A stretch of 64,000 nt of DNA from Cystobacter ferrugineus (GTDB lineage: Bacteria > Myxococcota > Myxococcia > Myxococcales > Myxococcaceae), in the NCBI RefSeq assembly GCF_001887355.1, contig NZ_MPIN01000011.1:249170-313169 (forward strand), read 5' to 3'. The notes below the pieces were generated by a model that did not search any database, was not told the DNA's origin, and saw only the letters and a list, made by a program, of their open reading frames with translations. The translations under genes and the position numbers were made by a program. Shown here in pieces: positions 1 through 64,000 of the stretch; positions within the stretch are counted from its first letter, which is position 1; the number at the start of each line of letters is the position of its first letter.

Positions 1-441
1 TTGGCCTCGGGTAGGGCGGTGCTCGGCCTGGGCGATGCCCTCCTGCTGCATGATCCGCTGGCCGCTCAAGGCGGCAACAACGCGACCCACATGGCGGACT
101 TCTACCGGACCCGCATCCGCGAGCACGCCGGGCGGCCCTTCACCGCGGAGTGGATGCAGCGGACCTTCGATGACTTCTGGCTCTCTTATGGCCAATACGC
201 CATGGGCGTGACGGCTGGCCTGCTCATGCCTCCAGCGCCCCACCAGCAGGCGGTGCTCGTCTCGGCGCACCAGGTGCCCGAGGTGGCCGCGGCGCTGATC
301 GATGGCCTGTACGATCCCAGGACCCTCTTCCCCTGGTTCGTGGACCCCGCCGTCACCCGCGACTTCCTGCAGGCAAAGGGCGTCCCACCGGCGCTGCTGG
401 AGCAGTTCTGGAATCCGCCGTCACGCGAGACCGGCCACTGA
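1..441 (+). CDS. Styrene/indole monooxygenase-like flavoprotein, C-terminal part (5' truncated by window)
   Basis: The reading frame is open from the first base and ends in TGA at 439-441, so only the last 146 or so residues are present. The segment GLGDALLLHDPLAAQGGN resembles the FAD-contacting 'GD...P..GQG' motif of group E flavin monooxygenases (StyA-type styrene or indole monooxygenases). The following helical stretch with FDDFWLSYGQYAMG and a C-terminal WF..P region also fits that family. These enzymes epoxidise styrene or indole using FADH2 from a partner reductase (family knowledge). The N-terminal Rossmann GxGxxG would lie upstream of the window. TTG at position 1 is simply the window edge and need not be the start. 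The substrate cannot be predicted. Confidence 0.7.
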   Translation: MASGRAVLGLGDALLLHDPLAAQGGNNATHMADFYRTRIREHAGRPFTAEWMQRTFDDFWLSYGQYAMGVTAGLLMPPAPHQQAVLVSAHQVPEVAAALIDGLYDPRTLFPWFVDPAVTRDFLQAKGVPPALLEQFWNPPSRETGH

Positions 442-540
442 GACAGAGGCCGCCTCGCCCGAGGCCATGGGGTATGCCGCCACGCGTCAGGACTCCCTCA
501 CAGGCCTTCCAGACCGCCAGGCCCACTCTCAGCCCCAAGT

Positions 541-605
541 AGAAAATTTTCCAAGAAATCAAAGAAACCAATTATAAAGTTTGTGGCGGAATAAGCCGTT
601 ATTAT
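541..605 (+). promoter_or_regulatory. AT-rich probable promoter region of the astacin gene
   Basis: In this GC-rich genome the stretch 541-605 is conspicuously AT-rich. It contains a TATAAA hexamer at 573-578, about 140 bases before the start at 718. No convincing -35 box sits 16-18 bases upstream, so the exact promoter is uncertain. The rest of the 442-717 gap holds nothing else that I can support. Confidence 0.3.
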
Positions 606-717
606 CCGTTTAACCCGGTTGCGCCAGTTGTTGCCTCTGTAGTGGCAAAGGGTTCGAGAAGGTGCGTGGCCTGCACTCGAGGCGACGCGCCGAACCGCAC
701 AACCTGAAGGAGGCGAA

Positions 718-1854
718 ATGTTCAATCGTGCAATGCGTCACACGGCTTTTCTTGCCTTGGGTTTGTTGAGCACCGCGTGTGGAGATCAGGCGGCAACGGA
801 GCACGAGAGCGAGTTGGAAAACGACGCCGTGTACAACTCACAGTACCCGAAAGGCCAGTCCTTCCAGGTGCAGCTGGCCGGTCTGAAGGAGCCCGTCACG
901 GCGGTGCTCAAGGGCGACCATGCCTTTGTCGGCGACCAGGTGATCGGCCAGGTCTCTGGCACGCAGGTGCTCAGCGTGGACAAGCAGGTGCTGTTGACGC
1001 TGGATGGTGAAGCGCGAGTCAGGGCCATGGGCTCTGGCATCGTCAACGCCAACGGCCAGAAGTGGCCAGGTGGGGTGATTCCGTACGAGATCGATCCCGC
1101 CGCGTCGGCGGCAACGCGTACGGCCTTCGAGGGCGCCAAGGCCGACTACCACGCGAAGACCTCCATCCGCTTTGTTCCCCGAACCAACCAGGCCGATTAC
1201 GTTCGGATCATCACCGGTGACGGATGCTGGAGCTACGTCGGCAAGATCGGCGGACGGCAGGACTTGTCGCTGGGCAACGGCTGCGGTGTGAACCCCGCCC
1301 GGCACGAACTCGGCCATGCTGTCGGACTGGCGCACGAGCAGGTGCGTCAAGACCGCGATAACTGGGTCACCGTCAACGCGGGCGGCAGCCAGAACGCCAT
1401 CGACTGGGGGTCGGCGGGCACGCCCATCGGAGCGTATGACTTCGAGTCGATGATGCACTACCGCAACTACTTCGTGAATGGCCGTTGGGATTACGTTCCC
1501 AAGAATGGCTTTCCGCCGGAGTGGGTTGGCAACGATCGCGTCAACACCTTTACCGCTGGCGACCTCGGGGCCATTCGTGCCATCTACGGTGGCACGACGA
1601 CCACCGGAGTCTGCTTCTACTCTGACATCGACTACAAGGGAGCGAGCTTCTGCGCGACCAGCGACAGCTCTTGGGTCGGAGTGGAGTGGAACGACCGCAT
1701 CTCCTCGGTCAAGGTGAGCCCTGGCTTCGAGTTCACCTTGTTCAACGACATCAATTTCGGCGGAAGTGGTCTGGGGTGTGGTTGTGACGTCCCGAACCTG
1801 GTGACGCACAACTTCAACGATCTCACCTCTTCGTTCCGGATCAAGCGGAAGTAG
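718..1854 (+). CDS. Astacin-family (M12A) zinc metalloprotease lipoprotein with C-terminal crystallin-like domain
   Basis: A 378-residue secreted protease. The N-terminus has a lipoprotein signal with lipobox LSTAC (Cys about residue 21). The catalytic domain carries the astacin zinc motif HELGHAVGLAHEQ starting at His196 (ligands H196, H200, H206; catalytic E197), followed by R.DRD as in astacins, and the Met-turn SMMHY at residues 244-248 with the fifth-ligand Tyr. Residues about 90-115 (the NGQKWPGGVIPYEI region) match the start of the mature astacin domain, so 25-90 is probably a propeptide. The last 80 or so residues, with VCFYSDIDYKGASFC and a second similar half, look like a beta/gamma-crystallin or I36-type fold. 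The ATG is supported by GAAGGAGG seven bases upstream. It converges on a LanC-like gene, with a strong hairpin between the two. Confidence 0.88.
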   Translation: MFNRAMRHTAFLALGLLSTACGDQAATEHESELENDAVYNSQYPKGQSFQVQLAGLKEPVTAVLKGDHAFVGDQVIGQVSGTQVLSVDKQVLLTLDGEARVRAMGSGIVNANGQKWPGGVIPYEIDPAASAATRTAFEGAKADYHAKTSIRFVPRTNQADYVRIITGDGCWSYVGKIGGRQDLSLGNGCGVNPARHELGHAVGLAHEQVRQDRDNWVTVNAGGSQNAIDWGSAGTPIGAYDFESMMHYRNYFVNGRWDYVPKNGFPPEWVGNDRVNTFTAGDLGAIRAIYGGTTTTGVCFYSDIDYKGASFCATSDSSWVGVEWNDRISSVKVSPGFEFTLFNDINFGGSGLGCGCDVPNLVTHNFNDLTSSFRIKRK

Positions 1855-1872
1855 CAGGACCCCTCGTCCAAG

Positions 1873-1895
1873 CCCGGGCCGCCGAGCGGCCCGGG
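1873..1895. terminator. GC-rich hairpin between convergent genes
   Basis: A perfect inverted repeat: 9-base arms 1873-1881 (CCCGGGCCG) and 1887-1895 (CGGCCCGGG) around a 5-base loop. It sits between the stop codons of the astacin gene (1854) and the LanC-like gene (1900, opposite strand). There is no T-tract, so it is probably a bidirectional RNA-stabilising or weak terminator structure rather than a classic intrinsic terminator. Confidence 0.55.
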
Positions 1896-1899
1896 GGAT

Positions 1900-3126
1900 T
1901 CACAGGACGTCCATGGTGGGGAATCTCGCGCTCGCGCGGATGCATTCCCAGAGGAAGCAGGCGAGGCCGAGGTCTCCGGTCCATAGGGAGTAGCGGCGGC
2001 GTCCCAGCTGGGCCGCCTCGGCCTCGCTCTGCAGGATGGCGTGCATGGCGAAGCAACGTGCTCGCTCGAGCCACTCGCCGTCACCGGTCCGCTGGAAGAG
2101 CTTGAGGAAGGCATGGGCATTTCCGGCGGTGCCGTGGCAGAGGTTGGCACCCTTGGCCAGTGGGCCCGCGGCCCAGGTCAGCTCACCCGCTCCGAGCAGC
2201 AGCTCGTCGATCGGCGCCTCCAGGGCCGACAAGGCCGTCACCATGCCGGGAGCGCCGTGGCAGTGCTGCACCAGTAGCGGCGCTTCGGGAGGCCGCGCGC
2301 CGGTGCGGGGGGCCCAATTGATTCCCTGGGCGCCCCGGATCGCGGTCACTTCCAGGGTCCTCACGAAGCGCGAGGACAGCGATGCCCATTGCCCGGGTTC
2401 CAGCAGATCTCGCCCCTGGAGCAAGGCGAAGGCGTTGCCGGCGAATCCATGCACCGGTCCCAGGTATTGCGCGCGACTCCCGTACAGGGTCTGCGTCCAG
2501 ATATCCGCGCCGAGGCTTTCGTCCCATTGAAAGGACGCCTCCAGCGCTCGTGCGCCAGCGCGGTAGAGGTCCGCCCAGCGTGCCGAGCCGCTGGCCCGGT
2601 AGAGCGCCAGTGCCGCCAGCATCGTCCCCGGCGCTCCCCACATCAGCTCCAGGGCCGGATCTTCCGTGTTCTCCGCGAGGGTGTCGGCCAGGGCGGACAG
2701 GACCGGCTCGGACGGCGCCGTCTTCCACCGGGTGAAGAGGATGCCCGAGTCTCCCAGGAGCCATGAGCGTGTCTGCCAGCCGGACCCCAGCATCCTGCGC
2801 CACGCCTCGGACTCGAACAGCCGCCGGCTCCGGCTCTGGACGTCGGGAAGGTGCTCGGCGAACGAGGGGCCGGGGCTCACCGCGCCCTCGCGCGCGAGAT
2901 GGTCCAGTGCCCAGATGACGCCCGCCGCGCCGAAATAGAGGGAGGTCTGCGGGCCGGGAGGGTCATCGGCCTCTTCGTCGTTGGGATGGATGGGCCACAG
3001 GCCGTCTGGCGTGAACGCCTCGCGCGTCTCCTGGACGATTCGTTCGATGGCGGCGCGAGCGGCGGTGGCGTCCCACGCAGTGCCGGCCAACGGTTGATGA
3101 CGCTCCGGATCGAACAACGCAGTCAT
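1900..3126 (-). CDS. LanC-like (lanthionine synthetase C-like) protein
   Basis: A 408-residue protein with the alpha/alpha-barrel signatures of the LanC/LanCL family. These are GAAGV near residue 70, QHCHGAPG at about 287-294 and LCHGTAGN at about 329-336, plus a final SLWTGDLGLA. The three zinc ligands of LanC cyclases are present: Cys289, Cys330 and His331. LanC enzymes add Cys thiols to dehydrated Ser/Thr to form lanthionine rings, while eukaryotic LanCL proteins join glutathione to dehydroamino acids (family knowledge). No LanB/LanM dehydratase, precursor peptide or exporter lies beside it, so this is an orphan. A role in dehydroamino-acid detoxification is as likely as lanthipeptide synthesis. 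The ATG at 3126 is preceded by GGAAGGAG. Confidence 0.82.
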   Translation of the reverse strand: MTALFDPERHQPLAGTAWDATAARAAIERIVQETREAFTPDGLWPIHPNDEEADDPPGPQTSLYFGAAGVIWALDHLAREGAVSPGPSFAEHLPDVQSRSRRLFESEAWRRMLGSGWQTRSWLLGDSGILFTRWKTAPSEPVLSALADTLAENTEDPALELMWGAPGTMLAALALYRASGSARWADLYRAGARALEASFQWDESLGADIWTQTLYGSRAQYLGPVHGFAGNAFALLQGRDLLEPGQWASLSSRFVRTLEVTAIRGAQGINWAPRTGARPPEAPLLVQHCHGAPGMVTALSALEAPIDELLLGAGELTWAAGPLAKGANLCHGTAGNAHAFLKLFQRTGDGEWLERARCFAMHAILQSEAEAAQLGRRRYSLWTGDLGLACFLWECIRASARFPTMDVL

Positions 3127-3235
3127 ACGCTCCTTCCGCCCCGGTGAGGATGGGAGCCTGATCGCAGGGACCCTCTATCACGGTCGGGAGGAGTTTTCTG
3201 GCACCATCCCGGGGCATCTACGTCCGGAGAATCAT

Positions 3236-3820
3236 ATGCGCGCTTCACGCAGGCTGTCCGAGGAGTCCCGAACCCGGGCAGGGCTCCCAGTGGTCCTGCT
3301 CGGTCTGCTGCTCCTGGGGATGGCGGGTTGTGCCACCACCGAGCGCAAACTCCTGATCGAGCGCAGCGCCGCCCACGTCGCCTACCGTCTTCCCTCCGAG
3401 CAACTCCTGGAGGCGACCCGCGAGCTGCTCAAGGAGCGGGGGTTTCTCATCCTGGAGAGTACGCACCCTCTCTATGTGCGGACCTCCTGGCGGGCGAAGT
3501 TCGACGAGAGCCTCGACATCGGGGCGGTCCGGGAGCGGTACCTGGTCATGGTGAAGCGGCTCGACGACGAGCGCTTCGTGCTCAATGCGTATCGTCTCAG
3601 CTACATCACCATCGGCCGGACGGCGCCCCACCCCGTCACCCCGAAGACTGAAACGGGCATGCAGCGGATGGCCAAGGGAGACCCTCTCTCCCATGCCCCT
3701 CCGGAGCTCGTCCGGGACCTGGAGCTGGAATGGCAGATCCTCTCCCGGGTGGCGCCCTCGGTTGCCCGTGAGGTGGAGTCCCAGGTGGACCAATACCTCG
3801 CTACCGGGTCTGGGAAATAG
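3236..3820 (+). CDS. Putative lipoprotein of unknown function
   Basis: A 194-residue protein with a hydrophobic signal and lipobox GMAGC (Cys about residue 32), so it is probably outer-membrane or periplasm anchored. The mature part is a mixed alpha/beta domain without a motif I recognise; it resembles small 'lipoprotein' entries common in myxobacteria. GGAG six bases before the ATG supports this start. It is divergent from the LanC-like gene and converges on the large kinase gene, overlapping its 3' end by 20 bases (3801-3820). Confidence 0.7.
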   Translation: MRASRRLSEESRTRAGLPVVLLGLLLLGMAGCATTERKLLIERSAAHVAYRLPSEQLLEATRELLKERGFLILESTHPLYVRTSWRAKFDESLDIGAVRERYLVMVKRLDDERFVLNAYRLSYITIGRTAPHPVTPKTETGMQRMAKGDPLSHAPPELVRDLELEWQILSRVAPSVAREVESQVDQYLATGSGK

Positions 3821-6800
3821 GCAGCTCCAGCGTGGTGACGGCGCCCTTGCCCGGTCCCTCGCTCTCGATGCTCAGGCGGCCATTGAGGAGTTGGGCCGCC
3901 AGCGCGCTGGAGTGCAGTCCGAAGCCGTGGCCGTCCTTGCGCGTGGTGAAGCCGTGGGAGAAGAGCTTGTCCTTCACCTCGGGGGCAATGCCCACGCCAT
4001 CATCCACCACCTGGATGCGGGCCACCGCTCCCTCCGCCTTCAGCCTCACCCACAGGTTGCGCTGGCCCTCGGGCTTCGGGTCCAACGCCTGCTTGGCGTT
4101 GCTGATGAGGTTGATGAGGATTTGCAGCACCTTGTGCTTGTCCACCTTCACCCGAGGCACCGGCGACAGCTCCCGGTGCACGGTGACGCCATGGCGCTGC
4201 AGGGCCGCCATCTGGACGCGCAGCGCGTCGTCGATGAGCAGGGACAGCTCACACTCCTCCGTCATCAGCGCGCTCTTCGCATACGTCTGTTGCACCTGGA
4301 CGATGGCGCGGATGTGCTCGATGTGCCGGCTCATCGCCTCCATGTCCTCCGTCAGGCGCATCTGCTCCTTCATCAACTCCTCCCCCAGCGCCGTCAGGTA
4401 GTCCGGCAGGTGTCTGCCACGGGGATTGCTCGTCAGGAAGTCCGCCAGGTTCTCCCGCTGCTCCACGAGGAGCGCCCCCGCCTGCCTCACGCGGCCCACG
4501 CGCAGCGAGCCCACCGCCTGGCGCATCACCTCGAGGTTGACGACGGCGCTGGTGAGCACGTTGCCCACGTTGTGCAGCACGTTGGAGGCCACCTCCGACA
4601 TGCCCACCTCCCGCGCGGTGTCCACCAGCCGGGCCTGGGCCTGCTTGAGCTCGCGCGTGCGCGCCTCCACCCGCTGCTCCAGCTCTTCATTCGCCCGGCG
4701 CAGCTCCGTCCTGGCGCGCTGGACGTCCTCGTAGAGCCGGGCGTTCTCGATGGAGATGGCCGCCTGGGAGGCCAGGTGTCCCAGGAGCGCCAGGCGCGCG
4801 GGGCTGAAGGCATTGGCCGCCAGGTCGTTCTCCAGGTACAGCACTCCGGAGAACCGCTCCTGCCTCATCAAGGGCAGGCACAACACCGAGCGCGCCTTGC
4901 CGCGCGCCAGGTATTCATCGGCCGAGAAGGGGTGGGGCTGGGAGGCGTCGCCGATGAGCACGTGCTCCCGGGTGCGCCGGACATAGGAGAGGAGCGTCCA
5001 CGGAAGCGCGGGGGCCGCTCCCTCCGGCGAAGTCTCGGAGAGGGCGGCCACCGAGAGCGTGTCCCCCTCGGGCAGCAGCAGGGCGCCCCGCTGGGCGCCC
5101 GCGTTCTCGATGGCCGCGTGCAGCAGCGTCTTCACCAGCCGCTCCAGCTCGATTTCACTGGAGACGGCCTGCTGGGCCTTGACGACCGTGAGTGCGTCGA
5201 TACGGGTGGACTCCGTGCTGCTGGTGGTCTGCGCGTCTCGGGAGTCCGAGGAGGAGGAGGAGAGGTGGGGCCAGAGGGACTCCAGGTGCTGCACCTTGCC
5301 CCGGGCGCCCCACTGTTGATACGCCGCCCAGGCCTCGCGCGCGAAGGTATGAGCGACGATGGGCGCCTCCCGGGTGCGCCAGAAGTTCGCGGCGAGCTCG
5401 CTGGCCAGTCCGACGACGTGGGGGGCCCCGTTCTCCCGGGCCGAGCGGATGGCCTTCTCATAAGCGCGTGTGGCCTCCTCGAACCGTCCCTCGATGCGGG
5501 CCAGCTCCGCGGACACCAGCCGCTCGAGTGTGTGGAAGTTCTCGGGGCAATTCTCCGCCCACTCCGCGAGCTGCCGCTGGTGCGACTGGATGGCCTCGAG
5601 CCACTGCCGCTGCTCCTCGGGCGCGGCCCTCTCGAAGCACGCCGCCAGGACCAGGGCGCGGTAGAAGAGGAGGGCGCAGTGGGGGAGGGTGCCCTGGATG
5701 ACCCACAGGAACTCGGCGGCCTTGTCCGCCGCCTCCCGGGCTTCCGCGTAGGCACCGCACATGAATCGTGACTGGAGGATGGCGATCCAATAGTTGCTCT
5801 TCAGGGTCGCATGGCGTCTGGGGAGCTGCTCCTCGAAGGCCTGCTCATCGAAGCCGTCCCCGTTCAGCGTGCAGAACGAGTGGGTGTGACCGCGCAGGTG
5901 CTGCACGCTGCGCTGATCCAACAGGATGTATTCCTGGGGCTCCTTGACCCCCGTCTGGCGCAAGAACTCGCCGCGCACGAGCGTCTCCCGGTAGACCTCG
6001 TCCAGGTGATGCCCCATGAAGAGACGGTTGGAGATGATGTACCAGTTGCTGTAGGCGGCGGCCAGGATGTCTCCGACCTGAAGCGCGTGGTGGAGTGCCT
6101 TGATGATGAGCTCCTGCGCTTGGGGCAGGGGTTGGATCCAATAGCTGCAGAACTGCATGCAGTAGAGAACCCTGGACCGGTGGGCGGACAGGTTGTACCG
6201 CTCGACGAATCCGAGGGCGAGCCTGGAGAAGGCAAGGCCTTCCCGGTACCGCTTGAAGTATGAGCTGACGATGAAACCAAACCAGCCATATGCGGGCGTG
6301 GCGGCATCCACGAAACCGTGGCGGATGGAGAGGGAGACAATCCTGCTCACGATGATGATGAACAGGTGTTTGTTGGTGGCGTAGGCGGTGGGGTAGAACT
6401 CCAGGAGGGTACTGACGGCCAGCTTCACGTCCGGGTCGGTCATGAGTGGCAGGTCGAGGAGGCTTTCGAGGGAGCGCTCGCCCAGCAAGGCCCACACCTC
6501 CTCATGGGCGGCCACCGCTTCCTCCCGGGTGGGGTTCTGCGAAAGCGGCATGCCCAGCAAGGCCAGGCACTCCCGCATGCAGGTGAGACCCTGCTGGCTC
6601 TCACTCATGGCGAAGTGGACGTTCATCCTCAGGAGGTGGGCGGCCACGGAGTCCGCGCGGGTGCGCGCCCGGGGAAGGAGCTCCTCGATCTGGCGGCGCG
6701 CCTCGGCGATGTTGCCTTCCATGAATTCGCAGCGCGCCTGGGAGAGTCGCAGTTTGAAGGCCAGTTCGGGGTCCGTCTCCCAGGGGTCTCCCGGAAGGAG

Positions 6801-9092
6801 CGCGAAGGCCGTCGAGAAGTAGGTGATGGCGGGGCGGAGCGCCATCGCGGCCCTGGCCTTGTCACCTGCCTCGGTGTTCAGCCGCATGAGGTGGTGGCGC
6901 TCCGCGGGATCCTCGATGAGCTCCAACCCGGTGTTGAGCTGGCTCACCACGTCGAAGAGCGACTCGCGCAGCTCCTCCGGGGAGAGGCTCGCGAGCAGCA
7001 GGCGGCCGATGCGCAGGTGGATGGCCTTGCGCTCGGTCTCGGAGAGGAGGCAGTGGGCCGCCTGCTGGATGCGGTCATGTTGGAAGCGGTACTTCTCCGG
7101 GCTGGCGCGCACCAGCATGCCTTCCTGGAGCGCGGGCTCGATTCCCTGCTCGACCTCTCCTTCCGCGGACAGACCGGCGAGGGTGCTCAACATCTGGAGG
7201 GAGAAGACATTGCCCACACACGCCGCCAGCCGCAGCAGATGCTGGGTGTCCGGGGGGAACTGCCGCAGCTTGCCCACCATGAAGTCGACGATGTTTTCCG
7301 AATAGCCCCGGGCCCGCACCCCTTCGGCGTCCCACCGCCAGCCTCCTCCGGGTACCCGCATCAGCAGGCCATCCTGGTGGAGGGCCACCAGCAGTTGCAG
7401 CAGGAAGAAGGGGTTGCCTCCCGTCTTGTCGTGCACCAGCGCCGACAGGGGAGCGACCACCTCTCTGTCCGCTCCTGGCAGCGTGTCGGCCACCAGGTGC
7501 TCCACCTGCTCCGTGCTCAGCGGCCCCAGGTGGAGATCCGTCATCCTCGCCCCCGCCTTGCGCGCCTCCTCCAATACCTGCATCAGCGAGTGGGTGGGGC
7601 TCACCTCGTTGTCCCGGTAGGCGCCAATCCATAGCACCGGGAGACGCTCGGGCTGGGACAGCATTCGAGCGAGCCATTGCAGACTGGCCAGGTCCGCCCA
7701 CTGCAGATCATCCAGGAACACCACCATGGGGTGCTCCGGGGTGGCGAACACCGAGAGGAATTGGCGGACCACTCGATGGAGGCGCCGCTGTGCATCGCCA
7801 GGGGGCACCTGCTGGAGCGCGGGCTGAGGGCCCACCAGCACCTCCAACTGGGGCACCAGATCCACGAGTGCCTGGCCCTCTTCCCCCCAGGCCCGGTTCA
7901 CCTGCTCCCTCCACCTGCCGAGTTCCTCCTCACTGCCCGCCAGCAACTGCTGCACCAGGCTCCGGAGTGTCTGGGCCGGGGTGGCGTAGGGAATGTCCCG
8001 CTGGAACTGGTCGAACTTGCCGCTCAGGAAGTAGCCGCGGCGCTCGAGCACGGGCTTGTGCAGCTCGTTCACCACCGAGGACTTGCCGATGCCCGAGTAG
8101 CCGCTGACGAGGATCAACTCCGGCTGGACCGTGCGCGTCACCCGCTCGAATCCCTCGAGCAGGGTGGCCACCTGCGCTTCACGTCCGTAGAGCCGTTGCG
8201 GCAGTTGGAACTGGGTGGGGGGGTCCCGCGTCCCCAGCGTGAAGGCCTCTTGCACGCCCTGGCCCAGTGCCTCGCGGCAGTGCTCCAGGTCCGCCTGGAG
8301 TCCCTCGGCGCTCTGGTAGCGCTCCTCGGCCACCTTCGCCAGGAGCTTGAGGACGATGGCGGACAAGGCGGGGGGCACCCGCGGGTTCAGCTCGTGCGGT
8401 GGCCTGGGCTTCTGCGCCATGTGGGCGTGGAACCACTCGAGTGCGTCCCTCCCCTGGAAGGGGCGCTGCCCCGTGAGCAGCTCGTAGAAGGTCACGCCCA
8501 GGGAGTAGAAGTCCGTGCGGTAGTCCACCGCCCGGTTCATCCGCCCCGTCTGCTCCGGCGACATGTAGGCCAGCGTTCCCTCGACCAGGTGGGTCGGGGT
8601 CGCGTCCAGGTGCTCCACCTTGTGCAGGGTGGCCACGCCGAAGTCGATGATTCGGGCCTCGCCCGAGGGCGTCTCGATGATGTTGGAGGGTTTGATGTCC
8701 TTGTGGATGACGTTGCGGCAGTGGACCTCCCCCAGGGTGGAGGTCAGGGAGAGGGCCAGGCTCAAGAACCGCGAGAGTTCCAGGGGCTGGCCCGTGGACT
8801 CGGACAGGGTCTGGCCCTGCACGTGCTCCAGCAGGAGCAGGGGCCGCTCGTGGAGCCGCTCGCAGGCATAGGCTTGGGCCACGCCGCGCACGTCTCGCAG
8901 CCGCTGCAGGATGGCGAACTCCCGCCGGTACCGCTCGCTCTCCCTGGTGCTGGGCGAGGGCGCCATGGGGGTCTTGATGAGAACGGGCAGGCCATCGGCC
9001 TCACGCACCGCCTGGAACAGCACGTTCGAGCCCGTGGCTCGGAGGGTGCCAAGGACCCTGTACCCCGGAATGTCCAACATGGATGAGCACAC
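3801..9092 (-). CDS. Trifunctional Ser/Thr kinase - AAA ATPase - GAF - sensor histidine kinase
   Basis: A 1763-residue signalling protein. Residues about 10-275 form an Hanks-type kinase: K40 as the beta3 lysine, HKD at 130-132 (HRD variant), DFG at 150-152 and SPE at 178-180. A P-loop ATPase of the AAA_16 type follows, with Walker A GYSGIGKSS at 331-339. A long TPR-like helical region (about 700-1280) comes next, then a GAF domain (about 1290-1440). A coiled coil precedes a transmitter with the H-box VLHNVGNVL (His1507) and a HATPase with VVDDGVGIAP and GHGFGLHSSALA. No membrane segment is seen, so it is probably cytoplasmic. The start could be GTG at 9092 or the in-frame ATG at 9080; neither has a clear Shine-Dalgarno. 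The architecture is known in cyanobacteria and myxobacteria; the input signal is unknown. Confidence 0.9.
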   Translation of the reverse strand: MCSSMLDIPGYRVLGTLRATGSNVLFQAVREADGLPVLIKTPMAPSPSTRESERYRREFAILQRLRDVRGVAQAYACERLHERPLLLLEHVQGQTLSESTGQPLELSRFLSLALSLTSTLGEVHCRNVIHKDIKPSNIIETPSGEARIIDFGVATLHKVEHLDATPTHLVEGTLAYMSPEQTGRMNRAVDYRTDFYSLGVTFYELLTGQRPFQGRDALEWFHAHMAQKPRPPHELNPRVPPALSAIVLKLLAKVAEERYQSAEGLQADLEHCREALGQGVQEAFTLGTRDPPTQFQLPQRLYGREAQVATLLEGFERVTRTVQPELILVSGYSGIGKSSVVNELHKPVLERRGYFLSGKFDQFQRDIPYATPAQTLRSLVQQLLAGSEEELGRWREQVNRAWGEEGQALVDLVPQLEVLVGPQPALQQVPPGDAQRRLHRVVRQFLSVFATPEHPMVVFLDDLQWADLASLQWLARMLSQPERLPVLWIGAYRDNEVSPTHSLMQVLEEARKAGARMTDLHLGPLSTEQVEHLVADTLPGADREVVAPLSALVHDKTGGNPFFLLQLLVALHQDGLLMRVPGGGWRWDAEGVRARGYSENIVDFMVGKLRQFPPDTQHLLRLAACVGNVFSLQMLSTLAGLSAEGEVEQGIEPALQEGMLVRASPEKYRFQHDRIQQAAHCLLSETERKAIHLRIGRLLLASLSPEELRESLFDVVSQLNTGLELIEDPAERHHLMRLNTEAGDKARAAMALRPAITYFSTAFALLPGDPWETDPELAFKLRLSQARCEFMEGNIAEARRQIEELLPRARTRADSVAAHLLRMNVHFAMSESQQGLTCMRECLALLGMPLSQNPTREEAVAAHEEVWALLGERSLESLLDLPLMTDPDVKLAVSTLLEFYPTAYATNKHLFIIIVSRIVSLSIRHGFVDAATPAYGWFGFIVSSYFKRYREGLAFSRLALGFVERYNLSAHRSRVLYCMQFCSYWIQPLPQAQELIIKALHHALQVGDILAAAYSNWYIISNRLFMGHHLDEVYRETLVRGEFLRQTGVKEPQEYILLDQRSVQHLRGHTHSFCTLNGDGFDEQAFEEQLPRRHATLKSNYWIAILQSRFMCGAYAEAREAADKAAEFLWVIQGTLPHCALLFYRALVLAACFERAAPEEQRQWLEAIQSHQRQLAEWAENCPENFHTLERLVSAELARIEGRFEEATRAYEKAIRSARENGAPHVVGLASELAANFWRTREAPIVAHTFAREAWAAYQQWGARGKVQHLESLWPHLSSSSSDSRDAQTTSSTESTRIDALTVVKAQQAVSSEIELERLVKTLLHAAIENAGAQRGALLLPEGDTLSVAALSETSPEGAAPALPWTLLSYVRRTREHVLIGDASQPHPFSADEYLARGKARSVLCLPLMRQERFSGVLYLENDLAANAFSPARLALLGHLASQAAISIENARLYEDVQRARTELRRANEELEQRVEARTRELKQAQARLVDTAREVGMSEVASNVLHNVGNVLTSAVVNLEVMRQAVGSLRVGRVRQAGALLVEQRENLADFLTSNPRGRHLPDYLTALGEELMKEQMRLTEDMEAMSRHIEHIRAIVQVQQTYAKSALMTEECELSLLIDDALRVQMAALQRHGVTVHRELSPVPRVKVDKHKVLQILINLISNAKQALDPKPEGQRNLWVRLKAEGAVARIQVVDDGVGIAPEVKDKLFSHGFTTRKDGHGFGLHSSALAAQLLNGRLSIESEGPGKGAVTTLELPISQTR

Positions 9093-9230
9093 CCGTTATG
9101 ACGTCGTCGCACCAATTCGCCAGATAGTACGCATTCGTGTGCGAACAGGTGGCCTCGCTCGGGCCATTCACATCTGGAGACTCGCCTGCTCGCCACCGCG
9201 GAATCACATGAAGTCAGACAATCACCTGCA

Positions 9231-9268
9231 AAGAAAAAACCCAGCCACCTCGACGGGGGGCTGGGTTT
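9231..9268 (-). terminator. Rho-independent terminator of glnS
   Basis: On the minus strand, a 9-base stem AACCCAGCC / GGCTGGGTT (plus positions 9238-9246 and 9259-9267) with a 12-base loop is followed directly by a run of T (plus 9231-9239). It lies 24 bases past the glnS stop codon. This is the clearest intrinsic terminator in the window. Confidence 0.9.
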
Positions 9269-9291
9269 CAAACCTTCGGTGACGTCCGGGC

Positions 9292-10995
<1,704 letters not shown>

Positions 10996-11276
10996 GCTGG
11001 AATCGGTCTCCTGAGGAGCGAACACTCGCCCAACGGCTCCGGGACGTCCAGGGCCGAGGCAGGGGCTCCCAGGAAAAGTCTCCCCGCGCGGGCCCTATTC
11101 CCAGCGGGCGGGTGGACGGGCGTCCGGTGGTGCTCCACGAGAGCCCCCTCCTCCGAGGAGGAGCGGGCGGCGGAGCTCGCCCTGGGCGCGGTGCGTCTCA
11201 TACCTGGGGGTGGTCGCGACGGCGGATCCTCCATGTCATCGTTTCCACTGCTTCCCAGAGCAAGGAGTGTCCGCCC

Positions 11277-11726
11277 ATGCAACTGCGGCTCAAATACCCC
11301 CCCACGCCCGAAGCAGCACCCCGGCACGCGGCCCTGTGTGTCTCCGCCGCCCTGTTCCTCAACGACATCGACCTGGACTACTCCGTCGACAGCGTGATGC
11401 GGCTGGACGGCCTGATCGAATACCTGCGTCAGGGGGGCCTGACGTCGGACCGGATGGCCGAGGTCGTCTTCGCCTTCGGCTGTTACATGGGAGAGGTCTT
11501 CGTGCGCCGCGCGGGCGGGGCGTGGTGCGCCACCGAGGGCTCGCCGATGGAAGGGGTCACCGGCTTCCCGCTCGTCATCCAGCTCGGTGGCCACAAGTAC
11601 TGCAATCCCATTGGCAAGGTGTTCAAGCGGTTGGACCAGGGGGCGCTCCATGCGCTGCCGGCCTTCTACCGGCTCTACACCCGGCGGGACGCGCCCGCCC
11701 TGGTGCCCCTGCTCGCCATGCACTGA
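11277..11726 (+). CDS. Conserved hypothetical protein (149 aa) with GEVxVRxxGGxW motif
   Basis: A 149-residue soluble protein with no signal peptide. AAGGAG at 11262-11267 sets the ATG at 11277; the frame is open further upstream, but without a ribosome site. The central segment FGCYMGEVFVRRAGGAW is followed by a predicted beta strand and then NPIGKVFKRLDQG. The same pattern (GAYLGEVLVRHLGGQW, then a basic amphipathic helix) occurs in the C-terminal half of the immunity-like protein at 59444-60790, so the two seem to share a domain. Function unknown. It converges on the ketopantoate-reductase-like gene only 9 bases away. Confidence 0.7.
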   Translation: MQLRLKYPPTPEAAPRHAALCVSAALFLNDIDLDYSVDSVMRLDGLIEYLRQGGLTSDRMAEVVFAFGCYMGEVFVRRAGGAWCATEGSPMEGVTGFPLVIQLGGHKYCNPIGKVFKRLDQGALHALPAFYRLYTRRDAPALVPLLAMH

Positions 11727-11735
11727 GCGGCCGCT

Positions 11736-12698
11736 TCAGCTCTGGAATTCCTGGAGGTAGCGCACCGGCAGCCCCGCGCTCCTGCCCAGCGCGATGTAGG
11801 TGCGCAGGATGGCCCGGCCCTGGTCGCCCACCTTGGTGAAGTGGACGCGCAGGTAGGTCTCCAGGTCGATGGGCACCACCCGGGAGGCCAGCGGCAGGAG
11901 CGCCTTGAACAGGGCGGGCCGGAGCAGCGGCGGCACGAAGGAGGCCCTGGCCCCCGTGTGCCTGGCGACGATGCGCACGGCCTCCCGCGCGGCGCGATGC
12001 ACCCGCTCCAGGGAGTCCGGCTGGAGGAAGCGCTCGAAGCGCCACCCCGCCGCCTCCAGCCCGGCCACCGTCACGGTCAGCACCGCGGTGGGGATGGCCG
12101 CCGCGCGGGTGGCGTCCCCGGTGGCGCTCGCCGGATAGCCCCCGGCCCGGAGCGTGCGCAGCACGGCCCCGAGCCGCTCCGGCGGGCCGCTGAACAGTCC
12201 CCGCGCCAGGGGAGGGAACCAGAAGGCCGTGCCGGAGGGGGGGAAGGTGTCTTCCGGCCGCAGGGGGGCGTGGAAGCTGAGGAAGGGAATCATCCCGGAG
12301 ACGAGCCGCTCGGGGGGGATGAACCGCAGGAGGAAGTCGCGGTCATCGAGCGCGGGCTGGAGCATCACCCAGGTGGCCTCCCCGGTGTGCCGGGCGAGCT
12401 GCTCCACCCAGTCTCCCGCGCGCAGGGCCGTGGAGGAGACGCACAGCCACACCTGATCGAAGCGCCGCCGCGCGGCCTCCGGCGCCGACACGAGGATGTC
12501 GAAGCCGGAGAGGAAGAGGGGCTCGGGCGCGCGCTGGCGCTTCTCCAGCGCGTACAGCGTGTAGCCCCGCCGGGCTTCCTCCGCGTACTTCTCCTTCACG
12601 AGGAAGGACAGCTCACAGCCCGCCGCCCGCAGGTACGTGCCGAACACCTGGCCCACGGCTCCGGCTCCCACGAGCAGGACTCGAGGTTTGTCGTTCAT
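11736..12698 (-). CDS. Ketopantoate reductase-like (ApbA/PanE family) oxidoreductase
   Basis: A 320-residue protein starting with a Rossmann nucleotide-binding motif, VLLVGAGAVGQVFG (residues 7-20), as in NADPH-dependent 2-dehydropantoate reductases. The N-terminal domain runs to about residue 180 and the C-terminal helical domain fits the family in length. The second half is divergent: the usual Lys/Asn/Glu catalytic set is not obvious. I therefore do not assign panE; it may act on another 2-oxo acid or only bind NADP(H). GGAGG five bases upstream supports the ATG at 12698. It is on the same strand as the following small gene at 12740, 41 bases away. Confidence 0.68.
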   Translation of the reverse strand: MNDKPRVLLVGAGAVGQVFGTYLRAAGCELSFLVKEKYAEEARRGYTLYALEKRQRAPEPLFLSGFDILVSAPEAARRRFDQVWLCVSSTALRAGDWVEQLARHTGEATWVMLQPALDDRDFLLRFIPPERLVSGMIPFLSFHAPLRPEDTFPPSGTAFWFPPLARGLFSGPPERLGAVLRTLRAGGYPASATGDATRAAAIPTAVLTVTVAGLEAAGWRFERFLQPDSLERVHRAAREAVRIVARHTGARASFVPPLLRPALFKALLPLASRVVPIDLETYLRVHFTKVGDQGRAILRTYIALGRSAGLPVRYLQEFQS

Positions 12699-12739
12699 GG
12701 GCCCCTCCTACCGCGCCTCTCCCGGGGGCGCACCTCTTC

Positions 12740-13213
12740 TCAGCCCAGGCTCCTGCCGTGCTCCAGGCCGAAGTGGGCGAGGAGCGAGGGGCTCCCGATG
12801 TCGAGTCCGGACTGCCGCAACTGGGCCACGATCCAGGGCAGTGCCTCGGACACCCGGGGGAAGATGGCATTGGGCATGGTGAGGGGGCGCACGTGTTGGA
12901 TGACGCTCAACAGCAGCCGCAGCGGCACGGAGTCGGTGACGAAGGCGATGCCCACCACCCACTGGCGCATCCGCGCGTCCTCCTGCTTCATCCACTCCGC
13001 CTGGAGGCGGCGCTGCTCTCCCGAGCTCATGCTGCTCGACTGGCTCATGTCATGGAGAATCAGGTGCCGCTCGCGGCGATCGAGGTACCGGCTCCTCGCG
13101 GCGAGCAGCTCCGCGTATTGCGAAGCCGTCGTGACGCCCCTGTACCGGATGGTGAGCAGGGGCCAGAGCGACTCATCGATTTCGATGGGACGGGGCTCGG
13201 GCAAGGGGGACAT
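12740..13213 (-). CDS. Hypothetical protein, possibly STAS/SpoIIAA-like fold
   Basis: A 157-residue soluble protein with no signal or membrane segment. The pattern IEIDESLWPLLTIRYRG, a following helix with YLDRRERHLILHDMS and a later QWVVGIAFVTDS strand resembles the alternating beta/alpha layout of STAS-like proteins that myxobacteria have in many copies. That is a fold impression only; no catalytic motif is visible. GAGGAGG lies immediately before the ATG. The 120-base gap to the transporter genes upstream has no recognised element. Confidence 0.55.
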   Translation of the reverse strand: MSPLPEPRPIEIDESLWPLLTIRYRGVTTASQYAELLAARSRYLDRRERHLILHDMSQSSSMSSGEQRRLQAEWMKQEDARMRQWVVGIAFVTDSVPLRLLLSVIQHVRPLTMPNAIFPRVSEALPWIVAQLRQSGLDIGSPSLLAHFGLEHGRSLG

Positions 13214-13333
13214 CCTCCTCTTCCCGGGTCATTCCGGGAGGAAGGGCAGGCACTCTTACGCAAGCATAGGTGAAATGTTCACCAATCGACCAGCCAGACG
13301 GACGGGCCGTCCCAGCTCCTCTCACCCAGTGAC

Positions 13334-14341
13334 TCAGGGAGCCTGGCCCTCGCGCAGCACCTCCTCCAGCAGCGAGGTGTCCACCAGGTCCGAGAGGTCC
13401 GAGCTGGGGACGAACTGCAGTTGCCGGGCGTGCTCGGCGGCTTGTTGGAGCTGATCCGGCATGGCGTCCATCGCGGGCTCGAGCCGGGAGAAGGCGTCGC
13501 GCAGGATGGGCTCGGCCAGCGGCTTGCCGGTCACCTCGCCGAAGGCCGCGTTGACGCGAGGGATGAAGGTCTCGGGCTCTCGTTGCCACTGCCGGGTGAG
13601 CTCCACGTGGACGCGCAGCAGTTTCTTGAGGGGCTCGCGCCGCTCCTGCAGCGCCCGGCGCGTCGTCACGAGCACGGTGGTATGGAAGCGCCGCTGGGGC
13701 CACACCTGGCGCTCGTCCAGCAGGATGTGGCCTCCACCCTCGGCGACCATGCGCGCGCCCCACGGCTCGGGCACCCAGGCGCCCTCGAGCTTGCCGTGGA
13801 TGAACAGGCCGAGGATGTCCGGATTGGACAGCGGGGTGACGGTGACGTCCCGGTTGACCTTCAGTCCTTGCTGGCCCAACCAGTGGCGCAGCGCGATGTC
13901 CTGGGTGTTGCCGAGCTGGGGGCTCGCGAGCGTCTTGCCCTTGAGCTGCGCGGGGGTGCGCGCCGTCTTCGTCACCAGCACCGCGCCGGAGTCCACCGCC
14001 ACGGCGATGATGCGCAGCTCCCGTCCGCCCTTGAGGAAGGTGTTGATGGCGGGCCCGGTGCCCACGTACGAGGCGTCGAGCGAGCCGGCGGTGAGCGCCT
14101 CCATGGCGGCGGGGCCCGCGTTGAACATCTTCATCTCCACACCCGGCACGGCCTGCTGGAAGGCCCCCGCGTCATTGCCCACCAGGGCCTGGGCATGGGT
14201 GATGTTGGGGAAGAAGCCCACCCGGAGCGGATGCGCCGCGTCCTGCTTCGCCGCCGCCTCCACCGCTGGCTGCTCCTTCTTGCAACCGGCCGCCGCCACA
14301 CACAGGACCGAGAGACCCACCGCTAGAAGTCCACCGCGCAT
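13334..14341 (-). CDS. NitT/TauT-type ABC transporter substrate-binding lipoprotein
   Basis: A 335-residue binding protein starting at ATG 14341, where a signal with lipobox VAAAGC begins; the frame is open a further 16 codons upstream without a signal. The mature protein starts LRVGFFPNITHAQALVG and contains MKMFNAGPAAMEAL and YVGTGPAINTF. These are typical of the SsuA/TauA/NrtA family that binds aliphatic sulfonates, taurine or nitrate (family knowledge). It is the third gene of an operon after the dioxygenase-ATPase fusion and the permease, 57 bases downstream of the permease. Substrate is not determined by sequence; the fused cysteine dioxygenase domain argues for an organosulfur compound. 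Confidence 0.85.
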   Translation of the reverse strand: MRGGLLAVGLSVLCVAAAGCKKEQPAVEAAAKQDAAHPLRVGFFPNITHAQALVGNDAGAFQQAVPGVEMKMFNAGPAAMEALTAGSLDASYVGTGPAINTFLKGGRELRIIAVAVDSGAVLVTKTARTPAQLKGKTLASPQLGNTQDIALRHWLGQQGLKVNRDVTVTPLSNPDILGLFIHGKLEGAWVPEPWGARMVAEGGGHILLDERQVWPQRRFHTTVLVTTRRALQERREPLKKLLRVHVELTRQWQREPETFIPRVNAAFGEVTGKPLAEPILRDAFSRLEPAMDAMPDQLQQAAEHARQLQFVPSSDLSDLVDTSLLEEVLREGQAP

Positions 14342-14398
14342 ATGCCTCCGAGCGTGGAGCGGGCCCAAGGCCCCTCCACGGAGAACCACCGCGAGCGC

Positions 14399-15163
14399 TC
14401 AACCCGAGACCAGCCCCCAGCGGCGCCGGACGCGCGTCTCCACCGTCTGGAAGAGGACCCGGTCGATGAGGGTGCCCACCGCGATGATGCACACCATCAC
14501 CGCCATCACCTGGGCCGTTTCCATCAGCTCGCGTCCCATGGTGAGCAATTGGCCGAGCCCTCCGGAGACGTACAACAGCTCGCCGGCCATGAGCGCCCTC
14601 CAGGCGAAGCTCCAGCCCAGCTTGAGCCCGGTGACGATGCCCGGCAGGGCCGCGGGCAGCAGCACGCCGCCGTAGAAGCGCGCGCCGCGGATGCCATACG
14701 TGGAGGCCACGCGCAGCAGCAGCGGGTCCACGCTCATCACCCCGTCCTCCACCGCGATGGAGATGGCCAGCACCGAGCCCATCACCACCACGAAGATGAT
14801 GGAGGTCTCCGTCAGGCCGAACCACAGGAGCGCCAGCGGCAGCCAGCAGATGGAGGGCAGGGCCTGCAGGCCCATCACCAGCGGACGCAGGGTGCGCCGC
14901 ACGAGCGCGATGCGTCCCATGGCGAGTCCCAGGGGAACCCCGATGAGCACGGAGATGCCATAGCCCTGCGCGAGCCGGCCCAGGGAGCGCACGAGCGCGT
15001 CCCACAGCCGTCCATCCCGCGCCATCGCCCAGAGGCTGTCAGCGACCGCCCTCGGGCCCGGGAACAGGTGGTGGGGCCAGGGTCCGAAGTGGGCCGCCAG
15101 CGCCCACGCTCCCAACAATCCCACGAGGACCATCAGCTTTTGTCCCAGGTGCCACGCCTTCAT
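14399..15163 (-). CDS. NitT/TauT-type ABC transporter permease
   Basis: A 254-residue inner-membrane permease with about six transmembrane segments and the BPD_transp_1 'EAA' loop near ASTYGIRGARFYGGVLLPAA, which contacts the ATPase. It resembles SsuC/TauC. The ATG at 15163 has GGGGAG six bases upstream and gives the first membrane helix right after MKAWHLGQK. The frame extends 12 codons further upstream. The gene begins inside the 3' part of the upstream ATPase gene (overlap 15039-15163), which is unusually long for this kind of operon. Translational coupling with the ATPase is likely. Confidence 0.88.
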   Translation of the reverse strand: MKAWHLGQKLMVLVGLLGAWALAAHFGPWPHHLFPGPRAVADSLWAMARDGRLWDALVRSLGRLAQGYGISVLIGVPLGLAMGRIALVRRTLRPLVMGLQALPSICWLPLALLWFGLTETSIIFVVVMGSVLAISIAVEDGVMSVDPLLLRVASTYGIRGARFYGGVLLPAALPGIVTGLKLGWSFAWRALMAGELLYVSGGLGQLLTMGRELMETAQVMAVMVCIIAVGTLIDRVLFQTVETRVRRRWGLVSG

Positions 15164-16700
15164 GGTGCACTCCCCGTTCTCCCGGAGCGCCCGGGGCATT
15201 CATGGATTCGCTTGCCTTGAGCATCACGCGGATGCGCCTCGCCAACTCCACCAGGGCGGGATCGTCGGGGCCCCGGGGCATGGGCAGCCGCACCTCCAGG
15301 TCCTGGAGGATGCGTCCCGGCCGGGGCGCCATCACCACCACCCGGTTGGCCAGCATCAGCGCCTCGGTGACGTCGTGGGTGACGAAGACGATCGTCTTGT
15401 GGGTCTCCATCCACACGCGCTGCAGCAGCTCGTGCATGTGCTGGCGCGTCTGCGCGTCCAACGAGCCGAAGGGCTCGTCCATCAGCATCACCTGCGAGTT
15501 GACCGCCAGCGCCCGGGCGAGCGCCGTGCGCATCCTCATTCCGCCCGACAGCTCATGGGGCAGGGTGTTCTCGAAGCCCTCGAGCTGGACGTAGCGGATG
15601 AAGCGGTGGGCACGCTCGGTGCGCTCGGCCTTGGACAGGCCCCGGGCGGCGAGCACGAACTCCAGGTTCTGCCGCACCGTGAGCCACGGAAAGAGCGCCG
15701 CCTCCTGGAACATCAGCAGGCGGTCCGGTCCGGGGCCCTGGATTTCCTTGCCGTCCAGGCGCACGTGGCCGCCGGTGGGGCGGATGTGGCCCGCCAGCGC
15801 GTACAGCAGGGTGGACTTGCCGCAGCCCGAGGGGCCCAGCAGACACACGAACTCGCCCGAGCGGATGTTGAGATTGACGTCCTGGAGCGCCACCACCTTG
15901 TTGGCGTAGCGGTGCTGCATGCCCTTGACGGCGATCTTCGCCGCGTCCTCGCCCACGCGGGCGGGGACCAGCGTTTCCTTCACGGTCTCCTTCACCTGGC
16001 GCATGCCCCGGAACAGGGTGCGCCACAGGCGGGAGAAGGGTCCCTGGGTAGGCGTGCGCGAGGGCGCGGGGTCGGCGAGGCTCATGGCTCGGTCGTAGCG
16101 CAACTGGCGCAGTTCACAGCGGGAGTGGAGGGGGTCATAGACGAGACACTCATCGATGGGACGGCAGTAGACGTGCAGCGAGATGGCCTGGCCGCTGCGC
16201 GCGCCCGGGCGCACCGCGTGCAGATCCTGGAGGGAGTCACGGGAGTCCAGGGCTCCGGGCAGCAGGGTCCGGCGCGGACCCACGCGCTCGATGAGGGCGT
16301 AGCCCGGCGCCTTGCCTCCCGCCACGAGCCGGTAGTCCTCCACCTCCAGCTCGCCGGCCACCGTCATCAGGCAGCAGTCCTGGCCGTCATGCCCATGCAC
16401 GGGCGCACGTGAACCCTGGCCCCACCCAAGGACGAGCACCTCCATGTCCTCGTCCCGGAACACGAGCGTGCGGGTGTACCGGCCCGGTTGCAGCAGGGCA
16501 TAGGGCTCCACCAGCGCGCGGGGCAGGCGGCTCTCGCGCATCACCTGCTCGATGGTCCGCATGCCTCCCCGGGCGTGGGCCTGCCGAAGCCGGTGGATGT
16601 AGTGCGCGAGGGATGAAGGAGCGGTGGCGAGGGTGTTGTCGTGCCGTTCGGTCGAGAGTGTGTCCCGGGTCTGCCATGGACCGCTGAGGCTTTCGTACAT
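15039..16700 (-). CDS. Fusion of cysteine dioxygenase-like cupin and NitT/TauT ABC transporter ATPase
   Basis: A 553-residue protein in one uninterrupted frame. Residues about 30-200 are a cysteine/thiol dioxygenase-type cupin with iron ligands HGH (H102, H104) and H176 in ISLHVYC, and Cys109/Cys110 near the usual crosslink cysteine. Residues about 252-500 are an SsuB/TauB-type ATPase: Walker A GPSGCGKST 289-297, Q332, signature LSGGM 384-388, Walker B VMLMDEP 404-410, H442. A linker (about 205-250) joins them. After residue 500 comes a low-complexity tail read in the region shared with the permease gene. AGGAG before ATG 16700 supports the start; the open frame continues 96 codons upstream without one. 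Thiol dioxygenases convert cysteine or 3-mercaptopropionate to sulfinates; the ATPase would drive organosulfur uptake (inference). Confidence 0.88.
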   Translation of the reverse strand: MYESLSGPWQTRDTLSTERHDNTLATAPSSLAHYIHRLRQAHARGGMRTIEQVMRESRLPRALVEPYALLQPGRYTRTLVFRDEDMEVLVLGWGQGSRAPVHGHDGQDCCLMTVAGELEVEDYRLVAGGKAPGYALIERVGPRRTLLPGALDSRDSLQDLHAVRPGARSGQAISLHVYCRPIDECLVYDPLHSRCELRQLRYDRAMSLADPAPSRTPTQGPFSRLWRTLFRGMRQVKETVKETLVPARVGEDAAKIAVKGMQHRYANKVVALQDVNLNIRSGEFVCLLGPSGCGKSTLLYALAGHIRPTGGHVRLDGKEIQGPGPDRLLMFQEAALFPWLTVRQNLEFVLAARGLSKAERTERAHRFIRYVQLEGFENTLPHELSGGMRMRTALARALAVNSQVMLMDEPFGSLDAQTRQHMHELLQRVWMETHKTIVFVTHDVTEALMLANRVVVMAPRPGRILQDLEVRLPMPRGPDDPALVELARRIRVMLKASESMNAPGAPGERGVHHEGVAPGTKADGPRGIVGSVGAGGPLRTLAPPPVPGPEGGR

Positions 16701-16748
16701 GGCCACTCTCCTCTCGCCCTCGCACCTGGCCCCGGGGTCGGGGCGATA

Positions 16749-16783
16749 CGTCTCATTAAAGGTGTGTCTTCCACCTTCAGACG
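16749..16783 (-). promoter_or_regulatory. Two-tier stem-loop in the leader of the dioxygenase-ABC operon
   Basis: On the minus strand, nested arms pair: outer CGTCT/AGACG (plus 16779-16783 with 16749-16753) and inner AAGGTG/CACCTT (plus 16772-16777 with 16759-16764). The loop is 7 bases, with a 1-base and a 5-base internal bulge. It ends about 50 bases before the start codon at 16700. There is no T-tract, so it is not a terminator. It could be a cis-regulatory RNA or an operator; I do not recognise it as a named riboswitch. Confidence 0.35.
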
Positions 16784-17033
16784 CCAAGGCAGGGGGGGTC
16801 CAAAATGGGATTTCCCCTGGTTCTGGGGAGAGGCGATCGACCGTCCGAGTGGTCCCGTCTGTCCGGATTGTCCGGCCCCTGACTCTCGGAGGGCGCTGAG
16901 GAGGGACTCCTGGGAGCGCTCGCCCGTCAGGTCGGGGGGCCATGGGGTGGGAAGTGGGGGGCTCCACGCAACTCCTTCTCGTTTTCAAAGAGAATCAAGG
17001 AACGGATTTCTCAGTGATTCGCAGGAGCCCCCC

Positions 17034-17972
17034 GTGCCGAGCATCGATCGCAACCGCAGCCCCTCCTCCCCGATTGGAACCGGTGCCCGCCAGGGGCTCG
17101 AGAAGACGCCCTCGACACCGGCCCCCACCCCGCAGAACACGGTGCAGCCCCCGGTGGCCGGTGGTGCCAAGGGGCCGGACGCCTTCGTCGCGAAGACGGC
17201 GCAGCCCCTGTCCTTGTCGGGGACGGGCAAGCCCAAGGAGAAGGAGCTGGACGGCATGCTCGTGGGCGCCGGGGGCCAGGTCTTCCCGCCCGGCACGCCG
17301 CTGAGCCAGGTTCCCGGCGTCACGCCGCGCAACAACCCCAACCCGGACAAGACCGTCATCTACGTCAACGGCATCCTCACGCCGCTGGCCAACCAGTCCA
17401 GTGATCTGCAGGCCATCGCCGACAAGTCGGGCGCGAAGGCGATCGGCATCCACAACTCCACCAATGGCGTCATCTCGGACCTGGCGCAGTGCGTGAAGGA
17501 CAAGCTGGACAAGGGCAAGAACCCGGCCGTGGACACGCTGGCGGACACCGTCTACTCGGAGCTCAAGGCGGGCCGGCAGGTGCACCTCATGGGCTACAGC
17601 CAGGGGGGCCTCATCACCGCGCGGGCCCTGTTCGACGTGCAGAACCGGCTGCGCATCGAAGATGGGATGAGCAAGGCCGACGTCGAGAAGACGATGGGCC
17701 GCGTGAACGTGGAGACCTTCGGAGCGGCCTCGACGAAGTACCCGGACGGGCCCAAGTACGTGCACTACGTCAACAACCGCGACGCCGTGCCCACGCTCAC
17801 GGGGCTCGGGGGGAGCTTCGATCCGCTGAGCTTCCTCAAGGACGCGGGCAAGGGCGCGGTGGTGCACCGCTTCGGCGATGGAGGCCTCAACCTCGTGAAG
17901 AACCACAGCATCCAGGAGACGTACCTCAAGCACCGCGTGCCCTTCGAGCAGGCACGCGCCAATCAGTTCTGA
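17034..17972 (+). CDS. Alpha/beta hydrolase (lipase-like) with proline-rich N-terminus
   Basis: A 312-residue protein. The nucleophile elbow GYSQGG places Ser189 as the catalytic serine; later Asp and His residues in NNRDAVPTLTG and KNHSIQETYL could complete a triad. The strand TVIYVNGILTPL before the elbow fits an alpha/beta hydrolase. Residues 1-70 are disordered, Pro/Thr-rich, with no signal peptide, a layout seen in secreted effectors exported by non-Sec routes (inference). The GTG at 17034 has AGGAG six bases upstream; the longer frame from 16641 crosses the neighbouring gene's leader and is unlikely. It faces the ankyrin-repeat gene, stop codons 13 bases apart. Confidence 0.72.
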   Translation: MPSIDRNRSPSSPIGTGARQGLEKTPSTPAPTPQNTVQPPVAGGAKGPDAFVAKTAQPLSLSGTGKPKEKELDGMLVGAGGQVFPPGTPLSQVPGVTPRNNPNPDKTVIYVNGILTPLANQSSDLQAIADKSGAKAIGIHNSTNGVISDLAQCVKDKLDKGKNPAVDTLADTVYSELKAGRQVHLMGYSQGGLITARALFDVQNRLRIEDGMSKADVEKTMGRVNVETFGAASTKYPDGPKYVHYVNNRDAVPTLTGLGGSFDPLSFLKDAGKGAVVHRFGDGGLNLVKNHSIQETYLKHRVPFEQARANQF

Positions 17973-17985
17973 GGCCGTCAGCCGC

Positions 17986-18459
17986 TCAGGATTTCTTGTG
18001 GTTCTTCTGCGCGCGCTCGAGCCGCTCGAGCCGCTGCGTGGGGACGTCGTCGCCGAGCTTCTGGGAGACATAGGCGGTCGCCGAGGCGAGCTTGCGCATC
18101 ATCCCGCTGGGAGGAGGCGGCGCTTGTCTCGGCATCGAGAAGAAGTCGGTGCCCACCTGGAGCAGCGTGCGCGCCATGTCCTGCTCGTCCGGCGAGGCGT
18201 GGGGATAGAAGAGCGCGGCGAGCTGGCGGTGGCCGTGGGCGGCGGCCTTGGTGAGGGCGGATTCTCCCAGGCGGTCCGTGAGGGTGGGATCCGCGCCCGC
18301 GGCGAGCAGCACCCGCGCGAGCTGCTCCTCGCCCCGCTCGGCGGCGATCATGAGGGGAGTGCGGCCCTCGGAGTCGAAGGGGTTGGGATCGGCGCCCCCG
18401 GCGAGCAGGGCCTCCACACGCGACAGATCTCCCACCACCACGGCATCGAAGAGGGACAT
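17986..18459 (-). CDS. Ankyrin-repeat protein
   Basis: A 157-residue soluble protein with about three ankyrin repeats in residues 1-100. Hallmarks are GGADPNPFDSEGRTPLMIAA and the next repeat AGADPTLTDRLGESALTKAA, followed by a basic tail (LERLERAQKNHKKS). Ankyrin repeats mediate protein binding. GGAGG six bases upstream fixes the ATG at 18459; the frame extending to 19275 is a shadow of the next gene. It is the third gene of a probable operon with the genes at 18519 and 19953 and faces the hydrolase gene at 17034. Small ankyrin proteins can act as immunity partners of lipase effectors, but nothing here proves that. Confidence 0.8.
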   Translation of the reverse strand: MSLFDAVVVGDLSRVEALLAGGADPNPFDSEGRTPLMIAAERGEEQLARVLLAAGADPTLTDRLGESALTKAAAHGHRQLAALFYPHASPDEQDMARTLLQVGTDFFSMPRQAPPPPSGMMRKLASATAYVSQKLGDDVPTQRLERLERAQKNHKKS

Positions 18460-18518
18460 GGACGACCTCCAGGACGCGGAGCATGGCGTGTTCCCTCGCG
18501 CCGCGCCACCGGAGGGCT

Positions 18519-19925
18519 TCAGCGCCCGGGGTTGCGTGTGGAGGGCTGCGCCGGGGCGGGTAGGGGAGCGCTCGCCTGGAGGTCGGCGAAGCGCCCCTCG
18601 CGCTCCAGGCGGAGGAGATCCTCGTCGGTGACGAACTCCTGTTGGAGCAACTCGCGCGCGCGTTTGACCTTGGCGAGCAGCACGGGGTTGGAGATCGGCG
18701 TGCTGTTGTCGCGGGTGGGGCGGGGCGGAGGCCGCATGAGGGAGAAGGTGCCGCGGGCGGGATGACCGTCGGCGCTCACGCCCTCCAGGGCGTAGGTGAT
18801 GGAGAAGACGTCGGGCTCGGCCTGGGTGTCGAAGGTGAGCTTCACCTCGGTACCCGGGCCCTCGGGGATCTCCGACACGGACAGGGTCGCGGGCTCCACC
18901 TGCTCCGGCGGGGGCGGACCATTCTTGTCGCTGTTGAAGGCGCGGATGGCGGTGACGCGGGTGAGGCGCACCGTTCCGCGGAAGTGGTGGGAGAGGCGGA
19001 AGGTCTGCCGCACCACGCCGTCCGCGTCGAGCACGGGAAAGCGCGGCGTGCCGGTGGCCAACAGGGTGACGATGCCCTTCTTGTCGAAGTTCTCGAAGGA
19101 GGTGTTGAGCACCTGGAGCGAGGAGCGGCCCGTTTCCTTGCGGCCCGAGGCATCGAAGACATCCACGCGCACGAGGTGTTGGGTGTACTGGCCGCCGAGG
19201 CCCGAGCCCGGGGGGAGGGTATGCGAGACGAGGGGCCCCGAGGTGGTCTCGGTGGCGGAGTCGTCGAAGGTCCACACGTAGCGCGTGGGGACGAAGGGCT
19301 TGGGGGCGGGCTGTCCGGGGGCCACGGGCTTGTCCACCACGCGGGCGAAGAACTCGAAGTCGGCCTCGGAGTTGGGCAGGCGCCGCGACATGACGTGCAC
19401 GAGCCGCTCGGGCTCGCAGTCCTTCACCCGGTAGGCGGGGACGGGCACGGTGACGGACACGTTGTCCTTGGTGAAGACGGTGACGCGGGGCAGCTCATGG
19501 GCGCCGGTGTCGTCGCGCCACACGCGCACGGGGATGCGCTGGCCCGTGCCGGTGCCCACGGTGTAGTGCAGGTAGGCGTCGTTGCCGTCCGGGGTGTGGG
19601 CGCGCACGGAGATGAGGTTCTCCTCGCCCGAGCACACCTCCTCCTTCTCCACGCGCACCTCGTCGACGATGGGGGGCGCGGGAGTGGGGGCCTGGGGGGC
19701 CGGGGCCACGGCCAGGGGGGCCGCCGGGGCCGCGGCGGTGGCCGGAGTGGCCGTGTCGCCGGGAGATGGCGCGGCGCGGGTGCGTGCCTGGGTCACGGCG
19801 GGCGGTGCGTCTGGCCGCGCGCGGGACAACCACCAGCCCACGGCGGCTCCGAGGGCGAGGAGCGCGAGCAACACCCATGTCGGGCGCCCGGGACGCCGGG
19901 AAGGGTTCTCGGGGGTCGAGGTCAT
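18519..19925 (-). CDS. Membrane-anchored hypothetical protein with periplasmic beta domains
   Basis: A 468-residue protein with one N-terminal transmembrane segment (WVLLALLALGAAVGWWL, about residues 16-32) and a long Ala/Pro linker (to about 85). A periplasmic part rich in predicted beta strands follows, including a PKD-like YVWTFDDSATETTSG segment. It is typical of myxobacterial envelope proteins of unknown function; no catalytic motif was seen. It sits 27 bases downstream of the secreted protein at 19953-20975 and 59 bases upstream of the ankyrin gene, on the same strand, suggesting one operon. Confidence 0.65.
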   Translation of the reverse strand: MTSTPENPSRRPGRPTWVLLALLALGAAVGWWLSRARPDAPPAVTQARTRAAPSPGDTATPATAAAPAAPLAVAPAPQAPTPAPPIVDEVRVEKEEVCSGEENLISVRAHTPDGNDAYLHYTVGTGTGQRIPVRVWRDDTGAHELPRVTVFTKDNVSVTVPVPAYRVKDCEPERLVHVMSRRLPNSEADFEFFARVVDKPVAPGQPAPKPFVPTRYVWTFDDSATETTSGPLVSHTLPPGSGLGGQYTQHLVRVDVFDASGRKETGRSSLQVLNTSFENFDKKGIVTLLATGTPRFPVLDADGVVRQTFRLSHHFRGTVRLTRVTAIRAFNSDKNGPPPPEQVEPATLSVSEIPEGPGTEVKLTFDTQAEPDVFSITYALEGVSADGHPARGTFSLMRPPPRPTRDNSTPISNPVLLAKVKRARELLQQEFVTDEDLLRLEREGRFADLQASAPLPAPAQPSTRNPGR

Positions 19926-19952
19926 CGTGGGGAGGGGGTCCTGTGGGGGGAG

Positions 19953-20975
19953 CTACTGCCAGCAGCCGTAGACGTTGCCGCCCGAGTTCCATTGGAGCTC
20001 GTGCGTGTAGTCCACGCCCCAGGTGGTGTTCCTGATGGGGTGCACGCCCCAGCCGCCGATGCGATCCGGGCTGATGGAGGTGGCGGTGGCGTTGGGATCA
20101 TCGCGCACGCTCTTCCAGTAGCGGCCATCCGTGTTGTCGCACAGGTTGGTGGACATGCAGTTGGCGGCCTGGTTTCCGGCGTTGCCACACACGTTGTAGA
20201 AGGGGCAGGCGACGGTGAGCGCCGCGTTGATGAACCAGCCGAGTGACTGTTTGCACTCGTTGTAGACGCCCGTGTAGAGCGAGTTGGAGGCGTTGGCGAT
20301 CGCCTCGTGCGAGTACGTGTGGGGCGACACCAGCCCGCGGCCCGCGTAGTTGTGCGCGTAGGCGAGGAAGGTGGAGCACACCATGCCGTTGTTCACCGAG
20401 TCGCCCGGCACCTGGTTGACGGCCTGCATGTCCCGGTATTGGAAGAGGGAGTAGTTGATGCGCTGGCCATGGCGCAGGGGCCGGTCGATGGTCTGACCGG
20501 AATCCGAGTGGGACCTGTCACTGACGAAGGGGTGGCTGTACCAGATGGCGTCGCCGATGATGGCGGCCTGGGTGGGGTCTCCCTGCTGCCAGCCGGCCCA
20601 TTCGGTGCCGTCATTCGAGTACATGTAGTTGTAGATGCCGCCCTGGTTGATCTGCTCCAGGCCCGGGTAGCCGTACTGCAATTGCTGGCCATTCATGGGC
20701 TTGGTGCACACGTCCGGCCAACTCGTCTGCTTGGGAGTGGCCATGGTGGCGTGCGACACGCCCGCGCCGGGCCCATGCGAGAGCATCGAGTGGGTGCGGT
20801 ACTCGCCAATCGCATCCAGCACGGAGCGGATGGGGCCGGGGCCCCGGTTGAACACCACCGCTCCATTGGGCGCGTTCCATCCGGCGGCGGTCGAACCGCA
20901 CCCTTCCGCGGCCTGGGCTCCAGCTCCCCACAGCAGCATGGACACCGCGACACTCCCTGCGAGCAGTTGACGCAT
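19953..20975 (-). CDS. Secreted protein, possible NlpC/P60-like (YiiX-type) cysteine hydrolase
   Basis: A 340-residue protein with a clean Sec signal (MRQLLAGSVAVSMLLWGAGAQA). The start is placed at ATG 20975 because the signal begins there; the frame is open another 59 codons upstream. The mature part has GAVVFNRGPGPIRSVLDAIG, then a MLSHGPGAGVSHATM strand with His residues, and later GMVCSTFLAYAHNYAG. The order resembles papain-like YiiX/NlpC-P60 proteins, where a Cys preceding a helix pairs with a strand His, but in permuted order. This is a fold guess with modest confidence. Six further Cys near the C-terminus could form disulfides. First gene of the operon running to 17986. Confidence 0.6.
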   Translation of the reverse strand: MRQLLAGSVAVSMLLWGAGAQAAEGCGSTAAGWNAPNGAVVFNRGPGPIRSVLDAIGEYRTHSMLSHGPGAGVSHATMATPKQTSWPDVCTKPMNGQQLQYGYPGLEQINQGGIYNYMYSNDGTEWAGWQQGDPTQAAIIGDAIWYSHPFVSDRSHSDSGQTIDRPLRHGQRINYSLFQYRDMQAVNQVPGDSVNNGMVCSTFLAYAHNYAGRGLVSPHTYSHEAIANASNSLYTGVYNECKQSLGWFINAALTVACPFYNVCGNAGNQAANCMSTNLCDNTDGRYWKSVRDDPNATATSISPDRIGGWGVHPIRNTTWGVDYTHELQWNSGGNVYGCWQ

Positions 20976-21142
20976 CACGACACCTTCCGGATTGGGCACG
21001 AGGCTCGGCGCGATCGCGCCCGGATGCATGACTCCCAGGGCGATGGGGCACCGGATCACACCGAACGAGCGGGAACAGAACCTGGGCTGCTCATTCTTAT
21101 TCCTCTCATGCTCGGATGACCAGCGAGCCCCGGAAGAATCCC

Positions 21143-21159
21143 TTGACAGCATGTGTCAA
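21143..21159. promoter_or_regulatory. TTGACA inverted repeat upstream of the secreted-protein operon
   Basis: Perfect 6-base arms TTGACA (21143-21148) and TGTCAA (21154-21159) around 5 bases, about 170 bases upstream of the start at 20975. Each arm equals a sigma-70 -35 hexamer on one strand, but no good -10 box follows at 17 bases on either strand. An operator is the alternative reading. Confidence 0.3.
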
Positions 21160-21247
21160 ATGACTTCCGGACAACGGAGCGTGGCACGAAAAGCCCAGGC
21201 GGCTGGACGAGCGTGCGAATGTCTGTCCAACGGGTGTGCGGGGGAAC

Positions 21248-23464
21248 TCAGCCCTGCCGTGAACCCTGGGGCTCGGGAGCGGAGGGGATCTCCAATCGGA
21301 AGGTGGTGCCGCCGGTGGCGGGATGGTCGATGGAGATCTGTCCGCCGTGGGCATCCAGGTTGCGCTGGACGATGGCCAGACCCAGGCCGGTGCCGGTGGC
21401 CTTGGTGGTGAAGAAGGGCTCGAAGAGGCGTGCGCGCAGGTGGGGGGGGATGCCGGGGCCGGTGTCGGTGAACTCCACGGTGGCGCCGGGGCCCTCGGCG
21501 CGGCGGCGCGCGGAGACGCGCAGCGTGCCGCCCTGGGGCATGGCCTGCACGGCGTTGAGGGCGAGGTTGAGGAAGGCCTGTCGCATCATCCGCTCGTCCA
21601 CGAGGATGGGCGGCACGTCCGGTGCCAGCGCCCACTCCACCCGGACATGGGCCTGGGCGGGAGAGGCCGCGTTCACGGCCTCCTCCAGCAGGTGCGCCAG
21701 GGGGATGGGCTGGGGCTGGGGCTGGGCGGGACGGGCGAAGTCGAGCAGATCATCCACGAGCCGGTTGAGGCGGTGGGCCTCCTCCGAGACGATGCCCACC
21801 AGCAGGTGTCCCGGGCTGTCGGGCTCCTGGTAGCGGCGCAGGGCGGCCAGGGCGTTGAAGATGGCGCCCAGGGGGTTGCGTACCTCGTGGGCGAGCACGG
21901 CGGACAGCTCGCCGAGCGCGGCCAGCCGCTCGCGCTCCACGAGCTGGCGTTGGGTGCGCTGCAACTCCTCGTGCAGGCGCGCGAGCTCCTCGGCGCGTCC
22001 GCGCACCTCCTGCAGCAGCCGGTGGGACTCGATGGCGGCGGCGAAGTGCACGCCCATGGCGCGCAGGGTCTCCTGCTCCAGGTGGGTCAGGACGCGCCGC
22101 TCCTTGAAGGAGATCACGAGCGTGCCCACCATGCGCGAGCCCGTCTTCAGGGGCGCCATGGCCACGGCGGAGAGCTGCGCGTCGCGCAGGTGGGTGTGCG
22201 TGGGGTCGGGGAACTCCTCGATGTAGCGCACCTGGGGGTAGTCCTGGCGCAACACCACATCGGCCATGGTCCCGCCCAGTGGATAGCGCAGATAGTAGTG
22301 CGCCGCCCGCTCGCTGAGGCCCTGTTGCCAGACGAGCTGCATCTCGTGGGTCTGCTCGAGCCACAGCAGGAAGCTCACGGCCTCGCAGCGCAGCAGGGCG
22401 AAGAGCTCCGCGGCACCCGGCTCGAAGATGTCCTGGGGTTCCCGGGCGGTGGCGGCCACCGCGGCCAGGCGGTTGAGCGCGGCGAGCGCGGTGTTGTGCG
22501 TGGACAGGCGCGAGATGATGCGCGCGGAGGCCAGGGCGGCGGACACCTGGGCGGCGAAGAGGCGCACCGCGGGCAGCTCCTCTTCACTGAGCCACCGCGC
22601 GGCCACCGTCAGCAGGGCCTGTCCTTCTGCCTCTCCATCGATGCGCGCGCACACGGTGGGCAGGGGCGCGAGGAGCCGGAGGAAGGCCTGCACTGGCTCC
22701 CGCCGATCCTTGCCCACGAACTGGTCCGCCTCCCAGGCGAGGCTCTCCGCATGGGCGGCCCCCTCCCGCCAGGCGCGTTGCAGGAGGGGACTCCACGAGC
22801 CCTGGGCATCCACGAGGTGCTGCCCGTTGAAGCGGCTCTCCTGGGGGGTGGTGTGTTCGGCCACGAACGCATGGGCCAGCCGGACCCGCTCTCCCTCGGG
22901 GACCAGGTAGCCATGGGACAGCCCCAGCTCGGCGAGCCCGTCGAAGACGCGTTGGAGTACCTCCTGCTCGGAGTGGATGCCCGGCAGCGAGGCGCCCAGG
23001 GTGGCCATTCGCTGCAGGATCTGGCGCTGGAGCAGGCGGTCGGACAGGTCGCGCACCAGCACCAAGGTGTCCGGCCCGGACACGGACACGTTCAGCTCCA
23101 CGCGCAGCTCACCCCGGGCGCCGCGCAGCGCCGTCTCGTAGATGGGCGGGACGCGCTCTCCGCGCATCCGGCGCTGGTGCCGCTCGGTCATGAGCGGGGC
23201 CTCGTGGGTGGAGAACTTCTCGATGCTCGCGCCCACCACCTGCTCGCGCGGGTAGCCCATCAAGGTGCAGAACGCCGGGTTGGCATGGATGATGTGGCTG
23301 TCGCGGACCACGACCATGGCGTAGGGCAGGGCATCCAGATGGTCGTAGGTGCCCCCCCGGGCCGTTTCAGGCGTCGTCACGGGGGGGACGATGACATTCC
23401 GGCCCGGAGGAGGGAAGCGGAGCGGGAGCGGGAGGGGGCCTGGACTTCGGCTTGACCCAGGCAT
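21248..23464 (-). CDS. PAS-GAF sensor histidine kinase
   Basis: A 738-residue cytoplasmic kinase without membrane segments. Residues about 40-155 form a PAS domain (LPYAMVVVRDSHIIHANPAF, GYPREQVVG). Two GAF-like regions follow (about 165-310 and 330-490), then a coiled coil. The HisKA domain has H-box VLAHEVRNPLGAIFN, and the HATPase has N-box LALNAVQAM, DTGPGIP and a C-terminal GTGLGLAIV. No receiver is attached and no response regulator gene is adjacent, so its partner is elsewhere. AAGGAGG four bases before the ATG at 23464 fixes the start. It is divergent from the ATP synthase genes, sharing a 144-base intergenic region. Confidence 0.92.
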   Translation of the reverse strand: MPGSSRSPGPLPLPLRFPPPGRNVIVPPVTTPETARGGTYDHLDALPYAMVVVRDSHIIHANPAFCTLMGYPREQVVGASIEKFSTHEAPLMTERHQRRMRGERVPPIYETALRGARGELRVELNVSVSGPDTLVLVRDLSDRLLQRQILQRMATLGASLPGIHSEQEVLQRVFDGLAELGLSHGYLVPEGERVRLAHAFVAEHTTPQESRFNGQHLVDAQGSWSPLLQRAWREGAAHAESLAWEADQFVGKDRREPVQAFLRLLAPLPTVCARIDGEAEGQALLTVAARWLSEEELPAVRLFAAQVSAALASARIISRLSTHNTALAALNRLAAVAATAREPQDIFEPGAAELFALLRCEAVSFLLWLEQTHEMQLVWQQGLSERAAHYYLRYPLGGTMADVVLRQDYPQVRYIEEFPDPTHTHLRDAQLSAVAMAPLKTGSRMVGTLVISFKERRVLTHLEQETLRAMGVHFAAAIESHRLLQEVRGRAEELARLHEELQRTQRQLVERERLAALGELSAVLAHEVRNPLGAIFNALAALRRYQEPDSPGHLLVGIVSEEAHRLNRLVDDLLDFARPAQPQPQPIPLAHLLEEAVNAASPAQAHVRVEWALAPDVPPILVDERMMRQAFLNLALNAVQAMPQGGTLRVSARRRAEGPGATVEFTDTGPGIPPHLRARLFEPFFTTKATGTGLGLAIVQRNLDAHGGQISIDHPATGGTTFRLEIPSAPEPQGSRQG

Positions 23465-23608
23465 TTGCCCTCCTTCTAGACCTGGACCCCCCGGCGCGTC
23501 TGAGTTGCGCGGTGCGCGCCTTCAGTGCTAAGCGGCGCCCGCGTTGTGAGGACGGCGGGGTGGGCGAGGGCAGGCGAACCCGTGGTTTTCCCGAGGCTGG
23601 TCGAGGCG

Positions 23609-23872
23609 ATGGCGGAGAAGGAGCCCGGGAAAGAGCCGAAGGACGGCGAGTTGTCGGAGACGGCCCGGCAGATGCGGGCGGCCGAGCCCTATATCGCCGC
23701 GGTGTGGAAGCTGGTGGGTGGAGCGGTGGTCGGGGTGCTGGGTGGCTATTTCCTGGACAAGGGGTTGGGGACGGGGCCGTGGGGGTTGCTGGGGTTGAGC
23801 CTGGTGGGCATCTCCGCGGGCTTCTACGGGTTCCTGCACGAGATGGCCCGGCTGGGAAAGAGGAAGCGGTGA
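23609..23872 (+). CDS. AtpZ/AtpI-family protein (ATP synthase accessory)
   Basis: An 87-residue protein with two transmembrane helices (about residues 32-48 and 56-75) and charged ends, ending in RLGKRKR. The GGAVVGVLGGYFLDKGLG motif is typical of the AtpZ/AtpI family, small membrane proteins encoded at the start of ATP synthase operons and thought to help c-ring assembly or Mg2+ handling. The ATG at 23609 is chosen because the acidic/basic N-terminal tail starts there; the frame is open 28 codons upstream. Its stop overlaps the GTG start of the next gene (23869-23872). Confidence 0.82.
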   Translation: MAEKEPGKEPKDGELSETARQMRAAEPYIAAVWKLVGGAVVGVLGGYFLDKGLGTGPWGLLGLSLVGISAGFYGFLHEMARLGKRKR

Positions 23873-24264
23873 GCGGCGGCGAGCGGTCCTTTCGCACCTA
23901 CGCGGGGTTGTCGGCGGGGGTGGCGGTGCTGGCGGTGGGCCTGGCGCTCTGGGTGCCGGGGCAGGTGGGGTGGGGACGGGGCGCGTTGTTGGGCGTGCTG
24001 TTCGCGGTGGGGACGGGGGCGGTGGGGTTGTGGCTCAAGCGGCGGGCGTTGCGGCGGGACATGGTGGCCGCGCTGAAGGTGGTAGCGGTGGTGTTCGGGC
24101 TGCGGGCGGCCCTGGTGGTGGTGGGGTTGGTCTGGGTGGTGCGGCGGGAGTGGGACGTGTTGGCGTTCGTGGCGGGGTTCTTCGGGACCTACTTCGTGCT
24201 GCAGTGGATTGAACTGAGCTATGTCATGGCCGCGTCGCGGAACGCGGCGGGCGGAGACGAGTGA
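23869..24264 (+). CDS. atpI: ATP synthase subunit I-like protein
   Basis: A 131-residue membrane protein with four predicted transmembrane helices, lying directly before atpB as AtpI does in ATP synthase operons. Sequence identity in this family is low; the call rests on size, hydropathy and position. It starts at GTG 23869 in a GTGA overlap with the previous stop and ends in a TGA whose last base is the first base of atpB's ATG (24264). AtpI is thought to assist rotor ring assembly. Confidence 0.75.
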
Positions 24265-25322
24265 TGCGCAAGGCAATGGTTCTTCTCGCCAGCCTCATGG
24301 CGGGCATGGCGTTCGCCGCTCCCACGGAGGGCGAGCACGCGGCGCCCCAATCTCACCTGGAGAAGGAAGAGCAGGACGTGGCGGGCTACATCCTCCACCA
24401 CGTCTCCGACTCGAACGAGTACGAGTTCGAGATTCCCCTGAGCAACAACCACATCAAAATCCACCTGCCGCAGTTCGGCATTCCGCTGCGCGCGGGTGTC
24501 TCCTGTGAGCCGCGCCCCACGCCGGACGGGCACGGCACGGCCGTTCCCGGCTGGAGCGAGGGCTGCCTGGACCTGTCCATCACCAAGCACACGGTGATGA
24601 TGTGGCTGGCGGCGGTGCTGCTCATCGGCTCGCTGCTGCTCTTCAGCAACCGCGACAAGTCCAAGCTGGTGCCCCGGGGCACGTCGGCCAACCTCTTCGA
24701 GATGCTCGTGCTGTTCGTGCGCGACGAGCTGGCCATCAAGAACATCGGCAAGGAGGAGGGCCCGCGCTACACGCCCTACCTGCTCACCGCGTTCTTCTTC
24801 ATCCTCTTCATGAACCTGCTGGGCCTGTTCCCCTGGATGGCGACGGCCACGGGCAACATCGGTGTCACGGTGGCGCTCGCCGTGTGCACCTTCGTCCTCA
24901 CGCAGATCGCGGGCATCCGCGCCGCGGGCCTGGGCGGCTACCTGGCGCACCTCACCGGCGGCGTGGCCCCGTGGCTCTGGCCCATCATGATTCCGGTGGA
25001 AGTGCTCGGCCTGTTCACCAAGCCCTTCGCGCTCACCATCCGTTTGTTCGCCAACATGCTGGCGGGCCACATCGTCATCTTCTTCCTGCTCGGCCTCATC
25101 TTCATGCTCGGCCACCCCGCGGTGGCCCTGGTCAGCGTGCCCTTCGCCATGGGCATCTACCTGCTGGAGCTGTTCGTGGCCTTCGTGCAGGCGTACGTCT
25201 TCACCATGCTCTCCGCGCTCTTCATCGGCATGGGCGTCGCCATGGCGCACCACCATGACGACCACGGCGCCGAGGGCAAGGAGCTGGGCCACAGCCACGA
25301 CCACGGCCGTGCCCACATGTAA
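24264..25322 (+). CDS. atpB: ATP synthase Fo subunit a
   Basis: A 352-residue subunit that forms the proton half-channels against the c-ring. The essential arginine lies in [13 protein letters not shown] (Arg260), and the [10 protein letters not shown] and [11 protein letters not shown] helices complete the C-terminal bundle. It has an N-terminal signal-like segment ([18 protein letters not shown]) and an acidic periplasmic extension of about 90 residues before the first core helix, an extension known in myxobacteria and Bacteroidetes. A GTG three bases upstream is possible, but the ATG at 24264 has GGAG at better spacing and overlaps the previous stop. Its His/Asp-rich tail (HHHDDHG...) could bind metal. 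Confidence 0.96.
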
Positions 25323-25421
25323 AGAACCTGGCGGTTCGAAAGGCCGCCGGAGGTAGTCCCCAGGGCCATCACGACCCCCCCAATAAGTGGGTCCCCTTCG
25401 CAAGAAAGAAGAAGCACTCCC

Positions 25422-25652
25422 ATGACCAACTTCGCGCTCGCCTTCCTCGCCGCCGGTATCGGTGCCGGCCTCTCCATCATCGGTGCCGGCCTGGGCATCG
25501 GTAAGCTCGCCGCCGCCGCCATGGACGCCACGGGCCGTCAGCCGGCCGCCGGTGGCGACATCCGCACCACCATGATCATCGCCGCGGCCCTCATCGAAGG
25601 CGCCACGCTGTTCGCGCTGGTCGTGTGCATCCTGCTCGCCATCAAGGCCTGA
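25422..25652 (+). CDS. atpE: ATP synthase Fo subunit c
   Basis: A 76-residue hairpin proteolipid: helix 1 with GIGAGLSIIGAGLGIGKL, polar loop ATGRQPAAGGDIR, helix 2 with the ion-carrying Glu59 in AALIEGATLFALV. The residues known to mark Na+-specific rotors (Gln in helix 1, Ser after the Glu) are absent, so it is probably proton-driven. It lies 99 bases after atpB; that gap shows no obvious terminator and may hold a processing or extra ribosome site to raise c-subunit output. Confidence 0.97.
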   Translation: MTNFALAFLAAGIGAGLSIIGAGLGIGKLAAAAMDATGRQPAAGGDIRTTMIIAAALIEGATLFALVVCILLAIKA

Positions 25653-25747
25653 GCCGGGCGCGTTGACGCAGTTCCTGGCCTGGCGCCCACCCGCCTCGAG
25701 TGGGGGGCGCCGGCCGCCACCCTGACGCCGTACCCCTGAAGGCCGCC

Positions 25748-26287
25748 ATGTTCCTGCCCAACGTTCTCGCCGCCAGCAGCTTCGTGGAGGTCCGCCCGGG
25801 CCTCATCTTCTGGACGCTCGTCACCTTCATCATCGTCGCCATCATCCTGCGCTGGAAGGCCTGGGGTCCCATCCTCTCGCTCGTGGAGGAGCGCGAGAAG
25901 CAGATCTCCAGCTCCATCGAGGCCGCCAAGCGTGAGCGCGCCGAGGCCGAGAAGCTGCTCGCCGAGCAGAAGACGGCCATCGCCGAGGCCCGCCGCGAGG
26001 CCCAGGAGCTGCTGCGCCGCAACCAGCAGGAGGTGGAGAAGTTCCGCGAGGACCTGATGGCCAAGAGCCGCAAGGAGGCCGATGCCTTCAAGGCGTCCGC
26101 CCAGCGCGAGATCGAGGAGCAGAAGTCCAAGGCCATCGCCGAGGTGAAGGCCATGACGGTGGACCTGGCCATGGAAGTGGCCGGCAAGCTGCTCAACGAG
26201 CGGCTGGACGAGACCAAGCACCGCGCCCTGGCCGAGCAGTTCGTGCAGGGTCTGCCCGTCAAGGGCGGGGCCGAGCGCCGCTCGTAG
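25748..26287 (+). CDS. atpF: ATP synthase Fo subunit b
   Basis: A 179-residue stator subunit with one N-terminal transmembrane helix (GLIFWTLVTFIIVAIIL, about residues 18-34). A long charged coiled coil follows (about 45-145), ending in LAMEVAGKLLNERLDETKHR, the delta-contacting end typical of subunit b. The ATG at 25748 begins right before the membrane helix; the frame opens 16 codons earlier without support. No delta, alpha, gamma, beta or epsilon gene follows. The next gene is ychF, so F1 must be encoded elsewhere. Confidence 0.95.
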   Translation: MFLPNVLAASSFVEVRPGLIFWTLVTFIIVAIILRWKAWGPILSLVEEREKQISSSIEAAKRERAEAEKLLAEQKTAIAEARREAQELLRRNQQEVEKFREDLMAKSRKEADAFKASAQREIEEQKSKAIAEVKAMTVDLAMEVAGKLLNERLDETKHRALAEQFVQGLPVKGGAERRS

Positions 26288-26300
26288 TCCCTTCCGTCAG

Positions 26301-26318
26301 AAGTATAGGAAGTATAGG
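26301..26318 (+). repeat. Tandem 9-base repeat in the ychF leader
   Basis: AAGTATAGG occurs twice head to tail (26301-26309, 26310-26318) just before the ychF start at 26327, with AGGAG overlapping the second copy as the Shine-Dalgarno. It looks like a simple local duplication. Confidence 0.6.
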
Positions 26319-26326
26319 AGTCCACC

Positions 26327-27436
26327 ATGGCGCTCTCCATCGGCATCGTCGGTCTGCCCAACGTGGGCAAGTCCACCCTGTTCAACGCGGTGTCCGCGGC
26401 GGGGGCCCAGGCGGCCAACTACCCGTTCTGCACCATCGAGCCCAACGTGGGCGTGGTGCCGGTGCCCGACGAGCGCCTGGACAAGCTGGCGGCGCTGGTG
26501 AAGCCGCTCAAGAAGATCCCCACGTCGCTGGAGTTCGTGGACATCGCGGGCCTGGTGCGCGGCGCCTCCAAGGGCGAGGGCCTGGGCAACCAGTTCCTCG
26601 CCAACATCCGCCAGGTGGACGCGGTGCTGCACGTGCTGCGCTGCTTCGAGGACGACAACGTCACCCACGTGGAGGGTGGCGTCAATCCGGTGCGAGACCG
26701 GGACGTGGTGGACACGGAGCTGTGTCTCAAGGACATGGAGACCGTGGACAAGCGCCGCGAGCGCTCCCAGAAGAACACGAAGATGGGCGGCAAGGCGGCC
26801 GAGGAGGCCAAGGCGGAGCTCGCGCTGCTCGATCGCATCAAGGCGGGGCTGGACGCGGGCACGACGGTGCGCGCGCAGAAGCTCACCGACGACGAGCGCG
26901 CCGTCATCCGCGATCTCTTCCTGCTGACGGACAAGCCGGTGCTGTACGTGGCCAACATCGGCGAGAAGCAGATCGGCAAGGAGGATTCCGACCCCTTCGT
27001 GAAGCAGGTGCGGGACATGGCCACCAAGGAGGGCGCGGGCGTGGTGGTGCTGGCGGCCGCCATGGAGTCGGAGATCCAGCAGCTTCCCGAGGAGGAGCGT
27101 CCGGGCTTCCTGGAGAGCGCGGGCCTCACGGAGCCGGGTCTGCACAAGGTGGTGCGCGAGGGCTACAAGCTCCTGGGCCTGCAGACCTACTTCACCGTGG
27201 GCGAGCAGGAGTGCCGCGCGTGGACCATCCACAAGGGCTACAAGGCGCCCCAGGCGGCGGGCGTCATCCACTCGGACTTCGAGCGCGGCTTCATCAAGGC
27301 CGAGGTCATGCGGTGGGAAGACCTCATCAAGTACGGCAGTGAGTCGGCGGTGAAGGAGAAGGGCCTGCTGCGCGTGGAAGGCAAGGAGTACGTGGTGCAG
27401 GACGGCGACTGCATGCACTTCCGCTTCAACGTCTGA
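26327..27436 (+). CDS. ychF: Ribosome-binding ATPase YchF (Obg-like)
   Basis: A 369-residue TRAFAC-class P-loop protein. G1 is GLPNVGKSTLFN (residues 9-20), G3 is VDIAGLVRGASKGEGLG and the NVG/PNVGVVPVPD segment is typical of YchF. The G4 is degenerate (NIGEKQ instead of NKxD), which matches YchF's preference for ATP over GTP. A C-terminal TGS domain ends with QDGDCMHFRFNV, the universal YchF terminus. It binds ribosomes and affects translation and the oxidative stress response (family knowledge). The leader has AGGAG before the ATG; a hairpin terminator follows at 27463. Confidence 0.97.
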   Translation: MALSIGIVGLPNVGKSTLFNAVSAAGAQAANYPFCTIEPNVGVVPVPDERLDKLAALVKPLKKIPTSLEFVDIAGLVRGASKGEGLGNQFLANIRQVDAVLHVLRCFEDDNVTHVEGGVNPVRDRDVVDTELCLKDMETVDKRRERSQKNTKMGGKAAEEAKAELALLDRIKAGLDAGTTVRAQKLTDDERAVIRDLFLLTDKPVLYVANIGEKQIGKEDSDPFVKQVRDMATKEGAGVVVLAAAMESEIQQLPEEERPGFLESAGLTEPGLHKVVREGYKLLGLQTYFTVGEQECRAWTIHKGYKAPQAAGVIHSDFERGFIKAEVMRWEDLIKYGSESAVKEKGLLRVEGKEYVVQDGDCMHFRFNV

Positions 27437-27462
27437 GCGGCTCGCCCCCTCGAGGGCATGAG

Positions 27463-27509
27463 AGGGTGCCGGATGGACCGATGCTCGGGTCCCGGCACCC
27501 TTTGTCATT
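27463..27509. terminator. Terminator between ychF and the citrate synthase-like gene
   Basis: Perfect 10-base arms AGGGTGCCGG (27463-27472) and CCGGCACCCT (27492-27501) with a 19-base loop, followed on the plus strand by TTTGTCATTT. It is an intrinsic terminator for ychF, and the hairpin may also serve the convergent gene that ends at 27505. Confidence 0.75.
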
Positions 27510-28803
27510 TCGACACCTCTGACGTGCCCGGTGTCCCCACGTAGCGGGCCCGTGGACGCAACAGCTCTCCCTGCTCGCGCTGCTCCAGCACGTGCGCCAC
27601 CCAGCCCGCCGCGCGCCCCACCGCGAACAGCGCCGCCGCCGCGCCCGCCGGCAACCCCAGCGCCGAGGCCAGCGCCACCAGGCCGAGGTCCACGGTGGGC
27701 GCCGGGTAGCCCGCCTCCCGCATCGTCTCCTCCACTCCGCGCAACACCCGCACGGCCACGGGCTCCGGGCGCAGCGCGTACACCACCTCCAGCAGCGGCG
27801 GCGTGCGCGGGTCTCCCTCCGGGTAGAGCCGGTGACCGAAGCCGGGCACGCTCTCGCCCCGCCGCAGCCGCTCGAGCACTGTCTGGCGCGCCCGTTGGGG
27901 GGTGCCCACCTCGTTGAGCAGGGCCTCGACGCGATCGCACGCGCCGCCATGCCGGGGCCCCGACACCGCCGACAGCGCGGCGCTCATGCACGCGTAGAGA
28001 TCCGCTCCCGACGAGGCCGTCACCCGCGCCGCGAAGGTGGACACGTTCAGCTCGTGATCCGCGCACAACACCAGGGCGCGGTTCAATAGCTCGGGCGCGC
28101 GCTTCTCCGTGACGCCCCAGGCCACCGCCAGCGCGTCCGCCACGCTCCGCTCCTTGAGCGCCCGGCCCACTCTCGACGGCGCATGGCTTCCTCCCACCCA
28201 GGCCGCCAGGTGCCGCAGCAGGCGCCGGGCCCGGATCCGCTCCTGCTCCGCGGGAGCCGCGAAGCGCACGGCGTCCCACGCGCCCAGCAGCGGAACCACC
28301 GTCAGCAGCACCGCCAGCGGGGGCGAGTCCCTGGGAAGCAGCGCCGCCACCGAGGCGGGTGACAGGAGCGGCTCGGGCGAGGGCCATCGCACGGGACCCG
28401 CCGGCAGGCTGCCCGTCCAGAGCAGCTCCGCCACGTCCTCCAGGCTCCGGCCCTCCACCGCGAGCCGCACCGCGGAGTGCCCCCGGTACGCGAGCCCCTC
28501 CGCGCCCACCCGCGACACCGCCGAGTCGATGACGGGCTCGCCCCAGCGCAGCGCGCCCGCCGCCACCGCCGCGTGCCCCGCGCGCGCGTCATGCCGGACC
28601 TTCAACCGCGCCAGGTCCGCTCGCACGTACCGCTTCTCCTTCGTTCCGGGCTCGGGCACGCACCGCACCAGGCCCCGGCTCACATAGGTGTAGAGCGTGG
28701 CCCGCTTCACCCCGAGCAGCTCCGCCGCCTGCTGCGCGGACACCAGCTCCTCATGTCGACTGTCGAATCGAGATTGAGCCGGTGCCGCTCTCTCCTTAAC
28801 CAT
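27505..28803 (-). CDS. Citrate synthase-family protein with N-terminal DNA-binding HTH domain
   Basis: A 432-residue protein. Residues about 19-65 form a MerR/excisionase-type helix-turn-helix (SAQQAAELLGVKRATLYTYV), and the rest is a citrate synthase fold. Catalytic His candidates lie in DHELNVSTF and GPRHGGA; GFGHRLYPEGDPR matches the GFGHxVY..DPR motif that binds oxaloacetate/CoA. The Asp region reads PTVDLGLVAL. Such HTH-citrate synthases are known but uncharacterised; they may regulate in response to a metabolite or be real synthases. It is divergent from a cupin gene, with an inverted repeat between the two starts that could be its operator. ATG at 28803, GAGGAG about ten bases upstream. 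Confidence 0.85.
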   Translation of the reverse strand: MVKERAAPAQSRFDSRHEELVSAQQAAELLGVKRATLYTYVSRGLVRCVPEPGTKEKRYVRADLARLKVRHDARAGHAAVAAGALRWGEPVIDSAVSRVGAEGLAYRGHSAVRLAVEGRSLEDVAELLWTGSLPAGPVRWPSPEPLLSPASVAALLPRDSPPLAVLLTVVPLLGAWDAVRFAAPAEQERIRARRLLRHLAAWVGGSHAPSRVGRALKERSVADALAVAWGVTEKRAPELLNRALVLCADHELNVSTFAARVTASSGADLYACMSAALSAVSGPRHGGACDRVEALLNEVGTPQRARQTVLERLRRGESVPGFGHRLYPEGDPRTPPLLEVVYALRPEPVAVRVLRGVEETMREAGYPAPTVDLGLVALASALGLPAGAAAALFAVGRAAGWVAHVLEQREQGELLRPRARYVGTPGTSEVSK

Positions 28804-28835
28804 GTCTCGTCTCTCCTCATGGAGAGTGTCGACTC

Positions 28836-28856
28836 GACTCGACGCGCTGTCGAGTC
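28836..28856. promoter_or_regulatory. Inverted repeat (candidate operator) between HTH-citrate synthase and cupin genes
   Basis: GACTCGAC (28836-28843) and GTCGAGTC (28849-28856) form perfect 8-base arms around GCGCT, and a further overlapping GACTCGAC copy starts at 28831. It lies 33-53 bases from the ATG at 28803 and 23-43 bases from the ATG at 28879, in the only shared regulatory space of the two divergent genes. Autoregulation by the HTH domain is an inference. Confidence 0.5.
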
Positions 28857-28878
28857 ATGTCCGGAGGTCGGTTCCCCC

Positions 28879-29382
28879 ATGTCCCCCTCGCACGTCGTTC
28901 GCTCGCAAGACATCCCCTGGACCGACATCACCCAGGGCTCTCGCGTCGCCATCCGGCGCAAGCAACTCGGCGCCGCCGCGCACGGACAGAAGCTCGGATG
29001 CAGTCTGCTGGAGCTGCTCCCGGGCAAGCAGTCCTGGCCCTTCCACTACCACCTGGCCAACGAGGAGGCGCTCTTCATCCTCGAGGGCTCCGGCACGCTG
29101 CGGCTCGGCGACGAGCGCATCCCGGTGAGTGCCGGGGACTACGTCGCGCTGCCCCCAGGGCCCGCCTGTGCGCACCAGCTCCTCAACGAGGGCTCCCAGC
29201 CACTGCGCTACCTCGCGTTCTCCACCCAGCTCGAGCCGGATGTGCTCGTCTACCCGGACTCCCAGAAGATCGGCGTGATGGCCGGCTCCGCGCCCGGAGG
29301 CGCCAAGGCCGCCCGCACCCTGGAGGCCTACCTCCCCCTGGCCGCCAAGGTGGGGTACTGGGATGGGGAGACCACCGACTGA
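28879..29382 (+). CDS. Cupin-domain protein
   Basis: A 167-residue protein with one conserved cupin barrel. Metal ligands are in PFHYHLANEEALFILEG (HxH...E) and the second motif in PPGPACAHQLLNEG with His. The YWDGE C-terminal end is seen in a common family of small bacterial cupins. The ATG at 28879 has GGAGG 11 bases upstream; another in-frame ATG at 28819 would overlap the operator region. Enzymatic role unknown: such proteins include isomerases, dioxygenases and sugar- or auxin-binding-like sensors. Confidence 0.82.
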   Translation: MSPSHVVRSQDIPWTDITQGSRVAIRRKQLGAAAHGQKLGCSLLELLPGKQSWPFHYHLANEEALFILEGSGTLRLGDERIPVSAGDYVALPPGPACAHQLLNEGSQPLRYLAFSTQLEPDVLVYPDSQKIGVMAGSAPGGAKAARTLEAYLPLAAKVGYWDGETTD

Positions 29383-29423
29383 CGCCGCGCCCGGAGGAGC
29401 GGTGAGGTAGTCTGGCGCGGCTC

Positions 29424-29924
29424 ATGGCCTCCCTCCTGGATTCGCTCGACCGTGCGCGCCTCCTCAAGGACCGCGAGGCGGCGCGCGACGTGCTCCGCTC
29501 CGACGAGCCCCCCCACCTCGCCCTCTTGCGGCTGTCGGACGCGGGCCTGCTCGCCGGTGGACTCGCCGTGTCGTTCGGGGTGCGGCCCGAGGAACTCATC
29601 GCGCCCCTCACGCTCGCCATGGGCGGCGCCGCCCGGCGCTTCAAGGTCATCGACGTGCGCGAGCGCCCCGTCCTGGAACTCCACATCCTCGCCGGAGACG
29701 TGTCCGAGCGCTGGGAGGTGGAGGACCTCGCCGCGCTCGTGCACAACCTCAACGACCTCTACCGGGAGGCGCCCGACGTGCGCGCCATCGCCGTGCTCGG
29801 CGAGTGGAACGATGCGCTCCACCTGCTGTGCGTGGGCAAGTCCTCCCTGCCTCGGCTCCTGCGCGAGCCCTTCTTCGCCCCGCGCAACCGGGACGCCCTG
29901 GAGCGTCTGACTCCGCGGCGTTGA
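29424..29924 (+). CDS. Hypothetical protein (166 aa)
   Basis: A soluble acidic/basic protein with predicted alternating helices and strands (LELHILAGDVSERWEVEDLAALVHNLNDLYRE, split here into its strand and helix). No domain is recognised. Spacing of 41 bases after the cupin gene suggests cotranscription. It ends one base before the Rieske gene's stop on the other strand. The codon pattern is strongly GC3-biased like its neighbours, which supports it being a real gene. Confidence 0.65.
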   Translation: MASLLDSLDRARLLKDREAARDVLRSDEPPHLALLRLSDAGLLAGGLAVSFGVRPEELIAPLTLAMGGAARRFKVIDVRERPVLELHILAGDVSERWEVEDLAALVHNLNDLYREAPDVRAIAVLGEWNDALHLLCVGKSSLPRLLREPFFAPRNRDALERLTPRR

Positions 29925-29925
29925 G

Positions 29926-30936
29926 TCAGACCGCGAGCGGCGTGGCCGCCGGCTCGTCCGGGGCCCCGCGTGTCACCTGCTTCTTGCGCTCGTGATACCA
30001 GCGGCGGAAGGCGAGGGTGGCCCGGTCCGTCGCCACGCTGCGCTCCTCGGAGACCGGAGGCGCCTCGACCGGGTGGCTCGACTCCACGATGGCCCGGTCC
30101 TCGTGGAGGATGCGCGTGTTGTAGCGGTCCACCAGGGCGGCCAGCGGCTGCATGTGCACGAAGTCGCGCGCGCTCGCCAGCAGCATCCGCGTGTGGTTCG
30201 CGTCCACCGGGATGCACCACATGTGCAACTGCATGAGGCGCCCGGGAATGGGGATGTTCAGCCGCATGCCGTTGGGACGCAGCCAGTCCAGCGAGCCCTG
30301 GGGCGGGACTCCATCCATGCTGGAGTGGGTGCGAAAGCCCGTGGGCGTATGCTCCAGCTCCACCTCCATCGTCGACTCCGGCTTCATCCTCCGGCGCAGG
30401 GCCCGGCCGATGGTGCGCTGGTGCACGAAGGGCAGGTGGGGCGAGTCCAGCATGTTCTCCATCGCCCGCGTCCAGTGCGCGTTCCACGTCTCCGCGTAGA
30501 ACCCCACGTGCACCCCCGGCTTCTCCAGGGCCTCGGGCACGTACGGCTCATCGGGGGCCTCGCCGCCCGGGCGCGTGTAGAGCCAGATGAACCCCCCGCG
30601 CTCGCGCACCGCAAAGGCCGTGACGGCGTAGCGCTGGCGCTTCTCCTCGGGCAGCGCGTTGAGGGGGATGTTCGTGCACGAGCCGCTCGCGCTGAAGCGC
30701 CACCCGTGGAAGGGACACTCCAGGCACCCGTCCGCCCCCACCTTGCCCAGCGACAGCTTCACCCCCCGGTGCGGACACTGGTCCTTCAGCGCCGCCAGCG
30801 TGCCCCGCCCATCCCGGAACAGGACGATGCGCTCCCCGGCCAGCGTCAGCCCCAGCGGCTTGCCCCGCACCTCGCGTGACATCGCCACGGGCGTCCACAC
30901 ATCGCTCAAGCCCTCCTGGGCGAATCCATCCAACAT
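29926..30936 (-). CDS. Rieske [2Fe-2S] ring-hydroxylating oxygenase, alpha-type subunit
   Basis: A 336-residue oxygenase. The N-terminal Rieske domain holds CPHRG (C54, H56) and CPFHGW (C74, H77) to bind the 2Fe-2S cluster. The catalytic domain has ENMLDSPHLPFVHQ, giving the mononuclear iron ligands H167 and H172. The shape resembles single-component or phenylpropionate/cholesterol-type oxygenases such as VanA or pheophorbide a oxygenase. No ferredoxin, reductase or beta subunit gene is adjacent. GGGAGG before the ATG supports the start. It is divergent from a TetR-type regulator at 31073, likely its controller. Confidence 0.9.
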   Translation of the reverse strand: MLDGFAQEGLSDVWTPVAMSREVRGKPLGLTLAGERIVLFRDGRGTLAALKDQCPHRGVKLSLGKVGADGCLECPFHGWRFSASGSCTNIPLNALPEEKRQRYAVTAFAVRERGGFIWLYTRPGGEAPDEPYVPEALEKPGVHVGFYAETWNAHWTRAMENMLDSPHLPFVHQRTIGRALRRRMKPESTMEVELEHTPTGFRTHSSMDGVPPQGSLDWLRPNGMRLNIPIPGRLMQLHMWCIPVDANHTRMLLASARDFVHMQPLAALVDRYNTRILHEDRAIVESSHPVEAPPVSEERSVATDRATLAFRRWYHERKKQVTRGAPDEPAATPLAV

Positions 30937-31072
30937 CGGTCCTCCCGCGCCAGTCTCACCGCATAGAATATCACGAGTGGTTTATTTAATTTCAAGCCGA
31001 AGGAGAGGGAGGCGGACGTCGCGAGTGGAGGAAGGTTGGATTCCGTACGACATCCGGCTTATTCAAAGGGCC

Positions 31073-31741
31073 ATGGCCCGGGTGAAGGGAAGTCGCAACG
31101 CCGACTACGAGAAGGAGCGGGCGCGCCTGCTGGAGGCCACGCGCCTGCGGCTGCTCGCGCCGGACGGAGCCCAGGCGAGCTTCCGGGAACTCGCCGAGGC
31201 GGCCGGGGTGAGCGTGGCCACGCTGCGCCACTACTTCGGCTCTCGCGAGGCGCTGGTGCTGGAGGTGATGGCGGACATGCACCGGCGGGGACTGCCCTAC
31301 CTGCTTGCCTCGGCCACCGAGCCGCATGGTCCGGTGCGCGAGTCGCTCCAGTGGTTCCTTCAGACCCTGCTCACCGGCTGGCGCCTGGGTGTGGGCGCGG
31401 TGCACGCCTTCGGCCTGTCCGCGGGCCTGGGCCATGCGACGTTGGGGCCGGCGTACGTGAAGGAGTTGCTCGAGCCCACGCTCCAGGCCGCCGAGGCCCG
31501 TCTGGCCCGCCACATCGCCGACGGGGAGCTGCGCCGCTGCGACGTGCGCCACGCCGCGCTGGAGCTGGTGTGCCCGGTGGTGCTCGGCCTGCTGCACCAG
31601 TTGCAGTTGTCGGGGGCGAGCTGCCGCCCGCTCGACGTGGAGCGTTTCCTGGAGGACCACCTGGACACCTTCCTCCGGGCCCATGCCGTGGCCGCGGAGC
31701 CTCCCGTCCCCCCACTTCCGGGGGCGGGCCGCCGGGTCTAG
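31073..31741 (+). CDS. TetR-family transcriptional regulator
   Basis: A 222-residue regulator with a canonical TetR N-terminal HTH (residues about 15-65: FRELAEAAGVSVATLRHYFGSREAL) and a variable ligand-binding C-terminal domain. The ATG at 31073 gives the normal short arm before the HTH. A GTG at 31025 would add 16 residues. The intergenic region to the Rieske gene (30937-31072) is AT-rich around 30961-30995, with TTTATTTAAT, and probably holds both promoters and the operator. Its stop codon shares CTAG with the opposite-strand gene at 31738. Confidence 0.88.
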   Translation: MARVKGSRNADYEKERARLLEATRLRLLAPDGAQASFRELAEAAGVSVATLRHYFGSREALVLEVMADMHRRGLPYLLASATEPHGPVRESLQWFLQTLLTGWRLGVGAVHAFGLSAGLGHATLGPAYVKELLEPTLQAAEARLARHIADGELRRCDVRHAALELVCPVVLGLLHQLQLSGASCRPLDVERFLEDHLDTFLRAHAVAAEPPVPPLPGAGRRV

Positions 31742-32295
31742 GCGTTCCCCAGCAGCAGCGCGAGGGTGGTCAGGGTCATCGCGGGACCCTGCTGGGTGAG
31801 GGCCGGCGGCAGGGAGAGGACGACGGGCCGCTGGGGCGTGCCCCCACAACTGCGCGAGCCCTGGTACGTCCCCTCCGGGGTGGCCTCGAGGTCGTACCCG
31901 CAGCGCCCCACGCTGCCCGTGAGCGACTGGGGACCCAGGCTGAGGTTCATGAGCGTGCCGAGGAAATTGCCGCGTGCCTGGGTGACGCCGTCCTGTTCCT
32001 GGAGGTGCAACCGGGTGAGCTGGCCTCCCACCGTGCCTCCCACCTCATGGGGGTCGAGGTTGAGGAACACCACCCGGCCGAACATCCTGCCCCGCAGCTC
32101 CTTGTCTTGGCGGGTGAGCTGGATGTCGGCACTGGTGATGCTGTCCCCCGTTATCCGGGCGGTGACGGCGCTCTGGGGCGTGCGCAAGGTGAGGTACTGC
32201 TCCCGCGGCTGAGCCGTGGCGGCCGTCCCCCACGCGAGCGCGGCGGCGGCCACCCCGAGAACCTGGCCCCTTTTCTTCCTGTTCGAGGGTTTCAT
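31738..32295 (-). CDS. Secreted hypothetical protein
   Basis: A 185-residue protein starting at ATG 32295, where a Sec signal begins (MKPSNRKKRGQVLGVAAAAL, cleavage near TAA/TAQ). The longer frame to 32448 lacks a signal. The mature part is rich in predicted beta strands (GRMFGRVVFLNLDPHEVGG; GTLMNLSLGPQSLTGSVG) and has two Cys that might form a disulfide. It ends in a hydrophobic tail (MTLTTLALLLGNA). No function assigned. Confidence 0.6.
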   Translation of the reverse strand: MKPSNRKKRGQVLGVAAAALAWGTAATAQPREQYLTLRTPQSAVTARITGDSITSADIQLTRQDKELRGRMFGRVVFLNLDPHEVGGTVGGQLTRLHLQEQDGVTQARGNFLGTLMNLSLGPQSLTGSVGRCGYDLEATPEGTYQGSRSCGGTPQRPVVLSLPPALTQQGPAMTLTTLALLLGNA

Positions 32296-32510
32296 GTCGG
32301 AAGGATAAGGAGGCGTTGTGCGCCGTGCCGGGCGGGGGTGTAACGCCGCGCGACATATTCTTCGTTCCCCAACGGTTGAGCCCTTCGTTCTCCAAATGTC
32401 GTGCTCTGGCAGGCGGCCAGACACGTCGCGCGGGGAGGGACTGCGCACGCGCGCGCTCCACGTTAATGTGGCGGCGCCGAAGACGTTCGGCCTGCGGAAA
32501 GTGGTGCACC

Positions 32511-33062
32511 GTGTCGTCGTGGTGGAAGCAGGTGAAGAGGAAGCTGCGCCGGGCCCGGGTGCGGCTGGTGCGAAGCGCGGGTCAACCGGAACAGATCGCC
32601 GGAGGCATGGCGCTCGGACTGTTCGTGGCGATGCTGCCCCTGCTGGGTCTGCAATTGCCGCTGGTCGTCCTCATCGCCGAGTTGTTGCGCCGCCTGGCGC
32701 ATATCCACGTGTCGCGCGTCGCCGCCCTCGCGGGTGTGTGGCTCACCAACCCGCTCACCGCCGCGCCGCTCTACGGCCTGTGCTACGTCGTCGGCCGTCC
32801 CCTGGCGCACTACCTCCTGCCCGCCTCGGTGCGGTCCACGAACGCCGAGTCCGCGGCGCTCGAGTTGTCCACGCTGTCGTTCTCCGGCCCCGATGCGCTG
32901 GAGGTGGTGCTGGGGCTCGTGCTCGGCAGTCTGATGCTGGGGGTGCCCACCGCGTGGCTCGGCTACCGCATCACCTACGGCATGGTGTCGCGGCAGCGCG
33001 CCCAGCGTGAGCAGCGCCGCGCCCGCCGGACCCGCGCTCCGGGTCTGGTCGCCGGCACGTAG
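32511..33062 (+). CDS. DUF2062 integral membrane protein
   Basis: A 183-residue protein with three transmembrane segments and the DUF2062 hallmark GQPEQIAGGMALGLFVAMLP followed by NPLTAAPLYGLCYVVG. Function unknown; related proteins occur next to glycosyltransferases and efflux genes. The GTG at 32511 gives the usual family length and has GGAAAG nine bases upstream; an ATG at 32466 is an alternative, and the frame is open to 32316. Divergent from the secreted protein at 32295. Confidence 0.78.
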   Translation: MSSWWKQVKRKLRRARVRLVRSAGQPEQIAGGMALGLFVAMLPLLGLQLPLVVLIAELLRRLAHIHVSRVAALAGVWLTNPLTAAPLYGLCYVVGRPLAHYLLPASVRSTNAESAALELSTLSFSGPDALEVVLGLVLGSLMLGVPTAWLGYRITYGMVSRQRAQREQRRARRTRAPGLVAGT

Positions 33063-33122
33063 CCCTCCACGACGCGGGGGCTCCGGCCGCCTGCTCCACG
33101 AGCCGCCAGCAACTCGCATTTT

Positions 33123-33147
33123 CTGGGAGGGGAATGTGCTCTCCCAG
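33123..33147 (+). terminator. Hairpin after the DUF2062 gene
   Basis: Seven-base arms CTGGGAG (33123-33129) and CTCCCAG (33141-33147) with an 11-base loop, 60 bases past the stop at 33062. No T-tract, so termination is uncertain. Confidence 0.3.
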
Positions 33148-33324
33148 GTATTCACTGCTCGGTTCTCGTTCCTCGCCAGGATTCTCTTCGTGACCCGACA
33201 CGGGGAATGATGCGAGTCACGGGAGTGGTGCGCGGATGCGCTGGTGACAGGGCGTGGTGTGTCCGGAAAGGAAATGCGTGATGGCGTGGACCGAGCAGCT
33301 CCGCGGCTGGCGAAAGGTGTCTCG

Positions 33325-36300
33325 ATGAAGGCGTCCGTTGGTGAGGCCTCCTCGCGCGACCGCGCCTTCGCCGAGGAGGTCCTCTCGGGAGGAGGAGACA
33401 CGGGGGCGCTGATGCGCGCCCTGGACTGGTCGAAGACGCCCCTGGGTCCCGTCGAGTCCTGGCCCCAGAGCTTGCGCTCGGCCATCAGCATCTGCCTGGG
33501 CTCGGGCTTCCCCATCAACCTCTACTGGGGCCCGGAGTACGTGATGCTGTACAACGACGGCTACGCCCCCATCGCCGGAGGCAAGCACCCGTGGGCGCTC
33601 GGCAGGGGCGGGCGCGAGGTGTGGCCCGAGATCTGGGATTCCATCGGGGAGTCGTTCGCGCGGGTGCTGGCGACCGGCGAGGCGACGTACCTCGAGGACA
33701 GCCTCCTGCTCATGCACCGCCATGGGTACACCGAGGAGTGCTACTTCAACTACACCCTCAGCCCCATCCGGGGCGAGGGGGGCCGGGTCGAGGGCATCTT
33801 CAACGCGGTGATGGAGACGACCTACCGGGTCATCAACGCGCGGCGCAACCAGGTGCTGCGCGAGCTGGGAGAGCGGATGGTCCTGGCGCGCTCGGCCCGG
33901 GATGCCTGCACCCTGGCCGCCAGCACGCTGGGCTCGTCGCTCGCGGACGTGACCTTCTGCGCGCTCTACCTCGTGGAGGACGGGGACTCCGATGCGCGGC
34001 TCGTCGCGGAGGCGGGACTGCCCCCGGGCGGCTTCCCCGCGCGGCTCCCGCTGGAGGCCGGGCCGCGCGCTCCCTGGCCCCTGGCCGAGGCCCGGAGCTC
34101 GGGCCGCGTGCAGCAGGTGATGGGGCTGTCCGAGCGGCTCGGCTTCGTGCCCCCCGGCGGCAACTGGCCGGAGCCCACGCACACGGCGCTGGTGGCTCCC
34201 TTCCTGTCGAGCGGGGCGGGCGAGGCGTTCGGGTTCCTCATCATGGGCACCAGCCCCCGCCGGGCCGTCGACGAGGACTACCTCCAGTTCGCCGAGCGCG
34301 CGGCGGCGCTCGTGGCCCGCTCCGTGTCGACCGCCACGGCGTTCGAGGTCGAGCGCAAGCGGGCCGAGGCGCTCGCGGAGCTCGATCGCGCCAAGACGGT
34401 CTTCTTCTCCAACGTGAGTCACGAGTTCCGCACGCCGCTCACGCTGATGCTCGGTCCCACCGAGGACGCGCTCGCGTCGCCGGACCGGGTGCTGCGCGGC
34501 CCGGCGCTGGAGATGGTCCACCGCAACGAGCTGCGGTTGTTGAAGCTGGTCAACACGCTGCTCGACTTCAGCCGCATCGAGGCGGGCCGCATCGATGCCT
34601 CCTTCGTCCCCATGGACCTGGCGGAGCTGACGCGCGAGCTGGCCAGCACCTTCCGCTCCGCGGTGGAGCGCGCCGGACTGCGCCTGAGCGTGGAGTGCGC
34701 GCCGCTGCCCGAGCCCGTCTACGTCGACCGCGACATGTGGGAGAAGATCGTGCTCAATCTCCTCTCCAACGCGCTCAAGTTCACGTTCACCGGGGAGATC
34801 TCCGTCCGCCTGGAAGCCAGGGGCGCGCGCGTGGAGCTCACCGTCCGGGACACGGGCACCGGCATTCCGCCCGAGGCGCTGCCCAGGCTCTTCGAGCGCT
34901 TCCATCGCGTCCAGGGCGCGCGCTCGCGCAACCACGAGGGCAGCGGCATCGGCCTGGCGCTGGTGCGCGAGCTCGTGGCGCTGCATGGCGGCTCCGTCCG
35001 GGCCGAGAGCACCCTGGGCGAGGGCACCGCCTTCTTCGTCTCGCTGCCCACCGGGCACGAGCACCTGCCGCCCGAGCGCCTCGGGATTCCTCGCGCGCTC
35101 GCCCCGACGGCCTCCCGGGCCGACGCCTATGTCGAGGAAGCGCTGCGCTGGGTGGGCGTGGACGGTGGACCGTACTCAGTGCCCATCGCGGCTAACACCC
35201 GGCCCCTGCCCACCGGGGGCGCGCGCATCCTGCTCGCCGACGACAACGCGGACATGCGCGAGTACGTCTGCCGGCTGCTGGGCGAGCGCTGGCGGGTGGA
35301 GGCGGTGGCGGATGGTCGGCGGGCCCTGGAGGCCGCGCTGCGCGAGCCGCCCGAGCTGGTCCTCACGGACGTGATGATGCCGGGGCTGGATGGCTTCGGG
35401 CTCTTGCGCGCGCTCCGGGCGGAGGAGCGCACGCGGTGGGTGCCCGTCATCATGTTGTCGGCCCGTGCTGGCGAGGAGGCGCACGTGGAGGGCATGGAGG
35501 CGGGCGCCGATGACTACCTCATCAAGCCCTTCTCCGCGCGCGAGCTGCTGGCGCGGGTGGGCGCCCGGCTGGAGATCTCCCGGCTGCGCCGCGCCAACGA
35601 GGAGCAGGTCCGTCAGCTCAACGCGCAGCTCGAGCTCAAGGTCATCGAGCGCACCGCCCAGCTCCAGGAGTCCAACCAGGAGCTGGAGAGCTTCAGCTAC
35701 TCGGTGAGCCACGACCTGCGCGCGCCCCTGCGCCACATCCTGGGCTTCGCCGAGCTGCTCGGCAAGAGCGCCGGGGGCGGGCTCGACGACAAGTCGCGGC
35801 GCTACCTGCGCACCATCATGGAGGCGGCCCAGAAGGGCGGTCAGCTCGTCGATGATCTGCTCGCCTTCAGCCGTCTGGGGCGGGGCGAGCTGAAGCGCGG
35901 CCGGGTGGACCTGGTGCCGCTGGTGGACGACATCCGCGCGGAGCTGGTTCCCGAGGCCGAGGGGCGCCGGGTGCTCTGGCACGTGTCGTCCCTGCCCCCG
36001 GTGCTGGGAGACCCCGCGCTCTTGCGGCTGGTCCTCAAGAACCTGCTGTCCAACTGCCTCAAGTACACGCGGCCCCGGAGCGAGGCCCGCATCGAGCTGT
36101 CCGCCGAGGAGTCCCCAGACGAGGTGCTCATCCACGTGCGCGACAACGGCGTGGGCTTCGAGATGCAGTACGTGGACAAGCTCTTCGGCGTCTTCCAACG
36201 CCTGCACACGTCCGAGCAGTTCGAGGGAACGGGCATCGGCCTGGCGAACGTGCGCCGCATCATCACCCGTCACGGTGGCCGCGTCTGGGCCGAGGGCGCC

Positions 36301-36375
36301 GTGGACGAGGGAGCCACCTTTCATTTCACCCTGCCCAAGGCGAGCCCGTCCGAAGTGGAGACCCCCACGACATGA
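33325..36375 (+). CDS. Hybrid sensor kinase with two transmitter modules and an internal receiver
   Basis: A 1016-residue cytoplasmic protein. An N-terminal PAS-like domain (about 30-160) contains LDWSKTPLGPVESWPQSLR, a motif common in multi-sensor kinases; a GAF domain follows (about 170-340). Transmitter 1 has H-box FSNVSHEFRTPL (His366) with HATPase to about 610. A receiver domain has phosphoacceptor Asp682 in LVLTDVMMPG and Lys in YLIKPF. Transmitter 2 has YSVSHDLRAPLRH (His796) and a second HATPase ending near 1005. The ATG at 33325 is preceded by AAAGG; the frame starts at 33244. It is coupled to the next gene by an ATGA overlap at 36372-36375. Confidence 0.92.
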   Translation: MKASVGEASSRDRAFAEEVLSGGGDTGALMRALDWSKTPLGPVESWPQSLRSAISICLGSGFPINLYWGPEYVMLYNDGYAPIAGGKHPWALGRGGREVWPEIWDSIGESFARVLATGEATYLEDSLLLMHRHGYTEECYFNYTLSPIRGEGGRVEGIFNAVMETTYRVINARRNQVLRELGERMVLARSARDACTLAASTLGSSLADVTFCALYLVEDGDSDARLVAEAGLPPGGFPARLPLEAGPRAPWPLAEARSSGRVQQVMGLSERLGFVPPGGNWPEPTHTALVAPFLSSGAGEAFGFLIMGTSPRRAVDEDYLQFAERAAALVARSVSTATAFEVERKRAEALAELDRAKTVFFSNVSHEFRTPLTLMLGPTEDALASPDRVLRGPALEMVHRNELRLLKLVNTLLDFSRIEAGRIDASFVPMDLAELTRELASTFRSAVERAGLRLSVECAPLPEPVYVDRDMWEKIVLNLLSNALKFTFTGEISVRLEARGARVELTVRDTGTGIPPEALPRLFERFHRVQGARSRNHEGSGIGLALVRELVALHGGSVRAESTLGEGTAFFVSLPTGHEHLPPERLGIPRALAPTASRADAYVEEALRWVGVDGGPYSVPIAANTRPLPTGGARILLADDNADMREYVCRLLGERWRVEAVADGRRALEAALREPPELVLTDVMMPGLDGFGLLRALRAEERTRWVPVIMLSARAGEEAHVEGMEAGADDYLIKPFSARELLARVGARLEISRLRRANEEQVRQLNAQLELKVIERTAQLQESNQELESFSYSVSHDLRAPLRHILGFAELLGKSAGGGLDDKSRRYLRTIMEAAQKGGQLVDDLLAFSRLGRGELKRGRVDLVPLVDDIRAELVPEAEGRRVLWHVSSLPPVLGDPALLRLVLKNLLSNCLKYTRPRSEARIELSAEESPDEVLIHVRDNGVGFEMQYVDKLFGVFQRLHTSEQFEGTGIGLANVRRIITRHGGRVWAEGAVDEGATFHFTLPKASPSEVETPTT

Positions 36376-36830
36376 GTACCCTCAAGCGCATCCTTCTCGT
36401 CGAGGACAGTGAAAACGACGTGCAGCTCACCCTCGCCGCCCTCGAGGAGACGCACCTGGCCAACGAGGTGGACGTGGTCAAGGACGGCCAGCAGGCGCTC
36501 GACTACCTCTTCCGCCGCGGGACCTTCCAGGCGCGGGGCGAGGAGCACCCGGCGGTGGTGCTGCTGGACCTGAAGCTGCCCAAGTTGAATGGCCTCGAGG
36601 TGCTCGCCCGGCTCAAGGGCGATCCGGAGCTCAAGACGATTCCCGTGGTGATGCTCACCTCGTCCCGGGAGGAGCCGGACCTCAAGCGCGCCTATGGCCT
36701 GGGCGTCAACGCCTACGTGGTGAAGCCCGTGGGCTTCTCCGCCTTCACCTCCGCGCTCAAGGAGCTGGGGCTGTTCTGGGCCATCCTCAACGAGCCGCCT
36801 CCGGGCTCGGTGCGCAAGGACAGCCGCTGA
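36372..36830 (+). CDS. Single-domain response regulator (Rcp1-like)
   Basis: A 152-residue CheY-like receiver of the type that partners phytochrome-like kinases. It shows the acidic pair in LLVEDSENDVQLT, phosphoacceptor Asp66 in VVLLDLKLPKLNG, Thr in VVMLTSSREEPD and Lys in YVVKPVGF. No output domain. Start and stop overlap its neighbours (ATGA at 36372; TGATG at 36828-36832), so the three proteins are made together. It is the probable phosphoryl carrier between the two hybrid kinases. Confidence 0.94.
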   Translation: MSTLKRILLVEDSENDVQLTLAALEETHLANEVDVVKDGQQALDYLFRRGTFQARGEEHPAVVLLDLKLPKLNGLEVLARLKGDPELKTIPVVMLTSSREEPDLKRAYGLGVNAYVVKPVGFSAFTSALKELGLFWAILNEPPPGSVRKDSR

Positions 36831-39388
36831 TGCGCATCCCGGACCCGCTGGCCTCCGAGGTGACTCCTTCCAGGACGGGGCGCCCGCTCGCCGTGCTGAT
36901 GCTGGAGGACAGCGTGCTGGACGCCGAGCTCATCCACGCGCGCCTGGAGGAAGGGGGCCTGAAGGCCCACGTGGTGCGGGTGGACACCCAGGAAGCGTTC
37001 ACCGCCGCGCTCGGCCGTGAGCGCTTCGATGTCATCCTCTGCGACTACAACGTCCCGGGCTTTGGCGGCACCGACGCGCTCGCCACGGCGCGCCAGGCCT
37101 GCCCCGGCACGCCCTTCCTCTTCGTCTCGGGCGCACTGGGTGAGGACCGGGCCATCGAGTTGCTCAAGAGCGGCGCCACGGACTACGTCCTCAAGGACCG
37201 GCTCGAGCGTCTGGTGCCCAGCGTCGAGCGCGCCCTGCGCGAGGCTCAGGGCGCCATCGAGCGCGAGCGCGCCGAGGTGGCGCTGCGTCAGTCCGAGGAG
37301 CGCTACCGCCTGGCCACCCTGGCCACCTCGGATGCCGTCTGGGATTGGGATCTGCTCACCCACGTGGTGCAGTGGAACGACACCGTGGAGACGCTCTTCG
37401 GCTACTCGAAGGAGGAGATCCGCCAGGACCTCTTCTGGTGGGAAAACGCCATCCATCCCGAGGATCGCGAGCGCGTGAAGCGGGGCATCGAGACCGCCGT
37501 CCAATCGGGGGCCCGGCGCTGGCAGGAGCAGTTCCGCTTCCGCCGCAAGGATGGCCGCTACACCCACGTGGTGGACCGGGGCCATGTCTCCCATGATGCC
37601 TCGGGCCGGCCGGTGCGCATGGTGGGCGTGATGCAGGACATCTCCGCGCAGAAGGAGGTGGAGGCGGTGCTGTCGAGCCAGGCCCGGCTCGGTCAGTTGA
37701 TGGCGGACGTGGGGCTGGCGCTCACCCGGGGCTCGCACCGGCGGGACATGCTGGGGCGGTGTGTCGAGGCCCTGGTGCGCTACCTGAACGCGGCGTTCGC
37801 CCGGGTGTGGTTGCTCGAGGAGGCCGCGGAGCTGCTCGTGCCCGAGGCCAGCGCGGGCACGTCCGCTCCGCCAGAGGAGCTGTTCGGCCAGGTGCCGCTC
37901 GGCTCGCCGCTGCTGCCAGGCCGTCTGGCCCGGACGCATACCCCCCTCGTGTTCACCTCCCCGGGGGAGGGCGCGCGGGAGGCGGAGCTGGAGTGGGTGG
38001 TGCGCGAGGGCCTGGGAGGCCTGGCGGGCCATCCGCTGCGCGTGGGGAACAAGACGTTGGGCGTGGTGGTGGTGGTGGCGCGCGAGCCCTTCACCCAGAG
38101 CTGCCTCGACACCCTCCAGCACGTCGCGGACAGCATCGCCCTGGGGCTGGAGCGGCTGCGCGCGGAGGAGGACGCCGTGCGCCTGTTCGCCGGGGAGAAG
38201 GCCGCGCGCACCGCCGCCGAGGAGGCCAGCCGCCTCAAGGATGAATTCCTCGCCACCGTGAGCCATGAGCTGCGCACGCCGCTGACCGCCATGCTCGGCT
38301 GGGTGCGCCTGCTGCGCATGGGGAGCCTGTCCGAGGACAAGCGCGAGCGCGCCCTGGAGACCGTGGAGCGCAACGCGCGCGCCCAGGCCCAGCTCATCGA
38401 GGACCTGCTCGATGTGAGCCGCATCATGGTGGGCAAGCTCAAGCTGGACGTGGTGCCGGTGGAGCTGTCGTCCGTGGTGGCCCAGGCGCTCGAGGCGGTG
38501 CGCCCCGCCGCGGCTGCGAAGAACATCCAGGTATACCTCGCGCTCGACGCCTCGTGCCGGGTGATGGGCGACGCGCAGCGGCTGCAACAGGTGGCGTGGA
38601 ACCTGCTCGCCAACGCGGTGAAGTTCACGCCCCAGTCGGGCCAGGTGCGGGTGGAGATGACCCGGCGCGGCGCGCTCGTGCACCTCACCGTGACGGACAC
38701 CGGCGAGGGCATCTCCCCGGACTTCCTGCCGCATGTCTTCGAGCGCTTCCGTCAGGCCGATGGCAGCACCACGCGCAGGTTCGGCGGGCTCGGACTGGGC
38801 CTGTCCATCGTGCGCCACCTGGTGGAGATGCATGGGGGCACGGTGGCCGTCGCCAGCGACGGCGTGGGCCGGGGGGCCATCTTCACGGTGGACCTGCCCG
38901 AGGCCTCGCCCGCGCGCCGGGCGAACACCCCGCTCCCCGGCGAGGCGCGGAGGGAGGGGGCGCGCGCCTCCGAGGCCTGCCCTCCCGAGCTCATCGGCCT
39001 GCACGTGCTCGTGATGGAGGAGGACACGGACATCCGGGAGTTGCTGCGCACGTGGCTGGAGTCCTGCCAGGCGCGCGTGTCGGCGGCCGCCTCCGCCCGC
39101 GAGGCCCTGGAGGCGCTCGCGCGCCTGTCCCCCGACGTCCTCCTGTCCGACCTCGGTGGGCCGGGAGGGGAGGGCGAGGCCCTCATCCGCTGGGTGCGGG
39201 CCCTGCCCGTGGAAGCCGGAGGCGGCATTCCCGCGGCGGCCCTCACCGCCTTCGCTCGCACGGAGGACCGCACGCGGGTGCTGCGCGCCGGCTTCAACAG
39301 CCACGTGCCCAAGCCCGTGGATCCGCTCGAGTTGTTCGCCGTCCTGGCCTCGCTCTCCGGACGGGGGGGCCGGGGCGGCGCGCGGTGA
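36830..39388 (+). CDS. Hybrid histidine kinase: REC-PAS-GAF-HisKA-HATPase-REC
   Basis: An 852-residue protein. The first receiver (about 20-140) has Asp72 in VILCDYNVPGFGG. A PAS/PAC (about 155-280; FGYSKEEIRQDLFWW, IHPEDRERV) and a GAF (about 290-440) follow. The HisKA has FLATVSHELRTPLTAMLGW (His479). The HATPase carries NLLANAVKFTP, DTGEGISPD and GGLGLGLSIV. A C-terminal receiver (about 725-840) has Asp774 in LLSDLGGPGG and Lys in HVPKPVDP; its LxxxD..PG loop is shortened or atypical (DLGGPGGEG). No membrane helix. It ends 15 bases from the convergent methyltransferase gene. Confidence 0.93.
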   Translation: MRIPDPLASEVTPSRTGRPLAVLMLEDSVLDAELIHARLEEGGLKAHVVRVDTQEAFTAALGRERFDVILCDYNVPGFGGTDALATARQACPGTPFLFVSGALGEDRAIELLKSGATDYVLKDRLERLVPSVERALREAQGAIERERAEVALRQSEERYRLATLATSDAVWDWDLLTHVVQWNDTVETLFGYSKEEIRQDLFWWENAIHPEDRERVKRGIETAVQSGARRWQEQFRFRRKDGRYTHVVDRGHVSHDASGRPVRMVGVMQDISAQKEVEAVLSSQARLGQLMADVGLALTRGSHRRDMLGRCVEALVRYLNAAFARVWLLEEAAELLVPEASAGTSAPPEELFGQVPLGSPLLPGRLARTHTPLVFTSPGEGAREAELEWVVREGLGGLAGHPLRVGNKTLGVVVVVAREPFTQSCLDTLQHVADSIALGLERLRAEEDAVRLFAGEKAARTAAEEASRLKDEFLATVSHELRTPLTAMLGWVRLLRMGSLSEDKRERALETVERNARAQAQLIEDLLDVSRIMVGKLKLDVVPVELSSVVAQALEAVRPAAAAKNIQVYLALDASCRVMGDAQRLQQVAWNLLANAVKFTPQSGQVRVEMTRRGALVHLTVTDTGEGISPDFLPHVFERFRQADGSTTRRFGGLGLGLSIVRHLVEMHGGTVAVASDGVGRGAIFTVDLPEASPARRANTPLPGEARREGARASEACPPELIGLHVLVMEEDTDIRELLRTWLESCQARVSAAASAREALEALARLSPDVLLSDLGGPGGEGEALIRWVRALPVEAGGGIPAAALTAFARTEDRTRVLRAGFNSHVPKPVDPLELFAVLASLSGRGGRGGAR

Positions 39389-39403
39389 GCCTTGGGGGAC
39401 CCC

Positions 39404-40126
39404 TCAGCCGCTCTGGAGCATGAACCGCGGGGGCTCGGCGCGCTCCTGGGGCCGCGCTCCTTCCGCGCGCAGGCGCGCCTCGGTGAGCACCCGGGCCTCG
39501 ACACAGATGTCCGTGCCCAGGAAGTCCCGGCCGAGCCGCGCCGCCGCCACGCCCACCGAGCCCGAGCCCATGAAGGGATCCACCACCACGTCCCCGGGCT
39601 CGCTGCTCTGGCGGATGAGCACCTCGCTCAGGCCGGCGGGCTTCTCCGTCGGGTAGCCCCGGTGGATGCGCGGCAGGCTCAGCACGTCCGCCACGCCCAG
39701 GTCGCTCAGGCGCCGCCGGCCCTTCTCGAAGAAGAGGATGAACTCGTAGCGGGCCCGGTAGTGGTAGCCCATTCCGATGTGCTGCTTGTCCCACACGAGC
39801 GGCTTCCAGAACCGGAAGCCCGCGGCCTCCGCGAGCGGCCGGGCGATGAACATCGTCTCCGCGTCACAGAAGAGATAGAAGTGCGAGTCGCGCTTCATCA
39901 CCCGCCACAACCCCTGGAACAGCTCCGGGAAGCGCGCGTTCGGGAAGATGGGGAACCAGGCGTTGGTCGAGCCCTTGCCCCGCTTGAGGCGCGTCGTGGT
40001 GCCCACCGCGCGGTGCTTCTCCAGGGACTCGTAGGCGGGATCCGTGATGACGAGATCGACCGAGGCCGCCGGGAGGGTCCGGAGCCATTCGACGGCGTCA
40101 CCATGCGCGAGGCGGTAGTGGGACAT
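39404..40126 (-). CDS. DNA methyltransferase (N6-adenine/N4-cytosine type), orphan
   Basis: A 240-residue enzyme of the beta-class order: catalytic motif DPAY at residues 29-32 (a DPPY variant) precedes the AdoMet-binding motif VVDPFMGSGSVG at about 181-192. Beta-class members transfer a methyl group to adenine N6 or cytosine N4 in a target site. A central region (about 45-150) would carry target recognition. No restriction endonuclease is adjacent, so it is an orphan. It could be regulatory (CcrM-like) or phage-derived; its small size resembles phage methylases. The promoter region contains the large palindrome at 40187-40242. Confidence 0.87.
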   Translation of the reverse strand: MSHYRLAHGDAVEWLRTLPAASVDLVITDPAYESLEKHRAVGTTTRLKRGKGSTNAWFPIFPNARFPELFQGLWRVMKRDSHFYLFCDAETMFIARPLAEAAGFRFWKPLVWDKQHIGMGYHYRARYEFILFFEKGRRRLSDLGVADVLSLPRIHRGYPTEKPAGLSEVLIRQSSEPGDVVVDPFMGSGSVGVAAARLGRDFLGTDICVEARVLTEARLRAEGARPQERAEPPRFMLQSG

Positions 40127-40186
40127 GGGGGTCTCGTCTGGCCCGAGGGCGCCAGCAGGCCGGGACTATGACCCTTGCCTCTGACA

Positions 40187-40242
40187 CCCTCCCCCGTGAC
40201 CAGGGAGGTGGGTTGCGCGATACCCGCCTCCCACGGGGAGGG
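40187..40242. repeat. Long imperfect palindrome
   Basis: Inner arms GGGAGGTGGGT (40203-40213) and ACCCGCCTCCC (40222-40232) pair over 11 bases with one G-T wobble. Outer arms CCCTCCCCCGTG (40187-40198) and ACGGGGAGGG (40233-40242) extend the stem with a one-base bulge and four unpaired bases. The total is about 21 paired positions around an 8-base loop. It could be an operator, a REP-like element or an attenuating structure. Confidence 0.5.
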
Positions 40243-40517
40243 AGGACTGTGCCCGCGTCGACACCGCCGGGCTCCCGTCCACGGGATTTGTCGTGTGCAA
40301 GCCCCCTCACCTGCCTGCTTCGTCCATCACCTGCCATGTCCTCCCCCAGGTGCCCACTCCTGGGGTGACATATGACCCGCTGGGTCCTCCTCCACTCCAT
40401 TCCAAGGTGCCCTTCCGGAGGACTCGGCTGTTCACGGGCCCACGCCCGGGGCGCTCCGGTTACAGCCTTGCTCCCTGCTTTGCAGCCCCCTTGCGCCCCT
40501 CGGGGAATTTCCCCTCA

Positions 40518-40533
40518 TGGCCCGGCCCCTGCA
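40518..40533 (+). promoter_or_regulatory. Candidate sigma-54 (-24/-12) promoter
   Basis: TGGCCCGGCCCCTGCA has the invariant GG and GC exactly 10 bases apart and matches 10 of 12 fixed positions of the TGGCACG-N4-TTGCA consensus. It lies about 80 bases before the P450-like gene start at 40613. In GC-rich DNA chance matches occur, and no enhancer-binding protein gene is adjacent. Confidence 0.4.
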
Positions 40534-40612
40534 AGCAAATCCATACATTCAAGGATTCGCCGAATAGCAAGCCAGTCCTGTGAAAACCCGATGGATGCCA
40601 GCGAGGAAGACC

Positions 40613-41833
40613 ATGTCGATTGCGGCCCGTCAGCCCTACCTGCCGCCCGAGAGCGAGAGCCTGTTCGATCCGACGCCGCCGTGCCGGGCGCTGGACGAGG
40701 AGCCGGTGTACTGGTCGGAGGCCTCGCGGGGCTGGATCATCCGCCGGCACGAGGACGTGCTGGGTTGCCTGCGCGACGCGCGGCTGAGGGCCTCGGAGGA
40801 GATGCTGCTCGACGCGCGGCTGCGGGAGCTGAGCCCCGAGCTGGCCGAGGCCTTGCGCGAGACGTTCGCCGCGCATCCGTGGGAGGGACGTGAGGCCGTG
40901 CCGCTGCGCCGTCAGGCCGCTCCGGGCTTCATGCCCCAGGTGCTCGATGCCTGGCGTCCGGCCATCCGAGGCCTCGTGAAGCGGCTGGTGCGGCGGGGCG
41001 GGCAGGACTGGATGGACGCGGTGCGGGCGGTGTGCGTGCCCCTGCCCGCGCTCGTCCTCGCCGAGGTGTTCGCCCTTCCCGAGCGGGATCGGGAGCCCTT
41101 CCTCGCCTGGGCCTGGCAGCTCGCGGACTTCCATTCACCCGCCGCGGACGCGGATCGGGGCTCCCTGGCGCGGGCGGCCCTGGGGGCGACGCGTGGCTTC
41201 CTCGCCTGGCTGTCCCCCTTGCTCGAGGAGCGGCTCCGGGCGCCCGGCGCGGATCTGCTCAGCCGGATGCTCCAGGTCGAGCAGCCGGGAGCGCGCACCC
41301 CGGTGCAGCGGGTGTCCACGCTCGCCCTGTTCCTCGTCTCCGGGCTCGGGTTCGTGACGGATCAGCTCGGCAACGTGCTGCACGAGGTGCTCGCGCGTCC
41401 GGAGCTCTGGCGCACGCTCCGGGTGGATCGCTCGAGGATCCGTCCGGCCGTGGAGGAGGCGCTGCGCTTCCAGCCCGCGCGGCCCGTGCTGTACCGCACC
41501 GTCGGGGAGACCCTCACGCTGCGCGGGCGCACCCTGCACCCGGGCGAGGTGGTGCTCCTGGACGTGGCCGCCGCCAACCGGGATCCCCGGGTCTTCACCA
41601 CGCCGGAGCGCTTCGAGCTCCACCGGGACGCCGCCCGGCAGAAACACGTGACGTTTGGTTTCGGGCTGCACCACCGGCTGGACGCGGGGCTCATCCGTCA
41701 CCAACTGGAGTGCCTCCTCGAGGTGCTGCTGGAGGAGTTCCCCGGCCTGCGCCTGGACGAGGAGCGTCTGCCCCGGCTCAAGCGCCACGGTCCGCGGGTG
41801 CGCGGCTTCGAGACGCTGCCCGCGCGGTGGTGA
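40613..41833 (+). CDS. Cytochrome P450-like protein lacking the heme cysteine (probable pseudoenzyme)
   Basis: A 406-residue protein with the bacterial P450 fold and length, including ExxR (Glu282-Arg285 in VEEALRFQPARP) and the PERF segment (about 331-334). The heme-binding loop reads FGFGLHHRLDAG at 348-359. The position of the universal thiolate Cys is Arg355 (codon CGG at 41675-41677), and the Gly two residues later is Asp357. The I-helix, normally AGxET, reads SGLGF, so the acid-alcohol pair is also missing. The frame is intact with normal GC bias, so it is not a fresh pseudogene. P450 chemistry is unlikely; a binding or scaffold role, like the heme-free X-domain of glycopeptide synthetases, is an inference. 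ATG 40613 has AGGAAG upstream. Confidence 0.85.
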   Translation: MSIAARQPYLPPESESLFDPTPPCRALDEEPVYWSEASRGWIIRRHEDVLGCLRDARLRASEEMLLDARLRELSPELAEALRETFAAHPWEGREAVPLRRQAAPGFMPQVLDAWRPAIRGLVKRLVRRGGQDWMDAVRAVCVPLPALVLAEVFALPERDREPFLAWAWQLADFHSPAADADRGSLARAALGATRGFLAWLSPLLEERLRAPGADLLSRMLQVEQPGARTPVQRVSTLALFLVSGLGFVTDQLGNVLHEVLARPELWRTLRVDRSRIRPAVEEALRFQPARPVLYRTVGETLTLRGRTLHPGEVVLLDVAAANRDPRVFTTPERFELHRDAARQKHVTFGFGLHHRLDAGLIRHQLECLLEVLLEEFPGLRLDEERLPRLKRHGPRVRGFETLPARW

Positions 41834-42034
41834 CGGACCCCCGGGGACGCGGGGCGCGTGTCTGGTGGCAGGCAGGGGGAGCGTGCACGGGCCGATGCCC
41901 GGCGTGCCCCGCGGGGCGGGAGGCTGTCGGTTAAAATACCTCCCAGGGGCCCGGATCCGAGGGGCATTTCAGATTGGGCCGGACCTCCTGCTAGGCTGCG
42001 ATTTCCAGACATCCTCGTAGCCGTGGGGGAGCGC

Positions 42035-43519
42035 GTGTCCTTCGTCCAGTTGCCCGAGAGCCCCATTTCCTGCCGCAACCTCGTGGGGGGCGAATGGCTC
42101 GTTCCGCGAGACGTCCCGCTCGCCGAGGTGATCAGTCCCTATACCGGAGGCGTCATCGGCCGGGTGCCGATGACATCCGAGGCGGGCGTGGCCCAGGCGG
42201 TGGAGGCGGCGCGGGCGGCGGTGCCTGGCTGGCGCGCCACGCCCCTGCGCGAGCGCACCACGCTCATGGCGCGCTTCCGCTCGCTGCTCGAGTCCCAGTT
42301 GGATCGCCTGTCCCACCTGGCCGCGAGCGAGGCGGGCAAGACGGTGGCCGAGGCGCGCGCGGGCCTGCTCAAGGGCCTGGAGGTGTGTGACTTCGCGCTG
42401 TCGTTGCAGAACCTGGACGCCGGGGGCGCCATGGAGGTGAGCCGCGGCATCACCTGCGAGTTCCGCCGGGAGCCGCTGGGCGTGGTGGCGGGCATCACCC
42501 CGTTCAACTTCCCCGCCATGGTGCCGATGTGGATGATTCCCATCGCGCTCACGGTGGGCAACTGCTTCATCCTCAAGCCCTCGGAGAAGGTGCCGCTCAC
42601 GGCGTGCGCGCTCGGGGAGCTGCTGGTGGAGGCGGGCCTGCCGCGCGGCGTGTTCTCCGTGGTGCACGGCGGGCGCGAGGCGGTGGAGGCCCTGGTGGCC
42701 CACCCGGACGTGCGCGCGGTGGGCTTCGTGGGCTCGTCCGCGGTGGCGCGGCGCGTGTACGCGGAGGGCAGCGCGCGGGGCAAGCGCGTGCTGGCGCTCG
42801 GCGGCGCGAAGAACCACCTCATCGTCGCGCCGGACGCGGACGAGGCCCTCACCTCACAGGCCGTGGTGGACTCCTTCACCGGGTGCGCGGGCCAGCGCTG
42901 CATGGCGGCCAGCGTGATGCTCGCGGTGGGCAACGTGGAGCACATCCTCGAGCGGGTGCGCGAGCGCGCCTCGCGGCTGGAGTGCGGCCCGGGCATGGGC
43001 GCCATCATCGACCGGGCGAGCCTCACGCGGCTGGAGACGGCCATCGCCACGGCGGAGAAGGCCGGCGCGCGGGTGGTGCTGGATGGGCGCGGCAAGCGTC
43101 CCGCGGGCGAGCCCTGGGCGGGCGGGCACTGGCTCGGGCCCACCCTCCTCGATGGCGTGCGCCCGGACATGGAGGCGGCGCAGCGCGAGCTGTTCGGCCC
43201 GGTGCTGTCCATCGTCCGCGTGCCCACCCTGTCCGCGGCGCTCGAGGTGGAGAACGCCTCGCCCTATGGCAACGCGGCCTCCATCTTCACCACCAACGGC
43301 GCGGTGGCGCAGGCGGTGGTGGAGGGCGCGCGCGTGGGCATGGTGGGCGTCAACGTGGGCGTGCCCGTGCCCCGCGAGCCCTTCTCCTTCGGCGGTACCG
43401 GCGAGTCCAAGTTCGGTCATGGCGACATCACGGGGGTCGCGAGCCTCGGTTTCTGGACGGATCTCAAGAAGGTCACCCGGAAGTGGAGCACCCGCACCGA
43501 CGGCAGCTGGATGAGCTGA
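42035..43519 (+). CDS. mmsA: CoA-acylating (methyl)malonate-semialdehyde dehydrogenase-like
   Basis: A 494-residue aldehyde dehydrogenase superfamily member. It has the TPFNFPAMVPMWM segment typical of methylmalonate-semialdehyde dehydrogenases, catalytic Cys in FTGCAGQRCMAAS, NAD-binding GFVGSSAVA and the C-terminal GTGESKFGHGDITGV. The family oxidises malonate or methylmalonate semialdehyde with CoA to acetyl- or propionyl-CoA plus CO2. Start is uncertain: GTG 42035 (GGGGAG three bases before) or GTG 42023; the open frame to 41858 is not used. It lies 40 bases upstream of URC1. Since the URC pathway yields malonate semialdehyde, a role in uracil catabolism is likely (inference); valine or beta-alanine breakdown is the alternative. 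Confidence 0.85.
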   Translation: MSFVQLPESPISCRNLVGGEWLVPRDVPLAEVISPYTGGVIGRVPMTSEAGVAQAVEAARAAVPGWRATPLRERTTLMARFRSLLESQLDRLSHLAASEAGKTVAEARAGLLKGLEVCDFALSLQNLDAGGAMEVSRGITCEFRREPLGVVAGITPFNFPAMVPMWMIPIALTVGNCFILKPSEKVPLTACALGELLVEAGLPRGVFSVVHGGREAVEALVAHPDVRAVGFVGSSAVARRVYAEGSARGKRVLALGGAKNHLIVAPDADEALTSQAVVDSFTGCAGQRCMAASVMLAVGNVEHILERVRERASRLECGPGMGAIIDRASLTRLETAIATAEKAGARVVLDGRGKRPAGEPWAGGHWLGPTLLDGVRPDMEAAQRELFGPVLSIVRVPTLSAALEVENASPYGNAASIFTTNGAVAQAVVEGARVGMVGVNVGVPVPREPFSFGGTGESKFGHGDITGVASLGFWTDLKKVTRKWSTRTDGSWMS

Positions 43520-43559
43520 CGCACGCCTGCCGCATCTCGAGTTCCAAGGAGGGCGAGTC

Positions 43560-44813
43560 ATGCCCGACAAGAAGGCCAGCAACCACATTCGTCTGACGTC
43601 CCACCCCGACAGCGACACGCAGGTCCTTCCCATCCGTTGGGGCGATCCGGATCCCCTGCGCCGGGGCCCCGTCATCGCCACGCTCACCGAGCCCGCGCAC
43701 CGCAACGCCGTCGGCACGCACTCGGGCTCGTACGCCATCTACCGCGCCATCGCCGTGGCCGCGGGCCAGCTCACGCAGGACCACCGCGCGGACCTCACCA
43801 ACACGGCGCCCGCCGCGCAGGTGGGCCCCCACAAGTCCTGGGGAGACCCCCAGCGCATCGTGTCCATGGATCCGTGGGGCGCCGTGGCGCCGCAGGTCTT
43901 CCAGAGCTACCGCCAGCAGGGCATGGACATCCGGCCCTCCATCGCCATCACCCGCGCGCACATCAACATGCCGGAGCTGCGCGACGCCATCACCGCGGGC
44001 CGCCTCAAGCCGGATGGGAAGATCCTCTGCGCCAATGGCGACGTGACCGTGGTGAAGGCGGCCATCGAGCCGGTGTGGTACCTGCCGGGAATCGCCAAAC
44101 GCTTCGGGCTGACCGAGGCGGCGCTGCGCCGCGGCCTCTTCGAGCAGACGGGCGGCATGTTCCCCGAGCTCATCACCCGCTCGGACCTGGACGTGTTCCT
44201 GCCGCCCATCGGCGGCCAGACGCTCTACTTCTTCGGGGAGATGGACACCATTCCCAACCCCGACATCCCGCTCGCGGTGCGCGTGCACGACGAGTGCAAC
44301 GGCTCGGACGTGTTCGGCAGCGACATCTGCACCTGCCGGCCCTACCTCACGCACGGAATCGAAGTCTGCATCCAGACGGCGCAGGAGGGCGGCGCGGGCG
44401 TCATCGCCTACTCGCGCAAGGAGGGCCGCGCGCTCGGCGAGGTGACGAAGTTCCTCGTGTACAACGCGCGCAAGCGCCAGGAGGGCGGCGACTCGGCCGC
44501 CACCTACTTCCACCGCACCGAGTGCGTGGCGGGCGTGCAGGACATGCGCTTCCAGGAGCTGATGCCGGACTCGCTGCACTGGCTGGGCATCACCCGCATC
44601 CACCGCTTCGTGTCCATGAGCGACATGAAGCACGACGCCATCGTCAACTCGGGCATCGAAATCCTCGAGCGCGTGCCCATTCCCGAGGAGCTCATCCCCG
44701 CGGACGCCAAGGTGGAGATGGAGGCGAAGAAGGCCGCCGGCTATTTCACCAACGGCAAGGTGGCCTCCGAGGCGGAACTGCAAGAGGTGAAGGGCAGGGC
44801 GCTCGATGCCTGA
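43560..44813 (+). CDS. urc1: URC1: GTP cyclohydrolase II-like enzyme of uracil catabolism
   Basis: A 417-residue protein with a RibA-type GTP cyclohydrolase II domain in the second half (about 215-400). The zinc ligands C246, C257 and C259 show the RibA spacing C-x10-C-x-C in HDECNGSDVFGSDICTC, and SRKEGRALGEVTKF matches the RibA RQEGRG region. The N-terminal 200 residues are not the DHBP synthase found in RibBA. Yeast Urc1p (Lachancea kluyveri) has this layout and opens the uracil ring of uridine nucleotides (family knowledge). Followed by a DUF1688/URC4 gene and uracil phosphoribosyltransferase, this is very probably URC1 and not riboflavin RibA. AAGGAGGG precedes the ATG; the stop overlaps URC4 by 8 bases. 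Confidence 0.9.
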   Translation: MPDKKASNHIRLTSHPDSDTQVLPIRWGDPDPLRRGPVIATLTEPAHRNAVGTHSGSYAIYRAIAVAAGQLTQDHRADLTNTAPAAQVGPHKSWGDPQRIVSMDPWGAVAPQVFQSYRQQGMDIRPSIAITRAHINMPELRDAITAGRLKPDGKILCANGDVTVVKAAIEPVWYLPGIAKRFGLTEAALRRGLFEQTGGMFPELITRSDLDVFLPPIGGQTLYFFGEMDTIPNPDIPLAVRVHDECNGSDVFGSDICTCRPYLTHGIEVCIQTAQEGGAGVIAYSRKEGRALGEVTKFLVYNARKRQEGGDSAATYFHRTECVAGVQDMRFQELMPDSLHWLGITRIHRFVSMSDMKHDAIVNSGIEILERVPIPEELIPADAKVEMEAKKAAGYFTNGKVASEAELQEVKGRALDA

Positions 44814-46002
44814 AGCGCCCGCGGCCGCCGTCTCGTATCTGCTCGGCCCGCGCGCCATCCGCGAGCGGTGCCGGGCCCTGCTGGAGCTGGGGCTCGAGGG
44901 CCGGCTCGAGCACTTCCGCGTGGACATGGCGCGGCTGCCCGCCGTGGCGGACTACGTGCTGGAGGTGACACGCGAGGCCTATCCCACGCTCGACATCCCG
45001 GTGCACAGCCGCTGGGGCCACTTCGACGTGGGCGGCATCCGGCGCAACGCGGAGCTGGAGGCGCGGCTGGCCCCGCTGCCGCCCGCCGGGCGTGCCCGGG
45101 CGAAGTTGGACCTGGTGGTCACCAGCGTGCTGCTGGACGCGGGCAGCGGGCCCACGTGGAAGTACCAGGAGCCCGGCGGTGGCACCTACGCGCGCTCCGA
45201 GGGGCTGGCCGTGGCCAGCTTCCGCATGTTCCTCGCGGGCGCGTTCTCCTCGGATCCCTCCCAGCCCCTGCGCGCGGACGCCGAGGGCTTGCGCGGCCTG
45301 AGCCTCGAGTCGCTCGCGGAGGGCTTCCAGGTGACGGAGGACAATCCGCTCGCGGGCCTGGAGGGCCGGCTGGAACTGCTGCACGGCCTGGGCCGGGTGC
45401 TGCCGAGGCCCGGGACGCTCTTCGATCTGCTCGCGGCCCATGGCCGGCGGGTGGTGACGGCCGCGCAGGTGCTGGGGCAGGTGCTCCAGTCGCTGGGTCC
45501 CATCTGGCCGGGCCGGATTACCCTGGATGGGATGAACCTGGGCGACGTGTGGCCGCACTCGGCGCTGGGTGCCCTGGATCATTCCGACTCCCTGGTGCCC
45601 TTCCACAAGCTGTCGCAGTGGCTCACCTACTCGTTGCTGGAGCCGCTGGAGGAAGGGGGCCTCCAGGTGACGGGACTGGAGGAGCTCACCGGACTGCCCG
45701 AATACCGCAACGGCGGGCTGCTGGTGGACGGGGGCGTGCTGGTGCCCCGGGACGAGCGGCTGTTCACGGACGCGTACAAGCCGGGCTCGGAGCCCATCGT
45801 GGAGTGGCGGGCGCTGACGGTGGCGCTGCTGGACGAGGTGGGCCAGCACGTGCGCGAGCGGCTCGGGATGACGGCCGAGCAGCTCCCGCTGGCCAAGGTG
45901 CTCCAGGGCGGCACATGGAGCGCGGGGCGGAAGCTGGCCGCCCAGAAACGCCCGGGTGGCCCGCCGCCCATCCGCATCGAGAGCGACGGAACGGTGTTCT
46001 GA
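44806..46002 (+). CDS. urc4: URC4 (DUF1688) protein of uracil catabolism
   Basis: A 398-residue soluble protein of the DUF1688/URC4 family, recognised by [19 protein letters not shown], the [10 protein letters not shown] segment and the [18 protein letters not shown] region. URC4 is genetically required for uracil use in Lachancea kluyveri, but its reaction is unproven. It probably acts after URC1 on the ring-opened nucleotide (inference). ATG 44806 overlaps the URC1 stop by 8 bases, so translation is coupled; upp follows after 32 bases. Confidence 0.88.
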
Positions 46003-46034
46003 GTTTCAACGGAAGAAGGCAAGGGGAGAGCGCG

Positions 46035-46673
46035 ATGAAATACTCGGACAACTGCACCGTGGTGGATCACCCACTGGTGAAGCACAAGCTGACGCTGATG
46101 CGCCGCAAGGACACGAGCACGGCGTCCTTCCGTGCGCTCCTCCAGGAAATCTCCCTGCTGCTCGCCTACGAGGCGACGAGGGATTTGAAGCTGACGGAGG
46201 AGCTCATCGAGACGCCGATGGCGCAGATGAACGCGCCGGTGCTCGAGGGCAAGAAGCTGGTGCTGGTGGCCATCCTGCGCGCGGGCCAGGGCATCCTGGA
46301 CGGCATGCTGCAACTGGTGCCGAGCGCCCGCATCGGGCACATCGGCCTGTACCGCGACCCGAAGACGCTCTCGGCGGTGGAGTACTACTACAAGGTGCCC
46401 AACCAGCTCGCGGACCGCGACGTCATCGTGTGCGATCCGATGCTCGCCACGGGCAACTCGGCGGTGGCGGCGCTCACCCGCATCAAGCGCAGCAAGCCGG
46501 GCAGTCTGCGCTTCATGTGTCTGTTGGCCTGCCCCGAGGGCCTGGCCAACCTGCGCGAGCACCACCCGGACGTGCACGTCATCACCGCCGCGGTGGACGA
46601 GAAGCTCAACGAGCACGGCTACATCGTGCCGGGCCTGGGCGACGCGGGCGACCGGCTCTTCGGCACCCGCTAG
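46035..46673 (+). CDS. upp: Uracil phosphoribosyltransferase
   Basis: A 212-residue enzyme that converts uracil and PRPP to UMP. The PRPP-binding motif [14 protein letters not shown] and the uracil-binding C-terminal [17 protein letters not shown] are intact, and length matches E. coli Upp (208). In the URC pathway (URC6) UMP is the substrate that is then degraded, which explains a salvage enzyme at the end of a catabolic operon. AAGGGGAG lies six bases before the ATG. Confidence 0.96.
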
Positions 46674-46680
46674 CTGGCCA

Positions 46681-46710
46681 GGGCGGGCGGGTCCGGATTC
46701 CCGCTCGCCC
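46681..46710. terminator. Hairpin between upp and the fatty acid hydroxylase gene
   Basis: Eleven-base arms GGGCGGGCGGG (46681-46691) and CCCGCTCGCCC (46700-46710) pair with one G-T wobble around an 8-base loop, between two convergent stop codons (46673, 46724). No T-tract. Confidence 0.5.
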
Positions 46711-46723
46711 GAAGCCGCCGGGA

Positions 46724-47374
46724 CTACTCCGCCGTGCTGGAGGAGACGCTGGGCCTGGCGGCCTCGCGCACGCGCAGCGAGCCCACCAGCGCGTCGATCC
46801 ACCGGTGGCTGATGCCGTAGTTCTTGTCCGGGCAGGCGAAGTGGTGCGCCATGTGGTGCGCCCGCAGCGCCTTGCCCCAGGCCGTCCACGGCTTCTTGTA
46901 GTGCACCGCCCAGTGCAGGTAGTCGTACACGAGGTAGCCCGCGACGATGCCGACGAAGTAGGGGATGGTGGCGTCCGGCCGGCCCACCAGCCACAGCAGC
47001 CCGGCGATCACGATGGCCAGCGGGATGCTCGCGCCCAGCGGCATCACCAGCCGCTGCGGATCATCCGGGTACGTGTGGTGGTAGCCATGGATGATGGCGT
47101 GGAAGCGCCGGGTGAGCGGACCGTTGCCCTCCCAGTGGAAGAGGTGGCGGTGCAGCGTGTACTCCATGAAGCACCACGTGAGATAGCCCAGGGGCGCGAA
47201 CAGGACGACCTGTTTCACGTGGGTCGTCTCGCTCCACAGCGCCCAGGCCAACAGGCCCGTGATGAGCGGGATGTAGAAGACGAAGGGGGTGGCGGGGTGG
47301 ATCTTCGAAGCGGCTTCGAGGAAGTCGTTCTCGAACATCCGTGCGGAGGCGTGGCGCTCGTACTCGGTCTTCAT
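46724..47374 (-). CDS. Fatty acid hydroxylase/sterol desaturase superfamily membrane protein
   Basis: A 216-residue di-iron membrane enzyme with four hydrophobic segments and all histidine boxes: HRHLFH (75-80), HAIIHGYHH (92-100), HWAVH (154-158), HHMAHH (173-178) and His190. The spacing matches fatty acid 2-hydroxylases (Scs7/FAH type), which hydroxylate the alpha carbon of fatty acyl chains, e.g. in sphingolipids; 2-hydroxy fatty acids are common in myxobacterial lipids. Start placed at ATG 47374; in-frame alternatives lie upstream, including one right behind an AAGGAGG at about 47437. Confidence 0.88.
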   Translation of the reverse strand: MKTEYERHASARMFENDFLEAASKIHPATPFVFYIPLITGLLAWALWSETTHVKQVVLFAPLGYLTWCFMEYTLHRHLFHWEGNGPLTRRFHAIIHGYHHTYPDDPQRLVMPLGASIPLAIVIAGLLWLVGRPDATIPYFVGIVAGYLVYDYLHWAVHYKKPWTAWGKALRAHHMAHHFACPDKNYGISHRWIDALVGSLRVREAARPSVSSSTAE

Positions 47375-48355
47375 GGGCGTACCAGCAGGGAAGATGGAAG
47401 GCCGGAGGCGGTGAGCCCCCGTCCGAAACACCGCCATCCTCCTTATAAGGATAGGGCCCGGGGTCAAGAGGGCTCGTGACGAAACAGGGTGGGGAAACCA
47501 GCCGGAAGGTGTCTCCTACCCGGCACCGGGCAGGCGGGGGGGCACGATATCTCGTACTCTGTCGCCCCCTTCCCGGGCAGGGCGCCTCTCCTCCCCTGGA
47601 GCCGAGCCCCATGCCCGAGGGTGGACCCCAGGGTGCCCTCGTGGCCAGGCCCAGGCGCTCCTTCTGAAGGCTTCGCTCGTCCTCCGCTCCGAGCGGGGCA
47701 CCCGGTGATGCTCGCCGTGAGCACCGGCCCCGCGGGCTGGATGCGCGGAGCGTGATCCCGGAAGCGCGGGCCCTCCCGCGGCTGTCGGTGTCTCCCTCGT
47801 CTCCGACCCTGGGGCGGGCGCGGGACGCGTGGGACGCGCGGCCCGAGCGCGTTCCGCCGGCGGCCCGTGGCACGGCGTGACGACCCGCCGCACCTCGAGG
47901 GTGAGGGGCATGGGCTTCATGGGTGGATGCGGGCTGGGCGCGTGCTTCGGGAATGGCGGGCGGTCACGCCCGCGCTCATCGAAGCCATGGACTTGGAGCT
48001 GGGGGCGGAGGTGGTCTTCCGCCTTCAGTGTGCGAAGGAGTCTGGAGGAGGCGCGCATTCCACCGCGGCGATCCTGCTCGCATTCGTGGGCGCACTTGAA
48101 CGCATTGTCTTCGCGTGCTGGTACTCCATGTATGACATTCGTTTTCGTCTGACATGAATGAGATACGGCGCCGTGGTTGTCTGTTGAAGACCCGACGCGC
48201 CCTCTCGCGAACGTCTGGCGCTACACGGGCTGGATGTCAAACCTCTCACCGCAAAGACTTTTCTTGAGTTCCGGTGGATGCAAGGAAGGCCGTACATCCG
48301 CATTCTGCCGTTACGGCCCTGGTGACCCAGATGGCCGTGAGCCGGAGGTTGCGCC
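47375..48355. other. Gene-poor intergenic region
   Basis: A 981-base stretch between divergent genes without a gene that I can support. All open frames here are short, lack ribosome sites and have Arg/Pro/Gly-dominated translations. The part from about 48080 to 48310 is less GC-rich and may hold the promoter of the lipoprotein gene at 48356. A frame at 47867-48157 has a semi-plausible second half, but nothing recognisable. Confidence 0.5.
47440..47451. promoter_or_regulatory. 12-base palindrome upstream of the hydroxylase gene
   Basis: TCCTTATAAGGA is a perfect palindrome in an otherwise GC-rich leader, 66 bases before ATG 47374. It contains TATAAG, which may be a -10 box, and AAGGAGG on the minus strand. 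It may be an operator or part of the promoter. Confidence 0.35.
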
Positions 48356-49336
48356 ATGGGGTTCACGTCTTTCAGGAGTCTTTGGAGCGGGATGGCCGGG
48401 CGTGGAGCGGTGTCACGATGGATGATGTGGCGACTGCTGCTGTTGCTGTCAGTGATTGGTGTCGTGGCGTGCGGCGTGGAGCAGCCGCCCGACGAGATGC
48501 AAGGCCTGGAAACGAGGTCGCAAGCGTTTCAGGAAGACAATGGGCTGTCGCTCAATGGGCTGTCGCTCAATGGGTTGTCGCTCAATGGGTTGTCGCTCAA
48601 TGGGCTGTCGCTCAATGGCTTGAATAGCGCGGACTTCATCGCCTGGTTCAACAGCGCCGATGGTGGCAACCTGGCGGGCCATGAAACGCTGATGAAGTAC
48701 CTGGTGCGCTGCGCGGTACCCGAGGGAGAGGTCCGTGTCTTCGTCAATCCGGCCACGGGAGTACGCCATGTCTGGGAAGGCGGCATGGGATTGGCTCCCC
48801 TCTGGTCGAGCGGCAGTCCGGCGACCCTGGACGAGCAGCAGGTCATCTCCGCATGTCTGGCGGCCCACGCCAACAACTACGGGGTGCATGTCCCCATCTC
48901 CGTGCTGGGCAAGGACGCGATGGGCGATCTCATCCCCTTCACGAGCCAGGAGCTCGTGAACTTCGCCCAGCGCGAGGCGTGCTTCTTCGGCAACCTCTTC
49001 ATCCCGGGCGGCACGCTCTTCGCCGGCAATCACATGGACGCGCTGTCGCCCGACCAGAGCACCCCGCGGCCGTGCGGTCTGCTCGGTCTGGGGACGATGA
49101 GCAACCCGGCGTGCACCCAGATGCAGCGCATCGGTCAGTGCCTGGATCACTGCCGGCTGGAGCCCAATGGCAACTTCTACAGCCAGTGCACCTACAACGG
49201 CGTGACGTACAAGCCGCTCACCACCCGCATCCGCCTCTCGGACGTGAATTTCTGCGGCGACGGCGTGTGCCAGGTGGGGGAGCGCAAGGGCCCGGGCTAT
49301 ACCGCCGATAGCTGCCGCGCCGACTGCGGGATCTGA
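48356..49336 (+). CDS. Lipoprotein with NGLSL tandem repeats and a C-terminal Cys-rich motif
   Basis: A 326-residue protein with an unusually long basic N-region followed by WRLLLLLSVIGVVAC, a lipoprotein signal with Cys about residue 39. Just after the anchor, residues 62-86 are five perfect NGLSL repeats plus NGLN. The body (about 95-290) is a Cys-containing domain of unknown function. The end carries FCGDGVCQVGE...SCRADC, the Cys-rich motif repeated in many myxobacterial surface proteins. GGAGG eight bases before ATG 48356 fixes the start. The repeats probably form a flexible or beta-solenoid tether (inference). Confidence 0.8.
   Translation: MGFTSFRSLWSGMAGRGAVSRWMMWRLLLLLSVIGVVACGVEQPPDEMQGLETRSQAFQEDNGLSLNGLSLNGLSLNGLSLNGLSLNGLNSADFIAWFNSADGGNLAGHETLMKYLVRCAVPEGEVRVFVNPATGVRHVWEGGMGLAPLWSSGSPATLDEQQVISACLAAHANNYGVHVPISVLGKDAMGDLIPFTSQELVNFAQREACFFGNLFIPGGTLFAGNHMDALSPDQSTPRPCGLLGLGTMSNPACTQMQRIGQCLDHCRLEPNGNFYSQCTYNGVTYKPLTTRIRLSDVNFCGDGVCQVGERKGPGYTADSCRADCGI
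48539..48613 (+). repeat. Five 15-base tandem repeats encoding NGLSL
   Basis: Units start at 48539, 48554, 48569, 48584 and 48599; the consensus is AATGGGCTGTCGCTC, with C/T at one position in units 3 and 4. In-frame, so copy number changes would keep the gene open. A shorter sixth unit, AATGGCTTGAAT, follows. Confidence 0.95.
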
Positions 49337-49349
49337 GCCGCCGGGGAGG

Positions 49350-49379
49350 GGGAGCGCGGCCCGGGGGGACCGCGCTCCC
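49350..49379. terminator. Hairpin between convergent lipoprotein and P450 genes
   Basis: Perfect 10-base arms GGGAGCGCGG (49350-49359) and CCGCGCTCCC (49370-49379) around 10 bases, between stops at 49336 and 49384. Short T-run (TTT) on the plus side. Probable bidirectional terminator. Confidence 0.6.
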
Positions 49380-49383
49380 GGTT

Positions 49384-50775
49384 TCACGCGCTCTGGAGCT
49401 GGGGCTCCTTCTCGCGGCGCGAGGCGTACATGGGCATGGTTCCATGCGGCCGCAGGGTGACGTGGGCATCGGCGGTCACGGGGGCTCCGGTGCCTCGCAG
49501 GCGGAAGCGCTGGGCCACCATGGCGAGGATGAACTGCGCCTCCATCATCGCGAAGTTGTTGCCGATGCACTGGCGCTGTCCGCCCCCGAAGGGCAGGTAG
49601 GCCCAGCGCGGGCGCTGCTTGCTGTTCTCCGGCAGGAAGCGCGTGGGCTCGAAGCGCTCCGGGTCGGGCCAGAAGTCCGGGTGGCGGTGGGTGACGTAGG
49701 GCACCAGCAGCACCAGGTCCCCCTTGGGAATCCGGTAGCCGTCCACCACGTCCTCTTCCTCCGCCACGCGCGGAATGGCCCAGATGGGGGGATAGAGGCG
49801 CAGCGCTTCCTCGAACACGCAGCTCGTGTAGCGCAGCTTCGGCACGTCCTCGAGCGTGGGGATGCGCCCGCCGAGCACGCGGTCCACCTCCTCGTGCAGC
49901 AGCGCCTCCTGCTCCGGGTTCTTCTCCAGCAGGTGGAACGCCCACGCGAGCGCGGTGGCCGTCGTCTCGTGGCCCGCGAGCAGCAGCGTCATCACCTCGT
50001 CGCGTAGCTGTACGTCGTCGAAGGTGTCTCCCGTGTCCGCGTCGCGCGCGGCCATCAACATGCCGAGCAGGTCCTGCGACTCCCCCGCGGGCCCCCGTGC
50101 CCGGCGCTGGGCGATGATGCCCTCGACGATACGGTTGAGGGGCACCATGGTCCGCTGGAAGGCGAGGTTCTTCGCGGTGGGAATCCGGTAGAGCCACGGC
50201 TTGTAGGGCAGCGGGGAGATGATGCGCTCGTTGGTGATCTCCAGCGCCGTGGTGAAGGACTCGCCCAGCTCCCGGGTGTGCTCGGCCACGTCCACGCCGA
50301 AGAGCGCACGCACCACCACCAGCAGGGTGAGCCGCATCATCTCCGGGAAGATGGGCACGGACTCACCCGCCCCCACCCGGGGCTCCCACTGCGCGAGCAC
50401 CTCGGTGGCCGTCTCCGTCATCACCCCGGCGAGCCCCGCCAGGCGCTCGCGGTGGAAGGAGGGCTGGGCGAGCCGGCGCTGGCGCTTCCAGAAGTCCCCC
50501 TCGGCGGTCACCAGGCCGTTGCCCACCAGGGGCCGCGTCTTGTGGAAGATGGGGCCCTTGGTGTAGCGCGCCGGCGCATCCGCGAGCACGTACTTGACGT
50601 GATCCGGGTGCGTGAGCTGCTCCACGTAGATGGGCCCCATGCGGAAGCGCACCACGTCTCCCAGGAGGTTACGGCCGCGCAGGTACAGGCCGAGCGGATC
50701 ACTCTCGCGCTCGGGGAGGTGCCCCAAGAGCCAATGGCCTGGGGGCATGGGAGGCAGGGGTGCGGAGTTGTTCAT
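49384..50775 (-). CDS. Cytochrome P450
   Basis: A 463-residue soluble P450 with all hallmarks: I-helix LLLAGHETTATALAW, ExxR in FEEALRLYPP, heme loop FGGGQRQCIGNNFA with the thiolate Cys. Overall it resembles the CYP110/CYP4-like bacterial group that oxidises fatty acids or terpenoids (family impression). Start at ATG 50775 gives MNNSAPLPPMPPGHWLLGHL, the usual proline-rich lead; the open frame to 51474 is a shadow of the next gene. No redox partner gene is nearby. Contrast with the defective P450-like protein at 40613. Confidence 0.95.
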   Translation of the reverse strand: MNNSAPLPPMPPGHWLLGHLPERESDPLGLYLRGRNLLGDVVRFRMGPIYVEQLTHPDHVKYVLADAPARYTKGPIFHKTRPLVGNGLVTAEGDFWKRQRRLAQPSFHRERLAGLAGVMTETATEVLAQWEPRVGAGESVPIFPEMMRLTLLVVVRALFGVDVAEHTRELGESFTTALEITNERIISPLPYKPWLYRIPTAKNLAFQRTMVPLNRIVEGIIAQRRARGPAGESQDLLGMLMAARDADTGDTFDDVQLRDEVMTLLLAGHETTATALAWAFHLLEKNPEQEALLHEEVDRVLGGRIPTLEDVPKLRYTSCVFEEALRLYPPIWAIPRVAEEEDVVDGYRIPKGDLVLLVPYVTHRHPDFWPDPERFEPTRFLPENSKQRPRWAYLPFGGGQRQCIGNNFAMMEAQFILAMVAQRFRLRGTGAPVTADAHVTLRPHGTMPMYASRREKEPQLQSA

Positions 50776-50924
50776 GGGGGTCCACCACGGGGGTCGGGGG
50801 AGATGCGGCCCGCATTGTGGACGACGCGGCGTGCCCTCGCCAGGGGCGCCCCGGGGGCTCGGGCGTGAAGCGGCCCGTAGCATGAGCCACGGGCGTGGGA
50901 GCGCGGAGAGCGCGCGGCCCGGGC

Positions 50925-51557
50925 TCAGAGCGGCTGCAGGTAGCGCACCGTGGCGGAGGGATCGTTCACGTCGAGCGTGACGCTCATGTCCGGCGTGGTC
51001 ACCGGGAAGCTGGGCGTGCTGCCGCTCTGCTCGGGGAAGATGATCTGCTTGCCGTCGAAGGTGAGCAGCTTGCCCGGCACCGTCAGCGTGTGGCCGGTGA
51101 TGTTGAAGTAGATGGCGCCCACGTCCACGAAGCCGCCCGGCAGCACGAACGCCGACGCGGGGATGTAGTAGGGGACGGCCGGCACCGTCACGCCCGAGGC
51201 ATCCACGCAGCGGTAGCGCGTGAGGTCCACCTCCGGGATGGTGAGGCTGAAGCTGGGGATTTCCGCGTTGAACTCCGGGATGGAGAACAGCGGCGTGCCC
51301 TCGGTGCCCAGGTCCACTCCGGGCAGGTTCAGCGAGTAGCCGATGATGTTCTGCGCCGTCTCGTCCAGGTGGACGCGCACGGGCTCGGTCAGCGCCTCGC
51401 TGGCGGGAACGACGATGGGCACCGCGGGCGTGGTCACCGTGCCACCCGGCGTGTGTCCCAGCACGTACACGCACGTGGTGCCGGCCATCGCCATGCTCGG
51501 CAGGGCCATGCTGGTGAACGCCGCGCCAACGAGGAAACGCTTGAGGGAACGGATCAT
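50925..51557 (-). CDS. Secreted hypothetical protein
   Basis: A 210-residue protein with a Sec signal (MIRSLKRFLVGAAFTSMALP, cleavage near AMA-G). The mature part is a beta-rich domain without a known motif; phrases such as IIGYSLNLPGVDLG and FNITGHTLTVPGKLL recur with about 100-residue spacing, hinting at an internal duplication. Two Cys may pair. GGAG six bases before ATG 51557 supports the start. The leader between 51640 and 51700 is AT-rich (TTTAAAAAGTTTTTT) and may combine an upstream terminator with the promoter. Confidence 0.65.
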   Translation of the reverse strand: MIRSLKRFLVGAAFTSMALPSMAMAGTTCVYVLGHTPGGTVTTPAVPIVVPASEALTEPVRVHLDETAQNIIGYSLNLPGVDLGTEGTPLFSIPEFNAEIPSFSLTIPEVDLTRYRCVDASGVTVPAVPYYIPASAFVLPGGFVDVGAIYFNITGHTLTVPGKLLTFDGKQIIFPEQSGSTPSFPVTTPDMSVTLDVNDPSATVRYLQPL

Positions 51558-51700
51558 GGTTTTCTCCGGGTCGAGGATGAGCCGCGCTGGCCAGGGGGAG
51601 GGAGTTCCCCGCCGTGCCATCGCGCCTTCATGGATTAATTGGGAAATCCCCCCGGATTGGATCGCGCGGATTTAAAAAGTTTTTTCCGGGCGGTTTCCGC

Positions 51701-52756
51701 TCAGTGGACTTCCAGCCTCAGGGCCGGGGACTCCACGGTGTCGAAGAGATCCGTGCGGGAAAGGGTGAAGTCGTAGCTGCGCTTCGTGGTGGGCGTGGGT
51801 GTGCCGGAGAGCCGTCCCGTGGCCGTGTCGAGCTCAATGCCCGGAGGGAGCGCTCCCTCGGGCTTCACCTTCCAGGTACCGGAGTAGGAGGAGGTGACCT
51901 GCATGGAGTAGTCGTAGAGCGAGCCCACCTTCCCTGCGGGCACGGAGCGGGTGCGCACGCAGGTGTCCCCCAGCGAGCAGGAACTGGCGGTGAGTTGCAG
52001 CAGGAGGGTGGTCGTCTGGGGCGGCCGGGCGTCGTCCGTTACTCGGACCTCGAAGGAGGTGCCCGCGGCGCTCGATTTTCCCTGGACGTAGCCGTTGGCG
52101 GTCAGGACGAGGCCCGCGGGGAGCGAGTTGGGCTGTACGAGCTCGAAGCGGTAGGGCGGCCTGCCTCCCAGCGCCGACAACTGCTCCGTGTAGTTCTCTC
52201 CCTTGGGGAAGTCCGCGAGCACGCCCGGCCCAGCGAGGATCAGGGGCGAATGGATGCGCACGGAGAACGCGCGCTCGGTGGAGCGTGCTTCCTGGTCCGC
52301 CAGCCCGAGCGTGAACTGGAACTCCCCCGTCGTCGTCGGCTTGCCGGACAGGACGCCCCCCTCGAGCCGCAGGCCGGGAGGCAGCTCGTCACGGGGTGAG
52401 AAGGTGTAGGGCGGCGTGCCGCCCCGGGCCTGGAACTGGAAGGAGTAGTCCACCCCCTCCACTCCATCACCCAGGGTTGCCTCCTCGAGCAGCAGGGGGC
52501 CGCCTCCGGCGTCACCCTGATCCGCCGGGGAAGGTGTGCCTCCGTCGCCTCCCGCCGGTACCTCGGGGAGGCACGGCCCCCGCGCGCCACAGTCCGGCAG
52601 GCAGATGCGCTCGGGGGGGAGGCACGAGGAGCCCGCCGGACACCCGCCCTGGTCATCGCAGGGGGGAAAGCGCGAGAGGTCCGGCACGAAGACGCACGCG
52701 GACATGGAGAGGAGCAACGAGAGGAGCAACGTCGGTTCTGGCACCCACCGGCTCAT
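51701..52756 (-). CDS. Lipoprotein with Ig-like (He_PIG) repeats
   Basis: A 351-residue lipoprotein (signal with lipobox SMSAC, Cys about 20). Next comes a Cys-rich segment (CDDQGGCPAGSSC, about 34-60), then three putative Ig domains of the He_PIG type, each with a GGTPPYTF/LPPGL..../G.LSGKPTTTGEF pattern (e.g. GRLSGTPTPTTKRSYDFTL at the end). Such domains are adhesive or structural at the cell surface. GGGAG precedes ATG 52756, which overlaps the upstream gene's stop by 4 bases (ATGA), so it is the third gene of the caspase operon. Confidence 0.8.
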   Translation of the reverse strand: MSRWVPEPTLLLSLLLSMSACVFVPDLSRFPPCDDQGGCPAGSSCLPPERICLPDCGARGPCLPEVPAGGDGGTPSPADQGDAGGGPLLLEEATLGDGVEGVDYSFQFQARGGTPPYTFSPRDELPPGLRLEGGVLSGKPTTTGEFQFTLGLADQEARSTERAFSVRIHSPLILAGPGVLADFPKGENYTEQLSALGGRPPYRFELVQPNSLPAGLVLTANGYVQGKSSAAGTSFEVRVTDDARPPQTTTLLLQLTASSCSLGDTCVRTRSVPAGKVGSLYDYSMQVTSSYSGTWKVKPEGALPPGIELDTATGRLSGTPTPTTKRSYDFTLSRTDLFDTVESPALRLEVH

Positions 52757-53499
52757 GGCAGCTCCCAGATGAAGAGGACGGTTCCCCCCGCCCCGAGCAA
52801 CGCGCCCGCGCCCAGCAGCACGTTGGCCGTGGTGGCCCGCGAGCGTCCCTCCCGCAGCCTCGCGGTGAAGCACTCGCGGAACGCCTGTCCCTCACCGCCA
52901 CAGTTCGCACTGCCAGTGGACAGGGTCTTCTGGCTCTGGCGCGCGGCGAGTCCGAAGCCCACGCCCACCGCGAGCGCCACGCCTCCCGCGGACACCAGCA
53001 CCGTGGGCAGCACCCGCGCCGGACGCTCGTCCACGCGGCGCCCCGTCCGCGCCGTCCACAGGCTCGTGAGGGCCTCGCGGGCCCGGGTCTCGTCCTGGCC
53101 GGACACCGCTTCCGACGGGGAGAGCTCCAGGGTGGCGTGGGACTCGTGGCCCTCGCGGTCCACGAGGGTGAGCGCCACGCTGCGCGTTCCGCCCACTCCG
53201 AGCGCCACGCCGCGCACGAGCCGCTCCGCGCCGAGCGCCAGCACCTGCGCCCCCCGGCACGCCGCGTCCGAGCAGCCCGAGAGCCGGCCACCCCGTGCCC
53301 GCATCCGCGCCACCGTGTCCGCCCGCGACTCCAGGCACGCGCCGGGCAGCGCCTCCACCGTCCGGCGCACCAGGTCCTCCGCCCGCCGGGCCTCGGCCGT
53401 CGACAACGCCACCGGCTGGAAGGGCACGAGCACCACGCGCTCGCCCCGACAGGGGGTCTGGGCCAGCGAGAGCGCCAGGGCCAGGGCCAGCAGGCTCAT
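52753..53499 (-). CDS. Membrane-associated hypothetical protein in caspase operon
   Basis: A 248-residue protein with an N-terminal signal (MSLLALALALSLAQTPC). A periplasmic alpha/beta domain (about 20-150) contains RVVLVPFQPVALSTAEARRA, like the nucleotide/TolB-type N-domains seen in myxobacterial envelope proteins. There are two hydrophobic segments near the end (VLPTVLVSAGGVALAVGVGF about 168-187, and TANVLLGAGALLGAGGTVLFIW about 222-243, split by a Cys-containing loop). Function unknown. It overlaps both neighbours by 4 bases (ATGA at 53496-53499 and 52753-52756), so it is made together with the caspase-like protease and the Ig lipoprotein. Confidence 0.7.
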   Translation of the reverse strand: MSLLALALALSLAQTPCRGERVVLVPFQPVALSTAEARRAEDLVRRTVEALPGACLESRADTVARMRARGGRLSGCSDAACRGAQVLALGAERLVRGVALGVGGTRSVALTLVDREGHESHATLELSPSEAVSGQDETRAREALTSLWTARTGRRVDERPARVLPTVLVSAGGVALAVGVGFGLAARQSQKTLSTGSANCGGEGQAFRECFTARLREGRSRATTANVLLGAGALLGAGGTVLFIWELP

Positions 53500-54755
53500 G
53501 GGGTGAGGTCCGCCTGTTGCTCGGGCGCCACGGGGGACTGCCCGAGGCTGGCCATGTAGCCCTCGTAGAAGTGGGGCCCGAAGGGCACGGAGAAGAGCTT
53601 GTCCCGGAAGGCGTCCTCCAGGGCACCGCGTGCCGCGAAGGACTGCTCGCGCCAGGCGAGGCTCCTCGCGTCCACCACCGCTCCCGCGCGGACGAACTGG
53701 AAGGGCGCCTCGCGCCCCGGGGCGCGCAGGAAGTAGCCCCGGCCCGGTGGCAGCCCCAGCACCAGCGAGCGCTCGCGCTCCTTGTTCAGCTCCGCCACGC
53801 GGATGCCCCGCGCGTCCTCCACCCACACGCGGCCCTCCAGTCCCGGCGTCAGCAGGAGGAAGCCCAGGCCCGTGCGGTGGCTCAGGTCCACCAGCGGCGC
53901 CGCCCGGTCGAGCGCGGGTGGTTGGATGGACACCTCCAGCCGGCCACGCACATCGTTCACGCCCTGGTTGGCCGCGGCGATGAAGGCCTGCAACTCCGAG
54001 TACTCCACCCGTCCGTCCGCGTTGACGTCCGCGGCGCCCGCGAGCGCCGACAACACCTGGTGGCTGAAGACGCCCGAGCGGATGGCGCTCCACTCGTGGC
54101 TCTCCTGCTCGCGCGAGGTGGACAGCACGGTGCCCACATGCGGGTAGCGCGTCAGCTCGCGCGTGGCCAGCCGCTCGCGCACCGCCTCCACCCGGGCGGG
54201 GGCCATGGGCAGGGCGCCGCGCGAGTGGACGAAGTAGTACGAATCACACGCGTCCACGATGAGGTGGACGAGCGACGCCTGGCTCGGCGCGAGCACCTGG
54301 TTGTAGAGGTCCGTGCGGGTGAAGGCCCCATCCAGCAGGCTCACCGCGCCCTCGCCGGCGGCGCCCCGCTGACCATGGCCCGTGAAGATGAAGTAGAGCA
54401 CCGGGATGTCGCCGCGTGCCTTGTCCTCGGCCATGCGTGCATTGAGCCGGCCGAGGGCCTGCTGGAGCGAGGCGCGGGTGGGCGGCGCCGTGCGGGCGGC
54501 GAGTCCCGGGTGCAGCGCCTGCGTCTCGGCGTCCAGGACGCTCAGCAACACCGTCTCCCTGGCGCGTGGGGAGAGCAGCTCGTAGTAGCGCGCCCCGTCG
54601 TCGTCGGCGTAGCGCAGCGGGGCCTGCCGGGGCTCGGTCCCGATGTTGTTGGCGAGGATGAGCGCGTAGGTGACGCGCTCGGGCGCGGCACTCGCGGTGG
54701 TTCCAACCAGGAGCGTCGCCCACCCCATCACCAGAGCGCATCGGAGCAATCGCAT
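53496..54755 (-). CDS. Secreted caspase-like (C14/metacaspase) protease
   Basis: A 419-residue protein with a Sec signal (MRLLRCALVMGWATLLVGTT, cleavage near ASA-A). The caspase-fold domain (about 28-235) has the catalytic dyad His127 in IFTGHGQRG and Cys170 in LIVDACDSYYF. An EF-hand-like loop DVNADGRVEYSE (243-254) follows, then a C-terminal beta domain (about 270-400). ATG 54755 is chosen because the signal begins there; the frame opens 69 codons further upstream. First gene of a three-gene operon and divergent from an ECF sigma gene. The family cleaves after Arg/Lys or Asp; the target is unknown. Confidence 0.87.
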   Translation of the reverse strand: MRLLRCALVMGWATLLVGTTASAAPERVTYALILANNIGTEPRQAPLRYADDDGARYYELLSPRARETVLLSVLDAETQALHPGLAARTAPPTRASLQQALGRLNARMAEDKARGDIPVLYFIFTGHGQRGAAGEGAVSLLDGAFTRTDLYNQVLAPSQASLVHLIVDACDSYYFVHSRGALPMAPARVEAVRERLATRELTRYPHVGTVLSTSREQESHEWSAIRSGVFSHQVLSALAGAADVNADGRVEYSELQAFIAAANQGVNDVRGRLEVSIQPPALDRAAPLVDLSHRTGLGFLLLTPGLEGRVWVEDARGIRVAELNKERERSLVLGLPPGRGYFLRAPGREAPFQFVRAGAVVDARSLAWREQSFAARGALEDAFRDKLFSVPFGPHFYEGYMASLGQSPVAPEQQADLTP

Positions 54756-54946
54756 GCGCGGGGGAGTGTCCCTGGGAGGTAGGGGGCGGGGCAAGGGACC
54801 CCGTGTCATGGAGACAAGCCTGTGTGAGCTGGCGAGCGGGCAGGCGTTTTTCTCGCGGGGGGACGATCCAATCCACATGTCCACGCGCAACAGCGAGAGA
54901 GCGTCAGGGGTGACGCGGGAGGCCGGGCACGGTAAGTCGCCGAGGG

Positions 54947-55570
54947 ATGGAGTGGGACACACGGACGTTGCAGGCCTTTCGGGACGGGGACCCGGAGACG
55001 ATGGGACGGGTGTACCGGGCCCATGCGGAGGCGTTGGCGCGGGTGCTGCGGGGCATGGTCTGGCGGGCGCGAGGCCAGGCAGGGGCCTGGGAGGTGGAGA
55101 ACACGGTGCTGGAGACCTTCGCCCGGGCCTTCGAGCCGAGGACGCGCGGGGCCTATGACGGGGTGCGCCCCTATGGGCACTTCCTCATGGGGATCGCGCG
55201 CAACGTGCTGCTGGAGCAGTCGCGGCAGCGCGAGGTGGCGGTGGGGTTGGAGCCCTTCGAGCAGGTGGGCGAGGTGCCGGAGGAGGGCGAGGGCGCGGCG
55301 CGGGCCTGGGAGGACCGGGAGGTGGAGGAGTTGCTCGCGCGCTTCAAGACGGAGCTGTCGGCGGAGGAGCGCCAGCTCTTCGAGCTGCGCTTCGGCGAGG
55401 AGGGCATTGCCCAGGAGGGCGCGGCCGAGCGCCTGGGCCTGACGCGCATCCAGGTGCGGCGCCGGGAGTTGGGGTTGAAGACGCGGCTGCTCGAGTTCCT
55501 GCAGGCGCGCGGCTACCTGGAGGGTTTGGAAGTGAAGGGGTGGAGTTTCCTCAAGCGGCGGGACCAGTGA
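54947..55570 (+). CDS. ECF-type RNA polymerase sigma factor
   Basis: A 207-residue sigma-70 family protein. Region 2 spans about 10-95 (DPETMGRVYRAHAEALARVL; FLMGIARNVLLEQSRQRE) and region 4 about 135-195 (LSAEERQLFELRFGEEGI..., an HTH ending in TRIQVRRRELGLKTRL). The DNA-recognition helix is atypical but in the right place. It is coupled by TGATG to a zinc-finger anti-sigma gene. A 191-base gap separates it from the divergent caspase operon, which may be its target. Confidence 0.88.
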   Translation: MEWDTRTLQAFRDGDPETMGRVYRAHAEALARVLRGMVWRARGQAGAWEVENTVLETFARAFEPRTRGAYDGVRPYGHFLMGIARNVLLEQSRQREVAVGLEPFEQVGEVPEEGEGAARAWEDREVEELLARFKTELSAEERQLFELRFGEEGIAQEGAAERLGLTRIQVRRRELGLKTRLLEFLQARGYLEGLEVKGWSFLKRRDQ

Positions 55571-56322
55571 TGACGACGTGTGGAGACCGACAGGCGAAGC
55601 AGGCGCTGCGGGCGCTCTTCGAGGAGACGCTGGACGCGGAGGGCTTCGCCCGGTTGCGCTCGCACGTGGCCGGGTGCGGCGAGTGCCGCGAGGCCTATGA
55701 GCGGCTGGCGCGGGTGGAGTCGGCGCTGGCGCAACGCGCGCTGCCCGAGAACCGGCGGGACCTGTTGGAGCAGGAGTTGTTCGCGCGGCTGTTCCAAGCG
55801 CCTCGGCCCGTCCGCTCTCCCGCGCCCGTGCGCCGGCGCTTCTCGCTGCCCTCGTTCTGGGGGCCGTTGCTGGCGGGCCTGGCGCTGGCCTCGGTGGCGG
55901 TGGTGTGGGTGGTGCCCCGCCCGCGCGCCCCGGACTCCGAATGGAGCGCGCGTGGAAGCGCGGCGCCGAGCGCCTGGGGGGTCCGGGCCTTCTGCGTGGG
56001 GCCGGAGGGCGGCGTGCGCGAGGAGGCGCGCTCCGGCGAGGCGCTCGCATGTGGCGAGGGGAGCGCGGTGCAGTTCAGCTACACGGCGCCCGAGGCGGCG
56101 CTGCTCACGGTGGAGACGGTCTCCGCCTCGGGCGAGCCCCTGCGCTTCTTCCCGGCGGAGGGCAGCGCCAAGGAGGTCGCCGCGGGGGTGGATGTGCCGC
56201 TGCCCTACAGCACCCCGGTCCAGGGCGGCTGGCTGTCCGGGCCCCTGGAGGTGCGCGCGAGCTTCTCGGATGCGCGGGGCCGGGTGCTGTCCCAGACGCG
56301 CCTCACGCTCGTGCCTCGTTAG
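55570..56322 (+). CDS. Zinc-finger transmembrane anti-sigma factor
   Basis: A 250-residue protein. The cytoplasmic N-terminus has the ZAS motif HxxxCxxC (H32, C36, C39 in SHVAGCGEC) that binds the ECF sigma. One transmembrane helix follows (about 93-113, FWGPLLAGLALASVAVVWVV). The periplasmic domain (about 115-250) is DUF4384-like and beta-rich, with two Cys. It starts in a TGATG overlap with the sigma gene, which argues for 1:1 production. Its periplasmic part is positioned to sense an envelope signal, possibly proteolysis by the divergent caspase-like protein (inference). Confidence 0.85.
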   Translation: MTTCGDRQAKQALRALFEETLDAEGFARLRSHVAGCGECREAYERLARVESALAQRALPENRRDLLEQELFARLFQAPRPVRSPAPVRRRFSLPSFWGPLLAGLALASVAVVWVVPRPRAPDSEWSARGSAAPSAWGVRAFCVGPEGGVREEARSGEALACGEGSAVQFSYTAPEAALLTVETVSASGEPLRFFPAEGSAKEVAAGVDVPLPYSTPVQGGWLSGPLEVRASFSDARGRVLSQTRLTLVPR

Positions 56323-56325
56323 GGC

Positions 56326-56826
56326 TCAGGAGATCTCGACGACGGCCTCTCCGGGGAAGGGCAGCTCGTCACAGTTGTCGTCCGGCCGAGCATCCGCCCG
56401 GCCCAGCACGAGGAAGTCCGTCACGGTGTCCAGCGCGATGGCCGGGTGATGCCAGGTGCCCGGCGCGTAGTTCACTCCCTGATGTCCGTTGGTGACGAAC
56501 ACCCGCAGGGTCGCGGGGTCTGGAGCGTCATGGCCATGAGCCACCACGACGAGAAAGGGCAGGCCTCCGATGGGTAGGAAGAGCTGGGAAGACATCGGAT
56601 GGCGCTCCAGCCGGGTGCAGCGCAAGGGCAGGCGTGCGGGTTGGACGCGGAAGAGGCTCAGCAGCGCGCGTCCTCCATTCTTGTCGAGCGCGAGGGACGC
56701 CACGTCATCGAAGCGCCAGGCCGTGCCGCTGTTGATGAGGCGCCCGCCCTGCTCGGGCACTTCCACCACGTCGCCAAATCCCGCGAAGGCCGCCGCCGTC
56801 AATGCTTCCCGCTTCGGTCGGATCAT
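56326..56826 (-). CDS. allA: Ureidoglycolate lyase
   Basis: A 166-residue protein matching AllA, which splits ureidoglycolate to glyoxylate and urea in allantoin breakdown. Family signatures are FAGFGDVVEVPEQGG near the N-terminus, LERHPMSSQLFLPI, and GVNYAPGTWHHPAIAL with the His pair. Length equals E. coli AllA (160). No other allantoin genes are adjacent. It ends three bases from the anti-sigma gene's stop, on the opposite strand. Confidence 0.88.
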   Translation of the reverse strand: MIRPKREALTAAAFAGFGDVVEVPEQGGRLINSGTAWRFDDVASLALDKNGGRALLSLFRVQPARLPLRCTRLERHPMSSQLFLPIGGLPFLVVVAHGHDAPDPATLRVFVTNGHQGVNYAPGTWHHPAIALDTVTDFLVLGRADARPDDNCDELPFPGEAVVEIS

Positions 56827-56923
56827 CGCGCCGACAGTGCATGACCCCTACCCGGAGCGCAAGCCAGGGGACCACGGGAGGGCGCGGGGGTGGACAGCCT
56901 CCGCGGCCGGGCCAGGAGCGGGC

Positions 56924-57277
56924 ATGCGGGTCGGGAACGCGCCACCCCAGAGCATTCTCCTCGTCGATGACAGCCCGGAGGAGTTCGCGGCGCTGGAGGC
57001 CAGCCTCGCGCCGCTCGGCCAACGCCTGGTCCGCGCCTGCTCCGGCCAGGAGGCCCTCAAGAAGATCCTCGTCGAGGACTTCGCGTGCATCCTGTTGGAC
57101 GCGCGGATGCCCGGGTTGGATGGCCGGGAGACGGCGGTGTTCATCCAGGCCCTGGAGCGCACCCGTCATGTTCCGCTCCTCTTCCTGACGGAGGGCGAGT
57201 GTGCGGTCCACGCTCGAGGAGGGCACGACGTTCACCGTGCGCGTTCCCCGGACAGGTGGTTGATTCGTCCTCGGTGA
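56924..57277 (+). pseudogene. Remnant of a hybrid histidine kinase (receiver N-half joined to kinase C-end)
   Basis: A 117-codon frame starting at ATG 56924 (AGGAG upstream). Residues 1-92 are a receiver domain: ILLVDDSPEEF, phosphoacceptor Asp in CILLDARMPGLDG, and VPLLFLTE in strand beta4. It breaks off before the conserved Lys and helix 5. From about 57200 the sequence instead encodes, in another frame (57201-57263), VRSTLEEGTTFTVRVPR then a stop, which is the normal last strand of a histidine kinase ATPase domain. The simplest reading is an internal deletion of everything between, with a frame change at the join. The truncated receiver may still be translated. Confidence 0.75.
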
Positions 57278-57299
57278 TGCTTCCCAATGGGTGGTTCTC

Positions 57300-59447
57300 A
57301 TGTGGAGACGCACCCATTCGCCCGTCACCGGAAGGCTCCCCGTCACGAGGTCCTTGTGGGCCCTGGCGGTGCTCCTGTTCCTCGCGGGGTGTGCCACGGG
57401 GGCTCCGCCCGGCGGACTGACGAATGGCCTGGTGCTGTCCGCGGGGATGGGAGGCGCGGGTGGCTTCTCCGTCCGGATGAGCGGGCGGGGGGAGGCGCTC
57501 ACGTGTGGAGGGGTGGCCATGCCTCCGGACTGGCCCGACTTGTCCTCCGGCGATGCGGAGGCGCTGTTGGCGCCCTTGCTGAAGTGTCCCTCGCCTGGCG
57601 ACTACGTGGCGTTGCAGCAGCGGGTGGACATGCCCCGGCTGGTGGAGGCGTTGGATGACTGGCGTGCCATGCGGCTGGCGGCCCTGGGCCCCGTGCGCGC
57701 GGATGCCGTCGGAGTCCTCAACGCCAAACGCGTCTCCTTCCTGCTCGCCGCGGCCGAGCGTTATGGCCTGCCGTACGCCGAGGTGTTCACCCTCTACGTG
57801 CTGCACGCGGCCCATGATGACGAAGTGGACGCGGTGCTGCGGTGGCTGGCCCGTGACAAGCAGTTGGGGCGGACGTTGGGACTCATGCCCGTGGTGCGCG
57901 AGGAACTGGCGGGGCGAGGCTTGGTGCTGTCGGCCTATGCGGAGCGGGGCGAGCAGGCGGGGGACGTGCTGCGGGGGCTGGGCCGCGCGGCGCGGGATGC
58001 GCTGTCCACGAGTCAGGCGAGTGACGGCCTGCGCTACATGGAGATGGCCGAGCGGCGGGGGCAGTTGCCCGGGCCCTACCAGGACGCGCTGCACGAGGTG
58101 GAGCAGGAGCTGGCGTGGCGGCACTTCGCTCCGGGAAGCGTGGTGGTGGGGAGCCTCGACGCGGCGACGTTCGGCGTGCCGCTGGGATTCTTCTACCTGG
58201 TGGTGGGCACGGGCGAGGGCCTGTCCTCGCTGTCGCGGGGGGAGTACGAGCAGGCCACGCGTGAACTGGCTCCGGCGGCGCTGCTGGTGGGCGTGTACGC
58301 GGGAGGACGGGGCATTCGCGCCCTGGGGGTGGTGCGAGGGGGGCGTCTGGAGGCGTGTCTTGCGTTGTTGCGAGAACTGGGGAGGCAGTGGGAGGCGCGG
58401 CTGGGAGTGGAGGGGGCGCGGGAGTTGCTGCGGGACATCCGGGCGCGGAGGGAAGCGGCCCACTTCGTGGCCCTGGGAGGCGCGGACGCGGCACTGGCGT
58501 TGCGTGAGGCGCGGGGGGATGTGGCCCGGGCGCAGGTGTGGCTGTCCCAGGCGAAACCCCAGCGCGCTGGCGGCGGCACGGGGAGTGGCTCCAGGCACGT
58601 GGCCTCGGCGGCGGATGGCACGGCACGCCCCACGCCGACGCGGGCGCTGGCCGCCGAGCGCACCGGGAGCATGGCCTCGCTGGTGGACGAGGCGGAGGGC
58701 CTCACGCGGGAGGTGGTGGAGGCTCGGTTGGCGTTGGTGGAACTCGACGCCGAGGGCCCGCGCCTGTTCAGGGACGTGGCTGTGTTGGAGCGGCAGCGGC
58801 CCTCGTTGGAGGCTCCGCCGCCCGGAGCGGAAGGAAACCTGCTTTGGGGCGAGTACGTCGCCTACCGAGAGAAGCGGCTCGGGGAACTCAAGCAGGGCAA
58901 GGCGGTTGAAGGGCCTCTGCGGTGGGAGGGCTATGCGCGGATGCGGAGGGGATTCGCCCGGGGGCTGGCCTTCGAGAGCCTCATGGTGGACAGGCTGCGG
59001 GCCGACGCGGCCCTGCCCCGGACCGAGCGCCGCTTCCTCGGGGATTTCGACCAGCCGCGCATCGAGAGGTGGGTGGGCGTGTGGAAGCACGAGAGCGGCT
59101 TGCGCTTCGCGGATGTGCTCGTCATCGAAGAGGGTCCCAGTGCTGGACGGCCCCCTCGCGTGGAGACGCTCAGCTTCAAGAGCCGCGACATGAAGGGATG
59201 GGAAGATAAGGCCATGGAAGCGCAGATGAAGGCGGATGCGAGAGAATCCCTGATGTACTACGGTGGGAGTTTGGACATCCGTCGGCCCTCCCTCCAATCC
59301 CTTCTGCGCGGGGGGAGCAAGGTGCCGGTTCAAAGGGTTCGTCTCATCTACGAGAAAGGCCAGCTCGATCCCATGAAGACAATCGAATTGAATAAGGCCA
59401 TGCGCAGGGTCGAGAAGGTTTCGGGGGTGGAGGTGTCGTCCCAATGA
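57300..59447 (+). CDS. Large lipoprotein toxin (SitA-like) with C-terminal nuclease-like domain
   Basis: A 715-residue lipoprotein; lipobox LAGC (Cys about 31). The N-terminal about 350 residues form a helical body with hydrophobic segments (GFFYLVVGTGEG, ALLVGVYAGGRGIRALG), followed by an Arg/Ala-rich helical region and a linker (about 420-460). The last about 130 residues are a compact alpha/beta domain. FADVLVIEEG (Asp605) and VETLSFKSR (Glu622, Lys627) resemble a PD-(D/E)xK restriction-endonuclease-fold toxin (fold inference). Myxobacterial SitA toxins are lipoproteins passed to neighbours by outer membrane exchange, each with a downstream immunity gene. The stop overlaps the next gene by ATGA, as expected. 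From about 59190 the DNA looks less GC-biased than upstream. Confidence 0.68.
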   Translation: MWRRTHSPVTGRLPVTRSLWALAVLLFLAGCATGAPPGGLTNGLVLSAGMGGAGGFSVRMSGRGEALTCGGVAMPPDWPDLSSGDAEALLAPLLKCPSPGDYVALQQRVDMPRLVEALDDWRAMRLAALGPVRADAVGVLNAKRVSFLLAAAERYGLPYAEVFTLYVLHAAHDDEVDAVLRWLARDKQLGRTLGLMPVVREELAGRGLVLSAYAERGEQAGDVLRGLGRAARDALSTSQASDGLRYMEMAERRGQLPGPYQDALHEVEQELAWRHFAPGSVVVGSLDAATFGVPLGFFYLVVGTGEGLSSLSRGEYEQATRELAPAALLVGVYAGGRGIRALGVVRGGRLEACLALLRELGRQWEARLGVEGARELLRDIRARREAAHFVALGGADAALALREARGDVARAQVWLSQAKPQRAGGGTGSGSRHVASAADGTARPTPTRALAAERTGSMASLVDEAEGLTREVVEARLALVELDAEGPRLFRDVAVLERQRPSLEAPPPGAEGNLLWGEYVAYREKRLGELKQGKAVEGPLRWEGYARMRRGFARGLAFESLMVDRLRADAALPRTERRFLGDFDQPRIERWVGVWKHESGLRFADVLVIEEGPSAGRPPRVETLSFKSRDMKGWEDKAMEAQMKADARESLMYYGGSLDIRRPSLQSLLRGGSKVPVQRVRLIYEKGQLDPMKTIELNKAMRRVEKVSGVEVSSQ

Positions 59448-60790
59448 AGCGACTGAAGTTTTACGACGTGAAAGAGGAGGACTACCTCCGACTTACGTTT
59501 GAGAGCACCTTCGGCTCGCGGGTCTCGCTGGAGAGCGAACTGGAGCCTTTTCTCCAAACGCTTGAGGAGTACGCAGGCGGATGGATGCCAGACGTCGTTG
59601 AAGGCAAGCGGCGACGTAAATACAACCGCACCGCCATCTGGAAGGCATTGGAAGAGGAGCGTGACGGAGACTTCGCGACAATTGGCTTCTACCGTACGAA
59701 ATGGCCCGCGCTGGACATGACGCTCCGGCTCCGGTTTCCGCCGCGGGTTCCCGAACTGGACATTACCATCAAGGTGAAGCCGCTCTCCTTCTTCACCGAG
59801 GAGGAGCGCTGCCGGCCATTCGTGGAGATGGTGCGTGCCTGGGCTTGTCGCTACTTGGTCTCTCGTGCCGCGGCCCAAAGTTCCGATGACGAGGAGCTAT
59901 CGGGTTCCCCTCGCTTCGGCCGGGATATGCAGACGTCCATTCGAGACGGGTTCGACAAGATCTACGAGGTGTCCTGGCTCAACGTCTTCGGCCCGAAGCT
60001 GGTGGAATCCGTGGGCCGTGAGCGCATGCTGTCCACGCCGGCCTGGCGGGTGGAGGAGTTGCCCAACGGCTCCGTCCTCCTGGTGACGTGGCCCACGCCG
60101 GCCGACTTCGCCAGCGACGAGGCCCGTCTCGCCCAGGCCCGTGCCCATGTGCACCTCCGGCCGGACCTGGACTTCGACACCGTGCTGCGCGGCCTGCGCG
60201 AGCGCAGCGCCATGCTCGCTCCCGTGGAGCCCCGCTTCCCTCCAGACGTGGAACCGTTCCTCTCGCGCGTGGTGGAGCGCATCTCCAGTCACGTGCGCTC
60301 GCGCAAGATCGCCGAGTTCAACGCCTGGCATCCGCCCGAACCGGACGAGTGGCGCCCCGCCGCCGACGCCCTGCCGCTAGACGTGGATGACGTGGAGCGT
60401 GCTCGCGCGCACTACCGCTACCTCGCCGAGCACCTGGTGGCGCTGCTGCACACGAAGGTGCCCTCCGTCTTCGACACGACGCCCGAGTCCCTCTCGGACG
60501 TGGACTACCAGTTCTGGCATCAGGAGTTCCCGCGCGTCTTCGAGCGGCAGAACATCGACACGCTCGCGGTGCCCGCCATCGGCGCGTACCTGGGTGAGGT
60601 GCTGGTGCGCCACCTCGGGGGCCAGTGGATACCGCGCCAGAAGCTGGAGGAGGCCCAGGTGCGCGTGGGGGACCGGGTGTGGCTGCCCTTCGTCCGGGCC
60701 TGGCGCTACATGCGCACCTGTCAGTCGCTGCTGGACTTCTCCCTCACCCAGCTCTACCGCGTCGCCGAGCGGCACCGCGCCGCCGGGTGA
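59444..60790 (+). CDS. Immunity-like protein paired with the lipoprotein toxin
   Basis: A 448-residue soluble protein, translationally coupled (ATGA) to the toxin-like gene. Residues 1 to about 235 look like a toxin-immunity domain (acidic, FYDVKEEDYLRLTFESTFG; MTLRLRFPPRVPELDITIKV; VLLVTWPTPADF). Residues about 245-448 form a second domain (DFDTVLRGLRERSAML ... GAYLGEVLVRHLGGQW ... YMRTCQSLLDFSLTQLYRV) whose core motif also occurs in the small protein at 11277. Codon bias is weaker in the first 150 codons than afterwards, consistent with a chimera. Assignment as immunity rests on gene order and overlap. Alternative: a regulator or unrelated downstream gene. Confidence 0.6.
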   Translation: MKRLKFYDVKEEDYLRLTFESTFGSRVSLESELEPFLQTLEEYAGGWMPDVVEGKRRRKYNRTAIWKALEEERDGDFATIGFYRTKWPALDMTLRLRFPPRVPELDITIKVKPLSFFTEEERCRPFVEMVRAWACRYLVSRAAAQSSDDEELSGSPRFGRDMQTSIRDGFDKIYEVSWLNVFGPKLVESVGRERMLSTPAWRVEELPNGSVLLVTWPTPADFASDEARLAQARAHVHLRPDLDFDTVLRGLRERSAMLAPVEPRFPPDVEPFLSRVVERISSHVRSRKIAEFNAWHPPEPDEWRPAADALPLDVDDVERARAHYRYLAEHLVALLHTKVPSVFDTTPESLSDVDYQFWHQEFPRVFERQNIDTLAVPAIGAYLGEVLVRHLGGQWIPRQKLEEAQVRVGDRVWLPFVRAWRYMRTCQSLLDFSLTQLYRVAERHRAAG

Positions 60791-60863
60791 CATCTGGCGT
60801 GGCGGCGGCACGCCCTGGTGTACATACAACCCCCAGGCGAGCCGGTTCCCCCGGGAGGCGTGA

Positions 60864-61295
60864 GTGAGCACCTCGAAGCACCTGCTGTTCTTCGATGGCG
60901 TCTGCGTGCTGTGCAACCACACGGTCCACTTCATCCACGCGCGCGACCGCCAGGACGTCTTCCTCTTCGCCCAGCTCCAGGGCTCGCTCGCCCGGGACCT
61001 CCTCGCCCGCCACGGCAAGGACGCGGCCGCCCTGGATGGGGTGTACCTCCTGGCCGACCGGGGCTCCGCGAACGAACGGCTCCTCTGGAAATATGCCGCC
61101 GTGCGGTTCGTGTTGCGTCAACTCGGCGGCGCGTGGAAGGGGCTGTCCGTGCTCATGGGTGTGCTCCCCGCGCGCGTGGGCGATTTCTTCTATGACCTGG
61201 TGGCGGGCAACCGCTACCGGCTCGTGGGCAAGTACGAGCAGTGCCCGCTCCCGCCTCCCGAGCTGCGGCGGAAGTTCGTGGCCGACGGAGAGTAG
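60864..61295 (+). CDS. DCC-family thiol-disulfide oxidoreductase-like protein (DUF393)
   Basis: A 143-residue protein with the DCC motif [10 protein letters not shown] (DGxCxxC, about residues 9-18) of a thioredoxin-like family, followed by [13 protein letters not shown] and the [16 protein letters not shown] tail. Role unknown, presumably redox. The GTG at 60864 is preceded by GGAGG at five bases. It is separated from the immunity-like gene by 73 bases on the same strand. Confidence 0.85.
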
Positions 61296-61404
61296 GGCGA
61301 GCGCCCGGCCGTCCGTCCGCAGAGCACCCGGCACTCACGGCGCAGGAACGAACCCAAGGCTCCACGGGGTTGGGAACAAGCCTCACCTCTTGCCAGGAGC
61401 CGCC

Positions 61405-64000
61405 GTGAATCCTCGGACCCGTTCCTCCGCTCGCCCCCAGACCGGAAAGAAGAAGGTGCGCAAGGCTCGCCCCGCCGCGCGTCAGGCCCGAGCTCGCCCG
61501 CGCCGGAGCGCGTCCGCCCGGGCCCTGGACAACCTGCTCGACTCCCTGCGCGCCGTCACCGCCGGGGACTTCTCCGTGCGTCTCACCCCCGAGGCCCAGC
61601 CCCGCTCGATGGAGGAGCTCGCCCACGCCTTCAATGCCCTGGTGGCCATGAACCAGCGCATGCAGGACGAGCTCGTCCGCGTGGAGCGCGTGGTGGGCCG
61701 CGAGGGCCAGATGGCCGAGAGGGCCTCGCTCGGCCACGTGAGTGGTGGCTGGGCCTCGAGCCTCGGTTCCATCAACTCGCTCATCGCGGACCTCGTGCAG
61801 CCCACCACCGAGGTGGCGCGGGTGCTCGACGCGGTGGCCCGGGGAGATCTCACGCAGAAGATGGCGCTGGACCTGCCGGGCCAGCCCGTGAAGGGCGAGT
61901 TCCTGCGCATCGGCACCACGGTGAACGCCATGGTGGATCAACTCAGCTCCTTCGCCGCCGAGGTGACACGCGTGGCACGCGAGGTGGGCACCGAGGGCAA
62001 GCTGGGCGGTCAGGCACGCGTGCCCGGGGTCGCGGGCACGTGGAAGGACCTCACCGACAGCGTGAACCAGCTCGCCAACAACCTCACCGCCCAGGTGCGC
62101 AACATCGCCGAGGTGACCACGTCGGTGGCGCGGGGTGACCTCTCGCGGAAGATCACCGTGGACGCGCGCGGCGAGGTGCTCGAGCTCAAGAACACCGTCA
62201 ACACGATGGTGGACCAGTTGCGCTCCTTCGCCGGCGAGGTGACGCGCGTCGCCAAGGAAGTGGGCACCGAGGGCAAGCTGGGCGGACAGGCCGACGTGCC
62301 GGGCGTGTCCGGCGTGTGGAAGGACCTCACGGACAACGTGAACCTGATGGCCACCAACCTCACCACCCAGGTGCGTGGCATCGTGAAGGTGGTGACGGCG
62401 GTGGCCAATGGCGACCTGTCACAGCGCCTCGTGGTGGACGCCAAGGGCGAGGTGGCGGCGCTCGCCGACACGCTCAACAGCATGACGAAGACGCTGGGCA
62501 TCTTCGCCGACCAGGTGACGAGCGTCGCCAAGACGGTGGGCGTGGAGGGCAAGCTGGGTGCCCAGGCCGACGTGCCGGGGGTCGCGGGCACATGGAAGGA
62601 CCTCACCGACAACGTGAACCTCCTGGCCAACAACCTCACCGCCCAGGTGCGCAACATCGCCGAGGTGAGCACCGCCGTCGCCCGGGGCGACCTGTCCAAG
62701 AAGATCACCGTGGACGCGCGCGGCGAGGTGCTCGAACTCAAGAACACCATCAACACCATGGTGGAGCAGCTGCGCTCCTTCGCCGGCGAGGTGACGCGCG
62801 TGGCGCGGGAGGTGGGCACCGAGGGCAAGCTGGGCGGTCAGGCCGACGTGCCCGGTGTGTCCGGCACGTGGAAGGGTCTCACGGACAACGTGAACTTCAT
62901 GGCCAGCAACCTCACCAGCCAGGTGCGCAACATCGCGCTGGTGACCACGGCGGTGGCCAACGGGGACCTCTCGCGGAAGATCACCGTGGACGTGAAGGGG
63001 GAGATCCTCGAACTCAAGGACACCATCAACACGATGGTGGACCAGCTCCGCTCCTTCGCCGCCGAGGTGACGCGCGTGGCCAAGGAAGTGGGCACCGAGG
63101 GCAAGCTCGGGGGCCAGGCCGAGGTGCAGGGCGTGTCCGGCGTGTGGGAGGACCTCACGGACAGCGTGAACTCGATGGCGTCCAACCTGACCAACCAGGT
63201 GCGCAACATCGCCAAGGTGACCACCGCCGTGGCCATGGGCGACCTGAGCAAGAAGATCACCGTCGACGCCAAGGGGGAGATCCTCGAACTCAAGGACACC
63301 ATCAACACGATGGTGGATCAGCTCAACGCGTTCGCCTCGGAGGTGACGCGGGTGGCGCGCGAGGTGGGCACCGAGGGCAAGCTGGGTGGACAGGCGCGGG
63401 TGCCCGGGGTCGCGGGCACGTGGAAGGACCTCACGGACAACGTGAACCTCATGGCGCGCAACCTCACCACCCAGGTGCGCGGCATCGTGCGCGTGGTGAC
63501 GGCCGTGGCCAACGGTGATCTCACCCAGAAGCTGGTGGTGGACGCCAAGGGCGAGGTGGCGGCGCTCGCGGACACCATCAACAGCATGACGGACACGCTC
63601 GGCATCTTCGCCCAGCAGGTGTCCAGCGTGGCGCGGGAGGTGGGCATCGAGGGCAAGCTCGGCGGACAGGCCAAGGTGCCCGGGGCGCGCGGGGCGTGGC
63701 GGCAGCTCACCGACAACGTGAACCAGCTCGCCGGCAACCTGACGACCCAGGTGCGCGCCATCTCCGAGGTGGCCACCGCCGTGACCAAGGGAGATCTCAC
63801 GCGCTCCATCTCGGTGGATGCCCAGGGCGAGGTGGCCGCCCTGAAGGACAACATCAACCAGATGATCGTCAACCTCAAGGAGACGACCCAGAAGAACACC
63901 GAGCAGGACTGGCTCAAGACGAACCTCGCCAAGTTCTCCGGCATGATGCAGGGCCAGAAGAACCTGGAGGCCGTCTCCCAGCTCATCATGTCCGAGCTCA
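61405..64000 (+). CDS. Soluble poly-HAMP signalling protein, 5' part of a probable hybrid sensor kinase (3' truncated)
   Basis: Open from GTG 61405 (AGGAG five bases upstream) to the window end, 865 codons. A basic N-terminus ([13 protein letters not shown]...) without a membrane segment is followed by a chain of HAMP-like units. The first two are divergent ([26 protein letters not shown]), then seven units repeat every 92 residues with A.GDLS.KITVDA.GE and [12 protein letters not shown] linkers. After about residue 825 a helix starts ([20 protein letters not shown]), the usual entry to a GAF/HATPase kinase module outside the window. Similar soluble poly-HAMP chains occur in fungal group III kinases (Nik1/Os-1), which sense osmotic stress, and in bacteria. 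Confidence 0.88.
61951..63882 (+). repeat. Seven 276-base tandem units encoding HAMP repeats
   Basis: The phrase GAGGGCAAGCT recurs about every 276 bases (e.g. 61993, 62269), giving seven in-frame units of 92 codons. Units are diverged at third positions but very similar in protein, so it is an old tandem amplification under selection. Alternating units share subtypes ([22 protein letters not shown] versus [19 protein letters not shown]). The array may be hard to assemble with short reads. Confidence 0.9.

Follow-up and report, generated by a model that had tools for sequence, protein, structure and literature searches.

To our knowledge, heme-less relatives of the cytochromes P450 with a known function seem rare, and the EryCII-type activators are the example considered here. 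These activators lack the heme-ligand Cys and bind a glycosyltransferase (PMC3391682). The same study describes EryCII as having a long extra N-terminal helix and no C helix, with the G-H region missing wholly or in part (PMC3391682). A literature search on heme-less or serine-ligated P450s returned nothing on point at the level of titles and abstracts.

In this study a 64,000-nucleotide stretch of Cystobacter ferrugineus DNA (the window) was analysed. A preliminary description of it had proposed that one gene encodes a P450-fold protein without the heme Cys. The Cys ligand is absent from this protein, which we have designated the Arg355 protein; this absence had a single origin and has been kept in all four species of the genus that were compared.

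Identification of a P450-fold protein with Arg at the heme-ligand position

The gene is an open reading frame on the forward strand between 40613 bp and 41833 bp, encoding 406 amino acids and containing ...KHVTFGFGLHHRLDAGL... in its translation. The protein matched PF00067 with 38.9 bits (cut-off 22.8), and the ExxR motif of the K helix (E282-R285) was present in all four orthologs, in agreement with the P450 fold, ExxR and intact frame of the preliminary description. Codon 355 (CGG, 41675 bp–41677 bp) encodes Arg at the position of the heme-thiolate Cys; this residue was Arg in all four members of the genus and Cys in 28/28 aligned relatives. The alignment and the codons also showed that codon 357 (GAC, 41681 bp–41683 bp) encodes Asp where Gly stands two residues after the Cys. 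The I helix reads SGLGFVTDQ, in which residues 243–248 (SGLGFV, 41339 bp–41356 bp) align with AGHxTT. Additionally, codon 95 (40895 bp–40897 bp) encodes Ala in place of a C-helix His that is present in 28/28 relatives.

These sites were compared in an alignment of 36 of the 37 collected rows (L042 was omitted), comprising the four Arg proteins, 28 Cys proteins of the subfamily and four distant P450s of the same genome. At least 25 of the 28 subfamily Cys rows shared the same residue at 121 sites, of which 70 were kept in all four Arg proteins and 23 were changed in all four. The changed sites included H95, A243, H245, T247, T248, C355 and G357, each held by 26–28 of the 28 relatives (A243 in 26, H245 and T247 in 28, T248 in 27). 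Among the four Arg orthologs H95 was replaced by Ala or Trp, H245 by Leu and T247 by Phe or Ser. Arg99, Arg295, His353 and His354 were invariant across the four, and R99, R295 and H353 are, we assume, usual heme-propionate contacts in P450s. Which of the changed sites contact heme was likewise presumed from what is typical of P450 structures.

The preliminary description had also reported that the oxygen-activating pair was missing and had counted three independent losses. The I-helix Thr is indeed lost, but position 246 in the 28 subfamily Cys rows was Thr (15), Leu (10), Val (2) or Ile (1) and never acidic, so the absence of the acid of the AGxET motif was inherited from the parent subfamily and a count of three independent losses is too strong. 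Judging by this alignment, the loss of T247 and of the flanking A243, H245 and T248 is proper to the Arg clade. From its sequence, the protein is taken to have lost heme-thiolate catalysis.

Conservation and phylogeny

Orthologs were found in 4/4 genomes of the genus examined, with 100% (the protein itself), 87%, 86% and 51% amino acid identity, and all frames were intact. The loop HHRLDAGL was identical in the four. A read error at codon 41675–41677, which had been raised as a possible explanation, is ruled out because the same residues recur in the three other genomes. Codon 355 was CGG in two of the four Arg rows and CGT in the other two, and codon 357 was GAC; among all 37 rows, the 33 with Cys used TGC (31) or TGT (2) at codon 355.

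A search of 145 genomes of the order (E<=1e-60, with the best 12 candidates per genome scored) revealed 36 matching places, and the loop could be read in all 36. Four carried Arg, all from the genus, and the other 32 close matches carried Cys, which agreed with the expectation that Arg355 would be conserved in orthologs. When a profile of the four proteins was run against 195 genomes of the phylum (best nine candidates each), the four orthologs scored 702–834 bits and the next place 458 bits. A search of the genome contigs with the four-protein alignment returned three distant P450s, 27–32% identical. When HRLDAG was searched for as a degenerate DNA pattern, hits arose in 92/96 genomes, and the pattern was far too loose to be informative.

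In a tree of the 37 rows the four Arg proteins formed one clade (support 100/99), which grouped with L026 and L027 (100/99) and was surrounded by Cys proteins. As the four form one clade within a Cys-bearing subfamily, the change is traced to a single ancestor. The stem of the Arg clade was long (0.43), the end branch of the fourth ortholog was flagged as long and the composition of the four Arg rows was flagged as unusual; for these reasons the exact sister of the clade is unsure (84/28 with L026).

P450 genes elsewhere in the genome and window

In the source genome (12.05 Mb, 42 contigs), 60 separate P450 places were distinguished, each with its own best frame, and all were read. The Cys loop was recognised by pattern in 55 and by eye in three more (L155, L160 and L161). 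The remaining two were the Arg355 protein and L143, the frame of which seems shifted after the K helix such that a Cys loop is invisible in it. As far as these places were read, the Arg355 protein is the sole intact P450 in this genome that lacks the Cys.

The window also encodes a second P450 (49384 bp–51474 bp, reverse strand), which matched PF00067 with 303.7 bits and has an ordinary Cys loop, FGGGQRQCIG. In 3/7 neighbourhoods of Cys relatives for which ORFs were listed (20 ORFs scanned), the relative adjoins an MCPsignal (methyl-accepting chemotaxis) protein of ~610–650 amino acids (L023:4869–9645, L110:9016–12356 and L109:9015–13601). Another P450 is encoded in the L023 neighbourhood, together with a terpene synthase.

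Selection on the Arg355 gene

Omega was estimated with a GY94/F3x4 fit on three species from many starting points. This gave 0.221 for the Arg355 gene and rejected a value of 1 (LRT 63.1), in line with the prediction that dN/dS would lie below 1; at 3.8 units of 2 lnL the lower limit fell between 0.14 and 0.16 and the upper between 0.28 and 0.32. A pseudogene was rejected on these values together with the intact frames in 4/4 genomes. An identical fit to three Cys paralog sets gave 0.142, 0.102 and 0.086, such that the omega of the Arg355 gene was 1.6 to 2.6 times theirs, and five neighbour genes gave 0.032–0.127 (aldehyde dehydrogenase 0.036, GTP cyclohydrolase II-like gene 0.050). The Arg355 gene is under purifying selection, yet looser than every gene compared. 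Omega values of 0.014–0.015 obtained with the 51% ortholog were set aside because that pair is saturated (t 12–13). The NG86 method, which ignores base composition, gave ratios of 0.38–0.62 within the trio and 0.71–0.80 to the fourth species.

Neutral drift was simulated along one lineage with 150 runs per setting (t 0.15–1.0). At least one stop arose in 93–100% of runs at a GC of 0.69 and in 54–69% at a GC of 0.92 (59–69% for t of 0.15–0.5); as an argument against decay these simulations are suggestive only at the higher GC.

Regional conservation and predicted structure

The identity of each region between the trio and the fourth ortholog was compared with 230 Cys pairs of 46–56% identity and expressed as a percentile among those pairs, a comparison that serves as a lead only because the twelve regions are uncorrected and the pairs are non-independent. 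The C helix (0.73, Cys-pair mean 0.57) lay at the 99th percentile and the G-H region (0.57, mean 0.42) at the 100th. They were followed by the ligand loop (0.72, mean 0.68; 77th), the C-terminus (0.64, mean 0.57; 72nd), D-F (0.46, mean 0.46; 58th), the I helix (0.60, mean 0.61; 42nd), the SRS5 strand region (0.49, mean 0.54; 33rd) and the L helix (0.49, mean 0.59; 19th). The lowest percentiles were those of B-C (0.24, mean 0.39; 2nd), J-K (0.31, mean 0.56; 1st), the meander (0.45, mean 0.67; 1st) and the N-terminus (0.38, mean 0.60; 0th).

An AlphaFold model of the Arg355 protein, made with an alignment of 36 sequences, had a P450 fold with a pLDDT of 84.2 and a pTM of 0.86. The pLDDT was <50 at residues 1–23 and ~75 in the ligand loop. 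A helix between residues 92 and 106, corresponding to the C helix, was present in the model and an extra N-terminal helix was not. When the same sequences were headed by the Cys relative L026, the model had a pLDDT of 90.9, with a well predicted A helix, a loop at ~85 and an unbroken I helix; the Arg355 model was thus the less confident of the two, chiefly at residues 1–30 and in the ligand loop. Foldseek and VIA-align placed CYP109, P450BioI and CYP107 structures next to the Arg355 model. VIA-align matched the model to CYP109A2 (5ofq) with a Z of 42.5 (2.5 A over 370 residues), and 9cjg, titled as a serine-ligated P450, matched with a Z of 38.8. No EryCII entry was found among the 50 matches listed for each program.

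Genetic organisation of the surrounding region

The gene order was the same in 4/4 genomes of the genus: two histidine kinases and a response regulator, a divergent DNA methylase (PF01555; 39404 bp–40126 bp, reverse strand), the Arg355 gene and a four-gene operon. The operon lies on the forward strand and encodes an aldehyde dehydrogenase of the methylmalonate-semialdehyde dehydrogenase type (42035 bp–43519 bp, its start being inferred), a GTP cyclohydrolase II-like protein (NF005536; 43560 bp–44813 bp), a DUF1688 protein (44806 bp–46002 bp) and a uracil phosphoribosyltransferase (46047 bp–46673 bp, with an approximate start). We take the GTP cyclohydrolase II-like protein to be of the 'URC1' type and the DUF1688 protein of the 'URC4' type. 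The unit running from the aldehyde dehydrogenase to the uracil phosphoribosyltransferase resembles the URC uracil pathway. Elsewhere in the window, 27505 bp–28803 bp on the reverse strand encodes a fusion protein in which a helix-turn-helix domain (HTH_17/MerR-like) precedes a citrate synthase domain.

DUF1688 was present in 63/145 genomes of the order, 59 of them outside the genus. The complete four-gene operon was found at 18/18 other-genus loci with upstream sequence, from 18 of those 59 genomes; a nineteenth locus (L092) had no upstream sequence and was not counted. No P450-like gene was detected by tblastn at 1e-10 in the stretch examined at any of these 18 loci. As the operon occurs elsewhere without a P450-like gene, the association of the Arg355 gene with it is positional, and a functional link to uracil degradation was rejected. 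The Arg355 gene was probably placed beside the operon within this genus.

A -10-like element, TAGGCT, precedes the aldehyde dehydrogenase gene (41992 bp–41997 bp, forward strand) and has look-alikes in other genera. An element of the form TA[GTC]G[AC]T was seen by eye upstream of the operon in 16/18 aligned rows, and a narrower expression matched 5/18. A promoter scan of 40100 bp–42150 bp revealed no consensus sigma-70 site. Our guess from these motifs would be that the operon has its own promoter, and the Arg355 gene may have its own transcript.

Discussion

We infer that the Arg355 protein is heme-free and has a binding role. That it is a P450-derived pseudoenzyme, without heme and retained for a binding or auxiliary role, is a reading to which we give roughly even confidence. 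A Cys-bearing P450 of the family would have lost the heme ligand and several of the usual heme-contact residues once, before the four species split, and the altered protein would have been retained ever since in a binding role without heme. By analogy with known P450-derived auxiliary proteins, its P450 fold would most likely dock onto another protein, stabilising or tuning that partner. The docking surface would differ from that of the known auxiliary proteins, as the best-kept parts here are the C helix and G-H region.

Other readings were weighed against this one. An emptied active site could still bind substrates of the former kind (terpenoids, perhaps), and the protein would then act as a heme-free sink or sensor. 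One Cys paralog (L002) clusters with a terpene synthase gene, the I helix is conserved at the level of Cys pairs and G-H above it; the B-C region, the usual pocket lining, is however among the least conserved, and the window ORFs that were scanned gave no match to a terpene synthase family; we regard such a ligand binder as unlikely. We think it quite unlikely that the protein still holds heme by its propionate-side residues, with a neighbouring His or water as ligand or with no protein ligand, whether its task were sensing, heme binding or a peroxidase-like reaction. The invariant Arg99, Arg295, His353 and His354 would suit such a protein, as would the natural serine-ligated P450 in the fold list, but the kept residues may serve the fold instead, His95, His245 and Thr247 have been replaced, and Arg is a poor iron ligand.

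The preliminary description had favoured a retained non-catalytic role over decay. Its claim of retention held, given four intact frames and an omega of 0.22, although the constraint is looser than in the Cys paralogs; the protein may have a ligand-binding, scaffold or regulatory role. Slow decay, in which catalysis has gone and the frame is still unbroken, would agree with the raised omega, the long stem, the N-terminus that is disordered in the model and the NG86 ratios to the fourth species. It would have to leave the gene intact in four species down to 51% identity with an identical RLD, against a rejected omega of 1 and neutral simulations that often yield stops at rates depending on GC, and we hold it to be very improbable. 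Membership of the glycosyltransferase activator family TIGR04515 (EryCII/DesVIII) was also considered, as TIGR04515 was the best NCBIfam match and the Cys is missing. The four orthologs scored 131, 127, 143 and 126 bits against a curated cut-off of 343, and the six Cys relatives that were scanned all scored higher (165–191 bits). Membership was rejected on these scores and we regard it as extremely improbable. The C helix is also present, and no glycosyltransferase family was found among the 39 distinct window ORFs scanned, although a partner could lie elsewhere.

Returning to the heme-free auxiliary protein, a separate conversion of this kind, with living Cys sister proteins in the same genomes, would let the step from P450 to binding protein be tested. 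It would also urge caution in annotating such Cys-less P450 genes as oxidases.

Comparison with known systems

CYP109/CYP107-type bacterial P450s, which are ordinary Cys-bearing heme enzymes, were among the closest to the Arg355 protein in solved fold and in sequence. Like the serine-ligated P450-G9 (PDB 9cjg), the Arg355 protein has a P450 fold without a Cys ligand; the ligand there is Ser according to the PDB title, whereas here the residue is Arg in 4/4 orthologs and further residues that are usual heme contacts in P450s are lost.

Like EryCII and DesVIII (TIGR04515), the Arg355 protein has a P450 fold and no heme-ligand Cys and, from its residues, is taken to be dead as a P450. Unlike EryCII, it retains the G-H region as well as the C helix, and its predicted structure has no extra N-terminal helix. 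The Arg355 clade also differs from the TIGR04515 activators in arising inside another, Cys-bearing subfamily. By analogy, the Arg355 protein may act like the EryCII-type activators though outside their family. We tentatively suggest, at somewhat less than even confidence, that a bacterial P450 was here converted separately, independently of the glycosyltransferase-activator family, into an auxiliary or binding protein that lacks heme. In this reading a conserved Arg-x-Asp has newly arisen where the heme ligand used to be, and the best-kept parts of the fold differ from those in EryCII.
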